Positions 1 to 64,000 of a stretch of 64,000 nucleotides of DNA are shown piece by piece. Under the pieces are notes generated by a model. The model worked only from the letters and a program-made list of their open reading frames with translations. It was not told the origin of the DNA and ran no database searches. The first letter of the stretch is position 1. Each line of letters begins with the position of its first letter. Origin of the DNA: Halarcobacter anaerophilus (GTDB lineage Bacteria; Campylobacterota; Campylobacteria; Campylobacterales; Arcobacteraceae); assembly GCF_006459125.1 (NCBI RefSeq), contig NZ_CP041070.1:248001-312000 (forward strand), written 5' to 3'. A program made the position numbers and the translations under genes.

Positions 1-496
1 CCCAGATATAACCTTGCGTTCCTAAAAAAGCTTCGGCTTGTGTTCCCGTACATACTGCGACCAGCCACTCAATAACTTCATAAAGTGCCGCAAGAGAGAA
101 GCAGAAACAGACTATAAAAAAGTTTCTCCAAGCGGGATAAGGGATTATCTCTTTTCTAATTAATATCTCCCTTGCAATCATAGCAGGAATAAATCCTTGT
201 GCCAAATGCCCCAATTTATCATAATTGTTTCTTGTTTGATGAAAAAGCTCTTTTATAGTATCAAAAAGAGGTACCTCTGCATAAGTATAGTGACCGCCGA
301 TCATTAAAATTATACAATGAATTAAAATAAGAGTATAAAGAAGAGATGTAAGTCTAAAAGTCTCATATGTTAAAGATAATACAACAAATCCTGCAAGGGC
401 AGGTAAAACTTCCAAAAACCAAGTGAAATAATCATGAGGATTAACTGCCGACCAGATTAAAACTCCAAAAAAAACAAATAACCATAAATACTTCAT
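1..496 (-). CDS. YjdF-like (DUF2238) inner-membrane protein, C-terminus cut by window edge
   Basis: The minus-strand frame opens with MKYLWLFVFFGVLIW and stays open to the window edge (165 codons). It is almost wholly hydrophobic, with about five membrane segments. The conserved stretch near the visible end, ALYEVIEWLVAVCTGTQAEA followed by FLGTQGYIW, matches my memory of the DUF2238/YjdF family, whose members are integral membrane proteins of about 200 residues with unknown function. Roughly 30-40 residues are therefore missing beyond position 1. An ATG at 503 is in another frame; the ATG at 496 is chosen because it begins the hydrophobic reading frame. It diverges from the gene at 585. Confidence 0.75.
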   Translation of the reverse strand, partial: MKYLWLFVFFGVLIWSAVNPHDYFTWFLEVLPALAGFVVLSLTYETFRLTSLLYTLILIHCIILMIGGHYTYAEVPLFDTIKELFHQTRNNYDKLGHLAQGFIPAMIAREILIRKEIIPYPAWRNFFIVCFCFSLAALYEVIEWLVAVCTGTQAEAFLGTQGYIW

Positions 497-584
497 ATCT
501 CATCTTACTAACAAATTTTTAACAATTTCAAATAATTTTACTATTAATTTGATAAAATAACCTTCATAAAAAAAGGAATTAGCT

Positions 585-1085
585 ATGACAAAAGAAAAAA
601 GCTTAAAAGAGAAAATTTTAGACTATATTTATATCTTATCAAAACAACCTTTACTTCTAAGAGATTTGTTAGAAGCAAACAGACAGTTTAATGAAGGAAT
701 GCATGCAGACCCTTCAAAATTGGGTTTTAGATTAAATCTTGCAAGAGCTTATTTAGTATATATTTTAATTGTATTGGCTATTTTAATTCCCCTTTCTGCA
801 ATCTTACACCAACCTTTGGCAAATATTGATCCTCATATCTCTATTTTAGGTGCAATGATTATAACAGCAGTTATTTTTATAGGTTTTAATTTTTTCCTTG
901 CAAAAATGAGAGATGAAATTACATATAAACAGATAAAAAGATCTTGGGCACTTAGATTCCCATATTTTCCTTATGATGAATATAATAAAAAAATAGAAGA
1001 GATATATTTAAAAGCTATCAAAGAAGAGATTTCAAAAAAAGATTTAGAAAAATATATTTTAGATAATCTTGTTGAAGAGGAGTAA
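585..1085 (+). CDS. Conserved hypothetical protein with two membrane segments
   Basis: 166 residues, not assigned to a family. The ATG follows a good ribosome-binding site (AAAAGGAATTAGCT). A basic cytoplasmic N-terminus of about 52 residues is followed by two hydrophobic segments (about 55-75 and 87-107) and a charged, Lys/Glu-rich C-terminal tail of about 55 residues, so both ends are probably cytoplasmic. It stands alone between a divergent YjdF-like gene and the rhuM-like gene. A function cannot be named from sequence. Confidence 0.7.
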   Translation: MTKEKSLKEKILDYIYILSKQPLLLRDLLEANRQFNEGMHADPSKLGFRLNLARAYLVYILIVLAILIPLSAILHQPLANIDPHISILGAMIITAVIFIGFNFFLAKMRDEITYKQIKRSWALRFPYFPYDEYNKKIEEIYLKAIKEEISKKDLEKYILDNLVEEE

Positions 1086-1210
1086 TTAAGAGTTTTGATA
1101 TAAAACTAATTATCTTCAATCTTTTATAAATATATAACAAACTGCAATATTTTTTAGTCAAAATTTATTTTTATGTTAAAGTTTGAAATTACTAAATAAA
1201 AGGTAATTTA

Positions 1211-2059
1211 ATGAATAATATATCAAATATTGTAATTTATAATGATGGAGAATTAGAATTAAATGTTTCAATGGATAGTGAAACAGTTTGGCTTACACAA
1301 GCACAAATAAGTTGTATTTTTGAAAAAGATCAAAGTGTTATTAGTAGACATATTAATAATATTTTTAAAGATAAAGAAGTTGATAAAAAAAGCAATATGC
1401 AAAAAATGCATATTGCAAATTCTGATAAACCGGTAAACTTTTATAGTTTAGATATTATCCTTGCAGTTGGCTATAGAGTAAATTCTGTTAAGGCTATTAA
1501 ATTCCGACAATGGGCAACCTTGGTTTTAAAAAGTTATATTTTAAATGGTTACACTATAAATAGTGAAAAGATTACGAATGAAAGGTTTGTAAACTTAGAA
1601 AATGATGTAAATATTTTAAAATCTCAATTAGATGAGATTAAAACACTTGTAAAAAATAATAAGTTAGAAACTGATCAAGGTATTTTTTACGATGGACAGA
1701 TCTATGATGCTTACTCTTTTATAAATGATTTGTTAAAACTTGCTAAAGATGAAATTATTTTAATAGACAATTATATAGATGATTCTGTTTTGACTTTATT
1801 TAGTAAATTTCCCAATATCAATACAATTATTTATACAAAGAGTATCTCCCCGCAATTAAAATTAGATTTTGAAAAATATGAGAAACAATATAAAAATGTA
1901 ACTATAAAAACTTTTAAAAATTCTCATGATAGATTTTTAATTTTTGATAAAAAAGAGATTTATCTTATAGGAGCAAGTTTAAAAGATTTAGGTAAAAAAT
2001 GGTTTGCCTTTTCAAAAATGAATTTAGATATGAAGAACTTCTTTGAAAAGTTAGATTAA
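1211..2059 (+). CDS. RhuM-family protein with C-terminal PLD-like domain
   Basis: 282 residues. The N-terminal half (about 1-115) has the RhuM signature: a short β-hairpin start (IVIYNDGELELNVSM), then VWLTQAQIS and SVISRHINNIF, a predicted DNA-binding fold, then FYSLDIILAVGYRVNS and KAIKFRQWAT. After a coiled linker, residues about 155-282 form a second domain with SHDRFLIFD and IGASLKDLGKKW, resembling a phospholipase-D-like HxK/R motif (H-x-R-x4-D). RhuM was first named in a Salmonella pathogenicity island; homologues are common in mobile and defence regions, and their activity is unclear. The ATG follows AAAAGG. The position beside gene cassettes supports an accessory origin. Confidence 0.82.
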   Translation: MNNISNIVIYNDGELELNVSMDSETVWLTQAQISCIFEKDQSVISRHINNIFKDKEVDKKSNMQKMHIANSDKPVNFYSLDIILAVGYRVNSVKAIKFRQWATLVLKSYILNGYTINSEKITNERFVNLENDVNILKSQLDEIKTLVKNNKLETDQGIFYDGQIYDAYSFINDLLKLAKDEIILIDNYIDDSVLTLFSKFPNINTIIYTKSISPQLKLDFEKYEKQYKNVTIKTFKNSHDRFLIFDKKEIYLIGASLKDLGKKWFAFSKMNLDMKNFFEKLD

Positions 2060-2191
2060 ATTCATTTTAAAACTAAATATTTTCAAGTAAATTTGAATAA
2101 TACACAAATATAAAAAATAAAATCAACATAATAAATGTAAATAGTGAAGCAAAGCCGTAGAGTTTTGTTTTTTTCAAAATAGTCCTTAAAT

Positions 2192-2262
2192 AAAGCAAAA
2201 TATTTTCGTAAAATTTAAATAAACAGAAAAATACTATCTAAATATAGATAATATTTTGCTTT
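2192..2262. repeat. 13-bp perfect inverted repeat in the rhuM-HTH gap
   Basis: AAAGCAAAATATT at 2192-2204 is exactly repeated in inverse at 2250-2262, 45 bases apart. The 2060-2328 gap has no gene that I can support. The repeat lies 66 bases before the small HTH gene, so it could be an operator or an RNA hairpin; it has no U-tract of a clear terminator. Confidence 0.6.
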
Positions 2263-2328
2263 TATATTGAATAAAAGGCAATTATATTGCGAATTTATTT
2301 CATAGATTTTTTAATGTAAAGTTATTTT

Positions 2329-2523
2329 ATGAAATTAACACAACAAGACATGGCTAGATTATTAAATATAACTCCTATGACATTAAGAAATTGGCGAAAA
2401 GAGAAGCCAAAATTATATGAAATTATTATGAAAGGCTTTGCTTTTGAAGAAGCAGTAAAAAAAGCTCAACAAAATGCCGATGAACTAAAAGCTTTGGAAG
2501 AACAGTTTAAAGCAAAAAAATAA
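2329..2523 (+). CDS. Small helix-turn-helix DNA-binding protein
   Basis: 64 residues. Residues 4-24 (TQQDMARLLNITPMTLRNWR) read as a helix-turn-helix of the excisionase/MerR-like or phage-Cro type, with the rest a charged helix rich in Ala, Lys and Glu. There is no obvious ribosome-binding site of the AAGGA type directly ahead (TAAAGTTATTTT), so expression may be weak. It faces the cassette genes tail to tail. Likely a small regulator of a mobile or accessory element; partner unknown. Confidence 0.62.
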   Translation: MKLTQQDMARLLNITPMTLRNWRKEKPKLYEIIMKGFAFEEAVKKAQQNADELKALEEQFKAKK

Positions 2524-2639
2524 TAAATTTTTATATGAGTTGATAACCAAATCTTTAAACTTATGACTTAAAAAGTGATTTTTGTTGTTCAAAAAGTCCT
2601 AAGGAGTTGAGAGAATCTCTAAATTCTACTTCTTGAACG

Positions 2640-2715
2640 CTTTTGGGAACAAATTATATCTCTAAATAAAGGTTATAAAGCCAATAAGTTAGATTTTCTA
2701 ATTTTGTTCCAAAAG
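2640..2715. repeat. Long imperfect inverted repeat in the 2524-2730 gap
   Basis: CTTTTGGGAACAAATT (2640-2655) pairs with AATTTTGTTCCAAAAG (2700-2715) with one bulge on each side, and the inner arms continue to match loosely. No coding sequence is visible in 2524-2730. It could be a remnant of an empty or decayed cassette, but it lacks the terminal core boxes seen in the two attC-like sites. Confidence 0.4.
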
Positions 2716-2730
2716 TAAGAGATTTAGGAA

Positions 2731-2798
2731 ATTAACGTTTAAAATGAGCCAATGAATTGCCCGCAGGATAATTCATTGGCTCCTCTGATTTGTTAACT
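2731..2798 (-). repeat. attC-like recombination site, copy 1
   Basis: Read on the minus strand the site begins GTTAACAAATCAG right after the stop codon of the 2802-3230 gene and ends with AAACGTTAATT. Between them is a perfect 13-bp stem (GAGCCAATGAATT at 2746-2758, its inverse at 2770-2782) with an 11-base loop; both spacers between stem and end boxes are 9 bases. The layout R''-spacer-stem-loop-stem-spacer-R' and the TAAC...GTTA ends are those of integron attC sites. The R' core departs slightly from GTTRRRY, so I call it attC-like. Confidence 0.75.
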
Positions 2799-2801
2799 GT
2801 T

Positions 2802-3230
2802 TTAATATCCAATTATAAAGCAGCCTTTTACATTGATAAAGTTTTCTTCTCGAAAAAATGAATCAATTCTATTTACAACAGGATCAAAAGTTTTAGTGGT
2901 TCGTCCATTATTAGTTTGTCTGACTATTGGTACAATTAATAATAAATAATCTGCTTCTTTACAAATATGACATTTCCATATATCAAGTAAATCCATATTA
3001 TTTGTTATTGTTTTTCCTCTTTCAACTTCCATGATAATACCCGTTTCATTTATAGGCTTATAATAGTCTGGTCTTAATTGAGGTGTTTTGTAATCAGAAA
3101 ATAAACCTTTTTTCTCGCTTCTAAAACCTAAGTCTTTACATTTATCAATAAAAATATCTTGTATTTTATGACTTGTAGCATTAACTTGATGGGTTTCATT
3201 AATTTTATTTTTTATCTGTTCAATAGACAT
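2802..3230 (-). CDS. Cassette gene 1: hypothetical protein, possible PD-(D/E)XK nuclease fold
   Basis: 142 residues from the ATG at 3230. RPDYY (about 53-57) followed by GIIMEVERGKT (about 64-74) has the spacing of a PD...ExK nuclease core, which is suggestive only; a WKCHIC pair follows. The frame stays open and protein-like for 28 more codons upstream to 3314, where an ATA codon sits six bases after AAAGGA, whereas the ATG at 3230 has no good ribosome-binding site. The true start may therefore be 3314, or an original ATG was lost. The stop is three bases before an attC-like site and the 5' end abuts the previous one, the standard form of an integron cassette. No family recognised with certainty. 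Confidence 0.6.
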   Translation of the reverse strand: MSIEQIKNKINETHQVNATSHKIQDIFIDKCKDLGFRSEKKGLFSDYKTPQLRPDYYKPINETGIIMEVERGKTITNNMDLLDIWKCHICKEADYLLLIVPIVRQTNNGRTTKTFDPVVNRIDSFFREENFINVKGCFIIGY

Positions 3231-3330
3231 AAAATCATATATTTCTCGTACTGTAGATTGTGCAAGAATAAATTCTTGATTATTTTTGTCTTGTCCGTAT
3301 TCAAAATATTCTATGACGATTCCTTTTTCA

Positions 3331-3398
3331 GTTAACGTTTGAAGTGAGCTAATAAATTTCCCTTAGGGTAATTTATTAGCTCCCCTGATTTGTTATGT
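3331..3398 (-). repeat. attC-like recombination site, copy 2
   Basis: On the minus strand: CATAACAAATCAG, a perfect 13-bp stem (GAGCTAATAAATT at 3346-3358, inverse at 3370-3382) around an 11-base loop, then CTTCAAACGTTAACT. Both spacers are 9 bases, exactly as in copy 1. The two stem differences from copy 1 (C/G to T/A) are matched on the opposite arm, so structure rather than sequence is conserved. The R'' box contains the stop codon of the 3393-4124 gene. Confidence 0.77.
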
Positions 3399-4124
3399 AC
3401 CATTAATTAATTTCCAAATAAAACTTGATAATATATTTATAGATGTAGAAAATACAATAGTTATCAATATGGATAAAAGTGGATATTTTTTAATAAATAA
3501 CTCAACACTTTTCAACCAAGGTTTCTTTATATTATTAAGCTCTTTTGTGATAATTTTGATAAAATCATCAGGGATCGTTTTTTTGTTTATTCTTGATAAA
3601 CATTCATCACAAATAATTGGTTTTTCTGTATTGTAAATAATATCATTTTTGTCACCATTTAAATCAAATAAACAACCTCTAGTGTCTTCATGTGTAAACT
3701 CATTTACATTAGCACTAAAATCTGAGTTGAAAATTGTATATAAAGCAAATATTTCATAAATATTTTTTAAAATAAAATTTTCTAAAGATATATCTTTTTT
3801 AGCTAATACGTATTCTAAGTTTGAAACTGAAATACATATTTTATTTTCACTTATTCTATGCATATAAAAGTTATCTAAAAATTTATAATTCATTACAGCG
3901 ATGCAAATACCATCACAATTAACATCTGATAAAATACTTTTTACTTCATCAACAGAATAAACTACATCTAAGTAACCATCATTTTTTGATGGGGGTGGCA
4001 AGTCATTTTTTCTATCCAATCCCTCAATTGAAAACAGTTCAGATGTATGGTTTTTAATTAAATCAAAATTAACGATTCTATCAATATGTCCAATCATTAT
4101 AATTTTGATTTTTACTTTAGGCAT
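3393..4124 (-). CDS. Cassette gene 2: hypothetical protein with Cys motifs and C-terminal membrane anchor
   Basis: 243 residues, family not recognised. A central THEDTRGCLFDLNG segment (about residue 145) is followed some 25 residues later by ICDECLSRI, giving a His/Cys set that could bind a metal, possibly a degenerate zinc-protease or zinc-ribbon region (inference). One hydrophobic segment near the C-terminus (about 215-237, PLLSILITIVFSTSINILSS) probably anchors it to the membrane with the bulk in the cytoplasm. The ATG has AAGGA eight bases ahead. It ends inside attC-like copy 2 and is transcribed with cassette 1; a TATAAT box at 4163-4168 on the minus strand could serve as promoter. Confidence 0.65.
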   Translation of the reverse strand: MPKVKIKIIMIGHIDRIVNFDLIKNHTSELFSIEGLDRKNDLPPPSKNDGYLDVVYSVDEVKSILSDVNCDGICIAVMNYKFLDNFYMHRISENKICISVSNLEYVLAKKDISLENFILKNIYEIFALYTIFNSDFSANVNEFTHEDTRGCLFDLNGDKNDIIYNTEKPIICDECLSRINKKTIPDDFIKIITKELNNIKKPWLKSVELFIKKYPLLSILITIVFSTSINILSSFIWKLINGT

Positions 4125-4619
4125 TCAGTTCATCCTTGTACATAACTATTTATTAAATATACATTATATATAAAACACCCTAAAAATGAACAAATAACAT
4201 GCACAAAAAGTCTTCTATATCAAAATGCCTACAAAGACCGTAAATAAAGTATTTTTCTAAATATTACTATAAAAAACATTGGAAACTGAGATACTTCTTA
4301 AATAAATTTTAAGTTTATGATATGCTTTTTATGTATGTTTATTGTCGATATTTAGACGATAATAGTACATAATGTATGTATATTAAGGTGATATCGTAAT
4401 AAACCTGCAAAATGTTAAATATATTAAGAGGAGTAATGTGGACAGAAAATTGCTACAAAGATAAATTATAAAACAAGTTCAACAACCTGTACTTTTTGGC
4501 ACAAATTAGGCTAAGTAAGTTTAACTATGCTGAAATTCTAGGACTATCAAACTTTGACACAAAACTCTGAACAGTCTCAAATTTTTTTCATAAACTTAAA
4601 GACCTTTCAAAAATCTGGG
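4125..4619. other. 495-base gap without a supportable gene
   Basis: Very AT-rich. It carries a minus-strand TATAAT (4163-4168) that could drive the cassettes and an imperfect hairpin near 4344-4366 (ATTGTCG/CGATAAT). On the plus strand 4437-4619 reads as a protein-like frame broken by two in-frame stops, so it may be an eroded gene or transposase remnant; I cannot name it. This is where an attI site or integrase would be expected, and none is visible. Confidence 0.6.
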
Positions 4620-5357
4620 TCAATCCACTTTATCAAAAATAGCTTTTGCTTCTTTATTTCTCTGTTTCTTTAGTTCCATATCTATATATTTTGCTTCAAT
4701 TTCAACTTTTGATTTAAAAGCTATTGTCTGTTTTCTTTTTCCTGTCGGGTTTATTTCATAGATTTTAAAACCTGCTTCATATAAAGATAATCTTACATTT
4801 GTAGCAATTGAATAGGTGGTTACTATGCAATTATTGTTTGTGCAGTTAAAGATATCTTTAAAATATTCTACGCTCCAAAGTTCAGTGTTTACTTCACTTG
4901 AAAAAGCATCTTGATAAACAATATCTATATTGTGCAAGGATTTTATATACTCTCTTGCATCTCCAATAAAAAGTTCTATTTTTATATTTTCATCTTCATA
5001 TTTTTGTTTTGTTGAAAGTTGTTTTATTATATTTGACAATTCATCAAACTCTTTTGGGTATTTAAAATCTTTTAAAGAGGTTACAAGCTCTAAATCAAGC
5101 TCCGGGGAATATATTTCAAGTTTAATATCGGGAAAATATTTTTTTGCATAGTAAATCGTGCTTAATGTGTTATATCCCAAACCAAAACAGATATCAAGAA
5201 TTTTTAGACTTTTTCTGTTTTTTTTGTAGTTAAAAGCAGGAATAACGTGTTTTATCAAAGACTCTTTTATTGCCCCTGTTTTTACATCATGAAAGTGTTG
5301 CTTGTATTTTGTAGAAAAGAGTGTATTTGAGCCGTCGTTGGTTTTTATAAAATCTAT
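4620..5357 (-). CDS. mnmD: MnmD/MnmC-N-like tRNA wobble-uridine methyltransferase
   Basis: A SAM-dependent methyltransferase of the MnmC N-domain (DUF752) type, expected to convert nm5(s2)U34 to mnm5(s2)U34 in tRNA. LKILDICFGLGYNTLST is the SAM-binding loop, and DIVYQDAFSSEVNTELWS the family D-x-F...LW motif. The C-terminal oxidoreductase domain of MnmC is absent. The frame from TTG 5258 would omit the conserved N-terminus; upstream, in frame, it reads DFIKTNDGSNTLFSTKYKQH and so on, typical of the family, back to a TGA. The only well-placed start there is ATA at 5357, seven bases after AAAGG. I therefore extend the gene to 5357 (245 residues, normal for the family). It lies downstream of luxS. 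Confidence 0.8.
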   Translation of the reverse strand: MDFIKTNDGSNTLFSTKYKQHFHDVKTGAIKESLIKHVIPAFNYKKNRKSLKILDICFGLGYNTLSTIYYAKKYFPDIKLEIYSPELDLELVTSLKDFKYPKEFDELSNIIKQLSTKQKYEDENIKIELFIGDAREYIKSLHNIDIVYQDAFSSEVNTELWSVEYFKDIFNCTNNNCIVTTYSIATNVRLSLYEAGFKIYEINPTGKRKQTIAFKSKVEIEAKYIDMELKKQRNKEAKAIFDKVD

Positions 5358-5380
5358 ATTTTTGCCTTTAAAGAGGTTTC

Positions 5381-5398
5381 AAAGAGAATTTTCTCTTT
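5381..5398 (-). terminator. Short hairpin between luxS and mnmD
   Basis: AAAGAGA and TCTCTTT pair around a four-base loop just after the luxS stop. There is no U-tract on the minus strand, so termination is probably partial and mnmD may be read through. Confidence 0.35.
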
Positions 5399-5405
5399 AA
5401 AACTT

Positions 5406-5921
5406 TTATGAGTTTAAGCTCTCTAGTTTTTCTTCAGAGAGGTATAACTCTTTGTTTGACATAACACCTATTTTATGATTTAAAACCTCTTTTGCTATCT
5501 CTTTTGCCTCATCTAAAGAGTGCATTTTATATGAACCGCATTGATAAAGATTTAGTTCGGGAATATCTGCTTGTGATTTTACTTTTAATACATCTTCCAT
5601 AGATTTTTTCCAAGCATCCGCTACTTCTTGTTCACTTGGATTTCCAAGTAAACTCATATAAAATCCCGTTCTGCATCCCATAGGTGATACATCTATAACT
5701 TCTACTTTATCAGAGTTTAAATGTTCTCTTATAAATCCTGCAAACAAGTGTTCTAAAGTGTGTACACCTTTTTCACTCATTATTGCTTTATTCGGTACGC
5801 AAAATCTTAAATCAAATACAGTAATAACATCTCCTGAAGGTGATTTCATAGTTTTTGCAACTCTTACGGCAGGTGCCGGCATAATTGTATGATCTACTCT
5901 AAAGCTGTCTAATAATGGCAT
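5406..5921 (-). CDS. luxS: S-ribosylhomocysteine lyase LuxS
   Basis: 171 residues, standard LuxS length. It cleaves S-ribosylhomocysteine to homocysteine and the autoinducer-2 precursor DPD in the activated methyl cycle. The metal ligands H54 and H58 with E57 are in [10 protein letters not shown], the catalytic Cys is in [11 protein letters not shown], and the third metal ligand Cys is in [10 protein letters not shown]. The ATG has AAAAGGAAAACC ahead. A hairpin at about 5943-5960 in the upstream gap may end transcription from the 6017 gene, so luxS probably has its own promoter. Confidence 0.97.
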
Positions 5922-6016
5922 TTGGTTTTCCTTTTTACCGCTTTTAGTTAAGACTAAAAGGAGTCTGTTTTTGTGATTTTATCTAAATTCCTATTTTAAA
6001 GTCTTAAATTTTGTAT

Positions 6017-6373
6017 TTAGAGTAATCCTAAATTTTTTCTAACCATTTTTTTATAAGCTTTCATATGAACTTTTAGCATATTTGGAATAACTTCCACTCT
6101 ACAAGCATGTATTATAGGTACATATTGAGGTTTTGAGTAAATAGTATCTCTATCCCTTGCCAATAAAACAAGCTTGTTCATATCATCATCAAGAGAGATA
6201 TCTTCTCTATCTGAGATGGCATCGTAAACATAAAAAAACATTTTTCTGTCTTCACTGCTCATTTGGCAAGAGTCGTCCAACATTTTAAGAGCAAGTTTTG
6301 AAGCGTACTCTATCTCGATTGGTTCAAAATTATACGTTTTTGCCCAATCATAAGCTTTTTGATAAATATCCAT
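6017..6373 (-). CDS. Conserved hypothetical protein (ε-proteobacterial type)
   Basis: About 118 residues, soluble, mainly helical, no signal peptide or known motif. A first ATG lies at 6379, but AAAGGAT ends two bases before it; the ATG at 6373 sits eight bases from that Shine-Dalgarno and is preferred. It is rich in acidic residues in its centre (DREDISLDDDMNK) and basic at the end. It lies 25 bases downstream of the two-TM protein gene and probably shares its transcript. Function unknown. Confidence 0.6.
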   Translation of the reverse strand: MDIYQKAYDWAKTYNFEPIEIEYASKLALKMLDDSCQMSSEDRKMFFYVYDAISDREDISLDDDMNKLVLLARDRDTIYSKPQYVPIIHACRVEVIPNMLKVHMKAYKKMVRKNLGLL

Positions 6374-6404
6374 TTGCATATCCTTTAAAAAGTAAATGCA
6401 AATT

Positions 6405-6803
6405 TTATTCCTGTGTTACCTCTTTTTTGATTTTCTGAAAACTGTTTTCTATATATTTAGTTGCTGTTAACTTTTGTAAATAGGCAAAGACAATAACCAA
6501 AATAACTCCGATTCCGTAAGTAAAAAAAATACTGAGAACTATAAAAACAACCAGTATCCAGACATTTAAAAGTTCTGCTTCAAAATTTAACGAAAAACTC
6601 TCTTTTGCATTTTCTACAGTCACTTTTAAATCATAAGGCAATAAATTTTTTGGGGCTTTGAATTTTTTAAAAAAGAGTTGGTTCTTTTGTGTTTCTGTAT
6701 CAATAGATTGCTTTGAAAGAGTCTCTTTTAGAAGAGTGATTATTTTATCTTTTTTTTCAATATTATGTGATTTTACCTGCGTTGTAACATCAAATATTCC
6801 CAT
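6405..6803 (-). CDS. Hypothetical two-TM membrane protein
   Basis: 132 residues starting MGIFDVTTQVKSHN; the ATG at 6803 follows AAAAGGAAATAT. An in-frame ATG at 6938 exists but lies inside the GGDEF-EAL gene and lacks a ribosome-binding site. A soluble N-terminal part of about 75 residues precedes one long or two short hydrophobic segments (ILVVFIVLSIFFTYGIGVIL and following), then a basic tail. I do not recognise the family. Confidence 0.6.
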   Translation of the reverse strand: MGIFDVTTQVKSHNIEKKDKIITLLKETLSKQSIDTETQKNQLFFKKFKAPKNLLPYDLKVTVENAKESFSLNFEAELLNVWILVVFIVLSIFFTYGIGVILVIVFAYLQKLTATKYIENSFQKIKKEVTQE

Positions 6804-6900
6804 ATATTTCCTTTTGAAGTTTTTAAAAGTATAACAAAAAGAGGGGATGAATTTTTTTGTATTTTGCTTATAAAATATACAAGTGTTTAAATTATCTTGT

Positions 6901-8325
6901 TTAAAGGCATATTTGAGCTTTTTCATTAGGTTTTGCAAATAAGAAACCTTGAGAAAAGTCGATTTTAAGCTCTTTTATAAGATTTGCAAGCTCTTTAGAA
7001 TCTACAAATTCGGCAATAGTTTTTATCTGGTTCATTTTAGAAAATTCTACTATTAGTTTTATTAAATTGATATTTTCGGCATTTCCTAAAAGATTTTGAA
7101 TAATGCTTCCGTCAATTTTTATAAAATCTGGGTTTAATTTTAGAATATTATTCCAATTTGAATATCCTGCTCCAAAATCATCGAGAGCAACTTTGGTTCC
7201 ATACTCTTTTATTTTTTTTGTAAACTCAATCAAAATATTATAATCGGCAATATTTTCTGTTTCTAAAAACTCTATTGTTAATCTTTTTGCAATTTGGGGA
7301 TTTTGTTTTAACATTGAAAAGATAAAATTGCAGGTATTTTGATTGATAATATCGATATATGAGAGGTTGATTGAAAATTCGCAAGAGGAGTTTTTAAAAT
7401 CATTAAAAGCACATTCGATTATTCTATGGGTTATTTTATGATAAAGTTTAAATTTTTTTGAAACATTTATAAATTCAAAAGGTGAGATAAGTTTATCATC
7501 TTTTTTTATCCTAGCCAAAGTTTCGTATTTATATATTTCTTGAGAGTTGTTATCGTAAATACCTTGATATACGGGGATAATTTGATTTTTGTCCAATGCT
7601 TCTCTAATAATATTTAACATATCCAAAGAGTTTGTACAATAAATTTTTTGAGGATTATACGAACTTATACTTTTTTCAATAGATTTTCTTATTGCAAGAA
7701 GAGCTTCTGCTGCAGTTAAATATTTCGGTTTGGTATTAGAATAAGCAATATTTAAATGCATATAAAATTTATAAGAGTCTACTTCAAAAAGTCTCTCTTC
7801 AAACTTTGATTTAAGGGATTCTAAAACCTCTTTTATATTATCTTTATCGTAGTAAAAAGCAAATTCATCTCCGTAAATTCTATATGTGGGTTCTTTTATC
7901 TCTTCATAAACAATATCTCTTAAGCATAAAGCCGCTTTTTTAAGCAGTTCATCTGCTTTTTTAAATCCCAAATGTTTGTTAAAGTTCGTAAAATCAATAA
8001 TATTTAATAAAATTAGATACTTTTTTTGGGTTTCACAAACTTTAAAGAACTCTTCACGATTTTTAAGTTCGGTTAGTGTATCTCTTTGATTACAAAAGTT
8101 TAATCTGTTTTTCACTTTTTTTAAATCAAAATATTTTTTTAGGGCATAAAACGTAGTGCAGATAGAAATAGCAATAAAGATAACGAAAAATTCATCAAGT
8201 TGAAAATGTTCATATTTTCTTGAAAGATTATAAAGATATTCAAAGCTATCAAGTGAGATCAAAACAATAGAGATTATTAGAATTGTGGATAATAATATTA
8301 ACTCATCTTTATGATTTTTTAACAT
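6901..8325 (-). CDS. Membrane GGDEF-EAL cyclic-di-GMP signalling protein
   Basis: 474 residues. Two N-terminal membrane segments (about 8-25 and 44-62) have almost no periplasmic domain. A GGDEF domain (about 75-225) carries YRIYGDEFAFY in place of GGDEF, so cyclase activity is doubtful. The EAL domain (about 235-474) keeps YETLARI (EAL motif as ETL), NLSYID, IEFLETE, DDFGAGYSN, KIDGSII and SQGFLFAKP, so phosphodiesterase activity is plausible. No operon partner with a known role; it is the last gene before the por operon, oriented the same way. Confidence 0.88.
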   Translation of the reverse strand: MLKNHKDELILLSTILIISIVLISLDSFEYLYNLSRKYEHFQLDEFFVIFIAISICTTFYALKKYFDLKKVKNRLNFCNQRDTLTELKNREEFFKVCETQKKYLILLNIIDFTNFNKHLGFKKADELLKKAALCLRDIVYEEIKEPTYRIYGDEFAFYYDKDNIKEVLESLKSKFEERLFEVDSYKFYMHLNIAYSNTKPKYLTAAEALLAIRKSIEKSISSYNPQKIYCTNSLDMLNIIREALDKNQIIPVYQGIYDNNSQEIYKYETLARIKKDDKLISPFEFINVSKKFKLYHKITHRIIECAFNDFKNSSCEFSINLSYIDIINQNTCNFIFSMLKQNPQIAKRLTIEFLETENIADYNILIEFTKKIKEYGTKVALDDFGAGYSNWNNILKLNPDFIKIDGSIIQNLLGNAENINLIKLIVEFSKMNQIKTIAEFVDSKELANLIKELKIDFSQGFLFAKPNEKAQICL

Positions 8326-8556
8326 GTAAAAGACCTTTTGTAAGAATAAATAAATTATTTTATTTATAAAATTTATAATAATATCGTAAATATAGCATAT
8401 ATATGATTATAAAAATATTATTTTTTATACAATTAATAAAAATATAATTATAAATATCATTCTTAATTTTATTTTTAGAATAGAAATATTTGGATATAAA
8501 ACAATTTTCAAGCAGGATATAAAGATGAAATTTAAAAAGTTATTTGTAGTAGTTTT

Positions 8557-8589
8557 TTTCAAAGAGGGGCATAAAATCCCTCTTTGAAA
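8557..8589 (-). terminator. Hairpin after porB
   Basis: TTTCAAAGAGGG pairs with CCCTCTTTGAAA around nine bases, 17 bases past the porB stop. The minus strand then reads AAAAAA rather than U, so it is a stable 3' hairpin but not a textbook Rho-independent terminator. Confidence 0.5.
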
Positions 8590-8605
8590 TAAGATAAAAG
8601 TTGTT

Positions 8606-9562
8606 TTAAACTCTTGCTTCTTCTCTTCTTTGTAAGTACTCCCAATATTTATCAACTCTTTTTTGCCATTCGTCGATTAAATATTCGTTTTCAGGTTTAA
8701 ACAGGTGTTTAAATCTTGGTTGGAATGCTAAATAATCTCTTACAGGTACAATATTTTTAGGTCTGTATGTAATATTTAGTTCAGTTCCGTCAACGATTTC
8801 ATAAAGTGGAAATACAAGTGAATCAACAGCTAAATCTGAAGCTTCAATTGTTTCATGAGGTTGAAATTTCCATTCTGTCGTACATGCAGACATTGCATTA
8901 ATAAATACAGGTCCTTTTGTAGCAAACCCTTTTTGGATTTTTTTAACCATATCTTTCCATTTATTCGGAGCAACTTGTGCAACATAAGGAGAACCGTGAG
9001 CTGCCATAATTTGAAGCATATCTTTTTTGTTTCTTTTTTCACCGTAAGATGTAGAACCGGCAGGTGCAGTTGTAGTTGAAGCTCCAATTGGTGTAGAAGA
9101 AGATCTTTGCCCTCCTGTGTTTGCATAAACTTCATTGTCTAAACAAACATACATCATATCGTGACCTCTTTCAAAACATCCTGAAATCCATTGGAAACCG
9201 ATATCATAAGTAGCACCGTCTCCACCGAATGCAACGAATTTAGGTTCCGGAGTATCCGGACTGATTCTTCCTTTTTTTCTTAAAGCTTTATTCATAGCTT
9301 CAGCTCCTGCAATCGCAGTTGAACCGTTTTCAAATCCGATATGAATCCAAGAACAGTCCCAAGAAGTATGAGGATATATAGCTGTACAAACTTCTAAACA
9401 ACCTGTTGAAGCTCCAACTACTAAGTTGTCGTTTGTTGCATTTAAAACTTCTCTTACAATGATTGAGTGGGCACATCCCGGACATAAAACGTGAGAACCC
9501 TCAAATCTTTCAGCCGCAGTTGAAAACGTTTTTAAGTTTTTGATTACTTTTTGATTACTCAT
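8606..9562 (-). CDS. porB: Pyruvate:ferredoxin oxidoreductase, beta subunit (TPP-binding)
   Basis: 318 residues, close to the ε-proteobacterial PorB length. It holds thiamine diphosphate and a [4Fe-4S] cluster: CPGCAHSIIVREV near the N-terminus and the TPP motif GGDGATYDIGFQW...CLDNEVYANTGGQRS. With PorA, PorD and PorG it oxidises pyruvate to acetyl-CoA and CO2, reducing ferredoxin or flavodoxin. It is the last gene of porG-porD-porA-porB, 9 bases after porA, the same order as in Helicobacter pylori. Confidence 0.95.
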   Translation of the reverse strand: MSNQKVIKNLKTFSTAAERFEGSHVLCPGCAHSIIVREVLNATNDNLVVGASTGCLEVCTAIYPHTSWDCSWIHIGFENGSTAIAGAEAMNKALRKKGRISPDTPEPKFVAFGGDGATYDIGFQWISGCFERGHDMMYVCLDNEVYANTGGQRSSSTPIGASTTTAPAGSTSYGEKRNKKDMLQIMAAHGSPYVAQVAPNKWKDMVKKIQKGFATKGPVFINAMSACTTEWKFQPHETIEASDLAVDSLVFPLYEIVDGTELNITYRPKNIVPVRDYLAFQPRFKHLFKPENEYLIDEWQKRVDKYWEYLQRREEARV

Positions 9563-9571
9563 TTTTATTCC

Positions 9572-10798
9572 TTACAGCTCATAAAAGCTTAATTCTGGTC
9601 CTCTAACTCCGTGAAGTCTTTGGATTTTTCCAGTTATTTTTCCATTTTCAGCATCTTTTGCCAAATCTCTAAAAATATCTTTTAACTCATGTACAGTTAT
9701 ATCTCTACCGCCTAATCCGTAAATTAAGTTTCTCATTACAGGTCTTGCTTCCGTATTAATCAATGCTCCTGCAACTTCATTATATAAAGCACCTACTGTT
9801 CCTCCTGGAGCTGATCTATCCATACATGCAATAGCTTTTACGTTTTGTAATTTTTGAGCTAATTGTGTTAAAGGAAAGGGTCTAAAAAGTCTTGGAGATA
9901 CTACTGCTGCTTTTATACCTTCTTCTTTTAGTTCATCTGCCGCAATTGTTGCAGTTTCATATGTTGTACCTAAACAGATAATAGCAACATCTGCACCTTC
10001 AAGATTATGAGTCTCTACGATATTATATTCTCTACCTGTTAACTCTTTGAACTCTTTAAATACCTCTTCAACTACAGGAAATGCAGCTTGAAGTGCAGCA
10101 TGTTGTTTTGCTTTATGCTCAAAATGCCAGTCATGTTCTGTTTGAACCCCGTGAGTTACGGGTTTTGAAAAATCCAACATAGCATTTACGGGTACATAAT
10201 CTCCTATAAAGTTATAAGCAACTTCATCTTTAAGAGGTCTTACTGTTTGTGCCGTATGTGAAGTTAAAAATCCGTCTTGATTTGAAATAACAGGAAGTCT
10301 AACATCCATATGTTCACCGATTTTAAATGCCATTAATGTTAAGTCATAAGCATTTTGTGCATTAAATGAATCTAGTTGAATCCATCCTGCATCTCTTGTA
10401 AGATACATATCAGAGTGGTCACCGTTTACATTTAAAGGTGCAGCTAAAGCTCTATTCACAAGGCATAATACAGCAGGAAGTCTCATCCCCGAACATTGGT
10501 AAAGAACTTCAACCATAAGGGCACAACCTTGAGATGACGTAGCAGTCGCAACTCTTCCTCCAGCCGCCGCTGCACCCACACAGGCAGACATTGCAGCATG
10601 TTCAGATTCAACCATTATAAACTCACCGTCAACATAACCGTTTGCATGGAAAGTCGCATAGTTTTCAACAGTATTTGTAGATGGAGTAATAGGGTATGCC
10701 GCAACAACATCAACACTAGCTTGTCTTAATGCTTGTGCATTACAGGTATTACCGTCCCAAACTTCTACTTCATTTAGTTCCATTTGTTTGCTATTCAT
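9572..10798 (-). CDS. porA: Pyruvate:ferredoxin oxidoreductase, alpha subunit
   Basis: 408 residues. The N-terminal pyrimidine-binding domain has DVVAAYPITPSTNTVENYA, the hallmark of 2-oxoacid:ferredoxin oxidoreductase alpha chains, and EHAAMSACVGAAAAGGRV-type loops around the substrate site. Its ATG overlaps the porD stop by one base, so translation is coupled. The length and neighbours fit PorA rather than the 2-oxoglutarate enzyme (OorA is shorter and lacks this gene order). Confidence 0.95.
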   Translation of the reverse strand: MNSKQMELNEVEVWDGNTCNAQALRQASVDVVAAYPITPSTNTVENYATFHANGYVDGEFIMVESEHAAMSACVGAAAAGGRVATATSSQGCALMVEVLYQCSGMRLPAVLCLVNRALAAPLNVNGDHSDMYLTRDAGWIQLDSFNAQNAYDLTLMAFKIGEHMDVRLPVISNQDGFLTSHTAQTVRPLKDEVAYNFIGDYVPVNAMLDFSKPVTHGVQTEHDWHFEHKAKQHAALQAAFPVVEEVFKEFKELTGREYNIVETHNLEGADVAIICLGTTYETATIAADELKEEGIKAAVVSPRLFRPFPLTQLAQKLQNVKAIACMDRSAPGGTVGALYNEVAGALINTEARPVMRNLIYGLGGRDITVHELKDIFRDLAKDAENGKITGKIQRLHGVRGPELSFYEL

Positions 10799-11211
10799 TA
10801 TTCTTCACCCTTTTTTTTCTTCTCAGGCCACTTTGTAAGTGCATCTTCGTTTTTTTCAGTTTCATTAAACATTAATAGTGATTTTGGATTTGTAGGACAT
10901 ACTTGAACACAGATTCCGCATCCTTTACAGTGATCGTAATCTACACCTTTCATCTCTTTCTCTCTTGAGATAATTGCTGTATCCGGACAGAAAACCCAGC
11001 AGTTTTGACAGTCGATACATAGTTCACTGTTCCATACCGGTTTAATTACTCTCCAATCTCCAACATATGCATTTTTAGAGTTTGTTTCGCAATAAGTTCT
11101 ATCTTCAGGTTGTGTTTCAGCCATAAGATAATCAACATTCGAATCAAAAGAGTATAATGCAGCTCCCGGAACTAATTCGTCCCATCCCATATCTTTAATT
11201 GATTTACTCAT
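10798..11211 (-). CDS. porD: Pyruvate:ferredoxin oxidoreductase, delta (ferredoxin) subunit
   Basis: 137 residues with two [4Fe-4S] motifs, CIDCQNCWVFCPDTA and CKGCGICVQVCPTNP, that carry electrons from the TPP site to external ferredoxin. The N-terminal 50 residues are an extension typical of ε-proteobacterial PorD. It lies 9 bases from porG and overlaps porA. Confidence 0.94.
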   Translation of the reverse strand: MSKSIKDMGWDELVPGAALYSFDSNVDYLMAETQPEDRTYCETNSKNAYVGDWRVIKPVWNSELCIDCQNCWVFCPDTAIISREKEMKGVDYDHCKGCGICVQVCPTNPKSLLMFNETEKNEDALTKWPEKKKKGEE

Positions 11212-11220
11212 TGTTGCTCC

Positions 11221-11784
11221 TTAGTGTACTTCGTCATATGCTCTTTTTATAGCAATCATGTTTGCATCGATTACTTTTGGAGGCAATTTTTTTAGTACTT
11301 TTCTCATTGCATTTTGAAAATATTCAAGTTCAAACATTCCGCTGATTTTCATAAATGCACCTAACATTGGAGTATTAGGAATCGGTCTTCCTATAGTCTC
11401 TTGAGAGATTTTTAGACAGTCTAAAATATAAGTTCTATCTTCTCTTCCTTGCAGTGCAGGGACTAATTGTATCAACTCATCTTTTGTCAAGTGAGTTGTA
11501 ATGATATATTGTGTTTGCTCTGTTTCATGTGCTGTAAAATCATCAGTAAATGCTAATGCCGGGTCAAGAATAAATACATAATTTGGATGCATAAACTTTT
11601 CATGATTTATGATTTGTTTATCATCTATTCTATTATATGCAGTCATTGATGCACCTCTTTTTGCAGAACCGTAGAATGCAAAAGCTTGCACTTCCTTCCC
11701 CGTCTCAGCAACAACTGAACCTAGCCCTTTAGCACCTGTTACGGCACCTTGACCAGCACGGCTGTGCCATCTAATTTCTAGCAT
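11221..11784 (-). CDS. porG: Pyruvate:ferredoxin oxidoreductase, gamma subunit
   Basis: 187 residues, start MLEIRWHSRAGQGAVTGAKG, the standard opening of the gamma domain. First gene of porGDAB; TTTTAGGAGCAAAC precedes the ATG. The upstream 221-base gap holds a repeated palindrome and a minus-strand TTAATTATAC that could be a -10 element, so the operon may have its own promoter below nifJ. Confidence 0.94.
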   Translation of the reverse strand: MLEIRWHSRAGQGAVTGAKGLGSVVAETGKEVQAFAFYGSAKRGASMTAYNRIDDKQIINHEKFMHPNYVFILDPALAFTDDFTAHETEQTQYIITTHLTKDELIQLVPALQGREDRTYILDCLKISQETIGRPIPNTPMLGAFMKISGMFELEYFQNAMRKVLKKLPPKVIDANMIAIKRAYDEVH

Positions 11785-11925
11785 GTTTGCTCCTAAAATT
11801 TATTTTAGCTTAATAGACTCATCTAATTTGTCTGCGCAAAGTTTATGAAAACAAAACTTAGCGTATAATTAAAATATGTAATAGTTATGTACAAAAATTG
11901 TGGAATTTTAAAATTTATTGAAATG

Positions 11926-11981
11926 GTGAACATATGTCCATTTTATGGGGCTTTTTAGTGAACATATGTCCACTAAAAAGC
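11926..11981 (-). promoter_or_regulatory. Repeated near-palindrome and hairpin between nifJ and porG
   Basis: GTGAACATATGTCCA occurs at 11926-11940 and 11958-11972, exactly 32 bases (three helical turns) apart; each copy is a near-perfect palindrome centred on ACATATGT. The second copy is also the loop of an 11-bp perfect hairpin (GCTTTTTAGTG at 11950-11960, inverse at 11971-11981). No U-tract follows on the minus strand. It could be a regulator-binding pair or an attenuator between the two pyruvate oxidoreductase units. Confidence 0.6.
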
Positions 11982-12005
11982 AGTTTTTGTGATAAGTTAA
12001 ACTTA

Positions 12006-15000
12006 TTATTCTTCTATTTCATCAGAGTAATCAGCTGCTGCCATTCTCTTTAATTGTCTAAATCTGTACTGAGCATCTTTTTTATTTTGTTCTAGTAAAA
12101 AGTCTGCATGTTCGGGATTTATTTTTTTAATTGATCTATATCTTGTCTCTTTCATTAAGAACTCATCATATTTTTCCCAGTCGGGTTTTTTCCCTGAGAT
12201 TTTGATTGGATTTTGTCCTTGATCAATTTTTCTCGGATCAAAAGTATAAATAGGCCAATATCCGCAATCAGTTGCAAGTTTACCTTGTTCTACCGATTTC
12301 ATAAGTCCACCTTGGATTCCGTGAGCAATACAAGGAGAGTACGCAATAATCAATGAAGGTCCGTCATACTCTTCAGCTTCTTTCATAGCTTGTACCGCAT
12401 GTTTTTGATTTGCTCTTGAGTTAATTTGTGCAACAAAGATATTTCCGTAGGTCATAGAGATATATCCTAAGTCTTTGTTTTTATTCGGTTTCCCGTCATT
12501 TGTAAAGTCTGCAATAGAACCTGTTCTTGCCGCTTTTGAAGATTGGCCTCCCGTATTTGAGTAAACTTCAGTATCAACAACCAGCATATTTACATTCTCT
12601 CCTGTTGAGAGAACATGGTCAAGTCCTCCATATCCGATATCATATGCCCAACCGTCACCACCGATTATCCATTGAGATTTTCTTACAATGTATTTTTTAA
12701 GACTTAATAACTCTTTTACTCCAGGCAAATCTTGATTTTGTTCTAATTGAGGAACAAGTTTATCTCTGATTTCTTGAGTTTTAACTCCATTACTTCTATT
12801 TTCCAACCACTCTTTATAAAGACCTTTTAAAGGATTAGTTACTTTTTCCATAGTCTCTTGCATGATATTGCCCATTCTGTTTCTGATAGTCTCATTTGCA
12901 GCATGCATACCGTATCCAAACTCTGCCGCATCTTCAAACAGTGAATTTGCCCATGCTGGACCTTCACCTTTTGCATTCTTTGTAAACGGTGTTGAAGGTG
13001 CTGAAGCTGAATAAATAGATGAACATCCTGTAGCATTTGAAACCATCATTCTATCACCGAAGAGTTGAGTAGCAAGAGTAATATACGGAGTTTCACCGCA
13101 TCCGGGACAAGCTGAGTGGAATTCAAACAGAGGTTGAGCAAATTGCGAACCTTGTACCGTATCTTTTTTAACCAAGTAGTCTTTATATGTTACATCATTA
13201 AATAGATAATCGGCATTTTCCTGTTCTTTATTTTCATCTTCAACTTCATATGGAACCATTTTAAGAGATTTCTCTTTTGTAGGACAAATATCAACACAAA
13301 CATTACATCCAGTACAATCCATAATAGAGACTTGGATTTTATATTTTAAACCTTGATCTTTTGTTCCTTTTGCTTTTGCATCCAGAGAGTGTGTTTTTAC
13401 GCCTTCAGGGGCACTTCCAAACTCTTCTTCATCCATTAAAAACGGTCTGATAACTGCATGCGGACACTCAAATGCACATTGGTTACATTGAATACAGGTA
13501 TCTTCGTTCCATTGAGGAACCATAGTTGCGATAGCTCTTTTTTCATATTTTGTAGAACCGTTTTCAAAAGTTCCGCACTCCATTCCGAGATTTACGATTG
13601 AGGATACGGGAAGTTCATCACCTTTTGCGGCATTTACTACTTTTGCAAATTTTTCTACATATTCACTTCCGTGGTATTGAGATTTAACTACTAATTCTCC
13701 GCCTTCTAAGTTTGACCATGCAGAATCAACAGGAACTTCAACAAGTCCTTCTTCTCCCGAATCAATAGCAAGGTAGTTCATTTTTACTATCTCTTCACCT
13801 TTGTTACCGTAAGCTTTTTCTGCATACTCTTTCATATATGTTTTAGCTTCTTCATAAGGGATAATATCCGCAAGTTTAAAGAAAGCTGCTTGCATAATAG
13901 TATTTGTTCTTGTTCCTAAACCTATATCTCTTGCAATTTTAGTTGCATTGATGATATAAAATTTAACTTCTTTATCTGCAATAATTTTTTTAACTCTATC
14001 AGGAATTTTATTTGCTATCTCTTCTACTGAATAGATTGAGTTAAGTAAAAAAGTTCCTCCTTGTTTAATTCTGTCTATTACTTCATACTGCTCTAAATAT
14101 ATCTCTTTTGAACATGCAATAAATTTAGGTGAATTTACCAAATATGTAGATCTAATAGGATTTTTGCTAAATCTTAGGTGAGATCTCGTATAACCGCCGC
14201 TTTTTTTAGAGTCGTATGCAAAATATGCTTGAGCATAAAGATCTGTTTTATCCCCTATAATTTTTACGGAGTTTTTATTAGCTCCTACAGTACCGTCTGC
14301 TCCAAGTCCGTAAAATAAACATTCACTTACATCTTCAACAACGGAAATACTCTCTTTTACATCTATAGAAGTAAAAGTTACATCATCATTAATACCTACC
14401 GTAAAGTGATTTTTTGGATTTTGGCTTGCTAGGTTATCAAATAAAGCAATAATTTGGTTAGGCGGAACATCTTTTGATGATAAACCGTATCTTCCACCTA
14501 TAATAAGAGGTTTTTTCTCTTGTTCATAGAATACTGCTTTTACATCTAAAAATAACGGTTCTCCTAAACTTCCCGCTTCTTTTGTTCTGTCAATTACACA
14601 AATTCTCTCTACAGAATCAGGAAGTGCATCCATAAAATATTTTGTACTAAAAGGTCTAAATAGATGTACGATTAGTAATCCTACTTTTCTTCCTTCAGTT
14701 TTTCTTAGGAAATCAACGGTTTCTCTGATAGTTTCATTTACCGAACCCATTGCTACAATTATATCTGTAGCTTCTGGATCTCCGTAAAAAGTAAAAGGAG
14801 CATAATCTCTTCCTGTTACTTTTGAAATCTCTTTCATATAATTATTTACGATATCAGGTAAAGCTTCATAATATTTATTTGCAGCTTCTCTTCCTTGGAA
14901 GTAGATATCATCGTTTTGTGCGGTACCTCTTGTTACGGGAGATTCCGGATTAAGTGAAGTATCTCTGAATCTTTGTACTGCATCATAATCGATTAATCTG

Positions 15001-15575
15001 TCAAAAACTTCATAAGGCATCACTTCAACTTTATTTATTTCATGAGATGTTCTAAATCCGTCAAAGAAGTGTAAAAAAGGGACTCTTCCTTTTATTGCAG
15101 ATAGATGCGCAACCCCGCCTAAGTCCATAACTTCTTGAACCGAAGATGTTGACATCATTGCAAAACCCGTAGCTCTCGTACTCATTACATCTTGGTGGTC
15201 TCCGAAAATCGATAAAGCGTGAGTTGCCAAAGAACGAGCTGCCACATGAATAACACCCGGTAATAACTGTCCTGCAACTTTATACATATTAGGAATTTTA
15301 AGAAGTAGACCTTGAGAGGCGGTAAAAGTAGTTGTTAAAGCACCTGCTTGAAGTGAACCGTGAAAAGTTCCCGCAGCACCTGCTTCACTTTGCATTTCTA
15401 TAACTTTTACTGTAGAACCGAAAAGATTTTTTTTACCTTGAGTTGCCCATTTTTCTACATTATCACCCATTTGTGATGAGGGCGTAATAGGATAAACACC
15501 GGCAACTTCCGTAAAAGCGTATGATACATATGAAGCTGCCTCATTACCGTCCATTGTAGCAAATTTTTTTGACAT
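12006..15575 (-). CDS. nifJ: Pyruvate:ferredoxin (flavodoxin) oxidoreductase, single-chain
   Basis: 1189 residues, the full length of the homodimeric enzyme. Domains in order: alpha (VAGVYPITPSSQMGDNVE), gamma, the ferredoxin-type domain with CIQCNQCAFECPHAV and CTGCNVCVDICPTKE, and the TPP domain with CPGCGETPY and GGDGWAYDIGYGGLDHV...DTEVYSNTGGQSS. It catalyses the same reaction as PorGDAB. The ATG at 15575 follows GAAGGATATCAA. No frameshift or missing cluster ligand seen. Confidence 0.97.
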   Translation of the reverse strand: MSKKFATMDGNEAASYVSYAFTEVAGVYPITPSSQMGDNVEKWATQGKKNLFGSTVKVIEMQSEAGAAGTFHGSLQAGALTTTFTASQGLLLKIPNMYKVAGQLLPGVIHVAARSLATHALSIFGDHQDVMSTRATGFAMMSTSSVQEVMDLGGVAHLSAIKGRVPFLHFFDGFRTSHEINKVEVMPYEVFDRLIDYDAVQRFRDTSLNPESPVTRGTAQNDDIYFQGREAANKYYEALPDIVNNYMKEISKVTGRDYAPFTFYGDPEATDIIVAMGSVNETIRETVDFLRKTEGRKVGLLIVHLFRPFSTKYFMDALPDSVERICVIDRTKEAGSLGEPLFLDVKAVFYEQEKKPLIIGGRYGLSSKDVPPNQIIALFDNLASQNPKNHFTVGINDDVTFTSIDVKESISVVEDVSECLFYGLGADGTVGANKNSVKIIGDKTDLYAQAYFAYDSKKSGGYTRSHLRFSKNPIRSTYLVNSPKFIACSKEIYLEQYEVIDRIKQGGTFLLNSIYSVEEIANKIPDRVKKIIADKEVKFYIINATKIARDIGLGTRTNTIMQAAFFKLADIIPYEEAKTYMKEYAEKAYGNKGEEIVKMNYLAIDSGEEGLVEVPVDSAWSNLEGGELVVKSQYHGSEYVEKFAKVVNAAKGDELPVSSIVNLGMECGTFENGSTKYEKRAIATMVPQWNEDTCIQCNQCAFECPHAVIRPFLMDEEEFGSAPEGVKTHSLDAKAKGTKDQGLKYKIQVSIMDCTGCNVCVDICPTKEKSLKMVPYEVEDENKEQENADYLFNDVTYKDYLVKKDTVQGSQFAQPLFEFHSACPGCGETPYITLATQLFGDRMMVSNATGCSSIYSASAPSTPFTKNAKGEGPAWANSLFEDAAEFGYGMHAANETIRNRMGNIMQETMEKVTNPLKGLYKEWLENRSNGVKTQEIRDKLVPQLEQNQDLPGVKELLSLKKYIVRKSQWIIGGDGWAYDIGYGGLDHVLSTGENVNMLVVDTEVYSNTGGQSSKAARTGSIADFTNDGKPNKNKDLGYISMTYGNIFVAQINSRANQKHAVQAMKEAEEYDGPSLIIAYSPCIAHGIQGGLMKSVEQGKLATDCGYWPIYTFDPRKIDQGQNPIKISGKKPDWEKYDEFLMKETRYRSIKKINPEHADFLLEQNKKDAQYRFRQLKRMAAADYSDEIEE

Positions 15576-15720
15576 TTGATATCCTTCAAATATAGTAATT
15601 CTTATGTTTTGATATTAATTAAACTTAACTTATATACTCTTGAATATTAACAGAAATAAGTTTATATTAATTAATATAATTAATTAACTACACAATTTAT
15701 GAAGAATTTAAGTTTTGCTT

Positions 15721-16374
15721 TTAGCTTTCAGATAATTTTTTTATAAGTTTAACTGCTTCTAAGGGGTTATTTGCAATATACGAAGTATGCTCTTTTAAAC
15801 TCTCTTCTTTTCCGTAACCGCATAAAACACCAATAGAGTTTATACCTGCACTGTTTGCAGCTATTAAATCAAGTTCAGTATCTCCTACCATCCAGATATC
15901 ACAAGTATTTTTTATGTTCATTAGGTCTAAGGTTTTATGAATAGGTTCAGGATGAGGTTTGGGATTTTCTACATGCTCTCTTCCTGTTACAAACTCGAAA
16001 TATTTCATTAGTTCAAGGTGCTCTAAAAGTTCTTGACTATATATTCCCGTTTTTGTAGTAACAACCGAAAGTCTGGCAAAGGTATTTGCAAGTTCTATTG
16101 CCTCTTTTGCAAATTGTAGAAGTTCTGTTTGTTGTTTTGATATCTCTTTATATCTTTTTTTATAAGTATCTACATAATCCCATACGACTTCTTGTTCAAC
16201 ACCAAGTTCTTGAAACATAATATCTAAAGGATAACCGATTAGAGATTTTATATCTTCATCATCTCCTTTAAAGTCATAATTCATTTTTTCAAAAGAGTGG
16301 TGAAAAGTAGAAACGATTGCATCTGTAGAATCGATTAAAGTTCCATCAAGATCAAAAAGTATAATTTTTTCCAA
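15721..16374 (-). CDS. HAD-family phosphatase, phosphoglycolate-phosphatase-like
   Basis: 217 residues. All four HAD motifs are present: FDLDGTLIDS (nucleophile D), VVTTKTG, KPHPEP (Lys) and MVGDTELDLIAANSAG. A four-helix cap of the subclass I type lies after residue 15, as in Gph/PpaX. The substrate could be phosphoglycolate, pyrophosphate or a sugar phosphate; sequence alone does not decide. It lies between nifJ and the binding-protein gene, same strand, not clearly an operon. Confidence 0.82.
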   Translation of the reverse strand: MEKIILFDLDGTLIDSTDAIVSTFHHSFEKMNYDFKGDDEDIKSLIGYPLDIMFQELGVEQEVVWDYVDTYKKRYKEISKQQTELLQFAKEAIELANTFARLSVVTTKTGIYSQELLEHLELMKYFEFVTGREHVENPKPHPEPIHKTLDLMNIKNTCDIWMVGDTELDLIAANSAGINSIGVLCGYGKEESLKEHTSYIANNPLEAVKLIKKLSES

Positions 16375-16453
16375 TTAATAGCCTTCTTTATAAAGTCATA
16401 AAAGAGTTTAGTGAAAAAAACTTTATAGTTGAATATATTTTTTTAACTAATAT

Positions 16454-17974
16454 CTATTCTGGTTTTATCCAATCTTTTTGATTATGCATAATACCTATAA
16501 AAGCAGGCTGTACATTTTTTATTTTTGAATTTACAACCGTAATAGAGTTTGGAATATATAAAAACAGATAAGGTTTGTCATTTGAAATAATAGTAAAAAG
16601 CTTTTTATAAATTTTTGAAAGTTTTTCCATATCTACTGTTGTAGAACCTTTTTCAATAAGTTTATCTACTTCTTTATTGTGATATCCCACCAAATTAAAT
16701 CCTCCAAGTCTGTCTGAATCACTATGCCAAAGAGGATATGCGTCAGGCATAAGAGCAAGACTCCAGCCTAATAAAACAGTTTCAAAGTTTCTTGGAAAAA
16801 CAACCGTATTCAAAAATGCCTGCCACTCCATAACTCTTATGGTAACTTTAACTCCTATTTGTGAAAGCTGGTATTGAATTATTTGAGCCGCATTTATTCT
16901 TGTATCTCCGCCTGTACTTGTAACAATTTCAAAAGAGAAAGGATTTTTTTCATCATATCCCGCTTCTTTTAAAAGTTTTTTTGCTTTTTGTAAATCAGGT
17001 TTTATAGCTTTTACGTTTTCATTATAAGCAAAATTTCCCGGAAGAAAAGGTCCTTTGCAAACCTCTCCGTGACCGAAAAAGAGAATATCCACCAACTCTT
17101 GTCTGTTAATTCCCAAAGATAGAGCCTCTCTTACTCTTTTATCTTGAAATTTTTTATTTCTTAAATTAAAACCTAAATAATCATATGAGAAGCTGGGTCT
17201 TTCGATTATTTTAAAATTTTTTCTAAAATTTGTATTTATTTGTCTATCTATTTGAAGAGGAGATAAGCCTCCTATATCAAGCTGTTTTTGTTTTAACATT
17301 AAAAAAGAGGTATTTGTATCGGGAATAAATTTATAATGAACCTTTTCTATTTTAGGTTCTCCATCAAAATACTCTTTATTTGCGAAAAGTTTAATATCTT
17401 CCCCTGTTTTAAACTCTTTTATTTTGTATGGACCCGTACCTATAGGTTTTCTATCAAAAAATGAACTCATAAGATTTTTTTCATTTTCTAAAAGATGTTT
17501 TGGAATAATCTCTACCATCCAAATAACCAAAGCTTTAAAATAAGCTCTTTTGTAATCTACTTCGATTGTATATCTGTCAATTTTTTTTACGGATTTTACC
17601 TCTTTATAATTTGATTTTAAAGCAGTATAGATATTTTTATCAATAATTTTTTCATATGTGAAGATTACATCATCTGCGCTAAATTCTACTCCATCGTGCC
17701 ACTTAATACCTTTTTTTAGTTTGAAAATAAGTTTTGTATCTGTTTTGAAATAATAAGACTGGGCTAAATCTGTTACTATATTTCCGTCTTTGTCATATTT
17801 TAACAAACCGTTAAAAAGCCATCTTGTAATTTCCGAACTTGCACTATCTGCTGCAATAATAGGATTTAATCTACTGGGACTTGATGAAATTGATAGATTT
17901 AACGTACTTGCAAAGCTGTTAAAAAAAAACAGTATTTGTATTAAAAATATTCTAATAAGTATCTTCATAGGCAA
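16454..17974 (-). CDS. ABC transporter substrate-binding protein, peptide/nickel type (SBP_bac_5)
   Basis: About 505 residues. An N-terminal signal peptide (KILIRIFLIQILFFFNSFAS) leads to a periplasmic protein with LNPIIAADSASSEITRWLFNGLLKYD, LKKGIKWHDGVEFSADDVIFTYEK and PIGTGPYKI, the family 5 (DppA/OppA) signatures. The frame can start at TTG 17974, six bases after AGGA, or at ATG 17968, twelve bases after; I list the TTG because the spacing is better. No permease or ATPase gene adjoins, so it works with components elsewhere. The ligand is unknown. Confidence 0.85.
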   Translation of the reverse strand: MPMKILIRIFLIQILFFFNSFASTLNLSISSSPSRLNPIIAADSASSEITRWLFNGLLKYDKDGNIVTDLAQSYYFKTDTKLIFKLKKGIKWHDGVEFSADDVIFTYEKIIDKNIYTALKSNYKEVKSVKKIDRYTIEVDYKRAYFKALVIWMVEIIPKHLLENEKNLMSSFFDRKPIGTGPYKIKEFKTGEDIKLFANKEYFDGEPKIEKVHYKFIPDTNTSFLMLKQKQLDIGGLSPLQIDRQINTNFRKNFKIIERPSFSYDYLGFNLRNKKFQDKRVREALSLGINRQELVDILFFGHGEVCKGPFLPGNFAYNENVKAIKPDLQKAKKLLKEAGYDEKNPFSFEIVTSTGGDTRINAAQIIQYQLSQIGVKVTIRVMEWQAFLNTVVFPRNFETVLLGWSLALMPDAYPLWHSDSDRLGGFNLVGYHNKEVDKLIEKGSTTVDMEKLSKIYKKLFTIISNDKPYLFLYIPNSITVVNSKIKNVQPAFIGIMHNQKDWIKPE

Positions 17975-18066
17975 ATTATATCCTATTAAAACTTTTTTAT
18001 TGAGGATAACGCAGTTTTAACTATTTTTTTGTTACTATTTTTCAACTTCAAAGATAAAGATAAATC

Positions 18067-18996
18067 ATGACAGTTTTTTTTACGCTTTTAGGGAAAATTC
18101 TTCCTTTATATCTTAGTATTGTTTTGGGTGCATTAAGTACATACTTTTTAAAATGCGACAAAGAAACAGTTGCTAAGATATTACTTTTTATTTTGGCTCC
18201 TCTTATTGTTTTTAATGCAACATTAAATGTGAAATTAGACTTTTCGGTAATTTTTCTGCCTCTGTTTTTTTTCCTTTTTAGTACGGTTCTTGCTTTTTTA
18301 CTCCTTCTTTTTTTTAAAAAGATTTGGGATGATAATACTTCTAATCTTTTGGCTTTTAGTACGGCAACGGGAAATACGGGGAATATAGGAATTCCTCTGG
18401 CAATTTTGTTTTTAGAGCCAAAATATGTAGATATTTTTATATTTACGGTTTTAGCTTCGATTCTTTATCAAAACTCTGTTGGATACTATATTACCGCAAA
18501 GGGAAATTTTACGGCTATGCAAAGTATAAAAAAAGTTTTAAAACTCCCTGTTTTATATGCTTTTATTTTAGGGCTTGTTTTAAATTTATGGGGCTTTAAA
18601 CTGCCTGAAATTTTTTCATCTTATAGCTCTTATTTAAAAGGTGCTTATGCAATTTTGGGAATGATGCTGCTTGGAATGGGAATGGAAAAGATAAAATTAA
18701 ACAGCTCTTTTGTGGATATGAAATTTATCTCATATGCAATGTTTATTAAATTTATAATCTGGCCTGCAACTGTTTTAGTTTTTATTTTTTTAGATAAACA
18801 TTTTCTGTTTTATTTAAACGATAAGGGGCTTTATATGGTTATGTTTTTATTTTCTATTGTTCCTCTTGCAGGAAATACGGTTACCGTTGCAACTTTATTG
18901 AATGTTAAACCTGAGAAGATGTCCTTAACGGTTTTTATATCTAGTCTGATTTCACTTTTTTATATACCTTTTGCAGTATTTTTATATATGAGTTAA
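18067..18996 (+). CDS. Auxin efflux carrier (AEC) family transporter
   Basis: 309 residues, about ten membrane segments. The AEC family is shown by the N-terminal LPLYLSIVLGAL, the central STATGNTGNIGIPLAILFL motif (conserved unwound Asn/Gly region) and the C-terminal VPLAGNTVTVATLLNVKPEKM. Bacterial members export or import carboxylates and amino acids; the substrate here is unknown. Divergent from the binding-protein gene and closed by a strong terminator. Confidence 0.88.
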   Translation: MTVFFTLLGKILPLYLSIVLGALSTYFLKCDKETVAKILLFILAPLIVFNATLNVKLDFSVIFLPLFFFLFSTVLAFLLLLFFKKIWDDNTSNLLAFSTATGNTGNIGIPLAILFLEPKYVDIFIFTVLASILYQNSVGYYITAKGNFTAMQSIKKVLKLPVLYAFILGLVLNLWGFKLPEIFSSYSSYLKGAYAILGMMLLGMGMEKIKLNSSFVDMKFISYAMFIKFIIWPATVLVFIFLDKHFLFYLNDKGLYMVMFLFSIVPLAGNTVTVATLLNVKPEKMSLTVFISSLISLFYIPFAVFLYMS

Positions 18997-19000
18997 AAAA

Positions 19001-19027
19001 AAAGGAGACAAAATTTTTGTCTCCTTT
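19001..19027 (+). terminator. Terminator between AEC transporter and rpsI
   Basis: AAAGGAGACAAAA and TTTTGTCTCCTTT form a 13-bp near-continuous stem directly after the transporter stop. Its symmetry lets it serve both converging genes. Confidence 0.75.
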
Positions 19028-19077
19028 GAAAGTAGTGTAATTTCGGCAAAAGCAAAAAAATTGCTCTTGTATAAAAA

Positions 19078-19467
19078 TTATCTTTTTGAGAACTGAGTTG
19101 ATTTTCTCGCTTTTTTCTTTCCGTATTTTTTTCTCTCTACAGATCTTGCATCTCTTGTTAATAAACCGTAAGGTTTTAAGATAGCTCTGAATTGCTCATC
19201 ATAAGCAACTAAAGCTCTTGAAATACCGTGTCTGATAGCATCTGCTTGTGCTGAGTAACCACCGCCAAGTGTTTTAACAACAACATTAACTGATGATTCT
19301 TGTTTAGATACTTCTAGTGGTTGCATAACTCTTTTTTTAATTGCTTCATGTCCACCTAACCATGCATCTAAAGATTGACCGTTGATTGTAAGTTGACCGT
19401 TTCCGTTTTCTAACCATACTTTAGCTATAGAAGTCTTTCTTCTTCCTGTTGCATATACTTTTGCCAT
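19078..19467 (-). CDS. rpsI: Small ribosomal subunit protein uS9
   Basis: 129 residues, normal length. [14 protein letters not shown] at the start, [12 protein letters not shown] in the middle and the basic tail [14 protein letters not shown] that reaches the P-site tRNA are all present. It follows rplM after 5 bases, the conserved rplM-rpsI pair. Confidence 0.98.
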
Positions 19468-19472
19468 TAGTC

Positions 19473-19892
19473 TTATCCTTTAATTTGCGCAGTGTGTGGG
19501 TGTTCGCTTCCTGCGTATACTTTTAATTTTTTTAACATCTCTTTACCAAGTTTTGTTTTTGGTAACATACCTCTTGTAGCTAGTTTATATAGTTTTTCAG
19601 GATTTTTTTCTAGCATTTCAGACATTTTGTGAGTTTTTGTACTTCCAAAATATCCAGAGTGAGTGTAATAATTTTTATCTTCTATTTTAGCACCTGTAAA
19701 TTTAGCTTTAGATGCATTGATGATAATTACATTGTCTCCACAGTCTACATGGGGAGTATATGAAGGCTTATGTTTTCCTCTTAATAGTGTTGCAACTTCA
19801 GTAATAATTCTACCAAAAACTTTATCAGTTGCATCTACTACTATCCAATCTCTTTCGATTTCGTTAGCTTTTGCCATTTGAGTAAATTTCAT
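19473..19892 (-). CDS. rplM: Large ribosomal subunit protein uL13
   Basis: 139 residues. [32 protein letters not shown] and [24 protein letters not shown]-type motifs identify L13. The two-methionine start MKFTQMAK is normal for ε-proteobacteria. First gene of the pair with rpsI. Confidence 0.98.
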
Positions 19893-19968
19893 TTATTTTC
19901 TCCGATTTTGTTAATGAGGTGGAATAATATTCTACTTATGCTTAAATATTACTTAATTTAAGTGATAT

Positions 19969-21345
19969 TTAATAATTTATGCTAAATTCAGAACCTTCAT
20001 GTATTTTACTGCTTATTTTAAGCTCAAAATTGTGAAGTTTTAATATAGAATGAACAATAAAAAGACCAAGACCTAATGAGTTGTTCCAACCGTTTTGAGA
20101 TACTCTGTAAAATTTTTGATTAATCTTTTTAATTTCCTCTTCGTCTATTCCTATACCTTTGTCTATTACTGAAATAGTTGAGGGGGTTATTTTTACTACT
20201 ACTTCATCTTCCGAATATTTTAGGGCATTTTCTATTAGATTTGTTAATGCCATCGAAAAAAGAGTTTCATCTACTTTTATTATAATATCTTCACCTATTA
20301 TATTAATATCTCTTTGCGTATATTTTTCTTTTAAATCAGGAATAATTTCATTTAAGATAGAGTATAAAGAGCATTCGCTTGTCATAATACTTTGTTTACC
20401 CTCTTCAAGTTTTAAAGTTAGTCTTAATTTATCAATTATCTGAGACATTTTATTCCCGTTTGAGTATATTTTATTTAAAAACTTTTCTTGCATTTTTTCA
20501 GGTAAATCCCTATCATTTAAGATAGTCTCCGCATATCCCGTTATAATTGCGATAGGATTTTTAAATTCATGGGAAATTGCCGATATTATTTCATCTTTTT
20601 GTCTATTTGCCAGTTTTAGTTTGGCATTTTGTTTTGCTTTTTGTTTCTCTTTTTTTGATAATTTACTTGCTACTTTGTTTAAAAGTCTAGTTATCTTGCT
20701 AAACTCTTCACAAAAATCCGAATAGAGTTCCTGCTTGGGTCTTTTGTGGCTCATTTGAATTAAGTAATCCAAAATTGAGTTTGTTTCATCTTTTATTTTT
20801 AAACTTAAATAATAAGTAACAATAAAAAAACCGCCTAAAAATAGGGCAATAAAACCTATTAGCTGATATACTAACTCGGTAAAGTTATCTTGGATTTTAT
20901 ATGTATAATCGGCTAATCTTATATAATAGATTTTATCATCGATTACGATTTTTTTTGCAACATAAAGAAGCTCTTGATCTAAAGTATGGGAAAATCTGAT
21001 TTTTTTACCGTATCCGTTATATTTTGCGTGAATTATCTCATATCTGTTAGAGTGGTTTTCCATTCTTTTAATGTTTTTATCGCTATCTGCGATTACTACT
21101 CCGTTTTCATCTATTATGGTAATTCTGTTTCCTGTTTTTGCTTTAAAGGTTTTTACTATATATTTTACGTTATCCAAATTCGTAAAAGAAAAAGAGAGAG
21201 AATCGATATTCTGGGAAAGATTTTTCTCTATTTGATCTAAATATATATGTTTTGACCAAAAATATATGGTAATACTTAATACAAGTAACATTAATAAAAA
21301 AATAAGTGAAAAAGTTCGTAAAAAAAGTTGATGTAATTTTAGCAA
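19969..21345 (-). CDS. Sensor histidine kinase of the phosphate-locus two-component system
   Basis: 458 residues starting with TTG inside the response-regulator stop (7-base overlap, coupled translation). Two membrane segments (about 9-31 and 155-180) flank a periplasmic domain of about 120 residues. HisKA has ISAISHEFKNPIAIITGYAE with the phosphorylated His; the ATPase domain has LTNLIENALKYSED, DKGIGIDEEEI and SLGLGLFIVHSI. Its position at the end of the pst-phoU locus suggests a PhoR/PhosS-like phosphate sensor, by inference. Confidence 0.9.
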   Translation of the reverse strand: MLKLHQLFLRTFSLIFLLMLLVLSITIYFWSKHIYLDQIEKNLSQNIDSLSFSFTNLDNVKYIVKTFKAKTGNRITIIDENGVVIADSDKNIKRMENHSNRYEIIHAKYNGYGKKIRFSHTLDQELLYVAKKIVIDDKIYYIRLADYTYKIQDNFTELVYQLIGFIALFLGGFFIVTYYLSLKIKDETNSILDYLIQMSHKRPKQELYSDFCEEFSKITRLLNKVASKLSKKEKQKAKQNAKLKLANRQKDEIISAISHEFKNPIAIITGYAETILNDRDLPEKMQEKFLNKIYSNGNKMSQIIDKLRLTLKLEEGKQSIMTSECSLYSILNEIIPDLKEKYTQRDINIIGEDIIIKVDETLFSMALTNLIENALKYSEDEVVVKITPSTISVIDKGIGIDEEEIKKINQKFYRVSQNGWNNSLGLGLFIVHSILKLHNFELKISSKIHEGSEFSINY

Positions 21346-22013
21346 AACAAGTAACCTTCTCCTCTGATTGATTTAATATAATCTTTTGTACCGTCAGGAT
21401 CGATTTTTGCTTTTAATCTTTTTATCGCAACATTAACAGTTTTTAGTTTTTTGTCGTAAGAATCTTCCCAAACAGTTTCAAGCAGATGTTCTCTTGTCAT
21501 TAAAATATCTCTGTTTTTTATAAATTCCAAAAGTAAATTGTGTTCTAAATGAGTTAAAATAATCTCTTCATTGTTGATATAAAACTTTTTATTTGCTGCT
21601 TTATAAACTATATCTCTTACTTTTAAAACATCTACTTCTTTATTTGATCTTCTAATAATCGCTTTTATTCTTGCCAAAGTCTCTTTAACATTAAAAGGTT
21701 TGGTAATATAATCATCTGCATAAGCGTCAAAACCCTCTAAAATATCTTCATCTTTATCTTTTGCCGTAAGATATATTACAGGGGTGTCATAACCTCTCTC
21801 TTTTATTTTATTTATAAATTCAGTTCCGTCTATTCCCGGAAGATTTCTATCCATAATAATTAAATCGATTTTCTCTTCATCTAATACTTTTTCAAGTTTT
21901 TCATTTACGTTTAAAAAGCCTATTGTTTCATATCCCTCTTTTTGTAAAGAGTATTCCAAAAGTTCTAAAATATCTTCTTCGTCTTCTACTATTAATATTA
22001 ATTTTTCATTCAT
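21339..22013 (-). CDS. OmpR/PhoB-family response regulator
   Basis: 224 residues. The receiver has acidic residues VEDEED, the phosphoacceptor in LIIMDRNLPG, and LTAKDKDED and ITKPF. The C-terminal winged helix (VRDIVYKAANKKFYINNEEI...TVNVAIKRLKAKID...IRGEGYLF) binds DNA. Together with the kinase it most likely controls the Pho boxes upstream of pstC and pstS; this is an inference from location and the 7-4-7 direct repeats found there. Confidence 0.92.
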   Translation of the reverse strand: MNEKLILIVEDEEDILELLEYSLQKEGYETIGFLNVNEKLEKVLDEEKIDLIIMDRNLPGIDGTEFINKIKERGYDTPVIYLTAKDKDEDILEGFDAYADDYITKPFNVKETLARIKAIIRRSNKEVDVLKVRDIVYKAANKKFYINNEEIILTHLEHNLLLEFIKNRDILMTREHLLETVWEDSYDKKLKTVNVAIKRLKAKIDPDGTKDYIKSIRGEGYLFC

Positions 22014-22037
22014 TCTTTTTACTTTATACTTTTTTAT

Positions 22038-22433
22038 CTAATCGTTTTCTTCTTTTTTATTTTTCAAAAGTTTGACAACACCCGGGGAATATTTTATTGC
22101 TAAAATCCTAAAAATAAAGAATACAAAGATAACAAAAAGAAGAAAAAGTATTGTAAAATAGTCTTTATTTGGATAAGAGGTATTTATAATTACGTCTCTT
22201 ATTAGAAAAATTATAAATATATCAATTACGAACCTAAGTCTTAATTTCTGTTTTTTGATAAAATCAGAAATCATTTTCACTACTTCCATAACAACTATAA
22301 ATTCAAGCATTAAAACAATTGCTTTGTAAAATTCAAATCCCGCAACAATAATTATCGTAAAAATTATTGCTGCGGCAAGAACTTCATAGTTGTTGCTGAA
22401 ATACTCTTTTATATTTGAAAATAGTTTTTTCAT
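22038..22433 (-). CDS. PsiE-like phosphate-starvation-inducible membrane protein
   Basis: 131 residues with four hydrophobic segments and a basic C-terminus. The layout, the AIVLMLEFIVVMEVVKMISDF stretch (written here as the second helix) and the LRFVIDIFIIFLIRDVII helix fit the PsiE family. The gene sits between phoU (5 bases) and the response regulator (24 bases), in keeping with a phosphate-linked role, whose mechanism is unknown. Confidence 0.75.
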   Translation of the reverse strand: MKKLFSNIKEYFSNNYEVLAAAIIFTIIIVAGFEFYKAIVLMLEFIVVMEVVKMISDFIKKQKLRLRFVIDIFIIFLIRDVIINTSYPNKDYFTILFLLFVIFVFFIFRILAIKYSPGVVKLLKNKKEEND

Positions 22434-22438
22434 TAAAA

Positions 22439-23110
22439 TTATTTTGCTTGTTCAATCTCTCCGCCGACTCTTGCAAATAAAATTAAGTTTGCAATGGATG
22501 CTGCTCTATCTGCCGTTTTTTCAAGTCTTCTAAGACTGCTTAATACATCAAAATAGTCTTTTGACAACTCAATATTTTTTGAAATAAGTTTTAGAGTGTT
22601 TTTACCGATTATTGCATATAAATCATCGGTTTTACTCTCTTCTACGCTTACTTTTCGAAATCCTGCTTCTATTGCTTTGTCATCTGTCTCTTTTAACAAA
22701 CTTACGGCAATTTCAAAAGCAGAGTTTGATGCTTTTAATAGAGGAATTGCATACTCTAAAATTGAGTGTTTATCCAAGTCATTGGTAAAAGATTGTCTAA
22801 ATGTTTTAACAAATATTTTAGAGTTTGCACCTGCTCTTAACATTTCGTTTGTTATTTTAAGATATGACACCATCTCTCTTAAATCTTTTGCCTCAGGAGA
22901 GTAAAGGGCAAGTGTTTTTACTATTAAATTATCTATCTCATTTGTTTTTATAGATAGATTTTTTATAGATAAGGTCACATCTTTTAACATAGATAAGTCA
23001 TTCTCTTTTAATGCAGAAAGAGATATCTTATTTGCATAAATTATCTCTTCACCTATACCGTAAATTTCTTCTCTTATTTTTTGTAAGTTTTCTTCATATG
23101 GTTTTAACAT
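22439..23110 (-). CDS. phoU: Phosphate transport regulator PhoU
   Basis: 223 residues, two three-helix PhoU domains, each with an acidic E/DxxxD metal-binding pattern (NEIDNLIVKTLALYSPEAKD-type and ESKTDDLYAIIGKN). It represses the Pho response by linking Pst transport to the kinase. Its start overlaps the pstB stop, the usual pstB-phoU coupling. Confidence 0.93.
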   Translation of the reverse strand: MLKPYEENLQKIREEIYGIGEEIIYANKISLSALKENDLSMLKDVTLSIKNLSIKTNEIDNLIVKTLALYSPEAKDLREMVSYLKITNEMLRAGANSKIFVKTFRQSFTNDLDKHSILEYAIPLLKASNSAFEIAVSLLKETDDKAIEAGFRKVSVEESKTDDLYAIIGKNTLKLISKNIELSKDYFDVLSSLRRLEKTADRAASIANLILFARVGGEIEQAK

Positions 23111-23877
23111 TATCCGAACCTTCCTGTAATATAATCTTCTGTTTTTTTATTTGTAGGGTTTACGAAAATCGTATCAGTTTCATCATATTCAATCAATTTT
23201 CCTAGATGAAAAAATGCCGTATAATCCGCAACTCTGGCAGCTTGCTGCATATTATGGGTTACTGTTATAATTGTATATTTCTCTTTTAATTCAAGCATTA
23301 AAGCTTCAATCTTTTCAGTTGAAATAGGATCAAGGGCAGATGTAGGTTCATCCATTAAAATCACTTCGGGTTTAACCGCTATTGTTCTTGCAATACAAAG
23401 TCTTTGCTGTTGCCCTCCTGAAAGGGAAGTTCCCGGGTCATTTAATTTATCTTTTACTTCTCCCCAAAGACCTGCATCTTTTAAAGATTTTTCAACTAAT
23501 TCGTCACATTCTCTTCCTTTTTTTACATGACCGTGTTTTAAAGGAGCATAAGAGACATTGTCGTAAATAGATTTAGGAAAAGGGTTAGGTTGTTGAAAAA
23601 CCATTCCTATTTTTTTTCTTACGCTTACTTCATCTACATCTTTATCGTAAATGTTTTTCCCGTCAATTACAACCGAACCGTCAATTTTAACTATAGAGAT
23701 TAAGTCATTCATTCTGTTTAAGCATCTTAAGAATGTAGATTTTCCACATCCTGAAGGTCCGATTAAAGCAGTTATTTTATTTTCGTAAAGTGGTACAGTG
23801 ATGCTATGAAGAGCATGATTCTCTCCATACCAAAGATTTAATTCTTTTACATCTACTTTTATTTTATTTTTTGACAT
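23110..23877 (-). CDS. pstB: Phosphate ABC transporter ATP-binding protein
   Basis: 255 residues. Walker [11 protein letters not shown]-loop [14 protein letters not shown] (PstB-specific), signature LSGGQQQRL, Walker [13 protein letters not shown] and H-loop [13 protein letters not shown] are intact. It energises phosphate import through PstCA. Confidence 0.97.
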
Positions 23878-23892
23878 TTTTATTTTTCCTTA

Positions 23893-25077
23893 TTACCATT
23901 TAACTTCATATTTTTTTCTAAGATATATTGCCAATGAATTTAGCGAAATTAAGATTGTCAATAACACCATAATTCCGGCAGCTGTTTTTTCAACATACAT
24001 TCTCTCAGGCATACCTGCCCATGTAAAAAGTTGAGCAGGCATTACAGTAGCTGCTTCTAAAATCGAACCCGGAGCATCGGGGATAAAAGCAATCATTCCT
24101 ATAATAATTAAAGGTGCAGTTTCACCCATAGCTTGAGCCAAACCGATAATTGAACCTGTTAAAATCCCCGGAAATGCAAGGGGTAAAACATGATCTCTTG
24201 TTACTTCGATTTTTGTAAGTCCTAAACCGTATCCCGCTTGTCTTATTGAATCGGGAACCGCTCTTAGTGCCGCTCTTGAACTTACTATGATTATAGGTAG
24301 AGTCATTAAAGCAAGGGTTAAACCTCCAACTAAAGGGGAAGATCTAGGCAGACCGAAAAGATTAATAAAAATTGCAAGCCCTAAAAGTCCGAAGAGAATC
24401 GAAGGAATTGCTGCCAGATTGTTTATATTTACTTCAATAGTTTGGGTGAATTTATTGTCATCCGCAAACTCTTCTAGATAGATTGCCGTCATTACTCCTA
24501 CTGGAAAAGCAAAAAGCATTGTAATAATAAGTGTTAAAATAGAACCTACTATTGCAGATTTAAGCCCTGCATATTCAGGTGCCTTTGAGTCACCGTTTTG
24601 GAAAAAAAGTTTACTAAATTTTAAATCTATTTCTCCGTAGGCTTTCATATCATCTATAAGAGCTCTATCTTTTCTTTTCAATTTATAATAGTGACCTTTT
24701 ATATATTGATCAACTTGGTCATCTGCTAAAACCCAAGTTTTTATAGTTTTTCCTATTAGTTCCGGATTTTCTTCCATTTGGGTAGGAACGGTTCTAAGCC
24801 ATGCTCTTGAAACGACTCTTGAATATTTTCTATCTATTGCTTTTCTATAGTTGTTTTTAGCTTCCTGGCTGTATGTTACGTTTATGTGCAGATATGCTTG
24901 CTTAAATGCGGGAGTTCCTTTAGTAATCATATCATAAAGAAAAAAAGCAAGGAAAGCAATGGAAAAGACTAATGATGTTACGGTAAATACTTTAAATCTT
25001 TTTGAACTTCTATGTCTTTTGTTTAAAGTCGGGTCATAAAATGGATTATCTTTGTGTTTGTCATTCTGTTTTATCAT
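23893..25077 (-). CDS. pstA: Phosphate ABC transporter permease PstA
   Basis: 394 residues, longer than the classic 290-300 because of a periplasmic insertion of about 120 residues between the first and second membrane helices (DUF3333-type extension, common in ε-proteobacteria). The permease core has the EAA-like loop DSIRQAGYGLGLTKIEVTRD and GIAQAMGETAPL-type sequence. It overlaps the pstC stop by 4 bases. Confidence 0.93.
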   Translation of the reverse strand: MIKQNDKHKDNPFYDPTLNKRHRSSKRFKVFTVTSLVFSIAFLAFFLYDMITKGTPAFKQAYLHINVTYSQEAKNNYRKAIDRKYSRVVSRAWLRTVPTQMEENPELIGKTIKTWVLADDQVDQYIKGHYYKLKRKDRALIDDMKAYGEIDLKFSKLFFQNGDSKAPEYAGLKSAIVGSILTLIITMLFAFPVGVMTAIYLEEFADDNKFTQTIEVNINNLAAIPSILFGLLGLAIFINLFGLPRSSPLVGGLTLALMTLPIIIVSSRAALRAVPDSIRQAGYGLGLTKIEVTRDHVLPLAFPGILTGSIIGLAQAMGETAPLIIIGMIAFIPDAPGSILEAATVMPAQLFTWAGMPERMYVEKTAAGIMVLLTILISLNSLAIYLRKKYEVKW

Positions 25078-26003
25078 AATGTATTCACTTTATATTTTTC
25101 TTTAAATTTTCTAATCATTGTTAATGAGATAATATTCAAAATCAATGTTATAACAAATAGTGCAAGACCTAAGGCAAAAGCAGATAAAGTCTCAGGTGAA
25201 TTAAATGCTTGGTCACCGACTAATGCATCAACGATTCTAACTGTTACTGTAGTCATATCTTCTAAAGGATTAAGAGATAAGTTTGGTCTAAGACCTGCTG
25301 CCATAACAACAATCATTGTCTCTCCCACAGCTTTTGAAAAACCTAAAAGCGTAGCTGAAATGATTCCCGGAAGCGCTGAAGGTAATACTATGTTTTTTAT
25401 AGTTTCACCTTGAGTCATACCAAGACCTAAAGAGGCTTTTCTTTGTGAATCGGGAACTGCTTTTATTACGTCATCTGAGAGTGACGAAATAACGGGGATA
25501 ATCATAACTCCCATAACAACTCCTGAAGCCAAAGCCGAATTAAAGGTGGCTTCTAATCCGAAAAATGATGCGGCTTTAACAACAAAAGGGGCTACTGTAA
25601 TAGCTGCAAAGAATCCGTATACAACTGTCGGAATACCTGCTAATATTTCTAAAAGAGGTTTTAAATAATCTCTTGTTCTAGCTGATGCATATTCACTTAA
25701 ATATACAGCACTTCCAAGACCGATTGGAATGGCAACTGCCATAGCAATAAGGGTAATCATTAAGGTACCTGCAAAAATAGGAACAGCACCGAATTTACTT
25801 CCTACAATACCAGGAGACCACTCAAGACCTGTTAGAAAATACCAGAAGCTTCTTAATTGAAAAAATGAGATAGCTTCAAACAGTATAGAAAAGAGAATCC
25901 CGAAAGTGGTTAAGATTGAGATGGTTGAGGCAACAATCAAAGCAGTCTTAATAGCTTTCTCTTTAATTACCGTTGTTCTGTTTTTTGATTCAAATGAATG
26001 CAA
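25074..26003 (-). CDS. pstC: Phosphate ABC transporter permease PstC
   Basis: 309 residues, six membrane helices, with the EAA-like loop DSQRKASLGLGMTQGETIKN and FSKAVGETMIVVMAAG. It starts the pstCAB-phoU unit, 28-61 bases downstream of a TACAAT box and a Pho-box pair, so the transporter has its own phosphate-controlled promoter within the locus. Confidence 0.94.
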   Translation of the reverse strand: MHSFESKNRTTVIKEKAIKTALIVASTISILTTFGILFSILFEAISFFQLRSFWYFLTGLEWSPGIVGSKFGAVPIFAGTLMITLIAMAVAIPIGLGSAVYLSEYASARTRDYLKPLLEILAGIPTVVYGFFAAITVAPFVVKAASFFGLEATFNSALASGVVMGVMIIPVISSLSDDVIKAVPDSQRKASLGLGMTQGETIKNIVLPSALPGIISATLLGFSKAVGETMIVVMAAGLRPNLSLNPLEDMTTVTVRIVDALVGDQAFNSPETLSAFALGLALFVITLILNIISLTMIRKFKEKYKVNTL

Positions 26004-26030
26004 TTCTTACCTTTCAAATAAATTTAGGCA

Positions 26031-26064
26031 ATTGTATTACGAAATGGTTACATTGAAGTTACAT
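26031..26064 (-). promoter_or_regulatory. Pho-box promoter of pstC
   Basis: On the minus strand ATGTAAC-N4-ATGTAAC (26064-26047) is followed after 10 bases by TACAAT (26036-26031). Seven-base direct repeats separated by four bases are the PhoB-box layout. The same box, spacing and -10 occur before pstS. The box overlaps the stop codon of the EAL-CBS-GGDEF gene. Confidence 0.82.
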
Positions 26065-27774
26065 ATTAATGCAGATACCAAAAGGGCTGTTTTTTGTTTT
26101 AGATGCTTTTTTTATAGCGCCTAGTTTTGAATTGAAATTTTCTAAAGAACTGTTTTTTGAAACTTCGATTATAGAAGCTGATACGCTTAAAAGTTTAAAC
26201 TCTCTTATTATCCCGTATCTGTCTTTTGCCGTTATATGACCGTTTTTCGTATCTGTATCATTGTAAAGACTCTGTACGTTTAGTTCAAACTCTTTTTGAA
26301 TGTCAAAAATAATATTATAGATATTTTCGTAAGCCATATTTATAAAACCTACAAAAAAGTCGTCTCCACCTATATGAGCAATAAAACTCTCCCTTGAAAG
26401 ATGTTTTTGTAAAATTTCTGAAAACATTAAAATTGCTCTGTCTCCCAATCTAAAACCGTAAGTATCATTAAAGGGTTTAAAGTCGTTAAAATCAAAATAT
26501 ACAATTTGGGCTTGAAGTTTTTTATCAAAAACGCTATATATAAACTCATCAATCTGACTATTTCCGGGAAGTTTTGTTAGAGGGTTTTGGTTCTCTGCAA
26601 TTTCGAGATTTCTTTTATAAGATAGCAAAAGCAGATTATTTAAGCTTATAAAGCCGTAATAAATAGAGTCTTTACTTACAAAAATACCTTTTGCATCATT
26701 TCTCATATTAAATATTTCAAGAGCTTTGTCAATTCCCCAGCTTATATCAATCTCGGGAACAGGTTGTAAATAATGTTTGAGTTTTGCTTTAAAAGATTGA
26801 TTTTTTGCCAAAGACAAACCGTATTGAGAGTATGATATTTTTTTTATATCTACTTCATAAACGGCACCTAAAATTTTCTTTTCATCATTTACAATAGGAA
26901 CAAAGGTATTTTTAGTATGCTCTTTAAAATATATAAACAGATCATGTAAAGATGAGTTTTCATTTATAGGATCAATTTTTTGAATAAAAGATTTATCTAT
27001 GTAATTACTTAAATGCCGTCTGTCTTTTTTAAAAAAACTTTTGTCTTTGTAACTTTTTTTTATCTCTTTAATATCAGTTTTGGGTCTGCAAAGAAGGTAA
27101 CCTTGAACATAATCAACTTTAATATCTTTGCAGGTGAAATACTCTTCATTTTGTTCAATACCTTCTGCAATGACTTTTATTCCCATTATATGAGCCATTT
27201 CAACTATAGAAGAGCAAAAGAGTCTTTTCTTGTGGTCTTTATGAATATTTTCTATAAAAAATCTATCAATTTTTATAAAAGTGGTATCTGAAATATATAA
27301 AAGATGAAGCCCTGAGATACCCGTTCCAAAATCATCGATTGCTATATTTATACTATTTTGTTTTAGATTATTGATAATCTCTTGAAAAAGTTTTTCATCT
27401 TCAAAAGGATTATGCTCCGTTAGTTCAAAACACAATCTGTCTGATTTGATGTTAAACTCATTTAGCAAACCCATAGTATCGTCAAGTTTTCTATTGGGCA
27501 TTGCAAAGACTCTGTTATCTATATTGTAAAAGAGCTTTAGATTGGGAATATCGATTTTATTAAATTTTTTTAAAGCTTTTTTTCTCAATTTTATATCATA
27601 GTAAAATAGGGTTTCACTATTTGCCAAATAGTCAAAAAATGCTTTTATAGAGTCAAAATTTAACTCTTGGCAATTTCTTAAAAGAGCTTCAACGGCAAAT
27701 GTTTTACCCGAAAAAGTATTTATGATTGGTTGAAAAGCAAAGTCTAGTTTGCTTATATCGAGATCCTTTTTTAT
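26059..27774 (-). CDS. EAL-CBS-GGDEF cyclic-di-GMP protein within the pst locus
   Basis: Domain order: EAL (about 1-240), a CBS pair (about 250-390), GGDEF (about 400-571). The conventional start (TTG 27627) would remove FAFQPIINTF and AVEALLRN, the FQPI and EAL motifs, which are encoded in frame upstream. The upstream frame ends at a TAA with no ATG, GTG or TTG; the only suitable start is ATA 27774, six bases after AAGGGA, so I extend the gene there (571 residues). EAL motifs ELTEHNPF and DDFGTGISG and GGDDF in the cyclase domain are intact. It sits between pstS and pstC, linking phosphate supply and c-di-GMP by position. Confidence 0.85.
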   Translation of the reverse strand: MKKDLDISKLDFAFQPIINTFSGKTFAVEALLRNCQELNFDSIKAFFDYLANSETLFYYDIKLRKKALKKFNKIDIPNLKLFYNIDNRVFAMPNRKLDDTMGLLNEFNIKSDRLCFELTEHNPFEDEKLFQEIINNLKQNSINIAIDDFGTGISGLHLLYISDTTFIKIDRFFIENIHKDHKKRLFCSSIVEMAHIMGIKVIAEGIEQNEEYFTCKDIKVDYVQGYLLCRPKTDIKEIKKSYKDKSFFKKDRRHLSNYIDKSFIQKIDPINENSSLHDLFIYFKEHTKNTFVPIVNDEKKILGAVYEVDIKKISYSQYGLSLAKNQSFKAKLKHYLQPVPEIDISWGIDKALEIFNMRNDAKGIFVSKDSIYYGFISLNNLLLLSYKRNLEIAENQNPLTKLPGNSQIDEFIYSVFDKKLQAQIVYFDFNDFKPFNDTYGFRLGDRAILMFSEILQKHLSRESFIAHIGGDDFFVGFINMAYENIYNIIFDIQKEFELNVQSLYNDTDTKNGHITAKDRYGIIREFKLLSVSASIIEVSKNSSLENFNSKLGAIKKASKTKNSPFGICINM

Positions 27775-27838
27775 AGCTTTTCCCTTAGAGTTGGACTTAT
27801 AAGTAGGTTTTTGTTTTTAAAAATCTAATTATAAGTCT

Positions 27839-27862
27839 AAAAGAGAAGAAAACTTCTCTTTT
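27839..27862 (-). terminator. Hairpin after pstS
   Basis: AAAAGAGAAG and CTTCTCTTTT pair around four bases, three bases after the pstS stop, ending in TTTT on the minus strand. It probably keeps pstS as a highly expressed separate transcript. Confidence 0.75.
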
Positions 27863-27865
27863 AAC

Positions 27866-28912
27866 TTATTTTTTAGATAAATCATCTAATGTAAGTTTTT
27901 TACCTGCTAATACATCTTTTCTGATTGAAGTTCTAAAATCTTGCGGTAACGGGATTAATCCGATTTCACTTAAGATTCCGTCTTTTCCTATCATATTTTC
28001 AGACATAAACATCTCAATATATTTGTTCATTGCAGGAACATCTTTTTTATGAGAGTTTTTTGTATAGAAGAAAAGAGATCTTGATACAGGATATTTTGCA
28101 GATGAAATATTATCAGGAGTTGCAGCTATTCCATTGATTGTAGCACCAGATAATTTATCTTCGTTCTCTTCTAAAAATGAGAATCCGAAAATACCGAATG
28201 CATTTTTGTTTTTAGTTAGTTTTTGAACAATAATATTATCATTTTCACCAGATGGTACATATACACCGTCTTGTCTTATTACAGAGTATTTTTTATATTT
28301 TTTATCAGCTTTTGCTTTATCTGTATAAACTGCCATTTTTTTGAAAATGTGTTGCATTACTAGCTCTTCAAAAGCATCTCTTGTTCCTGAAGATTTTGGC
28401 GGTCCGTAAACGATGATTTCTCTGTTTGGTAAAGAAGAATCAATATCAGACCAATTTTTATATGGGTTTTTAATTAAAGATTTTCCGTCTTTTGAAGGTA
28501 CTTCTTCAGCAACAGCTAATGCTAATTGCTCTCTTGTAACATTAAAAGCATTATTTGATTTATCTTGTGCAAATGCGATACCGTCATATCCGATTACCGA
28601 TTCAGTAATATCAGTTACTCCGTTTTCTTCACAAAGTTTGAACTCTTTTGTTTTCATTCTTCTTGAAGCATTTGTAATATCAGGAGTGTTTAAACCGTTT
28701 CCTGCACAGAAAAGTTTCATACCTCCACCTGAACCTGTTGATTCAACTACTGGAGTTGGATATTTTGTTGTTGCACCTAATTCTTCAGCTACAGCAGAAG
28801 AGAAAGGGTATACTGTAGAAGAACCTACAATTTTAATTTGATCTCTAGCACTTAAAGATACAGTAAGTGCAGCAGATGCAAATAAAGCAAGTGTTGTTTT
28901 TTTGATTGTCAT
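27866..28912 (-). CDS. pstS: Periplasmic phosphate-binding protein PstS
   Basis: 348 residues with a signal peptide (TTLALFASAALTVSLSA). Phosphate-binding loops are visible: VGSSTVYPFSSAVAEELG near the N-terminus, ESTGSGGGMKLFC, and SSGTRDAFEELV. It delivers phosphate to PstCAB. It is preceded by a Pho-box promoter and followed by a hairpin, separating it from the rest of the locus. Confidence 0.95.
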   Translation of the reverse strand: MTIKKTTLALFASAALTVSLSARDQIKIVGSSTVYPFSSAVAEELGATTKYPTPVVESTGSGGGMKLFCAGNGLNTPDITNASRRMKTKEFKLCEENGVTDITESVIGYDGIAFAQDKSNNAFNVTREQLALAVAEEVPSKDGKSLIKNPYKNWSDIDSSLPNREIIVYGPPKSSGTRDAFEELVMQHIFKKMAVYTDKAKADKKYKKYSVIRQDGVYVPSGENDNIIVQKLTKNKNAFGIFGFSFLEENEDKLSGATINGIAATPDNISSAKYPVSRSLFFYTKNSHKKDVPAMNKYIEMFMSENMIGKDGILSEIGLIPLPQDFRTSIRKDVLAGKKLTLDDLSKK

Positions 28913-28943
28913 TTTTATCTCCGTAAAAAATTAAGATAACGGA

Positions 28944-28977
28944 ATTGTACATTCAGACGATTACATTTTGGTTACTT
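28944..28977 (-). promoter_or_regulatory. Pho-box promoter of pstS
   Basis: On the minus strand AAGTAAC-N4-ATGTAAT (28977-28960), then 10 bases, then TACAAT (28949-28944). Geometry is identical to the pstC promoter and the box differs in only two or three positions. Confidence 0.8.
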
Positions 28978-29046
28978 CTAATAATTAAATTTTATTTAAG
29001 AAAGTTATAAAAAAAGGTTGTTTATAAAGATTATTTTAGTTGAAAT

Positions 29047-29068
29047 AAACGGATTTTACAATCCGTTT
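29047..29068 (-). terminator. Hairpin overlapping the prfA stop codon
   Basis: AAACGGATT and AATCCGTTT pair around TTAC, with the prfA stop inside. The following sequence on the minus strand is ATTTCAAC, so the U-tract is weak. Confidence 0.5.
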
Positions 29069-30123
29069 GCTTCTATAAGTCTTGCTTGATGGTCTGCGAT
29101 TAAAGGATCAATAATCTCATCAAAAAGTCCATCATTCATAATATAGTCAAGTCTATATAAAGTTAAATTTATTCTATGGTCCGAAACTCTGTTTTGCGGA
29201 TAATTATAAGTTCTAATTCTTCCGCTTCTGTCACCGGTTCCTACTTGTTCTTTTCTACTTGCACCTTCTGCTTGCATTTTTTCTTGCATTTGCATATCAT
29301 AAAGTCTGGCTTTAAGCACTTTCATAGCTTTCTCTTTATTTTTGTGCTGAGATTTCTGATCTTGGTTTGTTACGACAATTCCTGTCGGAATATGGGTAAT
29401 TCTTACAGCTGAGTCGGTTGTATTTACAGATTGTCCACCGCACCCGCTTGATCTCATTACATCAATTTTAAGGTCGTTTGGATTTATATCTACTTCAACA
29501 TCATCAACTTCAGGCATTACCGCAACCGTAATTGCCGAAGTGTGTACTCTTCCTTGTGATTCCGTTGCAGGAACCCTTTGCACTCTATGGGTACCACCTT
29601 CAAATTTTAATTTTGAGTATACATGGTCACCTTTGAAAAGAGCTACTATTTCCTTATATCCACCGGCTTCACTCTCACTTTGGTTCATGATTTCTACTTT
29701 CCAACCATTGTTTTCGGCATATCTTAAATAACCTCTGAAAAGATCGCCTACAAAGATTGCAGCTTCATCTCCGCCTGTTCCTGCTCTTAATTCCAAATAG
29801 ATATTTTTTGCATCATTCGGATCTTTAGGAATCATTAGAAATTTTATCTCTTCTTCAAGTTCGGGTTTTTTTGCTTCAAGCTCTTTTAACTCTTCTTTAG
29901 CAAGTTCCCCTAGCTCTTCATCTTCAAGCATTACTTTGTTTTCTTCGATATCTTCTATTACTTTGATATACTCTTTTGCTTTTGTAACAATTGGTTCAAT
30001 ATTTGATTGTTCTTTGGAAAGTTCAGTCATCTTTTTTATATCAGATGTGATATCTGGAGAGATTAATAAATTATTAATCTCTTCATATCTGTCTATAAAA
30101 GGTTGTAATTTATCTTGTAGCAT
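29056..30123 (-). CDS. prfA: Peptide chain release factor 1
   Basis: 355 residues. [19 protein letters not shown] carries the GGQ tripeptide that triggers peptide release, and the PxT-type codon-recognition region lies upstream ([18 protein letters not shown]). It recognises UAA and UAG. Paired with rpsT in a unit facing glmM, an arrangement familiar from Campylobacter. Confidence 0.97.
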
Positions 30124-30175
30124 AATTGTTTGTATTTATTAAATGTTATAGACTAAATATATAATATAATATTAT

Positions 30176-30436
30176 TTATATAGCATTAACTTTTGTTTGT
30201 AATCTACTAACTTTTCTTGCTGCATTACCTTTTTTCAAGATTCCTTTACTAACGCAGTGATGGATATATTTGTTAGCAGCTTTCATAGCTTCAGCCGCTT
30301 TAGTTTTATCAGCAGCTTCAATAGCAGCTAAAACATCTTTTGTAACGTTTTTAATTCTAGTTTTGTAAAATCTGTTTCTTTCAGTTTTTACTTTAGTTTG
30401 TCTTGCTCTTTTCTCAGCAGATTTATGATTTGCCAT
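30176..30436 (-). CDS. rpsT: Small ribosomal subunit protein bS20
   Basis: 86 residues, basic and helical, [20 protein letters not shown] being the standard start of S20. Divergent from glmM, which starts 104 bases away. Confidence 0.97.
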
Positions 30437-30540
30437 ATTAATTTAACCTCTTTGTAAAATTTTTAAGGGTAGAATAATATCCAAATAACTTTAAAGTTAG
30501 TTTAAAATAAGGTAAGTTTAATAAAAACATAGGAAATTAT

Positions 30541-31875
30541 ATGAAACTATTTGGAACAGATGGAGTTCGTGGTAAGGCTGGCGAATTTTTAGATGCAATT
30601 ACAGTTTTAAAATTGGCGAAAGCTGCTGGAATATATTTTAGAAAATTTTCAACAACAAAAAAAATATTAGTGGGTAAAGATACAAGACGTAGCGGTTATA
30701 TGATAGAAAATGCTCTTGTCAGCGGTTTAACCTCGGTAGGGTATAATGTAATTCAAATAGGACCGATGCCTACGCCTGCTATTGCGTACTTAACCGAATC
30801 TATGAGATGTGATGCGGGAATTATGATTAGTGCTTCACATAATCCTTATGAAGATAACGGAATTAAATTTTTTGATAATCACGGAGACAAATTAGGTACT
30901 TCATGCGAAGCTGAGATTGAAAAAATATTTCATAATGATGATTTGCTGCAAGAAGAAGAGGCTACAGGCAGAAGTATAGGATCATCAAAAAGAATTGATG
31001 ATGTTATAGGAAGATATATTGTAGCTATAAAAAGCACTTTTCCGCAAGATTTGACATTAAACGGAATAAGAATCGTTCTTGATTGTGCAAACGGGGCAGC
31101 ATATAAAGTAGCTCCTACTATTTTAGATGAATTAGGAGCAGATGTTATTACTATTAACAATGAACCTAACGGTTACAATATTAATGAAAGCTGCGGAGCT
31201 TTACATCCTGAGCAAGTGGGAAAATTAGTAAGAGAATATAGAGCAGATATAGGTATAGCACTTGACGGGGATGCAGATAGAGTTGTAGTAGTAGATGAAA
31301 ACGGAGAGGTTATCGACGGAGACAAACTTCTTGGTTCTTTAGCACTCTTCTTAAGAGATGAAAAACTTTTAAAAGGAGATGCTTGTGTTGCAACCGTGAT
31401 GTCAAATAAAGCATTAGAAGATTTTTTAGCTTCACATGATTTAAAACTTATTAGATCAAATGTAGGAGATAAACACGTTTTAGAACAGATGAAAAGCAAC
31501 GGCGTAAATTTCGGCGGAGAACAAAGCGGTCATATAATTTTCTCCGATGTTGCAAAAACAGGTGACGGTTTAGCTTCGGCTCTTCAAGTATTGGCTTTAA
31601 TGTTAAGAAGTAAGAAAAAAGCAAGTGAAATTTTAAATCCCTTTGAATTGTATCCTCAAATTTTGGTTAATGTAAAAGTAAGTGAGAAAAAGCCTCTTGA
31701 TAAAATAGAAGGATTAGAAGAACTTTTAAGCGGTTTTAGAAAAAAAGGTTTAAGAGATCTGATAAGATACTCAGGTACAGAGAATAAAATAAGACTGCTT
31801 CTTGAAGGAAAAAATAAAAAAGAGGTAGAAAAATCTATGAAAGAGCTTGAAAGTTTTATTAAAAAAGCCCTATGA
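30541..31875 (+). CDS. glmM: Phosphoglucosamine mutase
   Basis: 444 residues. It converts glucosamine-6-phosphate to glucosamine-1-phosphate for peptidoglycan and [17 protein letters not shown], the phosphoserine loop [17 protein letters not shown], the metal loop [12 protein letters not shown] and the sugar loop [10 protein letters not shown] are present. The stop overlaps the lspA start. Confidence 0.97.
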
Positions 31876-32342
31876 AAAGCAGATTAAAATCAAGTATTTA
31901 TATATTTTTAACCGTTTTTATAATTGATCAGGCAGTTAAATACGGATTTGCACATTTCAATTGGGATGTGCAAGGGTCTGTAATGTCTCTTCAATTAGCA
32001 TATAATTACGGTGTAGCCTTCTCAATGTTCTCTTTTTTAGCTCACTATTTAAAATATATTCAACTAGGATTAGTAATATTAGGAACTCTGTATCTTTATA
32101 AAAATCAAGATGTTTTCAAAGAGTATTATTTTGCTATAGCACTTTTATATGCAGGAGGTTTGTCTAATATTTTAGATAGATTTACTTACGGAGGAGTTGT
32201 TGATTATTTCTATTGGCACTATTTATTTGAATTTGCAATATTCAATTTGGCTGACGTAATCATTGATTTGGCTGTAGTAATAATAATCTACAAACAGTTT
32301 AAACAGGGCAAAAAGAGTAATAATAAGGTTTGTGAAAATTAA
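31872..32342 (+). CDS. lspA: Lipoprotein signal peptidase (signal peptidase II)
   Basis: 156 residues, four membrane helices. Catalytic Asp residues lie in [17 protein letters not shown] and [12 protein letters not shown], with [13 protein letters not shown] before them. It cleaves prolipoproteins such as the TraT-like protein at 51.8 kb. Overlaps glmM by 4 bases. Confidence 0.96.
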
Positions 32343-32371
32343 CAAAATTTGGTAGTTAAAAAAAATTTAGC

Positions 32372-32377
32372 TATAAT
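32372..32377 (+). promoter_or_regulatory. -10 element before leuC
   Basis: TATAAT in TTTAGCTATAATCGGGC, 35 bases before the leuC ATG. No clear TTGACA lies 17 bases upstream, as is common in ε-proteobacterial promoters. Confidence 0.5.
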
Positions 32378-32411
32378 CGGGCAAAAAATTAAAATTTAAA
32401 GAGAGTAATTA

Positions 32412-33692
32412 ATGGGTCAAACAATTACAGAAAAAATATTTAGTGAACATGTTGGACATGAAGTTTACGCGGGAGAAATCGTAAGAAGTCCAATTGATAT
32501 GGTTATCGGAAATGATATTACGACTCCTATTTCAATAAAAGCATTTGAAGATGGTGGTTTTGAAAAATTGGCAAATCCTGACGGTTTTGCAATTGTACTA
32601 GATCACTTCATTCCTGCTAAAGATATAGCAAGTGCAAATCAAGCAAAAATCAGTAGAGATTTTGCAATAAAACATAATCTTAAAAACTTTTTTGATGAAA
32701 AAGATATGGGAATCGAACACGCTTTATTACCTGAAAAAGGTTTAGTCTTACCTGGTGACGTAATAATAGGAGCAGATTCACATACCTGTACTCACGGAGC
32801 TTTAGGAGCTTTTTCAACGGGAATGGGAAGTACTGATATCTCATTTGGAATGATAACAGGAGGAAACTGGTTTAAAGTTCCCGAATCAATAAAAGTAGTA
32901 TTTAAAGGAAAACCTGCACCTTTTGTTACGGGAAAAGATTTGATTTTGGAAATTATCAGAATTTTGGGTGTTGACGGAGCTTTATATAAAACTTTGGAAT
33001 TTACCGGAGATACAATTAAATATTTATCAATGGATGATAGATTCTCTTTATGTAATATGGCTATTGAAGCAGGAGCTAAAAACGGTATTGTTGCATATGA
33101 TGAAACAACAAAAGAGTTTTTAGATAAAGTATCACAGGCAAACGGTGGATTAAGAGCAGAACCTAAAATCCATTATAGCGATGAAGATGCAAACTACTGT
33201 CAAGTAATAGAGATAGATGTTGAAAAACTTGAGCCTGTGATTGCTTATCCGTTTTTACCTTCAAACGGGCACTCTGTTTCACAAGCTGTGGCAGATAATA
33301 TAAAAGTTGATCAAGTATTTATAGGAAGCTGTACAAACGGTAGATTAAGTGATTTCAAAATTGCAGCGGAAATTTTAGACGGTAAAAAAGTTGCAAGACA
33401 TGTAAGACTTATTTTAACTCCGGGAACTCAAAAAATCTTAAGAGAAGCAACTAAACTTGGATATATCGATACTTTGGTAGATGCGGGAGCTGTTGTATCA
33501 AATCCTACTTGCGGAGCATGTTTAGGCGGTTATATGGGGATTTTAGGAGACAATGAAGTATGTATCTCAACTACAAATAGAAACTTTGTAGGTAGAATGG
33601 GTTCTAGAACTTCTAAAATATATTTGGCTAATTCGGCAGTTGCCGCTGCATCTGCAATTTCAGGTTATATAACAGACCCAAGAAGCTTATAA
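32412..33692 (+). CDS. leuC: 3-isopropylmalate dehydratase, large subunit
   Basis: 426 residues, of the shorter (archaeal/ε-type) LeuC class. The [4Fe-4S] ligands are in FIGSCTNGRLSD and NPTCGACLGGYMG, with DSHTCTHGALGAFSTGMGS at the active site. It isomerises 2-isopropylmalate in leucine synthesis. The small subunit LeuD is not adjacent, so it must lie elsewhere. Confidence 0.94.
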   Translation: MGQTITEKIFSEHVGHEVYAGEIVRSPIDMVIGNDITTPISIKAFEDGGFEKLANPDGFAIVLDHFIPAKDIASANQAKISRDFAIKHNLKNFFDEKDMGIEHALLPEKGLVLPGDVIIGADSHTCTHGALGAFSTGMGSTDISFGMITGGNWFKVPESIKVVFKGKPAPFVTGKDLILEIIRILGVDGALYKTLEFTGDTIKYLSMDDRFSLCNMAIEAGAKNGIVAYDETTKEFLDKVSQANGGLRAEPKIHYSDEDANYCQVIEIDVEKLEPVIAYPFLPSNGHSVSQAVADNIKVDQVFIGSCTNGRLSDFKIAAEILDGKKVARHVRLILTPGTQKILREATKLGYIDTLVDAGAVVSNPTCGACLGGYMGILGDNEVCISTTNRNFVGRMGSRTSKIYLANSAVAAASAISGYITDPRSL

Positions 33693-33695
33693 AAA

Positions 33696-34271
33696 ATGAA
33701 CACTCTTCCCTTTGAAATACCTTGTGTAATTCTATGCGGAGGAAAAAGTTCACGAATGGGAGAAGACAAGGCTCTTCTTCCTTTCTCAAATTTTGATACT
33801 TTATCACAATACCAATACGAAAAATTCAAACCTTTTTTTAAAAAAGTTTATATCTCTTCAAAAACTAACAAATTTGATTTTGATGTAAATTTAATATTAG
33901 ATAAAAGCAATATCTATTCACCCATAGTTGCTCTAAAATCTATTTTTGAGAGTTTAAAAGATGAAAAAAAAATATTTATAATTTCAGTTGATACTCCTTT
34001 TATAAAGATTGAAACTATAAAAAAGTTAATAGATAACTCTTTAAATTATGAAATAGTGGTTCCCCAAACTGAAAAAGTTCATAATTTGTGTGCTGTTTTT
34101 GATAAATCATCTCTGTTATTTATCGAAAAAATGTTATCTGAAAATATTCATAAAGTGGGTTATCTTTTAAAGAATTGTAATACTAAAATAATCAAATTCT
34201 ATGATGAAGATGAATTTTTGAATCTAAATGATAAAATAATCTATAATAAAGCAAACTTATATATAAGATAA
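33696..34271 (+). CDS. mobA: Molybdenum cofactor guanylyltransferase
   Basis: 191 residues. ILCGGKSSRMGEDKALLPF is the GTP-binding signature, with SVDTPFI as the metal-binding region. It attaches GMP to molybdopterin, giving the bis-MGD cofactor needed by the molybdoenzyme encoded at 38.7 kb. It is 3 bases after leuC. Confidence 0.9.
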   Translation: MNTLPFEIPCVILCGGKSSRMGEDKALLPFSNFDTLSQYQYEKFKPFFKKVYISSKTNKFDFDVNLILDKSNIYSPIVALKSIFESLKDEKKIFIISVDTPFIKIETIKKLIDNSLNYEIVVPQTEKVHNLCAVFDKSSLLFIEKMLSENIHKVGYLLKNCNTKIIKFYDEDEFLNLNDKIIYNKANLYIR

Positions 34272-34365
34272 ACTAATATTTAAAATTAATTAATTCAGTA
34301 TACTCTAAGTTTTGTATTATCTATTTTTCGGTAATCTATATAAAACAATTTTCAAAGGACTTTAT

Positions 34366-35850
34366 ATGACAAATAATGAGGAGCTTAAAAAAGCTTTAAA
34401 TATTTTAGATTCAGAACTTAAAAAGAAAGGAATTTCAAGAAGGGATGCTCTTAAATTAGCTGGACTAGGTTCAGCATCTTTTTTAATGGGAAACGGTACT
34501 GAAGCAGAAGCTGCAACTGTAGCAAAAGCAAGCGAAGCTAAAGGGAAAATAGTTATTGTAGGTGGAGGTCTTGGAGGTATTGCAACTGCTGCAAAATTAT
34601 CTCATGATTTATCAAATCCTGATATTACGGTAATAGAACCAAATCCGATTTCAGTATCATATCAACCGGGACAAACACTAATAGGCGGTGGAATTTGGGA
34701 AAAATCAGATATTGTTTATAATACAAAAGATTTTATACCAAGCGGCGTAAAAATGATAAAAGACAAGGTAGCTGAATTTAATCCTGAGGCAAATCAAGTA
34801 AAAACAGAGAGTGGACAAACTATCTCTTATGATTTTTTAGTAGTTGCTACAGGATTAGTTTTAGATTATGGACAAATTAAAGGTTTAGAAGGGGTAGGGC
34901 ACTCTGCCGAGGCAAACCCTGAGGTTTCTAAAAAAGTGGGTAAAAACGGAGTTCACTCGATTTATTATGCTGATGGTGCTGTAAATACTTGGAAAGGTAT
35001 GCAAGAGTTAATAAGCGAAGCAAAAAGCGGTAAAAAACTAAAAGCACTGTTTACTCACCCAAATACTCCTATTAAATGCGGTGGAGCACCTAAAAAAATC
35101 ATGTATTTAACTCATGCAAGACTTAGAGATGCAGGAGCAAGAGAAAATGTAGATATGTGGTTCTATCCAAACGGTGCTACAATGTTTGGAGTTCCTGAAT
35201 ATCATGAAGCTATTAAAAAACAGTTTGAAGCAAGAAATATGAACTGGGAATATAGAAATAATTTAGTTGAAATTAATACAGATAAAAAAATTGCAACTTT
35301 TGAAAAAAGATGGTTTGAAAAAGGTGAATGGGATGAAGATTTAGAAGATTATGAAATGATTCCTATGAGCAAAAAAGTTGAAAGAGAGTATGACTTTATT
35401 CATGTAACTCCTCCAATGAGAGCACCTGATGCAGTTAAAAATTCAAGTTTAGCATGGCAAAAAGGTAGTGCTGCAAAAGGCGGTTGGGTTGAATTAGATA
35501 AAGAGACTCTACAACACACAAGATATCCAAATGTATTCGGTATCGGAGATGTTGCTGGTATTCCAATGGGGAAAACAGGTGGAAGTGCAAGAAAACAGTA
35601 TAAAGTATTGGCTGCAAACTTAATTGCTGCAATGGAAAATAAAGAGATGACGGCAAAATATGCAGGTTATACAGTATGTCCATTAGTTACTGATATAGGT
35701 AAAGTTATGCTTGCAGAGTTTAACTGGACTAAAAAACCGACTCCTTCTTTCCCTCTTGATCCTACTCAAGAAAGATATATTTGGTGGCTATTAAAAGTTT
35801 ATTTACTTAAACCTATGACAGTTTACGGAATGTTATCGGGAAGAGCATAA
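34366..35850 (+). CDS. Exported SQR-like FAD oxidoreductase (sulfide:quinone reductase family)
   Basis: 494 residues from the ATG at 34366, six bases after AAAGGA (an upstream in-frame ATG at 34312 has no ribosome-binding site). A twin-arginine signal, ISRRDALKLAGLGSASFL, precedes VIVGGGLGGIATAAKL (FAD), VVATG, and IGDVAG. Only two cysteines are seen, in KCGGAPKK and YTVCPLV, as in SQR/FccB forms that use a Cys pair; the C-terminal amphipathic helix RYIWWLLKVYLL suggests membrane contact. It probably oxidises sulfide in the periplasm and passes electrons to quinone or to the neighbouring cytochromes. The exact SQR subtype is uncertain. Confidence 0.82.
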   Translation: MTNNEELKKALNILDSELKKKGISRRDALKLAGLGSASFLMGNGTEAEAATVAKASEAKGKIVIVGGGLGGIATAAKLSHDLSNPDITVIEPNPISVSYQPGQTLIGGGIWEKSDIVYNTKDFIPSGVKMIKDKVAEFNPEANQVKTESGQTISYDFLVVATGLVLDYGQIKGLEGVGHSAEANPEVSKKVGKNGVHSIYYADGAVNTWKGMQELISEAKSGKKLKALFTHPNTPIKCGGAPKKIMYLTHARLRDAGARENVDMWFYPNGATMFGVPEYHEAIKKQFEARNMNWEYRNNLVEINTDKKIATFEKRWFEKGEWDEDLEDYEMIPMSKKVEREYDFIHVTPPMRAPDAVKNSSLAWQKGSAAKGGWVELDKETLQHTRYPNVFGIGDVAGIPMGKTGGSARKQYKVLAANLIAAMENKEMTAKYAGYTVCPLVTDIGKVMLAEFNWTKKPTPSFPLDPTQERYIWWLLKVYLLKPMTVYGMLSGRA

Positions 35851-35861
35851 GAGAGATTAAA

Positions 35862-36437
35862 TTGAAGAGAATATTTTTAGGAATTTTATTTTTATTATTT
35901 GGTTTTGCTAACTTCTTAAATGCTCAAGAATTGACTTTAGATGAGGTTAAAAAAAAGGCATTAACAGTTACAAAAGAGTTTGAATCAAAACTTAAAAAAG
36001 AGTTGAAAAATGCAAAAAGAGAAGGCGGTATAAAAGCTATGACTGAATATTGTATTAAGGACTCTAAAAAAATTTTAGAAAAAATGAATAATAAATATAA
36101 TCCTCAAATCTCTATAAAAAGGGTTAGCCTTAATAATAGAAACTCTAAGGCAAAACCTTTAGAAGATGAGGTTAAAATTCTTAAAGCTCTTGATCTAATC
36201 CAAAAATCAGATGCTTATGAACCTGAACAGATAGTTCAAGTTATATCTGATACTAAATATAAGGTTTATTCTCCTATTCAGATGAATAGCAGGGATTGCA
36301 AAAAGTGTCATGGTTTAGAGAATAAAGTTAATAAAGAGTCCCAAAAAAGATTTTTTGAAGTTTATAAAAATAAAAAAGGTTTTGGGCATAAAAGTGGAGA
36401 TATCAGAGGCGCAGTTGTTGTTACTATCTCTAAGTAA
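35862..36437 (+). CDS. DUF3365 (Tll0287-like) c-type haem protein
   Basis: 191 residues from a TTG start behind AAGAGAGAT. A signal peptide (FLGILFLLFGFANFLNAQ) and one CxxCH haem site (CKKCHGLEN, about residue 145) are present. The α-helical N-terminal half plus PAS-like C-terminal half fit DUF3365, known as haem sensor or electron-transfer domains. It follows the SQR-like gene by 11 bases and is likely its co-transcribed redox partner. Confidence 0.78.
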   Translation: MKRIFLGILFLLFGFANFLNAQELTLDEVKKKALTVTKEFESKLKKELKNAKREGGIKAMTEYCIKDSKKILEKMNNKYNPQISIKRVSLNNRNSKAKPLEDEVKILKALDLIQKSDAYEPEQIVQVISDTKYKVYSPIQMNSRDCKKCHGLENKVNKESQKRFFEVYKNKKGFGHKSGDIRGAVVVTISK

Positions 36438-36457
36438 ATATTTAAAAGGAAAAATAA

Positions 36458-37120
36458 ATGCAAATTAAAAAAGCAATTTTTTTAGGTTTCATCGCGTGTC
36501 TATTTGCAATAACGGCTAATGCAGCAGACAAGAAATATACAAATGCAGAAATTTATTCAAAAATGTGTTCTAAATGTCATGGACTAAACGGGGAAGGTAA
36601 TCCTGCAAAAAAAGGTCCTGCTTTAAACGATCAAACTGCACATGAACTAGAGATGAGTTTAATTGATTTAAAAAGCGGCGGACTAAATCAATCTTCAGGT
36701 ACAGAGCATGAGATTATGGAGCATAATATGCAAAAAATTATTGAAAAAGGTATGGATTATGAGCCAAAATCTATGTCTGAATATATTTTTGTAGCTTTTA
36801 ATCCTGAAGCAAAATATTATAAAAAAGGTGATGAAAAAAGATCATACACTGTTTCTGAAATATATGCAAAAATGTGTTCAAAATGTCATGGTCTAGCAGC
36901 AGAAGGTAATCCTGCAAAAAAAGGTCCTGCTTTAAATGATAAAACATCACATGAATTAGAGATGAGTTTAATTGATTTAAAAAGCGGCGGGTTAAATCAA
37001 TCTTCAGGTACAGAGCATGAAATTATGGAACATAACCAAAACAAAATAGAAGAGAAAGGTATGGATTATTCTCCTAAAGAGATGGCTGATTTTATAGAGA
37101 ATAATTTTTATAAAAAATAG
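36458..37120 (+). CDS. Periplasmic dihaem cytochrome c with two duplicated domains
   Basis: 220 residues with a signal peptide (AIFLGFIACLFAITANAA). Two class-I cytochrome domains follow, each with MCSKCHG as haem site and the same GNPAKKGPALND and LIDLKSGGLNQSSGTEHEIM segments, about 103 residues apart. The repeat is almost exact in protein and high in DNA, so the duplication is recent. It probably carries electrons between the SQR-like enzyme and membrane partners. Confidence 0.85.
   Translation: MQIKKAIFLGFIACLFAITANAADKKYTNAEIYSKMCSKCHGLNGEGNPAKKGPALNDQTAHELEMSLIDLKSGGLNQSSGTEHEIMEHNMQKIIEKGMDYEPKSMSEYIFVAFNPEAKYYKKGDEKRSYTVSEIYAKMCSKCHGLAAEGNPAKKGPALNDKTSHELEMSLIDLKSGGLNQSSGTEHEIMEHNQNKIEEKGMDYSPKEMADFIENNFYKK
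36541..37049 (+). repeat. Tandem duplication inside the cytochrome gene, unit 309 bases
   Basis: Unit 1 (about 36541-36740) and unit 2 (about 36850-37049) align with a 309-base offset. A stretch running from GGTAATCCTGCAAAAAAAGG is identical in both, and most differences are synonymous. Confidence 0.8.
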
Positions 37121-37149
37121 AGAAGTAAAGGAAAATATCCTTTACTTCT
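37121..37149 (+). terminator. Hairpin after the duplicated cytochrome gene
   Basis: AGAAGTAAAGGA and TCCTTTACTTCT form a perfect 12-bp stem one base after the stop. No U-tract follows, so it may be a transcript-stabilising or partial terminator. Confidence 0.55.
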
Positions 37150-37164
37150 AATAATGGAAAAGAA

Positions 37165-37392
37165 TTGAAAAAATTAAAAAAAGAGATTATTGTTTTTTTT
37201 ACAATCTTTGTATTGTCATCTTTGATTATGCATTATTCGGCTTGGATTAGTCACCCTATTGAGCATATAAAAGCTTTATCTTATCACTCAATGCCGTACC
37301 ATCCGATTTTATACACATTTATCATATATATCTTAGTAGCAGTTGTTAGAGGAATTTTTCTTTTAATCAAGAAAATTATAAGTAAAAAATAG
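37165..37392 (+). CDS. Small membrane protein, function unknown
   Basis: 75 residues from a TTG start behind GGAAAAGAA. Two membrane helices (about 8-24 and 45-65) with a His-rich linker HPIEHIKALSYHSMPYHP, suggesting haem or metal binding or a structural link to a cytochrome complex (inference). It lies between two cytochrome genes. Not recognised. Confidence 0.55.
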   Translation: MKKLKKEIIVFFTIFVLSSLIMHYSAWISHPIEHIKALSYHSMPYHPILYTFIIYILVAVVRGIFLLIKKIISKK

Positions 37393-37410
37393 TTTTTTTT
37401 AAAATAAAAA

Positions 37411-37428
37411 TATGAATGAACAGTCATA
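37411..37428 (+). promoter_or_regulatory. Operator-like palindrome upstream of the b561-cytochrome gene
   Basis: TATGAAT-GAAC-AGTCATA: half-sites match TATGAAT/ATTCATA at all but one base. It lies 12 bases before the ATG. Similar sites occur at 38627 and 49872. Confidence 0.55.
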
Positions 37429-37440
37429 TGTTAGGTTAAT

Positions 37441-38577
37441 ATGAAAAACAGTAAAAATAAAACTTATGTTTGGTCTTTTCTTGGAAGATTGAGTCACTGG
37501 ATGTTGGTATTCTCTTTTTTGGGATGTTATATTACCTCTTTTTATGAAAATCTGCTAACTCTTCATATAGCTATAGGAATTACAGTTTTCGGTATGCTTT
37601 TAATGAAAATCGTATGGGGCTTAATCGGTCCTAAATATGCAAGATGGAGTGATTTTAGTTTTTCAGTTGATGCTCTAAAGCACTATTTTTTGGAAAAAAT
37701 ACATAATAGATATAGAGACATAAACCCGGGACATAATCCTGCTTCCTCATGGTTTGCTTTTTTAGTTACGTGGATAGGAATTTTATGCTGCTTAAGCGGA
37801 TTTTTTTTATACGGTATTCAAGAAGCCAAAGGGATATTTTCATTTTTAAATGAAAACTATATTTCTAAAAGCTATATTTTTGATAACATTCATGTTTTTT
37901 TAGTTTATATTCTGCTTCTTATGATATTTGCACATATCTCAGGAGTATTGATTGAGCAGTTTTATCATAAAACTGATATGGTGATGGCAATGGTAAGCGG
38001 ATATAAAAGAGCAAAAGGTGAAGATATAAAAATTACTCTTAGAACAAAAGTTTTGGGTACTATATATATTGTTCTTGTTCTTTTTGTATCTTTTTATACT
38101 TATTATGTACCTGAGAATATAGTAACAAAAAGTAAGTTTAAAGAGATTTCATATAAAGAGCAAAATTACGACTTCTATTTTGAGTGTTCAGATTGCCATA
38201 ATCTCTATCCTCCTTTTTTATTGCCAAAAGATTCTTGGATTGCTTTAATGAAAGATCAGCATGAACATTATGATGAAGATTTAGAATTAGATGAAAGTTT
38301 GGTAAAAAATATTACATCATATATGGTTACTAATTCAGCTGAAAATTCTACAAAAGAATCTGCTTTTAAATTTAGAGATGAAATAGAAAATTCAAAAGAG
38401 TATACTATTACAAAAACTGATTATTGGAAAAGAACTCATAAAGATATTCCCGATGAAATATTTGAAAATGATATAGTTGAAACAAAATCAAATTGTGTTG
38501 CTTGTCATAAAGATTTTGAGAAAGGAATTCTTGCTGACATAAATATTACATATCCTCCAAAAGTAGCTAAAAAGTAA
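37441..38577 (+). CDS. Cytochrome b561 fused to dihaem cytochrome c (DHC) domain
   Basis: 378 residues. The N-terminal half has four or five membrane helices with the His ligands of the b561 type (SHWMLVFS, LHIAIGITVFG, IHVFLVYILLLMIFAHISG). The periplasmic C-terminal half has CSDCHNLYPPFLLPKDSW and CVACHKDFEKG, which fit the DHC family. The protein should pass electrons between the quinone pool and periplasmic c-type cytochromes. It directly precedes the molybdoenzyme operon and shares an operator-like motif with it. Confidence 0.85.
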   Translation: MKNSKNKTYVWSFLGRLSHWMLVFSFLGCYITSFYENLLTLHIAIGITVFGMLLMKIVWGLIGPKYARWSDFSFSVDALKHYFLEKIHNRYRDINPGHNPASSWFAFLVTWIGILCCLSGFFLYGIQEAKGIFSFLNENYISKSYIFDNIHVFLVYILLLMIFAHISGVLIEQFYHKTDMVMAMVSGYKRAKGEDIKITLRTKVLGTIYIVLVLFVSFYTYYVPENIVTKSKFKEISYKEQNYDFYFECSDCHNLYPPFLLPKDSWIALMKDQHEHYDEDLELDESLVKNITSYMVTNSAENSTKESAFKFRDEIENSKEYTITKTDYWKRTHKDIPDEIFENDIVETKSNCVACHKDFEKGILADINITYPPKVAKK

Positions 38578-38626
38578 TAATTTTTACTTATAATAAACAA
38601 TAAAAATCAAAAAAACTTATAAAATA

Positions 38627-38644
38627 TATGAATATTCATTCATA
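38627..38644 (+). promoter_or_regulatory. Operator-like palindrome upstream of the molybdoenzyme operon
   Basis: TATGAAT-ATTC-ATTCATA, a perfect 7-4-7 inverted repeat, 80 bases before the ATG. The best copy of the motif seen at 37411 and 49872; the style is typical of TetR-family operators. Confidence 0.6.
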
Positions 38645-38724
38645 AATAAGTTTTTTTTATCAATTTTAATGTTAAAATTATCTTATTAATATAAAATACT
38701 AAGTAATAATTAAGAGGAGAGAAG

Positions 38725-41175
38725 ATGGAAGTTGAGATTTCAAGAAGAAAATTTCTTCAAGGTACAGTAGCACTTTCTGTTGTTGCAGCATCAACTTCAG
38801 CACTTTCAAGTACCAAATCATATAATGATAAAAAAGTGTTTGGCACTACAAAAATTTCTTCAAATAAAGAAGATATAAGAATAGTTCCAACCTTATGTGA
38901 AATGTGTGTAAATAAGTGTGCGGCATATGCCAGAGTTGAGAATAATGTGGTTACCAAACTTGATCCGAATCCCCATTTCCCTAAATCACAAAATATGTTG
39001 TGTGCCAGAGGTAATGCAGGAATTCAAGCTTTATATGATCCTGATAGAATTAAATACCCGCTTATAAGAGTGGGAGAAAGAGGTGACGGAAAATATAAAA
39101 GAGTAACATGGGATGAAGCTTATACCTATATAACTAAAAAGTTAACTAAAATACTTGATGAAGAAGAAGATAACAGATCATGTATAGGTTATTGTGCGGG
39201 TGAAGGTATGGCAGAACATACATTCAAATCTTTTATGTTTGATAAAATAGGTTCTTCAAATTTTGTAAACCATGCCTCAATTTGTCTTCAAACAGCCGTA
39301 TCTGGATATGCTTTAACTATAGGTAAATACGGGCAAGCAGATTTACAAAATGCAAGATATGTGATTATGGCAGGAGCAAACAGAGCTGAAGCAATCGTTA
39401 CTCCAGATACTATGGATATCTTTAAAAGAACTAGAGGAAAAGGTGCCTCTTTGGTAGTGGTCGATCCTAGATTTACAAATACTGCAATTCATGCAGACAG
39501 ATATCTTGCTATAAAACCCGGTACGGATTTGGCTTTTGTACTTGCAATGACATATCATGTAATTAAATATGAACTATATAACAGAACATATGTAAAAAAC
39601 AATTTTTCAAATTTTGATAAATATAAAGAACATGTTTTAAGTAGTAACTATACTCCTGAGTGGGCAGAGAAAATTACGGGAATTTCTGCAAAACAGATAA
39701 AAGCGGTTGCCGAAGAGTTTATGGAAAATGCACCGCAATCTATATATTATCAAGGAAGAAGATCTACTTGGAGCAAAAATGATTTTCAACTTAGACGTGC
39801 CCAAGCAATTTTTACTGCTTTAGGCGGAGGAATAGATGTAAAAGGAGGAATTGTTTTTGGGAAAAAACTTCCTTTAGGAACTCATAAAGTAAACGCTCCT
39901 ATGTATGCAAACGCTGAATCAAGAATAGAAAAAGATGTGGCTGCTATTGTCGGTGCCAGCGGTTCATGGATTGGATGGAGAAATAAAATTTTGGAAAACA
40001 AAACTCCTTATCCTGTTAGAGCCTTTTTTGCATATAAACAAAATCCGATGTTATCTGTTCCTACAACTTCTAAAACAAAAAAAATGTTAGAAAAAATGGA
40101 TTTGGTAGTTGTAATTGATACTATTCCAAGCGATACTGCAATGATGGCTGACGTTATTTTGCCTGAATGTACTTATTTGGAAAGAGAAGATCCTGTAAAA
40201 TCTTTTCCCGGAATAGAACCCTCTATTGCTTTAAGAAAAAAAGCCGTGGAACCTATGTATGAGACTAAACCTGTTTTAGAAATTGTTAGAGGTTTGGCAA
40301 AAAAACTTTCAAAACCTTTATGGGAAATAACTAAAAAATATGATGAAGATGTTCAAGACGAATTAGACGGAATGTCAGAAGAAGAGATTGAAGAGTATTA
40401 CCAAGAAAACGGTTTTAATCTTGCAGATGCTTATGAACAATCTCAAGAAGAAGTAAACAAACATATGGTTGAATCCGTGTATGGAGAAGAGGCTTGGAAA
40501 ATATTAAGAGAAAAAGGAGTTTTTTATCCAAACTTTTTAAAAGATTTTAAAAAAATTGATAATAACTCTTTTCAATATTATGATGAAAAAGAGAAATTTT
40601 ACACAGTAGTTAAATTGGAAGATAGTCATGATTCCGATGATATTGATACTTGTATAAATCCAAGAGATATAGCAGAAATAAAAAGATTATTTCCGACACC
40701 TAGCAAAAAAATAGAGTGTTATTTGGATAATTTAGAGAAAAAAGGTGTTGAGCCAATGCCTGCATGGCATGATGAAGATTATAAAAAAGTTCCAAAAGGT
40801 AAATTTAAATTTATCAGCGGAAGACATGCTCAATTTACGCAAAATGCAACACAAAACAATGTGATGTTATTAGAACTTATGCCTGAAAATTATGTTTGGA
40901 TAAATAAAAAAAATGCGAAAGAACATGGAATAGAACACGGAGATTTGGTTGAAGTTAAAAGTAGCGTCGGAACTGTACAGATAAAAGCATTTCCTACTGA
41001 TAAAATAGTAGAAGATACTCTTTTTTATATCCATGGATTCGGTTCTAAATCTACAGGTATGACATTTGCCCAAAGAAACGGAGCAAGTGATAATGAAATT
41101 ATAGAAGATGATATAGAACCTGTATTCGGTAGTGCAATTATGCATGAAACTATAGTTTCTATTAGAAAGGTTTAA
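38725..41175 (+). CDS. PsrA/PhsA-like molybdopterin oxidoreductase, catalytic subunit
   Basis: 816 residues with a Tat signal (ISRRKFLQGTVALSVV), so it folds in the cytoplasm and acts in the periplasm. A [4Fe-4S] motif CEMCVNKCAAY...MLCARG is followed by FVNHASICLQTAVSGY, whose Cys is the likely Mo ligand as in polysulfide and thiosulfate reductases. GGIDVKGGIVF and GRHAQFTQNATQNN mark the cofactor and C-terminal domains. First gene of a psrABC-like operon. Substrate could be polysulfide, sulfur or thiosulfate; sequence does not decide. Needs the bis-MGD made by MobA. Confidence 0.88.
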   Translation: MEVEISRRKFLQGTVALSVVAASTSALSSTKSYNDKKVFGTTKISSNKEDIRIVPTLCEMCVNKCAAYARVENNVVTKLDPNPHFPKSQNMLCARGNAGIQALYDPDRIKYPLIRVGERGDGKYKRVTWDEAYTYITKKLTKILDEEEDNRSCIGYCAGEGMAEHTFKSFMFDKIGSSNFVNHASICLQTAVSGYALTIGKYGQADLQNARYVIMAGANRAEAIVTPDTMDIFKRTRGKGASLVVVDPRFTNTAIHADRYLAIKPGTDLAFVLAMTYHVIKYELYNRTYVKNNFSNFDKYKEHVLSSNYTPEWAEKITGISAKQIKAVAEEFMENAPQSIYYQGRRSTWSKNDFQLRRAQAIFTALGGGIDVKGGIVFGKKLPLGTHKVNAPMYANAESRIEKDVAAIVGASGSWIGWRNKILENKTPYPVRAFFAYKQNPMLSVPTTSKTKKMLEKMDLVVVIDTIPSDTAMMADVILPECTYLEREDPVKSFPGIEPSIALRKKAVEPMYETKPVLEIVRGLAKKLSKPLWEITKKYDEDVQDELDGMSEEEIEEYYQENGFNLADAYEQSQEEVNKHMVESVYGEEAWKILREKGVFYPNFLKDFKKIDNNSFQYYDEKEKFYTVVKLEDSHDSDDIDTCINPRDIAEIKRLFPTPSKKIECYLDNLEKKGVEPMPAWHDEDYKKVPKGKFKFISGRHAQFTQNATQNNVMLLELMPENYVWINKKNAKEHGIEHGDLVEVKSSVGTVQIKAFPTDKIVEDTLFYIHGFGSKSTGMTFAQRNGASDNEIIEDDIEPVFGSAIMHETIVSIRKV

Positions 41176-41177
41176 TT

Positions 41178-41825
41178 ATGAATTACGCAATGGCCTTAGA
41201 TTATCAAAACTGTATAAACTGTAAAGCATGTGAAACTGCATGTAAAGAAGAAAACGGTGTACAGTTGGGTGCAGATAAACAAAGAATTTGGGTAGGTATT
41301 ACAGAAGGATCGATTTTTGGAAAATCATTTGTTAACTTATATCCTTCTCAATGTAACCACTGTGAAACGGCACCTTGTGTTAGTGTGTGTCCTACAAATG
41401 CAAGTCATATAGTTGCAGGAGGGATTGTTAAAGTTGATCCGGATAAATGTATTTTATGTAAAGGTTGCATGGAAGCTTGTCCTTATGATGCAAGATTCGT
41501 AGATGATACAAAAGTTGCCGTAGATAAATGTACTTTTTGCGATCATAGAATTGAAGAGTACGGAACTACGGCTTGTCAAGCAACTTGCCCTACAAATGTA
41601 AGATTATTCGGCGATTTAGATGATGAAAACAGTGATTTGGTTAAACTTTTGAAAAAAAGTAGATTCTTCTTCTTAAAAGAGGAAGCAGGAACTAGACCGA
41701 AACTGTTTTATATCGTTCCTGAGTCTGAGAATTATGCTAGACAAAGTATCTCTCATGATACCAAAATATACACTTGGGATGAGTATCTAAGAGTATACAG
41801 AAACGTGAATACTCAAGGAGTTTAG
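41178..41825 (+). CDS. PsrB-like electron-transfer subunit with four [4Fe-4S] clusters
   Basis: 215 residues. The cysteine groups CINCKACETACKEENG, CNHCETAPCVSVCPTNA, CILCKGCMEACPYDA and CTFCDHRIEEYGTTACQATCPT form the four clusters of the DmsB/PsrB family. It carries electrons between the membrane subunit and the molybdoenzyme. Two bases after the psrA-like gene. Confidence 0.92.
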   Translation: MNYAMALDYQNCINCKACETACKEENGVQLGADKQRIWVGITEGSIFGKSFVNLYPSQCNHCETAPCVSVCPTNASHIVAGGIVKVDPDKCILCKGCMEACPYDARFVDDTKVAVDKCTFCDHRIEEYGTTACQATCPTNVRLFGDLDDENSDLVKLLKKSRFFFLKEEAGTRPKLFYIVPESENYARQSISHDTKIYTWDEYLRVYRNVNTQGV

Positions 41826-41826
41826 G

Positions 41827-43089
41827 ATGGAAAAAATAGTTATATTGGGTTTACCTATAAATAAGGTTCCTTTTAAAGAGATATTTTTTAATAAAATTAT
41901 GCTTTTATCATATATCTTAATCTGTTTTGCAATCTACGGAATTTATGATATTTTTGAATTGCGGTATTTCTCTGATGTTGCAACTTCTCACTCTTTGGCT
42001 TTGGAACCCGCAACTGAAGGATTAAAAGAGGCTATAAGAGAGGCGATTTTCGGTCATGTGGGAGAAGTCAGCAGAGAAGTTCCCTGGACGCTTTTCATTA
42101 CAAATTATATGTATATGATATATACAGGAAGCGGAATGATTTTTCTTGTTGCTTTGGCAGAACTTTTGAATATAAAAATAGTAGAAAAACTTGCAGCTTC
42201 ATTTATGGTATTTGGACTTGCAATGGTTTTTGCAGGACTCTTTACAATAGCAACGGATTTGAATATGTTAAATATCATATGGATGTTTTTAGATCCTAAT
42301 GTAAATACAGGTATGTGGTTAATGTTACCTCTATATTGTACATATATTCCCTTTGTTTTATTTGAGATATATTTGATTTTGACTCAAAAAAGAGATTTGG
42401 CAAAAAAATTGGCATTTCCTATTTTATTATTAAGTATTTGCGTTGACTTAATTGAGTATTATATTCAAGCAAAACTTTTTTCTATGAATACAGCTAGACA
42501 TTTATGGACAGAGTTCCCAGGTTTGATGTGGTACTTTATTATATCGGCATTCGTGTCATCATTGGGAATTATGGGAGTCTTGTCATTTTTTGTACATAGA
42601 ACTAAAGACGAGTATAAAAAATTGATGGTTTTACTTAGAAAAGCACTGCTTTTTTTCATATATTTATTGGCAATTTACGAAGTTGTAGGATATTTGATAA
42701 TTGATAAAGATTGGGCTTTTATTATTCTTTTCGGTGAATTTAAAGAGTTGTTTTTCGGTGGATACATTCTTTTTGCTTTGGTTCTGCCTTTTTTACTTTT
42801 AATGAGACCAAGTAAATATTATGTAATTCCTGCTTCAATTTCAGTTATTATAGGAGGTTATATAGGTAGATATTTATTTGTTTATGGAGGAAATGCAAAC
42901 CCGCTTTCAAATAGATTCGGTGTTGGTTATGAGATGTATAACTTTTATGATATACCAAGCAGTTTTAACTATGTTCCTCCTCATTTAGGAGAGATATGTA
43001 TTGTTATCGGTTCAATAGGTGTAGTTCTTTTTATTTATAAATTAGTAGATACACTATTCTCTGTAAATAAAAAAAGAGAGCTAGATTAA
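41827..43089 (+). CDS. NrfD/PsrC-like membrane quinone subunit
   Basis: 420 residues, about nine or ten membrane helices, longer than the classic PsrC. PWTLFITNYMYMIYTGSGMIF and HLWTEFPGLMWYFIISAF are in the NrfD style. It anchors the complex and exchanges electrons with menaquinone. It starts one base after the psrB-like stop. Confidence 0.85.
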   Translation: MEKIVILGLPINKVPFKEIFFNKIMLLSYILICFAIYGIYDIFELRYFSDVATSHSLALEPATEGLKEAIREAIFGHVGEVSREVPWTLFITNYMYMIYTGSGMIFLVALAELLNIKIVEKLAASFMVFGLAMVFAGLFTIATDLNMLNIIWMFLDPNVNTGMWLMLPLYCTYIPFVLFEIYLILTQKRDLAKKLAFPILLLSICVDLIEYYIQAKLFSMNTARHLWTEFPGLMWYFIISAFVSSLGIMGVLSFFVHRTKDEYKKLMVLLRKALLFFIYLLAIYEVVGYLIIDKDWAFIILFGEFKELFFGGYILFALVLPFLLLMRPSKYYVIPASISVIIGGYIGRYLFVYGGNANPLSNRFGVGYEMYNFYDIPSSFNYVPPHLGEICIVIGSIGVVLFIYKLVDTLFSVNKKRELD

Positions 43090-43104
43090 AATAAAGGAGA
43101 AAAG

Positions 43105-44289
43105 ATGAAGACTATTTTAAAAAGTTTAGTGGTTGTTGGGTTACTTATTGTAGGTACTTTTGCAAATAGTTCTGATGCTTTGGCTAAACCTAGTGCCAAA
43201 GTTCAGTCTATGATTGACAATTTTAAGCTGGAAGTTGTTGATTATAATTATGCTAAAGCAAAAGTTGCCAAAGGAACTAGAAACGGAAGTAAAGCAATCT
43301 TTATTGATGCAAGACCGAATAAAAAATATAAAGTGGGAACTATTCCAAGTTCTTTGAATATTCCGGATACTGAATATGATAAATATGTAGGACAATTAAA
43401 AGATACACCTAAAAACAAAGAGATTCTTGTATTTTGCGGTGGATGGAAATGTACAAAAAGTCCAAAAGTTGCCGATATGCTTAAAAAAGACGGTTTTACA
43501 AACGTAAAACTTTATCAAGCAGGTGAGCCTGAATGGAGTAAAAGAAATTATAATGAAGTTGATTTAGCTGTAATAAAATCTGCACAAAGTAAAAACAGTG
43601 CCATTTTAATTGATGCAAGACCTTATCCAAAATATTTGCAAGAAACAATTCCGGGTTCAATCTCGATTCCTGATACGAAAATTGATGAATTAAAAGGAAG
43701 ATTTCCTGTTTATCATATGGAAAAAATAATTGTATTTTGCGGTGGATACAAATGTGTTAAATCACATAATGTGGCAAAAAAACTTGTTTCTATGGGATAC
43801 GGTAATGTTTCTGTTTTTGCAGCAGGTGTTCCTGCTTGGAAAAAAGCAGGGCTTGCTACAACAAAAAGTGCTTCTACTCAAAAACCCGTAACTCAAGAGA
43901 AAAAAGCTCAATTTAGTAAAAACGGAGCTAAAATAGGAACAGATGAGGGAAGTATTGACGGAGAGTGGTTATACTCTTTGATTAAAGAGGATAAAGTTCC
44001 TTCTTTTATTCAAATTGTTGATGTAACATCACCGCAAGAGTATAAAAGCGGTCATTTAAAAGGTGCTATAAATATTCAAGCAGAGAAATATTCTGCAAAA
44101 GATTTGGTATCAAAATTTCCAAAAGGTAAAACAATAGTATTTAATTGTACGGCAGGCGGTAGATCAATGGATGCTTGGACAAAAATAAAAGAAGCAGGAT
44201 TAGATATCTCTGAAGTCTTCTATTTCGATGCAAATATTGATTGTAAAGGAAACAATTGTAAAATTGAGGTTAATGAACCTCTTGAATAA
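43105..44289 (+). CDS. Periplasmic triple-rhodanese sulfurtransferase
   Basis: 394 residues with a signal peptide (TILKSLVVVGLLIVGTFANS). Three rhodanese domains follow at about 30-145, 150-250 and 275-390. Active-site loops are FCGGWKCTKS, FCGGYKCVKS and NCTAGGRSMD, so all three have a Cys. Such proteins carry sulfane sulfur, as Sud does for polysulfide reductase in Wolinella. Placed last in the operon it probably feeds or accepts sulfur from the molybdoenzyme (inference). Confidence 0.88.
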   Translation: MKTILKSLVVVGLLIVGTFANSSDALAKPSAKVQSMIDNFKLEVVDYNYAKAKVAKGTRNGSKAIFIDARPNKKYKVGTIPSSLNIPDTEYDKYVGQLKDTPKNKEILVFCGGWKCTKSPKVADMLKKDGFTNVKLYQAGEPEWSKRNYNEVDLAVIKSAQSKNSAILIDARPYPKYLQETIPGSISIPDTKIDELKGRFPVYHMEKIIVFCGGYKCVKSHNVAKKLVSMGYGNVSVFAAGVPAWKKAGLATTKSASTQKPVTQEKKAQFSKNGAKIGTDEGSIDGEWLYSLIKEDKVPSFIQIVDVTSPQEYKSGHLKGAINIQAEKYSAKDLVSKFPKGKTIVFNCTAGGRSMDAWTKIKEAGLDISEVFYFDANIDCKGNNCKIEVNEPLE

Positions 44290-44300
44290 AAAAAAGAGAT

Positions 44301-44336
44301 AAAAAAAGGGGTTGAAAAAATTCAACCCCTTTTTTA
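44301..44336. terminator. Strong bidirectional terminator
   Basis: AAAAAAAGGGGTTGAA and TTCAACCCCTTTTTT pair around AAAA, between the rhodanese gene and rplT, with A/T tracts on both sides. Confidence 0.92.
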
Positions 44337-44355
44337 TTGCAAATTTATATTTAAA

Positions 44356-44715
44356 TTATGCTGCTAATGCTTCTTTTGCCTTTACTACTAATGCCGAGAA
44401 AGCCTCTGCATCATTCATAGCCATATCAGCTAAGATTTTTCTATCTAACTCAATGTTAGCTAGTTTTAAACCATTCATAAATCTTGAATAGTTAATATCG
44501 TTTAATCTGCAAGCAGCATTGATTCTGATGATCCAAAGCTTTTTAATATCTCTTTTTTTCTGTCTTCTGTCTCTGTAAGCATATACTAATGAGTGTTCTA
44601 ATTGCTCTTTAGCTTTTCTAAAATGTTTTCTTCTTCCGCTAAAAAATCCTCTAGCTTCTTTTAAAACTTTTTTGTGTCTTTTTCTTCTTACTACACCAGT
44701 TTTTACTCTTGGCAT
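44356..44715 (-). CDS. rplT: Large ribosomal subunit protein bL20
   Basis: 119 residues; [20 protein letters not shown] and [18 protein letters not shown] are L20 signatures. It ends the thrS-infC-rpmI-rplT cluster. Confidence 0.97.
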
Positions 44716-44752
44716 ATTATTCCTTTCTTTACCGTATTTTTTTTAATAGGTG

Positions 44753-44791
44753 TCGATTTTTTAATCGAACTTGTCCACTTAATTATGTGGA
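44753..44791 (-). promoter_or_regulatory. Two small hairpins in the rpmI-rplT gap
   Basis: TCGATT/AATCGA (44753-44768) and TCCAC/GTGGA (44774-44791) sit in the 103-base leader of rplT. L20 binds its own operon's mRNA in other bacteria, so this may be a target; that is an inference. Confidence 0.4.
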
Positions 44792-44818
44792 GGGACTATA
44801 TAATTAAATTTTATTTAA

Positions 44819-45013
44819 TTACGCGTTTAACATTGTTTTAACTCTAGATAAATCCGAGTTTGCTATTGTTTGTGGACCTCTAAGATTTCTTTTTCTCTTT
44901 TGAGTCTTTTTTGTTAGAATGTGGCTTCTAAAAGCTGATCCTCTTTTGATAGAACCATTTTTTTTAACTTTAAATCTTTTTAAAGCACTACTAACTGATT
45001 TCATCTTTGGCAT
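44819..45013 (-). CDS. rpmI: Large ribosomal subunit protein bL35
   Basis: 64 residues; [21 protein letters not shown] and the basic [15 protein letters not shown] are typical. Between infC and rplT as usual. Confidence 0.97.
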
Positions 45014-45127
45014 CGTATAGTTCCTTTCTTATAAATTTGCATTTTCATCTTTATGAAAAAGTGTGAGATTTTACTTAAAAATAACTTAAGTTAAGGTTAA
45101 ATAGTAGTTTTTGAAATATAAAGGGGG

Positions 45128-45161
45128 AAAAGAGAAGAGTGAATAGAAGCTCTTCTCTTTT
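45128..45161 (-). terminator. Hairpin after infC
   Basis: AAAAGAGAAGAG and CTCTTCTCTTTT form a 12-bp stem with a 10-base loop, right after the infC stop. The minus-strand stem ends in TTTT, so it may partly separate infC from rpmI-rplT. Confidence 0.7.
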
Positions 45162-45168
45162 TTATCAG

Positions 45169-45708
45169 TTAGTTTTTTGTTTTTTCAGATTTTGGAGTAA
45201 TATACATATTTACAAATCTTCCCTCTTGCTTAGGTTCAGATTCTCTTACTCCATACTCTTCTAACATAGGCCAAACTCTCTCTAAAACTTCAGTACCAGC
45301 TTCTGGATGAGCCATCTCTCTACCTTTTAAAAAGACTCTGCATTTTACATGGAATCCTTTTTCAAGAAATTCAATGGCATGTTTTACTTTATAGTTAATA
45401 TCATTTTCGGCAATTTTAACAGAAAATTTGACTTCTTTTATAACAATTACTTTTTGTTTTTTCTTAGCCTCTTTTTTCTTTTTTTCTTGCTGATATTTAA
45501 ATTTACCGTAATCCATGATTTTTGCTACAGGAGGTTTGGCATCAGCAGCAATAAGAACTAAGTCTAATCCTAACTCGTCAGCAGTAGATAGGGCATCTCT
45601 TGTTGGAATAATTCCATAATTGGTTCCATCATCACCCATACATCTCACTTCTTTTGCAGTGATTTCCTCATTCATTATTGCTTCTTGTTTTTTAGAATTT
45701 CTACTCAA
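45169..45708 (-). CDS. infC: Translation initiation factor IF-3
   Basis: 179 residues. [20 protein letters not shown] begins the N-domain, and the C-domain has [19 protein letters not shown]. The start is TTG, six bases after GGGAG, overlapping the thrS stop. IF-3 rejects poor start codons, and a non-ATG infC start often allows self-regulation, as AUU does in E. coli. Confidence 0.96.
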
Positions 45709-47513
45709 ATTTTACTCCCTGAATTTATTTGATTTAACATTTTAAAGAACTCGTCTTTACTCATATTTGATTGTTCTCTTTTTCTTCTATTTCTTAGTGC
45801 AACACTTTTATTTTCAACCTCTTCGTCTCCAAGTACGACTATCATAGGTACTCTTTTTTTCTCAGCCATTCTGATTCTTTTATTTAGACTTTCGTTCATA
45901 TCATAAATTTCAGAATCTATTTCATCATATAAAAGCTCTTTTTGTAACTCTTTTGCATACTCAACATGAGGTTGGGCAATAGGTACAAAAATAACTTGCG
46001 TAGGTGCAATTACAAAAGGAAATTCTCCTGCACAGTGTTCAGTTAAAATACCTATAAATCTTTCAAATGAACCTAAAATTGCTCTGTGAATCATAACAGC
46101 TTGTTCTTTTTCACCTTTATCATTTATATAATCGGCTTCAAATCTGCTTGGCAAGTTCATATCTACTTGAACAGTACCGCATTGCCATTTTCTTCCGATT
46201 GCATCTAAGATTTTAATATCGATTTTAGGACCGTAGAAAGCTCCTCCACCTTCATCAATTCCGTAATTAATACCTTTTTCATCTAATGCATCCATTATTC
46301 CTTTGGTAGTTTTTTCCCAAAAGATATCATCTCCGATTGCTTTTTCAGGTTTTGTCGATACTTCGATTTCATATTTAAAATCAAATAAGTTAAGTAAAGA
46401 GTCGACAAATTCTAAAACTTCAAAAATCACCTCTTTTATTTGATCTTGTGTACAGAAAATATGTGCATCATCTTGAGTAAACTCTCTTACTCTAAAAAGT
46501 CCATGCATCGCTCCACTCATTTCATGTCTGTGAACTACACCGTATTCAAAAAGTTTTTTCGGTAAGTCTTTATATGAAACTATACTGTTTTTAAATATTT
46601 GAATATGTCCTACGCAGTTCATAGGTTTGATACCGTACTCTTGTTCATCAATAGTGGTAAAATACATATTCTCTTTATAATTTTGATAGTGTCCTGAAAT
46701 TTTCCACATATCTGATTTTAGTATTTCCGGACCACGTACGGGTTCATAACCTCTTACTCTATGAGCTTTATATAAAAGTTTTTCAAGCTTTCCTCTAAGT
46801 CTTGCTCCGTTTGGAAGCCACAAGGGAAGACCTGCTCCTATATCATCATTAAAAGCAAAAAGTTCTAATTCTGCTCCAAGTTTTCTATGGTCTCTTTTTT
46901 TAGCTTCTTCAAGCATTCTAATATAATCGTTTAGCTCTTTTTTATCAAAGAATGCTATTCCGTAGATTCTTGTAATCATCTCATTTTTTTCATCACCGCC
47001 AAGATAAGCTCCTGCTACTCTTGTAAGTTTAAATGCTCTGATCATTCTAGTATTAGGAAGGTGTGGACCTCTACATAAATCTTCAAAATCACCTTGCTTG
47101 TACAAGGTTAAGGTATCATCGGTAATATTTTGTAAAACAGCCTGTTTTAATTCATCTTTCGCAAATTTTTCTAGTATCTCTTCTCTGGTCGTTTCGTATC
47201 TTTGAATAGGAAGCTTTCTATTAGCTATCTCTTTCATTTTCTTTTCAATTTTCGGTAAATCTTCGTCAGTAATTTTTGATTCTACTTTAAAATCGTAATA
47301 AAATCCCTCTTTTACAACCGGACCTACGAAAAATTTTGCTTCTGGATATAACTCTTTGATAGCTTGTGCCATCATGTGAGCACATGAGTGTCTAAGTATT
47401 TCTAGAGACTCAGGGGAATTGTCTGCTTTGATAACATCACCTTGGATGTTTAAAGCCTCAGCAGTTTGAAGGTCATATATTTGACCATCACTTAATATAC
47501 CAATTGGTTCCAA
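45705..47513 (-). CDS. thrS: Threonyl-tRNA synthetase
   Basis: 602 residues, somewhat shorter than E. coli ThrS because the TGS domain is reduced to about 50 residues. The editing domain [18 protein letters not shown], the zinc site MNCVGH and class II motifs [20 protein letters not shown] and [12 protein letters not shown] are intact. First gene of the cluster. Confidence 0.97.
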
Positions 47514-47621
47514 TAATTTCCTTTCCTTTTAGTTTTTTTAAAAATTTGTACATTTTATCGCATTTGCACTTAAAAGTAATCTTAAGTGCTATTTTTTAAT
47601 ATAATTTTGTTAGAATATAGC

Positions 47622-48134
47622 ATGATTTTAAACTTATCTCAAATAAAAACCGAAGCTTTATTACTTTTTTGCAAAGATCTGATTGAGTCTTATATTAACA
47701 AAGATGATATCGATTTTAATATTGATAAAGAGATAAACAGTTATATAAATGAAACTTCCCATGAGTTTTTAAAACAGCTTAAACTAATAACTTTTCCCAA
47801 CGATTATTATATGAAAAATAGAAATCATTATAGAATCAAAGCAGTTTTAAAAGCTTATAATTTTATAAATAAAGAGTTAGACAAAGAGCTAAAAAAAGGA
47901 AAAGTCTTTAATCCTTCTATGCTCTATTTCTCTCTTTTAGCTGTTTGGTTTAAAGAGTTAAATAAAGAAGCAAACTCCAAACAATATATATACTTTACAA
48001 TCTATCCGTATGCAAATGTTTATGATAAATTGTTAATTAATATCAAAGATGAAAAATTTAAATTAATTAATATTGCAATGTTGGAAATTGCCGAAAAAGT
48101 TATATTAGAACTGGATAAAATATCTTTTAAATAA
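47622..48134 (+). CDS. Hypothetical protein
   Basis: 170 residues from the ATG at 47622 (MILNLSQIKTEALL); an in-frame ATG at 47586 overlaps promoter-like sequence and lacks a ribosome-binding site. Soluble and helical, Lys/Asn/Ile-rich with no motif I know. Divergent from thrS and closed by a hairpin shared with the porin gene. Confidence 0.6.
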   Translation: MILNLSQIKTEALLLFCKDLIESYINKDDIDFNIDKEINSYINETSHEFLKQLKLITFPNDYYMKNRNHYRIKAVLKAYNFINKELDKELKKGKVFNPSMLYFSLLAVWFKELNKEANSKQYIYFTIYPYANVYDKLLINIKDEKFKLINIAMLEIAEKVILELDKISFK

Positions 48135-48155
48135 AAGAGGAGAACCTCTTTTATT
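48130..48155. terminator. Terminator between the hypothetical gene and the porin
   Basis: AATAAAAGAGG and CCTCTTTTATT pair around AGAA. The upstream stop codon lies in the stem; both directions have A/T tracts. Confidence 0.8.
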
Positions 48156-48161
48156 TTAGTA

Positions 48162-49808
48162 TTAGAATCTATATCTTACGTATGCTGTAATACTTTGTGC
48201 TTTTTCAATAGCACTTGGTACATCTTCTATATCGAAAGGTTTACCATCATATCCAAAGAATGAGTTACTTCCTGTATAATCATATTTCATATATAGGTAA
48301 CTTAAATGCCAACTTAAAGAATTAGTAATTTTTTGGTTTCTATAAACTTCCCAAGCATCACCTCTTGTAGCAATTTTACTTCCTGCAAAAGTATCTTCAC
48401 CGTATGTCATAGGTCTCCAATATTGAGAACCGTGGTTAAATTCAAGACCGATTCTTGCTGTATCCGGTGTTAAAAGACATGGAGCATCTACCCCTAACCA
48501 GTAAGAGTAACCTGTTTTTGACTCATCTGAACCTAACATTCCTCCTGATGTACCACTTGGGTTTGTTCTTGTCATAGCAAATGAAGTAAAGAATTTTGTA
48601 TCATCTAAATAATCAGAAATACCGTCACCTATACCGTCAACTTTAAATAAGACAGTTGCCATATCCATATCTCCAACATCCTTAAATGATGGACTTGCTG
48701 CATTTAGACTGAAAGCAGCATCGTTCAGACTTGAAAGTGTGGCACTACCAGTTTTATAACTATTATAAGTAGTTTGATAGTTTTGATATGCTCCCATAAA
48801 CTGGTTGTAAGATGTTTCGTCAAATCCAATTAAGTTCCATGCATGAGCATATTGCATATGAACAGAGTATTGACCGTCATCATATGGAACGGCAATAAAT
48901 CCTAACATATCAACATCTTCATTTTTAGTATCGTCTTTTGAGTATGCGTCTCCAAACATATCAAATCTAGGAGTTGCATTTGTAAGACCTCTACCTCCAC
49001 AAATTTTAAACCAAGAACCTGTAAATCCAGTAACTTTTTCTGTATCCATTTTAAATGAGAATCCATCAAACTCTACATTTACAAGGTGTGATAATGGAGA
49101 TTTTCTTTTTTGATCGTCTCTTACATTAATACCCAGTCCATCTGTTGAAGGTCTTCTCCCGACTGATACTGTCCAAGGAATATCTGCACCAAATAGAGTT
49201 TTATCTGTATATAACCAATAAGCTTCTTTAACTTTAAGTTCATTATCTAAAGCATTCTCATTTGTAACCCAGTCAAAGTCTGCATATCCTGGATTCGTAT
49301 TAGATTGGCTATGATCAGCACTATCACCAAACGCTTTATTATATGATAATAAACCGTGGAAAATTGAATTATCATCAGGTTTATAAGCCATACCTAACCA
49401 AAGTCTGTTTGTCATAAGGTTACTATTTCTAGATTTTGAACCATCTGAATGTTTATATTGGATATTATCAACTCGTGTTCTAAAGTCGACATCCCATTTA
49501 ATATTGTCACCTGCACTTTGAATTTTAGCAGCTTTTGCAGTTCTGTCAATTCGACTAACTTTTTTCTCTAACTTTTTGAATCTTTCATCGCTAACAGTAA
49601 CAGGTGTTTCACCTTTCATCATTTTTTCTAATGATTCTTTATTTGCTTTTGATGTAGATTCCGTAGCACCTACTTTACTCTCCAATGCTGAGATTTGAGC
49701 TTTTAAAGCTTCAATTTGTTTCATCAAATCTTCTTGTGAAATAGTTGAAGCAAAACTTGAACTCCACATCGCAGCTATCGCACTTAATGCAATAATTGAT
49801 CTTTTCAT
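48162..49808 (-). CDS. Outer-membrane porin-like protein (DUF3373)
   Basis: 548 residues. A signal peptide (SIIALSAIAAMWSSSFAS) precedes a coiled-coil (residues about 25-90, LMKQIEALKAQISALESK) and a β-barrel that ends with ITAYVRYRF, the terminal aromatic expected of outer-membrane proteins. It fits the DUF3373 family of ε-proteobacteria and Shewanella. Substrate unknown. It is preceded by an operator-like motif also found in the cytochrome/molybdoenzyme region. Confidence 0.82.
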   Translation of the reverse strand: MKRSIIALSAIAAMWSSSFASTISQEDLMKQIEALKAQISALESKVGATESTSKANKESLEKMMKGETPVTVSDERFKKLEKKVSRIDRTAKAAKIQSAGDNIKWDVDFRTRVDNIQYKHSDGSKSRNSNLMTNRLWLGMAYKPDDNSIFHGLLSYNKAFGDSADHSQSNTNPGYADFDWVTNENALDNELKVKEAYWLYTDKTLFGADIPWTVSVGRRPSTDGLGINVRDDQKRKSPLSHLVNVEFDGFSFKMDTEKVTGFTGSWFKICGGRGLTNATPRFDMFGDAYSKDDTKNEDVDMLGFIAVPYDDGQYSVHMQYAHAWNLIGFDETSYNQFMGAYQNYQTTYNSYKTGSATLSSLNDAAFSLNAASPSFKDVGDMDMATVLFKVDGIGDGISDYLDDTKFFTSFAMTRTNPSGTSGGMLGSDESKTGYSYWLGVDAPCLLTPDTARIGLEFNHGSQYWRPMTYGEDTFAGSKIATRGDAWEVYRNQKITNSLSWHLSYLYMKYDYTGSNSFFGYDGKPFDIEDVPSAIEKAQSITAYVRYRF

Positions 49809-49871
49809 TTTCCATCCTTGTATAAAAGTTTAAATGTATTATATACTTTATAATATTAAGTGAATATTAAG

Positions 49872-49889
49872 TATGAATAATCATTCACT
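49872..49889 (-). promoter_or_regulatory. Operator-like palindrome upstream of the porin gene
   Basis: TATGAAT-AATC-ATTCACT; the outer pair is lost but TGAAT-N4-ATTCA is kept, with the same spacing as the sites at 37411 and 38627. It lies 64 bases before the porin ATG. Confidence 0.5.
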
Positions 49890-49933
49890 ATATAAATTGA
49901 ACTTATATTACGTAAACTCAATTTTAAATAAAC

Positions 49934-49975
49934 AAAAAAAAGGGGAAATAAGATTAACTTATTTTCCCCTTTTTT
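49934..49975 (-). terminator. Terminator between the cytochrome-like gene and the porin
   Basis: AAAAAGGGGAAATAAG and CTTATTTTCCCCTTTTTT pair around ATTAA, with A/T tracts on both sides. Confidence 0.88.
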
Positions 49976-49999
49976 GCTGTTATTATTAAAACTAATAGA

Positions 50000-50323
50000 T
50001 TAACAAGATGGTACGTTTCCTGAATCATTTGCATATTCATATGAGAAATCATAGATATGAGGAAGCCATTTATCTTTAATGTCACTCTCTTTTACATTTG
50101 GACAAATTTTCATTAATTCTTCTTTGAATTTACCGTTTGCGTTAATTTCTTCCCATTCTGCTTGAGAATGTTTTGCAGCAAATTTAGCACCATTGAAACC
50201 ACAAGCTTTTTTAAACTTCTTAATAAACAGTTTTTGACCCTTTACAGCGTCTGCTGAAGCTGTTGTTGAAGCAACTCCAAGAATTAGCATACTTGCTAAT
50301 ACGATTTTTAATAATTTACTCAT
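50000..50323 (-). CDS. Periplasmic cytochrome-like protein lacking CxxCH
   Basis: 107 residues with a signal peptide (ILGVASTTASA at the end). VKGQKLFIKKFKKACGFNGAKFAAKHSQAEW looks like a class-I cytochrome c opening, but CxxCH is replaced by a single C...H twelve residues apart (CGFNGAKFAAKH). A second Cys is in KICPNV and a third at the C-terminus, so disulfides are possible. I recall similar ε-proteobacterial proteins with the same loss. Haem binding is doubtful. Confidence 0.7.
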   Translation of the reverse strand: MSKLLKIVLASMLILGVASTTASADAVKGQKLFIKKFKKACGFNGAKFAAKHSQAEWEEINANGKFKEELMKICPNVKESDIKDKWLPHIYDFSYEYANDSGNVPSC

Positions 50324-50413
50324 TATTTATCTCCTAATAAAAATTCTGCTACAATTATATCAAATGAAAATAAAAAATATCTTATAAAAATGATAAGAAA
50401 AAGTGAATTTTGT

Positions 50414-51742
50414 ATGAAATATTATCTCTTAAAAGCCATTGTGACATATTTGTGTCAGAATACCCGTAAAATCAAGTTTATAAAAAGAATATCGAACAAT
50501 ACTATTATAATTGAATTTAATAATAAAGAGTTTACATACTTTGATATGACAAAAGGCAAAAGTCTTATATATAAAAGAAAAGAATCTTTAAAAGCAAAAA
50601 AAGATTTTAATGCTCCTTTTGACGTGATTTTACAAAAAAGGTTTAATAATTCAATTATTGAAAACATTGAGTTATATAATAATGACAAAGTAATAAATAT
50701 AAAAGTGAACTCTTCTTCGTCTTATAAAAAGCTAACGACTATTCTACAACTAGAGTTTACGGGTAAACATACCAATATAATTATCTTAGATGAGAACAGA
50801 GTCGTATTAGAAGCTCTTAGACATATTGACGAGTTTGCATCAAGCAGAGTTGTTAAAGTAGGAACAAAACTTGAAGAGATTCCCAAAGTAGATATTGTTT
50901 TTAAAGAGCAGGAAGTAGAAAATATTGAAGAAAAACTTTATGCAATTTATGAAGAGTTGGAAAAGAAAAACTTAGAAAACTATAGAAAACAGAAAATTAC
51001 GCAAATTTCAAAAAAGTTAAAAAAGCTGGAAAAAATAGTAAAAACTTTACCTTTAAAAGAGAACTTAGAAAAAGAGTCACAAGAGTTATATAACAACGGT
51101 AATCTTATCTTAAATAACTTATATAAAATAAAGCCGTATCAAAAAAGCTTGCTTACAGATGATTTTTCAGGAAACGAAGTTGAAATAATTCTTGATAATA
51201 AAATACCTGCATCAAGATATGCAAATGAACTTTTCAAAAAAGCAAAAAGACTAAAACAAAAAGCAAACAATATAAAAATAGAAAAAGGAAATCTAGAAGA
51301 GAAAATAGATTTTCTAAATAGAATGATAAATAATCTTCAAAAAGCAGTCTCAATAGATGAAATGGAGTTTTTAGTTCCTAAAAAACAAAAAAATCAAACA
51401 AAAACTAAAAAAAGCCAACATTTTGAAAGTTTCTTCTTTGAAGGTTATAAGATAATGCTAGGAACCAGCGAGAGAGAAAATATTTTCCTTTTGCATAATG
51501 CAAAAGCGAGTGATTTTTGGTTTCATCTAAAAGACAGACCCTCTTCTCATGTAATAGTGCAAAACAGCAAAAAAACATTGCCTGAAAGCGTAATCATAAA
51601 AGCAGCAACAATTTGTGCCCAATTTTCAACTGATTTTTCAGGCACTTATGAAGTAGACTATACCCAAAGAAGAAACGTAAAAATACAAAACGGAGCAAAT
51701 GTCCTTTATAATCCTTATACGACAATAAATATAAAAATATAA
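50414..51742 (+). CDS. NFACT-family (RqcH/Tae2/FbpA-like) RNA-binding protein
   Basis: 442 residues from ATG 50414 (MKYYLLKAIVTYLCQNTRK); the ATG at 50390 is in frame but unlike the family start. An NFACT-N domain precedes a long coiled-coil (about 180-330) and the NFACT-R domain KASDFWFHLKDRPSSHVI with YEVDYTQRRNVK. In other bacteria such proteins tag stalled nascent chains on 50S subunits. It is shorter than RqcH. Confidence 0.85.
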   Translation: MKYYLLKAIVTYLCQNTRKIKFIKRISNNTIIIEFNNKEFTYFDMTKGKSLIYKRKESLKAKKDFNAPFDVILQKRFNNSIIENIELYNNDKVINIKVNSSSSYKKLTTILQLEFTGKHTNIIILDENRVVLEALRHIDEFASSRVVKVGTKLEEIPKVDIVFKEQEVENIEEKLYAIYEELEKKNLENYRKQKITQISKKLKKLEKIVKTLPLKENLEKESQELYNNGNLILNNLYKIKPYQKSLLTDDFSGNEVEIILDNKIPASRYANELFKKAKRLKQKANNIKIEKGNLEEKIDFLNRMINNLQKAVSIDEMEFLVPKKQKNQTKTKKSQHFESFFFEGYKIMLGTSERENIFLLHNAKASDFWFHLKDRPSSHVIVQNSKKTLPESVIIKAATICAQFSTDFSGTYEVDYTQRRNVKIQNGANVLYNPYTTINIKI

Positions 51743-51822
51743 ATAATAATTAATTTTATAAATATGATAAAAGTTAAGAGTGCTTTTGATAAAATAATTT
51801 AAGTATTTTTTTAGGAGAAAGA

Positions 51823-52599
51823 ATGAATAAAATAAAAAGTATTGGATTAAGCGTAGCCGTTGCGGCATTATTTTTTTCGGGATGTGCAACAACAGAATTA
51901 CAAACTAATGCGAAAATGACACAAAGTATTTTTGTAAATCCGGTAGCTAAAAATAAAAGAATAATTTTTGTATCAAGTAGAAATACAAGCGGCAAAAATA
52001 TAAATTTAGAGAGTTCGATTTTATCTCAATTAAAAGCAAAAGGATACAAAATTGTTGATGATCCTGAACAAGCAACATATATCTTAATGCTGAATGTTTT
52101 ATATTGTGATAAAAAACAAGAAAGTAATGCTGCAGGAGGAGCTCTAGCAGCAGGTGCAGCAGGAGCAGGTGTTGCAGGATATAATACAAGAAGTGCGGGA
52201 AGTACTATTGGAGTCGGTTTAGGAACAGCCTTAATTGGTGGACTTATATCAAAAGCTTTGGAAGATACCATTTATCAAATGCAAGTAGATATACTTATTA
52301 GAGAAAAAGCAAAAGGCAAAGTGTATACTTCTACAGGAAACTTAAGTGGACAAGCAAATGTGAATGATTCGACAAAAGCAGGATTTTTAAACGGTTTTGG
52401 AGGTTCTGTAAGAAATACAAATGCGACAGGACAATTAAATTCAAATATGGCTAATAGCTCTGCTCAACATTACGAAACAAACTATATTGAACATAGAACA
52501 ATGTTATTTGCTGAAGCAACAAAAATGGATTTAACTTTAGAAGAAGCAACGCCTATTTTAGAAAAACAAATTTCAAGTCAAATTACGGGATTATTCTAA
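51823..52599 (+). CDS. TraT-like outer-membrane lipoprotein
   Basis: 258 residues. Lipobox ALFFSGC with Cys at 21. KMTQSIFVNPVAKNKRIIFV, GVAGYNTRSAGSTIGVGLG and LTLEEATPILEKQISSQITGLF match TraT of the F plasmid along its length. TraT gives surface exclusion and serum resistance; a chromosomal copy without tra genes probably has an envelope role. The ATG follows AGGAGAAAGA. Confidence 0.88.
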   Translation: MNKIKSIGLSVAVAALFFSGCATTELQTNAKMTQSIFVNPVAKNKRIIFVSSRNTSGKNINLESSILSQLKAKGYKIVDDPEQATYILMLNVLYCDKKQESNAAGGALAAGAAGAGVAGYNTRSAGSTIGVGLGTALIGGLISKALEDTIYQMQVDILIREKAKGKVYTSTGNLSGQANVNDSTKAGFLNGFGGSVRNTNATGQLNSNMANSSAQHYETNYIEHRTMLFAEATKMDLTLEEATPILEKQISSQITGLF

Positions 52600-52625
52600 A
52601 AATTTAATCAAAAGCCAAACTTTAG

Positions 52626-52631
52626 TATAAT
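52626..52631 (+). promoter_or_regulatory. -10 element before cdsA
   Basis: TATAAT in TTTAGTATAATCTTAATTC, 32 bases before the cdsA ATG. It could start the long cdsA-thiG gene chain. Confidence 0.5.
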
Positions 52632-52662
52632 CTTAATTCACAATAAATAATTTAGGTTTAAA

Positions 52663-53421
52663 ATGAAAGATATTATAAAATCGAGTTCTACAAGGATAAA
52701 AACAGGTATTGCTTTATTAATTGCTATTTTAATAATAGGATTTATTGATTCTTTTTTTATTATGTGGCTTCTGTTTGGAGGATTACTTGTAATCTCAATA
52801 AATGAATCTCAAAAGCTTTATGATATGAAAGTTGATTCAATATATTTTTATGTGGGAATAATTTGGTTTATTGCATATTTTTATCCTTATGCTGAGGATT
52901 TAGTTTTTGTTGCTGCGATTGTTTTTGCTTCAATTTTAGCTTATAGTAAAAATTTGGATAAAAAAATATTTTTACCTCTTATGTATCCTACAGCCTCTTT
53001 TTTGTTTTTATTAACTTTATACTATGAATACGGTGTTATGTCTTTACTTTGGCTTTTGGTAATAGTAGCTGGAGCTGATGTCGGAGCATATTTCGTAGGT
53101 AAAAGTATAGGTAAAACAAAATTCTGTGAAACAAGTCCTAATAAGACAGTTGAAGGTGTTTTAGGAGGTCTTGTGGTTGCAACTATTTTAGGTATTATTT
53201 TTGCTATTGACAATATCTCACTTCTTGGTGCAATCATAATCTCTTTAGTAGTTGCTTTAGCTTCTGTTTTCGGTGATCTTTTTGAAAGTTATTTAAAAAG
53301 AGAAGCAGGAGTAAAAGACAGCGGAGATATTCTTCCAGGACACGGAGGAATATTAGATAGAACAGACGGATATTTGTTTGGAGGCGTAATGATGTTGGTG
53401 ATTTTGAGAGCTGTATTGTGA
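52663..53421 (+). CDS. cdsA: Phosphatidate cytidylyltransferase
   Basis: 252 residues, about seven helices. SVFGDLFESYLKREAGVKDS with GHGGILDRTDGYLFGG is the CDP-diglyceride synthase signature. It makes CDP-diacylglycerol for phospholipids. Overlaps dxr by 4 bases (GTGA). Confidence 0.96.
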   Translation: MKDIIKSSSTRIKTGIALLIAILIIGFIDSFFIMWLLFGGLLVISINESQKLYDMKVDSIYFYVGIIWFIAYFYPYAEDLVFVAAIVFASILAYSKNLDKKIFLPLMYPTASFLFLLTLYYEYGVMSLLWLLVIVAGADVGAYFVGKSIGKTKFCETSPNKTVEGVLGGLVVATILGIIFAIDNISLLGAIIISLVVALASVFGDLFESYLKREAGVKDSGDILPGHGGILDRTDGYLFGGVMMLVILRAVL

Positions 53422-54485
53422 TTGTTTTAGGCAGTACAGGTTCAATTGGCGTAAATACATTAAATATAGCAAGAAAATTTAACTTAAATATAGAGGCACT
53501 TGTTGCCGGAACAAATATTGAACTTTTAAATAAGCAAATAAAAGAGTTTAATCCCAAAAAAGTCGTAATAGCAAATCAAAAAGATATTTCAAGGGTAAAT
53601 CATTCAAATGTCGGTTTTGGCGAAAAAGATATTTTAGAACTTATAGAAAATAGTGAATCAAAAACCGTAGTAAATGCTCTTGTAGGATTTTTAGGTCTTA
53701 GACCGACTCTTAAAGCAATAGAGTGTAAGAAAAAAATTGCTTTGGCAAATAAAGAGTCTTTGGTTGTTGCAGGAAAATTTATAGACCAAAGTAGATTAAG
53801 CCCGATTGATTCCGAACATTTTGGACTTTGGTACCTTCTTCAAAATAAAAAAATCTCTTCTATGACAATAACGGCAAGCGGAGGATCTTTTAGAGATTAT
53901 CCTTTAGAAAAGCTTTCTTGTGTTTCAGTTAAAGAGGCACTTAACCATCCTAACTGGTCAATGGGGAATAAAATCACGATTGACAGTGCAACTATGACAA
54001 ATAAAATGTTTGAATTAATAGAAGCAGCGTGGCTTTTTAATACAAGAAAAGTTGATGCAATAATAGAAACAAAATCTTTGATTCATGCTTTTGTAAATTT
54101 TGAAGACGGAAGTACTACGGCTCATATTGCAAATGCTTCAATGCAGCTTCCAATAGCCTATGCAATCTTAGAAAAATGCAATGAGCAGATATTAAAACCC
54201 GTAAATCTCTTAGAAGTCGGAAATCTAGAGTTTAAAGAAATAGAAACAAACAGATATCCTATTTGGGAGATAAAAGATGAGGTTTTAAACAATCTTGATT
54301 TAGGGCTTATCTTAAATGCTGCAAATGAAGTTGCTGTTTCAAAATTTTTAAAAGGTCAAATAGGATTTTTAGATATTTCAAAAATTACTTTAAAAGCTTT
54401 AAATAAATTTAATGCTCTTAAAGCTAACTCTATAGAAGAGATTTTTGAAATAGATAAAGAGGTGAGAAACTATTGTGACTCTTGA
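53418..54485 (+). CDS. dxr: 1-deoxy-D-xylulose-5-phosphate reductoisomerase
   Basis: 355 residues from a GTG start. NADPH loop VLGSTGSIGVNTL, NKESLVVAG, DSEHFGLW and HPNWSMGNKITIDSATM. It commits DXP to isoprenoid synthesis (MEP pathway). Confidence 0.96.
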   Translation: MIVLGSTGSIGVNTLNIARKFNLNIEALVAGTNIELLNKQIKEFNPKKVVIANQKDISRVNHSNVGFGEKDILELIENSESKTVVNALVGFLGLRPTLKAIECKKKIALANKESLVVAGKFIDQSRLSPIDSEHFGLWYLLQNKKISSMTITASGGSFRDYPLEKLSCVSVKEALNHPNWSMGNKITIDSATMTNKMFELIEAAWLFNTRKVDAIIETKSLIHAFVNFEDGSTTAHIANASMQLPIAYAILEKCNEQILKPVNLLEVGNLEFKEIETNRYPIWEIKDEVLNNLDLGLILNAANEVAVSKFLKGQIGFLDISKITLKALNKFNALKANSIEEIFEIDKEVRNYCDS

Positions 54486-54753
54486 TTTACTAATTCCGTT
54501 TATAATATTAATCGTACTTGTTGTATATCTGATTTATACACGAAATAGATTTGAAAAGAAGATTGTTAATATTTATGAAGATAAGTTTGAGCAATGGAAA
54601 AAGAGTAGTTCAAACAGTAATGAAGATAAAAAAGAGTGTAAGGAACTTGTTGGATTAATTTATAAAGAAGGGTATAATATAACAATTGAACTTTTAGATA
54701 AAAGTGTATCATCTACGATACAACGGGGAAAGTTTAAAATAAAGGATAGATGA
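54475..54753 (+). CDS. Small single-pass membrane protein
   Basis: 92 residues from GTG 54475 within the dxr tail. One N-terminal helix (about 4-22, LIPFIILIVLVVYLIYTRN) with a charged cytoplasmic tail. Unknown, coupled to dxr and to the next gene by overlaps. Confidence 0.55.
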   Translation: MTLDLLIPFIILIVLVVYLIYTRNRFEKKIVNIYEDKFEQWKKSSSNSNEDKKECKELVGLIYKEGYNITIELLDKSVSSTIQRGKFKIKDR

Positions 54754-55184
54754 TGAGATATTTATTCATCTTTTTTTTACTAATTAATTTTTGTTTTTCT
54801 GCTAATTTGCAAAGGAATGACTCTTTAGGAGTTGTAGTCGATAAGGAAAATAGATTAATGTGGGTAGATGAGGTTTCAATTTTGAAACAAAAAATGACTC
54901 ACCAAGATGCAACAGACTTTTGTGAAGAGCTTCAATTTGCAGGTTATAGTAATTGGCGTGTTCCTGAAATAGAAGAGTATGAGCTAATTGTCGATAAAAC
55001 AAATGAAAGAAGTTATATAAACAGAGCTTTTAAATATAATAAAAAAGATGGTTTCTGGGCAAGAAAAGCTCATTGGAGAACTTTATGGTTTTATGCCGAT
55101 TATATGTACTTCGTAAGTGGAACACCTTATTATGACAGCAGACACAAACTAAAATATGTAAGATGCGTAAGAGATTTAGATTAA
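54750..55184 (+). CDS. DUF1566 (Lcl C-terminal-like) secreted protein
   Basis: 144 residues with a signal peptide (YLFIFFLLINFCFSAN). NRLMWVDE, DATDFCEELQFAGYSNWRVPEIEEYE and YVRCVRD fit DUF1566, a lectin-like fold of unclear role. Overlaps the preceding gene by 4 bases. Confidence 0.72.
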   Translation: MMRYLFIFFLLINFCFSANLQRNDSLGVVVDKENRLMWVDEVSILKQKMTHQDATDFCEELQFAGYSNWRVPEIEEYELIVDKTNERSYINRAFKYNKKDGFWARKAHWRTLWFYADYMYFVSGTPYYDSRHKLKYVRCVRDLD

Positions 55185-55193
55185 GAGGATAAT

Positions 55194-55751
55194 ATGAGAG
55201 AAAAAAGAGTTTTGATTTTACACGGTTTAGGTGGAAGTGATTATCCCCATTGGCAGGCTCATCTGGCAATAGATTTAATAAAACAGAATACGCCTGTATC
55301 TTTTCCTGCTTTACCAAATAGAGATAAGCCTAAGCTAAAAGAGTGGAAAGAGTTTATTAAAAAAGAGATTGAACACTTTAAACCGACTATTGTAGTTTGC
55401 CACTCTTTGGCAAATATTGTTTGGTTTCATATTTGCGAAGAGTTAGATATAAAACTTGATAAACTTATGCTTGTAGCACCTGTTAGAATGAATTGTGATA
55501 TAAAAGAGATAAAAGAGTTTTTCCCTTATCCTTTGCCAAAAAGTTTAAAATCCAAAGAGGTTATAATGGCAAGTTCAACAAATGATCCTTATATAAACGT
55601 TGAAGAGGCTATAAGGTTGCAAAGTAAGTTAGGAATAGGAATGAAACTTTTAGAAGAAGCAGGGCATATTAATGCTGCTTCTGGATACGGAAAATTAGAT
55701 TGTGCTTTGGATTGGATAAATCAAGAACAAGAGTGTGAGGAAAATCATTGA
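55194..55751 (+). CDS. RBBP9/YdeN-family serine hydrolase
   Basis: 185 residues. [17 protein letters not shown] gives the oxyanion region, [12 protein letters not shown] the nucleophile, and AGHINAASG the His. An α/β-hydrolase of the RBBP9 family; substrate unknown. Overlaps tsaD by 4 bases. Confidence 0.82.
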
Positions 55752-56743
55752 TTTTAAGTATAGAATCTAGTTGTGATGATAGTTCAATCGCAATAACCGA
55801 AATTGAAACAAAAAAATTAATTTTTCATAAAAAAATATCTCAGGAACTGCAACACTCAATATACGGAGGTGTTGTACCTGAACTTGCCGCAAGACTACAT
55901 GTTGAAGCCCTTCCTAAAATACTTGAAGAGTGTAAAGAGTATTTTCCTAAATTAAAAGCAATAGCTGTTACAAATGCTCCGGGACTCTCTGTAACTCTTA
56001 TGGAAGGTGTTACTATGGCAAAAGCTTTAAGTATAAGTTTGAATCTGCCTTTAATAGCCGTAAATCACCTAAAAGGTCATATTTTTTCGCTTTTTATTGA
56101 AAAAGAGGAGATCTTTCCTACAACTATTCTTTTAGTTTCAGGCGGTCACACTCAAATAATAGAAGCCAACTCTTTTGATAATATGAAAATTCTTGCAACA
56201 ACTATAGATGACAGTTTCGGAGAGAGTTTTGATAAAGTAGCAAAAATGCTGGGTTTAGGATATCCAGGCGGTCCTATCGTTCAAGAAAAAGGTTTAAAAG
56301 GCGATGAAAACAGATTTGATTTTCCCGTACCTTTAAGACAAAGTCCCAATATCGAGTTTAGTTATTCAGGACTTAAAAATGCAGTTAGAATACAAATTGA
56401 AAAACTTGAGAAAGAGGAAATATCAGAACAAGATATTTGCGATATCTGTGCCTCTTTTGAAAAAACGGCAGTTGCCCATATTATGCAAAAGGTGAAAAAA
56501 CTTTTTAAAACAAAAAGTTCTAAACATTTTGCAATAGTTGGAGGTGCCAGCGCAAATATAAGATTAAGAAGTGCAATAGAAGAGTTTTGTAAAACAAAAG
56601 AAATGACTCTGTTTTTAAGTGAACTTAAATATTGCAGCGATAATGCAGCTATGATAGGAAGAGTTGCTTTAGAACAATATAAAGCAAAAGATTTTACGAC
56701 GGCAAAAGATATTGATGTAAAGACTAGATTAAAGGAGTTTTGA
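55748..56743 (+). CDS. tsaD: tRNA threonylcarbamoyladenosine transferase subunit TsaD
   Basis: 331 residues from a TTG start. [13 protein letters not shown], the metal ligands in [21 protein letters not shown] and [13 protein letters not shown] are conserved. It adds t6A at position 37 of ANN-decoding tRNAs. Confidence 0.96.
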
Positions 56744-57069
56744 TGATATTTGAAATGGGTGCAAAACTTGACGGAGATGTTTTTGATACTTCAAAAGAGG
56801 ATAAAAAAAAGAAAAAAATTTCAAATGAAATAATACCTAAAAATCAACATCAGCTTGTTTTTACTTTTGAAAAAAGAAAAGGCAAGCCTGTAACTTTACT
56901 TGGACGATTTTATCTTGAAGAGAAAGAAAAAAAAGAGGTTTTAAAACTTCTTAAAAAAAAGCTAGCCTGCGGTGGAGCCATAAAAGAAGAGTGGATAGAA
57001 CTTCAAGGAGAAGTAAAAGAAAAAATCAAAATTATCCTTGAAAAAGAGGGTTGGAAGTTTAAAAAATAA
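56740..57069 (+). CDS. SUI1/YciH-like translation factor
   Basis: 109 residues. [21 protein letters not shown] and [20 protein letters not shown] match the SUI1 fold (GR-FY and CGG motifs). In bacteria its role is minor or unclear. Overlaps tsaD. Confidence 0.82.
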
Positions 57070-57078
57070 GGAAGAGTC

Positions 57079-58464
57079 ATGCAAAATATCTATTATGAAG
57101 TTGGAAGTTTAGATAAAAGGTGCTATGAACAGTTTGCATTAAGTGAAGATTTGTTGATGGAACATGCAGCTTTAGCCTTAGAAAAAGAGATTACGAAAAC
57201 TTTTGATAAAAACAGTTCCGTTTTAATCGTTTCAGGAATGGGGAACAACGGTGCAGACGGTATTGCTCTTGCAAGATTGCTTTATAAAACTTATGATGTG
57301 AAACTTTATATACCTTTTGAATTAAAATCTCCTATGGCAAAACTCCAACTAAAAAGGGCACAGCTTTTAGGAGTAAATCTTATAAATGAACTTCAAGAGT
57401 GTGACATTGTAGTTGACTCTCTTTTTGGAAGCGGATTAAAAAGAGATTTAAATGAAGCTTCACAAAAAATAATTGAAACGTTAAACTCTTATAACTCTTA
57501 TAAAATAGCTTGTGATATTCCGACAGGTATTGATTTTAAAGGAGATATTTCAACTCTTGCTTTTTTTGCAGATGTAACTGTTACAATGGGAGCTTTGAAA
57601 ACTTCACTTTTTACTGATACTGCAAAAGATTATGTAGGTGAAATAGTTGTTGCCAATTTAGGAGTTCAAAGAGAGGTTTATGAAACAAAAACAGATCTTT
57701 TTTTACTTGAAAAAGAGGATTTAAAACTTCCCTTAAGAGATAAAAAAAATGCACATAAAGGAACTTTCGGACACTTAAATGTGGTAATCGGCAGTAAAAA
57801 AGGAGCGGGAGTAATTGCGGCAAAAGCAGCTTTTGGTTTTGGCGCCGGACTTGTTAGTGTTATTTGTCATGAGTGTGTAGATCTGCCTTATCATATTATG
57901 CAAACTCACAATTTAAGTGAAAACTGCACTGCCATTGCTCTTGGAATGGGGCTTGGCATATATGATGAAAAAGAGATTGAAAATATTTTACAATCAAAGC
58001 TTCCGACTATAATAGATGCAGATCTTTTTTATGAAGATATTATTAAAATCGCTTTACAAAAAGAGGTTGTTTTAACCCCTCATCCAAAAGAGTTTTGTGC
58101 TTTATTAAACGTGTGCGAGCTAGCAGATATAAAAGTTAAAGAACTTCAAAAAAACAGATTTAAGTATGTAGAGATGTTTTGCAAAAAATATCCTAAAGTA
58201 GTTCTTCTTTTAAAAGGAGCAAATGTATTAATTGCCCAAAATGAAAAAATATTCGTAAACACCTTTGGAAGTGCAGTCTTAAGCAAAGGTGGAAGCGGAG
58301 ATGTATTAGGAGGTTTGGTAGGTTCTTTATTGGCTCAAGGGTATAAACCTCTTGATGCGGCAATTAGTGCAAGTTTGGCACATGCAATAGCTGCAAGTAA
58401 TTATAAAAAAAATAATTACTCTTTAATCCCTTCTGATTTAGTTGAAGAGGTTAAAAGATTATGA
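57079..58464 (+). CDS. nnr: Bifunctional NAD(P)H-hydrate epimerase/dehydratase
   Basis: 461 residues. The N-half (NnrE) has SGMGNNGADGIALARLLY; the C-half (NnrD) has HKGTFGHLNVVIGS, VLTPHPKEF and LSKGGSGDVLGGLVGS. It repairs damaged NAD(P)H. Confidence 0.94.
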   Translation: MQNIYYEVGSLDKRCYEQFALSEDLLMEHAALALEKEITKTFDKNSSVLIVSGMGNNGADGIALARLLYKTYDVKLYIPFELKSPMAKLQLKRAQLLGVNLINELQECDIVVDSLFGSGLKRDLNEASQKIIETLNSYNSYKIACDIPTGIDFKGDISTLAFFADVTVTMGALKTSLFTDTAKDYVGEIVVANLGVQREVYETKTDLFLLEKEDLKLPLRDKKNAHKGTFGHLNVVIGSKKGAGVIAAKAAFGFGAGLVSVICHECVDLPYHIMQTHNLSENCTAIALGMGLGIYDEKEIENILQSKLPTIIDADLFYEDIIKIALQKEVVLTPHPKEFCALLNVCELADIKVKELQKNRFKYVEMFCKKYPKVVLLLKGANVLIAQNEKIFVNTFGSAVLSKGGSGDVLGGLVGSLLAQGYKPLDAAISASLAHAIAASNYKKNNYSLIPSDLVEEVKRL

Positions 58465-58775
58465 AAACAATAGTTATTCAGACAACTTGTGCAAATAAAA
58501 AAGAGGCAGAAAGTATTGCCAAACTTTTAATAGAACAAAATCTTGCAGCATGCGTACAAATGTCAGATATTGAATCTTTTTATAAATGGAAAGATGAGTT
58601 TTGTAACGATAAAGAGGTGCTTTTAAGTATAAAAACTAAAAAAGAAAATTTCAAAAATATTAAAAGCAAAATTAAAGAATTACATAGCTATGATGTGCCC
58701 GAAATAATAGCTGTAAATATTGATAAACTAAGTAAAGATTATAAAAAATTTATAGCTAAAACTTGTAAATCATAG
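58461..58775 (+). CDS. cutA: Divalent-cation tolerance protein CutA
   Basis: 104 residues. [23 protein letters not shown] and [15 protein letters not shown] are the CutA signatures. Overlaps nnr by 4 bases. It forms trimers; the real role is unsettled. Confidence 0.92.
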
Positions 58776-58797
58776 TGAATCAAAATTGGAGGAAAAA

Positions 58798-59577
58798 ATG
58801 AGTGATATCCTAAAAATAGGAGAGTATGAGTTTAATAGTAGATTAATAGTAGGTTCCGGAAAATACAAAGATTTTCAAACTACAAAAGATGCAACATTAG
58901 CTTCAGGTTCTGAACTAATCACAGTTGCAATAAGAAGAGTAAATATTACGAATCCAAATGAAGAGAATTTATTAGATTATTTTAAAGATACAAATGTAAA
59001 ACTTCTTCCAAATAGTGCAGGGTGTTTTACAGCAGAAGAAGCAATTACCACTTTTAGACTTATGAAAGAGGCAACAGGAATTAATTTAATTAAGTTAGAA
59101 GTTATAGGGGATGCCAAAAAAACTCTATATCCTGATGTAATTGAGACGATCAAAGCTTGTGAAATCTTGAAAAAAGACGGTTTTACTATTATGGCTTATA
59201 CAAACGACGATCCAATTATTGCAAAAAGATTGGAAGATGCGGGAGCTGATGCCGTTATGCCTTTAGCTGCTCCTATTGGAAGCGGACTTGGTATACAAAA
59301 CAGATATAATATAGCTTTTATTAAAGATGCGGTTAAAGTTCCTGTTGTCGTTGATGCAGGTGTTGGGTGTGCAAGTGATGCTGCAATTGCAATGGAACTT
59401 GGAGCCGATGCAGTTTTAACAAATACGGCAATAGCCGGGGCTAAAGATCCAATATCTATGGCTGAAGCTATGAAATATGCTGTAAAAGCAGGAAGAATAG
59501 GATATAAAGCAGGAAGAATAGCTAAAAAACCTTATGCTACGGCATCTTCTCCTGTTGATGGATTGATTCAATTTTAA
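58798..59577 (+). CDS. thiG: Thiazole synthase ThiG
   Basis: About 259 residues from ATG 58798, six bases after GGAGG (the in-frame TTG 58786 is part of that site). [20 protein letters not shown] with the Schiff-base Lys, and [20 protein letters not shown] mark ThiG. Other thi genes are not adjacent. Confidence 0.95.
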
Positions 59578-59582
59578 TTTAT

Positions 59583-59605
59583 AGTCTCCTTTAAAAAAGG
59601 AGACT
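59583..59605. terminator. Terminator shared by thiG and azlD
   Basis: AGTCTCCTTT and AAAGGAGACT pair around three bases, followed by GTTTTTG on the plus strand. The azlD stop codon and its last residues lie in the stem. Confidence 0.85.
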
Positions 59606-59896
59606 GTTTTTGCTTAGATAGATTATAAAAACACCTATACTCATAGATAAAAAAATATTTTTTGTTTTCATCATTACCATAATAACGACTAAAGAAGCCA
59701 AAATTCCTACAACTCCCTCTTTTACGACAGGTGGAACAATAAGAGCGATTAAAAGTGTAGATGGAATTGATTCTAAAATAGAATCTACATATTTATACTT
59801 TTTTAGTCTATTTGATAATAAAAGTCCGCTGATTCTTAAAAAATAAGTCCCAAGGGCAACAAAAAGAATAATTATTATGATATTTTGACTACTCAT
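59591..59896 (-). CDS. azlD: AzlD-like branched-chain amino-acid export subunit
   Basis: About 101 residues, three or four helices, from ATG 59896 with AAAGGAAAGCA ahead (an in-frame ATG at 59917 overlaps azlC more). Pairs with AzlC. Substrate probably branched-chain amino acids. Confidence 0.85.
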   Translation of the reverse strand: MSSQNIIIIILFVALGTYFLRISGLLLSNRLKKYKYVDSILESIPSTLLIALIVPPVVKEGVVGILASLVVIMVMMKTKNIFLSMSIGVFIIYLSKNSLLF

Positions 59897-60572
59897 TGCT
59901 TTCCTTTTTTTTGACAAATAACAAAGATAAAAGAGAACCTAAAACAGCAGAGATTAAGATATATACAGGATTATTTAGAAGATAATCCAAAGATATTGCA
60001 ATTATAGCAGTTATCAAAAAAGTGTAAAAATCATTTTTTGATTTATACATAGTAGTTAAAATAGCTATAAATACTGCATAAAAAGCAAAATCCAAGCCGT
60101 ATTTTTGTGGATCAAGGATAAATTGCCCGGAAAAATACCCTATTGAAGTTCCCAAAAGCCAAGATGAAAAAATACACAATCCTCCTCCTAAAAGAAAGTA
60201 AACATCTATATCTTTCTCTCTGTTTTTCATTGTAATAGCCCATGATTCATCTGTTACAAAATGCATAATAAGTAGTTTTTCTTTTAGTGTTCTATTAAAA
60301 AAAAGAGTATTTAATGTTGTTCCTATTAAAAAATATCTCAAATTTATAAGAACTGCCGTACCTATTATAGTTGCTATTCCAAATGAACTTGAAATCATAT
60401 CAGCGATAACAAATTGTGAAGAACCTGCAAATATAAAAATATTCATAAGCATAAGTTCTAAATAATCTATACTTTTGGTATTGCACGTTATCCCTAGTAT
60501 CGCACCGTAACTAAAAACACTCAAACTTATAGGCAAGTTTGATAAAAAACCGTTTTTCATATTATTTTTCAT
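59889..60572 (-). CDS. azlC: AzlC-like branched-chain amino-acid exporter
   Basis: 227 residues, about seven helices. FSYGAILGITCN, IFIFAGSSQFVIADMI and LINLRYFLIGTTLN are AzlC motifs. Overlaps azlD by 8 bases. The divergent or adjacent AraC gene may control it. Confidence 0.9.
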   Translation of the reverse strand: MKNNMKNGFLSNLPISLSVFSYGAILGITCNTKSIDYLELMLMNIFIFAGSSQFVIADMISSSFGIATIIGTAVLINLRYFLIGTTLNTLFFNRTLKEKLLIMHFVTDESWAITMKNREKDIDVYFLLGGGLCIFSSWLLGTSIGYFSGQFILDPQKYGLDFAFYAVFIAILTTMYKSKNDFYTFLITAIIAISLDYLLNNPVYILISAVLGSLLSLLFVKKKESNE

Positions 60573-60618
60573 TTTAAAATTCTATATTAATATAAAAAAT
60601 GTGCATAGTATAATATTG

Positions 60619-61443
60619 CTAAAGAAAAAAACTTTTATATTTTCCCGGAGTCATACCTGTTAATTGTTTAAATTTTCTATTTAAATGACTTTGGTCTGTG
60701 AAGCCGCATAAATAAGCAGTTTGTGAGATATCCCAACCGTTTCTTAAAAAGTGTTTTGCTTTTTCAACTCTTCTTATCATTAAATAAGTGTGAGGTGATA
60801 CAAAAGTGTGTTTTTTAAAAAGTCTGAGAAAATGGTATTTTGAAATATTAAACTCTTTTGATAAATCATCTAAAGTAAAATCATTTTCATAATTGTCATT
60901 TATAAACTCTTTTGCTTTTTTTATCAAATCGTAATGGGAGGGCAGTGTTGTAATATTTGTTGCTTTTGTATTTATCTGTAATATAACATTTAATGTTTCA
61001 ATAAGTTCACTTTCCCATGACAATTCCATAAAAGAGCTGTTATATTTCATCAAAAAGTATAATTTTCTATAAATAAAGTCGTTTGAAAATGCAAAATTTT
61101 TAAAAGGAAGAAGAGATTTGTTAAAATTATCTTTTAATATACTCTTAATAGAATCAGGAGAGAGATATAAAGAGTGGTGTTTGTATCCCTCTTTAGATAA
61201 TACACCGCATGAGTGAACTTCATCGGGATTTATGGTTATAATAGATGATTTGTCGAATTCATGATTAAATCCTTTTAAGAATGCACCCATGTGTCCTTTT
61301 TCTATAAGACTGATTGTATACTCATCATGTATATGCTTTTCAAATGTAAAGTTATTATAATCACCTTCATATATAAAGATCTCTTTATTTTTATTAGGTT
61401 TTAAAAACTTTGCATTGTGGGTCAATTTTGATATACTATTCAT
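60619..61443 (-). CDS. AraC-family transcriptional regulator
   Basis: About 274 residues from ATG 61443; longer starts to 61518 exist without conservation that I can see. N-terminal cupin-like sensor (FEKHIHDEYTISLIEKGHM), C-terminal double HTH (FTLDDLSKEFNISKYHFLRLF and ISQTAYLCGFTDQSHLNRKF). It precedes azlCD on the same strand, 46 bases away, so it probably regulates the exporter. Confidence 0.85.
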   Translation of the reverse strand: MNSISKLTHNAKFLKPNKNKEIFIYEGDYNNFTFEKHIHDEYTISLIEKGHMGAFLKGFNHEFDKSSIITINPDEVHSCGVLSKEGYKHHSLYLSPDSIKSILKDNFNKSLLPFKNFAFSNDFIYRKLYFLMKYNSSFMELSWESELIETLNVILQINTKATNITTLPSHYDLIKKAKEFINDNYENDFTLDDLSKEFNISKYHFLRLFKKHTFVSPHTYLMIRRVEKAKHFLRNGWDISQTAYLCGFTDQSHLNRKFKQLTGMTPGKYKSFFL

Positions 61444-61537
61444 AATCTTTATTATATCAATAAAGTTGATTTTTGTCTTGTATGAGATTGCTAAAAAAAT
61501 AAATTTTAAAATTTCCATCTTTTTTTATAAAAAGGTC

Positions 61538-61566
61538 TTGACAATATTAAAAAAACATAGTATAAT
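61538..61566 (+). promoter_or_regulatory. σ70 promoter of the tRNA cluster
   Basis: TTGACA (61538-61543), 17 bases, TATAAT (61561-61566), 34 bases before tRNA-Pro. A consensus promoter. Confidence 0.9.
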
Positions 61567-61600
61567 TCCGTCCACTTTTTGAAAGAATTGTTGATGTTTT

Positions 61601-61678
61601 CGGGGCGTAGCGCAGTCTGGTTAGCGCACCTGGTTTGGGACCAGGGGGCCGGAGGTTCGAATCCTCTCGCCCCGACCA
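61601..61678 (+). tRNA. tRNA-Pro(TGG)
   Basis: CGGGGCG...CGCCCCG acceptor stem, anticodon loop TTTGGGA, T-loop GGTTCGAATCC, CCA encoded. Confidence 0.97.
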
Positions 61679-61685
61679 TTCATAT

Positions 61686-61763
61686 GGTGGGTATAGCTCA
61701 GCTGGTTAGAGCATCGGGTTGTGGTTCCGAGGGCCGTGGGTTCGAATCCCATTACCCACCCCA
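61686..61763 (+). tRNA. tRNA-His(GTG)
   Basis: Acceptor stem with the extra G at -1 opposite C, anticodon loop TTGTGGT, CCA encoded. Confidence 0.97.
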
Positions 61764-61778
61764 TTTTTTCAAATAGAT

Positions 61779-61855
61779 GCGTCTGTAGCTCAGCTGGATA
61801 GAGCACACGCCTTCTAAGCGTGCGGTCACAGGTTCGAATCCTGTCAGGCGTACCA
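61779..61855 (+). tRNA. tRNA-Arg(TCT)
   Basis: GCGTCTG...CAGGCGT acceptor, anticodon loop CTTCTAA, CCA encoded. Confidence 0.97.
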
Positions 61856-61859
61856 CTTT

Positions 61860-61898
61860 AAGATTTTAGTTGAATGCCAACTGAATCTTTTTTTTTGT
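61860..61898 (+). terminator. Terminator after tRNA-Arg
   Basis: AAGATTTTAGTTG and CAACTGAATCTT pair with one mismatch, then a T-tract. Divides the tRNA cluster. Confidence 0.85.
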
Positions 61899-61911
61899 TT
61901 TTTAACTTATC

Positions 61912-61996
61912 GCGGATGTGGTGAAATTGGTAGACACGCCAGACTTAGGATCTGGTGCCTCACGGTGTGGAGGTTCGAGTCCTCTCATCCGCACCA
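61912..61996 (+). tRNA. tRNA-Leu(TAG)
   Basis: 85 bases with a long variable arm, anticodon loop CTTAGGA, GCGGATG...CATCCGC acceptor, CCA encoded. Confidence 0.97.
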
Positions 61997-62037
61997 CTTA
62001 AAATCGAATATATTATGCTGTTAAAGTTTATGTATGA

Positions 62038-62114
<77 letters not shown>

Positions 62115-62212
62115 AAATATAATTCTATTTTAAGTATACAAAAATTTAGGAAATTATAAGAAATAATTTCATATAATTTTTTTCTCAAAAGATTAATCTA
62201 ATCTTTATTATT

Positions 62213-62289
<77 letters not shown>

Positions 62290-62302
62290 CCGTTTATTTT
62301 AT

Positions 62303-62377
62303 TGGGGTATCGCCAAGTGGTAAGGCAACGGTTTTTGGTATCGTCATTCGCAGGTTCGAATCCTGCTACCCCATCCA
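62303..62377 (+). tRNA. tRNA-Gln(TTG)
   Basis: TGGGGTA...TACCCCA acceptor, anticodon loop TTTTGGT, CCA encoded. Confidence 0.96.
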
Positions 62378-62475
62378 CTTCTTAAAAGCTTTTCATTAAA
62401 ATAAATTCAAAATAATTTTTAATTTTTTATATTAAGATTCTATTAATAATATTAGAGTAAAATTCATTTCCAATA

Positions 62476-62492
62476 AATGACCGACGGTCATT
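62476..62492. promoter_or_regulatory. TetR operator, 17-bp perfect palindrome
   Basis: AATGACCGACGGTCATT, 24 bases before the TetR start; typical of TetR self-regulation. Confidence 0.82.
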
Positions 62493-62515
62493 CATTTTTA
62501 AGTTTAGGATTTTAA

Positions 62516-63112
62516 TTGGCAATTATAGTTGATAAAACACAAAAAAGAAAAGATATTGCATTAGCTTGTAAAGATGCTTTGATAAACGACGGGATACATA
62601 ATGTATCAATTTCTAAATTGACAAAAGCAGCAGGTATCAGTAAAGGTAGCTTTTATGACTATTTTGAAAATAAAAATGATTTGATTTTCGAAATTATCAA
62701 TATCTCTTTATCCAAACACAATGAGTTAAAACAAAATAAATTAAACAGTGTTGAAACTACAAGAGAGAAAGCAAAAGTTTTTTTGCAAATTTTCTATGAT
62801 GAAGATGATGAAGAGTTAAAAAACCTATATAAAGAGTTTTTATCTATATCTTTGTCAAATCCTACAAAAGATATTTTGGACTATCATAAAAATAGAAATG
62901 ATGAGTATTTTGAATGGTTTGTATCGATTTTTAACGATGGAATTAAAAAAGGTGAGTTAAAACCCGAAGCATTGAATCTCGTTAAAGGTTTGTTTATTTT
63001 AGGGAACGGGTTATTCCTTTCCGGATTAACTTGTAATTTCCATAAAAACGACAGCAATATGGAGGAAGTTAATGAGTTTATTGATGTAATTTTCAATTTT
63101 GTAGAAGTTTAA
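62516..63112 (+). CDS. TetR-family transcriptional regulator
   Basis: 198 residues from a TTG start behind AGGAT. N-terminal HTH SISKLTKAAGISKGSFYDYFENK; C-terminal ligand domain is helical. It precedes a TolC-like gene on the same strand and probably represses an efflux system. Confidence 0.9.
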   Translation: MAIIVDKTQKRKDIALACKDALINDGIHNVSISKLTKAAGISKGSFYDYFENKNDLIFEIINISLSKHNELKQNKLNSVETTREKAKVFLQIFYDEDDEELKNLYKEFLSISLSNPTKDILDYHKNRNDEYFEWFVSIFNDGIKKGELKPEALNLVKGLFILGNGLFLSGLTCNFHKNDSNMEEVNEFIDVIFNFVEV

Positions 63113-63186
63113 AATTTGTAACTGTAAATTGAATAATTTATTATAGAATATATAAAGAACAAAAATCAGACAATCAAGGAAAAAAG

Positions 63187-64000
63187 ATGAAAAAAGTGTT
63201 TATTTTTCTTTTAATTGTTCCTTTTAGCCTTTTTGGTGAGAACTTGGCACAATTAATTGAATTATCAAAAAACAATAAGATGATTGATTCTTCTAGAATT
63301 AACATTGAAAGTACTAAAGAAGAGTACAAAAGTGTTCAAAACAGCTATTTGCCTGAAGTAAAATTGGGGGCAAATTATCAAAGAACAAATAAAGAGACAA
63401 GCTCGGTTCCCGACAATAGAACTACGGTTCAAGGTAGCGTTGATTATGTAATCTACGACGGTGGGAAAAAGTATGACACTTTTGATTCATATGAAGCAAC
63501 AATTAAAAGTCAAAATAATAGTTTGCAAAATCAGAAAAATGAATTGGCATTGGAAGTAACAAACTATTATTATGAGTATTTATCTTTGGAAGCTCAAAAA
63601 GAGGCAAAAATTAAAGAAATTGAGCAATTAAGAGCGCAATATAACAGATTAAAAAGATTTTTGGATGCAGGTACTACCACAGAAGACGAAGTTCAAAAAA
63701 TCATTTCAAGAGGTGAAAGTGCAAATGTTGATTTGCATGAAATAGAGTTAGATATTCAAACAATTATTCATAACCTTGAGTATGTTGTAGGTAAATCAGT
63801 AACAATACAAAAAGGTTCTATAGTAGAAGAGTATACTTCAAATGAAAAAAAATTAAGAGCAGATATCAAAGCACTTGAATTTGAATTGGAATCTTTATTA
63901 GCAACTGCAAAAGGTGTAAAAAGCGGATATTTACCTGATTTAACTTTTAATGATACGTATGCAAAAAATGATTTAAATTATAAAAAAGGTGCTTTTGATG
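63187..64000 (+). CDS. TolC-like outer-membrane efflux protein, cut by window end
   Basis: 271 residues visible. Signal peptide (FIFLLIVPFSLFGEN), then the long helical hairpins of the OEP fold, with VDYVIYDGGKKYDT as β-barrel sequence. Probably the outer component of a tripartite pump whose other genes follow beyond the window. Confidence 0.88.
   Translation, partial: MKKVFIFLLIVPFSLFGENLAQLIELSKNNKMIDSSRINIESTKEEYKSVQNSYLPEVKLGANYQRTNKETSSVPDNRTTVQGSVDYVIYDGGKKYDTFDSYEATIKSQNNSLQNQKNELALEVTNYYYEYLSLEAQKEAKIKEIEQLRAQYNRLKRFLDAGTTTEDEVQKIISRGESANVDLHEIELDIQTIIHNLEYVVGKSVTIQKGSIVEEYTSNEKKLRADIKALEFELESLLATAKGVKSGYLPDLTFNDTYAKNDLNYKKGAFD

Follow-up and report, generated by a model that had tools for sequence, protein, structure and literature searches.

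Integrons are defined by an integrase gene, intI, lying beside the recombination site attI. Integrase-less clusters of cassettes are already known, also in Campylobacterota. The available excerpts of earlier reports list integrons in this phylum and give intI loss as one proposed origin of CALINs (PMC8618304), tabulate CALINs and In0 for Campylobacterota such as Sulfurovum and Sulfurimonas (PMC10295459), and describe CALIN cassettes as usable by exogenous IntI (PMC9668308). In Xanthomonas, again from an excerpt, intI has been lost progressively and CALINs occur at several other loci, one of them on a conjugative plasmid (PMC12444791). A paper on Aliarcobacter plasmids, in the part available, mentions integrons once, in its introduction (PMC9535334). 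Titles and abstract openings, a scope that leaves most subscription journals outside, hold no report of integrase-less attI platforms in Arcobacteraceae.

The locus described here belongs to Halarcobacter anaerophilus and lies in a window (the whole stretch of DNA analysed, 64,000 bases; G000:C1:248001-312000) of a one-contig genome of 3,016,922 bases. Its segment 2554-4578 is very probably an integron that has lost its integrase gene through an internal deletion. This reading draws on the anatomy of the locus, its homology to intI-bearing integrons, a junction that it shares with other loci, and similarity that stops at the end of attI. From the same sequences we infer what the activity of the sites, their expression and the route of spread may be.

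Like a CALIN, the locus is an attC array without intI; unlike one, it keeps attI, a leader and a stub of intI, and the deleted platform is itself present in multiple copies across genera and plasmids. With the chromosomal integrons of Campylobacterota (those of G391, G396 and G292) it shares attI, leader, attC type and outer flanks, but not intI, which is missing in the window. The Xanthomonas integrons resemble it in the decay of intI and the dispersal of CALINs; there, as far as the excerpted report goes, intI is, but for two exceptions, confined to a single locus, ilvD, whereas here one deleted attI platform is dispersed (PMC12444791). A right terminal repeat, and an 8-bp duplication at another locus of the same genome (L110), recall the ends of IS256-family transposons, although the window locus has no transposase gene. 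What is new is that attI is retained where intI has been deleted and, chiefly, that a single deleted platform has spread.

The attC sites

Two hairpins define the cassette ends, both assigned from structure, folding and a covariance model:

2733-2795, minus strand: attC site 1, at the end of cassette B
3333-3395, minus strand: attC site 2, at the end of cassette A

Read on the minus strand, each is 63 nt long and follows one plan: TAAC, 9 bases, one arm of a 13-bp stem, an 11-base loop, the other arm, 9 bases and GTTA. The two are 83% identical across 64 bases, and the 2 of 13 stem pairs that differ between them are both compensated. The original prediction, made from the sequence alone, had described this layout, its place and the compensation in the stems as we find them; the length of 68 bases that it gave includes flanks. 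It had also placed each site after a minus-strand gene at or near the stop codon, and indeed the stop of the cassette A reading frame (243 codons) overlaps the outer TAAC of site 2, and that of the cassette B frame (142 codons) lies 6 bases before site 1. The sites thus sit at the 3' ends of cassette genes in a single orientation.

When the 64-kb window is scanned for TAAC...GTTA at 55-74 nt and with a stem of 10 bp or more, 2 sites appear; each of 40 dinucleotide shuffles gives 0. As single-stranded DNA, sites 1 and 2 fold with z = -4.4 to -7.3, and 0 of 200 shuffles fold as well on either strand. Among 15 related 63-nt sites (alignment A4: 14 of 35 sites picked by script for fixed ends and a minimum stem of 8 bp, plus 1 other), 98.0% of cells pair and 3 pairs show two-sided change, against at most 42.1% pairing in slid controls; the preselection for stems and ends inflates the pairing, and the outer helix was unable to vary because the sites had been picked in this way.

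A structured covariance model that we built from 15 sites (R2), including sites 1 and 2 and one further site of the same genome, has matches at E<=0.1 in 13 of the 16 genomes of the genus, this one included. Both window sites, which are in its training set, score in it rather than falling to background. At the same threshold the model gives 9 matches in the genome, which reduce to 5 distinct attC sites because 4 are reverse-strand readings of these; 3 of the 5 are training sites. They are the window pair and the following three, in genome coordinates, all five scoring best on the minus strand:

1427564-1427625, minus strand: attC site
1868303-1868365, minus strand: attC site
1869007-1869069, minus strand: attC site

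The four that are of the site 1 type score 87-96 bits on the minus strand and 35-45 bits on the plus strand. A sixth, attC-like site of 124 nt was found by script (L111:238-361). The search for further copies in the genome, which the original prediction had named as a check, has thus returned additional sites and no intI. BLAST with site 1 matches 22 of 60 genomes, this one counted and one (G008) by 23 bases only. Sites of this type share a contig stretch with intI in the family member G203; in the congener G391, whose intI occupies 1195429-1196373, they are found between 1191315 and 1194636, to the attI side of that gene. The same type of site beside intact intI in these two genomes bears out the attC-like identity proposed originally.

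An Rfam search gave chance matches only. A mixed alignment of 35 attC sites (A3) was discarded, since RNAalifold gave a consensus without any pair because MAFFT had misaligned the attC subtypes; the structureless model derived from it (R1) was not used.

Canonical attC sites end in R boxes of consensus RYYYAAC and GTTRRRY at the two ends of an imperfect palindrome. In the window sites the TAAC/GTTA ends and the 13-bp stem are present and the full R boxes fit loosely; the spacers are 9/9 with an extrahelical base that is not clear, the asymmetric arms being clearer in other sites of the genus. We conclude that the hairpins are confirmed as attC sites by their structure, orientation and company, and that they are predicted substrates for recombination by IntI. 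The locus also has what defines a CALIN, at least two attC sites with intI not nearby. As stem-loops that are intergenic and multi-copy, the hairpins might be taken for another repeat family, such as terminators or palindromes of the REP or MITE kind, located after genes by coincidence. We give this reading almost no credence: their orientation to genes is fixed, the sites cluster beside intI, window 2700-3430 has no terminator-like match, and such a hairpin is absent at the 5 other places examined (of 6) of an 11-base motif.

attI, leader, integrase stub and flanks

The remaining parts of the platform are as follows:

2554-2731, no strand assigned: LE, the flank after the last attC, conserved beside true integrons of congeners
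about 4144-4170 (~27 bases), no strand assigned: attI, from comparison with intI loci and boundary mapping
4171-4436, no strand assigned: leader, the expected holder of the cassette and intI promoters
about 4437-4472 (~36 bases), plus strand: decayed stub of the intI 5' end, from alignment with intact intI starts, with small deletions
4470-4578, no strand assigned: RE, the flank found just past the intact intI 3' end in G396 and, by eye, partly in G391
4556-4578, minus strand: IS256-like terminal repeat that ends RE

All 8 intI loci mapped in the genus, intact or broken, have attI, and the window has it in the corresponding position; here 4143-4451 is 79% identical to the 309 bases reaching the intI start in the congener G292. 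The stub is short and degenerate, so its assignment is by alignment; its similarity to intI starts, and its position between the leader and RE, argue that intI was deleted from inside the integron. Beyond it, a relative of window 4478-4579 lies ~40 bases past the 3' end of intI in G396. On the opposite side, LE is 91% identical in G391 (L116), 93% in G396 (L124), 84% in L128 and 87% over part of L110; it follows the last attC in the window and in G391, and in G396 it is next to a weak site (24 bits). A scan of the leader gives promoter-like matches no more often than shuffles do. By eye, RE of G391 is without a stretch of ~57 bp that is present in G396 and the window, and a short direct repeat bounds it.

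Comparison of window 4130-5930 with 15 congeners gives mnmC/luxS and many short matches of 4138-4580, several of them beside intI. The query used to map the attI boundary took in 13 bases outside attI. Of 13 attI-bearing matches in congeners, 12 have their first base at query 9-15 (window 4138-4144) and one at query 3; the 7 best matches on plasmids all start at query 10-14 (window 4139-4143). These starts indicate that similarity between attI loci ends within a few bases of G^TT. In 28 attI rows, three likely chance matches being kept among them, the second T of GTT is conserved at 0.96, the next base at 0.79 and those that follow at 0.32-0.54; only conservation beyond the first T is informative, since the search pattern covered attI up to that T. 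An attI with a predicted G^TT insertion point is thus present.

The locus forms part of an insertion. In 4 of 8 congener stretches compared (G391, G400, G406 and G377) the gene at window 585-1085 adjoins mnmC, where the window has ~3.5 kb; G396 has other DNA between the two, and the stretches of G402, G398 and G397 did not reach the left gene. The ~3.5-kb insert also carries a RhuM-like gene (1211-2059) and a small helix-turn-helix gene (2329-2523), both outside LE.

An ordinary CALIN, with its cassettes put off target at a secondary site by an IntI encoded elsewhere, would be in keeping with a genome without intI, and CALINs are said, in the excerpt available, to be commoner than intI-bearing integrons (PMC9668308). 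This origin is nevertheless very improbable for a locus that has attI, leader, intI stub and both outer flanks. The stranded CALIN of the original prediction therefore stands as regards integrase-less cassettes in a Campylobacterota genome, but this is not a cluster stranded at a random site, because attI, leader and intI stub occupy 4144-4578. Under the preferred reading, an integron with its intI deleted, IntI would earlier have inserted two cassettes at attI (4144-4170) through the folded bottom strand of the attC sites; a later deletion, from the end of the stub (near 4472) to the downstream flank, would have taken out most of intI and spared attI, the leader, the cassettes and the outer flanks on both sides.

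Absence of the integrase

Of the intI gene that a complete integron carries, the window locus has the stub only. The best match to the integrase model TIGR02249 in the genome scores 51 bits, against a curated cut-off of 265; we take it for another tyrosine recombinase, because at E<=0.001 all 14 of 14 control genomes match as well. At E<=1e-20 there is no intI in the 3.02-Mb genome, so that the lack of an integrase noted originally for the window extends to the whole contig. At E<=1e-60 IntI is found in 39 of 397 genomes of the class, 34 of them above the curated cut-off, and in 0 of the 14 controls. Within the genus, this genome counted among 16, intI is intact in 4 (G292, G391, G396 and G406) and broken in 4 more (G397, G403, G404 and G405). 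Weaker intI-like matches, found in G399, G377 and G304 and once in G404, share ~30% identity and resemble other recombinases. Unless IntI were supplied in trans, the cassettes of this genome, which lacks the integrase, would be frozen.

The cassettes and their proteins

Cleavage points at G^TT, as integron chemistry would place them, delimit two cassettes:

3336-4145 (810 bp), minus strand: cassette A, from the G^TT of attI to that of site 2; similarity between attI loci stops at the attI end
3393-4124, minus strand: reading frame of cassette A, 243 aa, with a C-terminal membrane helix
2736-3335 (600 bp), minus strand: cassette B, from the G^TT of site 2 to that of site 1, from sequence
2802-3230, minus strand: reading frame of cassette B, 142 aa, an orphan

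Transcription of both probably starts in the leader or at the cassettes' own promoters. The start of the cassette B frame is uncertain, because the frame stays open upstream (3230-3359) into attC site 2 with no ATG, GTG or TTG; the gene either has an unusual start or is truncated at its 5' end. AAGGA precedes an ATA codon in this upstream frame.

The cassette proteins were expected to be unfamiliar, and nothing significant is found for either in Pfam, NCBIfam or PHROGs; PADLOC gives a weak 'E1-E2' match to the cassette A protein (E 2.9e-5). Both are also rare among relatives, the 243-aa protein having homologues in 4 of 397 class genomes and the 142-aa protein in 1 of 397, this genome being counted in each case. 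The three other class genomes have the cassette A protein at 55-58% identity, at loci where the script found no attC-like site. More distant relatives occur at 40% identity in two MAGs of other phyla and at 30-31% on plasmids of Vibrio campbellii and Candidatus Tenderia. The cassette B protein is thus confined to this genome among the 397 of the class, and no relatives occur on the viral contigs, phage records or plasmids searched; attI and site 1 likewise have none on viral contigs or phage records. By eye, a RhuM-like gene is also present beside a cassette A relative in L158 (2462-3517).

The cassette A protein had been described as membrane-anchored with His/Cys motifs. Its C-terminal helix agrees with this, as do H145, C151, C172 and C175, invariant across the protein and four relatives. 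An AlphaFold2 model calculated on three sequences has a pLDDT of 71.8, falling below 50 over most of residues 134-170, so that the His/Cys part is poorly modelled. Its best PDB matches are archaemetzincins and other metzincins, a weak resemblance with nothing at E<=0.001 (Foldseek top match 2x7m: E 9.4e-3, prob 0.98, TM 0.39/0.50). The catalytic motif of archaemetzincins is HExxHxxGxxH, and HExxH is absent from the protein and its four relatives. It may be a membrane-anchored, non-proteolytic metzincin relative, a guess from the model that we hold at rather less than even chances. For the cassette B protein, in which a PD-(D/E)XK core had been thought possible, the model, at a pLDDT of 37.7, is too poor to be of use, and there is no match to any family searched.

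Other remnants in the genome

Outside the window, attI-like stretches occur at 1871254, 1428284, 1194027 and 1174409. The first two each head an array with attC; after the third come a small membrane protein gene and what reads by eye as a toxin-antitoxin pair, and nothing was recognised around the fourth. None of these loci has the stub-RE junction described below, so the loss of intI there was either separate or traceless.

The second intI-less array with attI spans 1868303-1871284 (L013:1501-2763 and L111), and among its cassette products are a BrnA antitoxin, with its likely partner toxin (by eye), and a protein whose SH3-like match is weak. A third (L014:1687-2199, at ~1.43 Mb) lies beside a gene that reads as dihydrolipoamide dehydrogenase; its cassette protein has a SLATT match below cut-off, SLATT being a family linked to defence. 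A further small element, L110:351-1614 (G000 about 2473937-2475200), has IS256-like ends, an 8-bp duplication, a transposase fragment (by eye), LE and RE, and a passenger membrane protein gene; attC and attI matches are absent from it.

The deleted platform at other loci

Among 35 attI loci examined (5 in this genome, 16 in congeners and 14 on plasmids), the stub-RE junction is present at 17 when up to 10 mismatches in 32 are allowed, and at 12 with up to 9, the script's own cut; the minimum in 400 random window stretches is 11. The 17 are the window locus, three in congeners (two in G405, one in G399) and 13 of the 14 on plasmids, and so include all seven Arcobacteraceae plasmids found, with up to four copies on one plasmid. 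They are not independent, p133_LEO and p133_DSM being near copies and pACRY 2, pM830 5 and p83 sharing a region. Five loci have exactly 10 mismatches: G399, pACRY 2, pM830 5 and p83 carry a one-base insertion, and pACRY 1 is simply more diverged. The junction of pM830 2 (8 mismatches) matches mainly within its RE part. Most plasmid copies retain only the first 22-34 bases of RE. Within the stretches covering the 35 loci, 4 have an intact intI and 5 a broken or fragmentary one, and at 26 none is found; other tyrosine recombinase genes occur elsewhere on the platform-bearing plasmids.

The one shared junction is best explained by a single ancestral event, a deletion that would now be carried by numerous loci on chromosomes and plasmids across several Arcobacteraceae genera. 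A DNA search finds the leader in 44 of 104 genomes of the family, in 11 of its 20 genera. Matches that run from attI past the junction (query 1-2 to at least 349) number at least 15 among the matches listed, in 14 genomes of four genera, this one counted. Seven of 72,556 plasmid records carry the platform, in 18 places, and all are from Aliarcobacter or Arcobacter. Contig G276:C2 has its matches at the same coordinates as pACRY43158, which makes Aliarcobacter the probable identity of its genus, g2.

Genes beside the plasmid attI sites, in cassette orientation, are annotated as Shedu, DUF262 (a pair), DUF4917 and TIR. On three Aliarcobacter plasmids (L167, L169 and L170) one and the same Shedu-family nuclease gene and a small partner gene adjoin attI and are followed by an attC-like site. 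A. butzleri p83_DSM_105473 (L170) has predicted chloramphenicol and macrolide resistance genes within 6 kb of the integrase-less platform, as neighbours that may or may not be cassettes.

Route of spread

Three routes are considered. The platform may have spread through homologous recombination and plasmid transfer only, with no dedicated mechanism, and we put this at somewhat under an even chance. Platform copies on seven plasmids are consistent with it, as is a region with the platform and the Shedu gene that is common to pACRY43158, pM830MA and p83, but the copies within the single genome of G405 lie in different flanks.

An IS256-like element, with terminal repeats bracketing the platform, is a rather doubtful vehicle. 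The repeats, which we assign presumptively to the IS256 family, are represented in the window by the right one, at 4556-4578; elsewhere in the genome L110 has both (left repeat 31/33) with an exact 8-bp duplication, TCTTGATT, and the G396 integron has a 7/8 duplication. The left repeat, however, is not found in the window, L125 or L131, which have the right end only, and the window shows no convincing duplication, so that paired repeats with an 8-bp target duplication are missing there. The left repeat of G396 matches at 20/33 ungapped against a background of 19, the only improvement coming from a one-base gap placed by eye; the ends in G391 are weak, and in most plasmid copies no more of RE is left than its first 22-34 bases.

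The third possibility, which we consider unlikely, is that the LE-RE-leader-attI piece travels as a cassette with attI, rather than attC, at its end, moved by IntI acting in trans. Left over from one ancestral deletion of intI, the piece of flank, leader and attI would then be a non-autonomous platform, a cassette-sized promoter cassette with integrase cleavage points at both ends and attI as its recombination site, moved into arrays by IntI in trans. In two copies on pAFAEC (L171:6001 and L171:612, the leader of the latter being shortened) the sequence leads from attI, by way of stub and RE, to an LE end at an attC found by R2 (30.5 and 47.4 bits). LE ends also abut attC sites of differing types. 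R2 supports those in the window, in L116 and at L171:12050 (43.9 bits); the one in L124 is weak (24.0 bits), and the LE end of L064 adjoins a 138-nt palindrome, with a 15-bp stem, to which R2 gives no score. On the other side, the sequence after the LE end of pM830MA at L169:27623 is background to R2 (4.3 bits), with a stem of at most 5 bp; attC is absent at the LE ends of L171:8688 and of the L169 copies at 28862 / 29277; L167:41622 and L169:25331 abut other sequence, and L067 has ~36 extra bases. A search for a pair of arrays with and without the attI module found none. A third attI-ending module copy on pM830MA was rejected, its resemblance to attC being by eye and not supported by R2. Where both ends are attested, the sequences fit a module between two integrase cleavage points, whose movement by IntI is hypothetical. 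If this route were true, it would assemble tandem integrons in which several attI sites occur, plasmids being the notable case and some of these carrying predicted defence genes alongside.

Implications

An integron with its intI deleted from within explains one class of 'stranded' cassette clusters. In Arcobacteraceae, attI, leader and cassettes have been separated from their integrase, apparently once, and the same junction is now found in at least four genera of this one family and on seven plasmids. It points to predicted defence genes (Shedu, paired DUF262 proteins and TIR) beside attI in Aliarcobacter. Two ideas become directly testable: that attI may travel like a cassette, and that one integrase may serve many attI sites in a cell.
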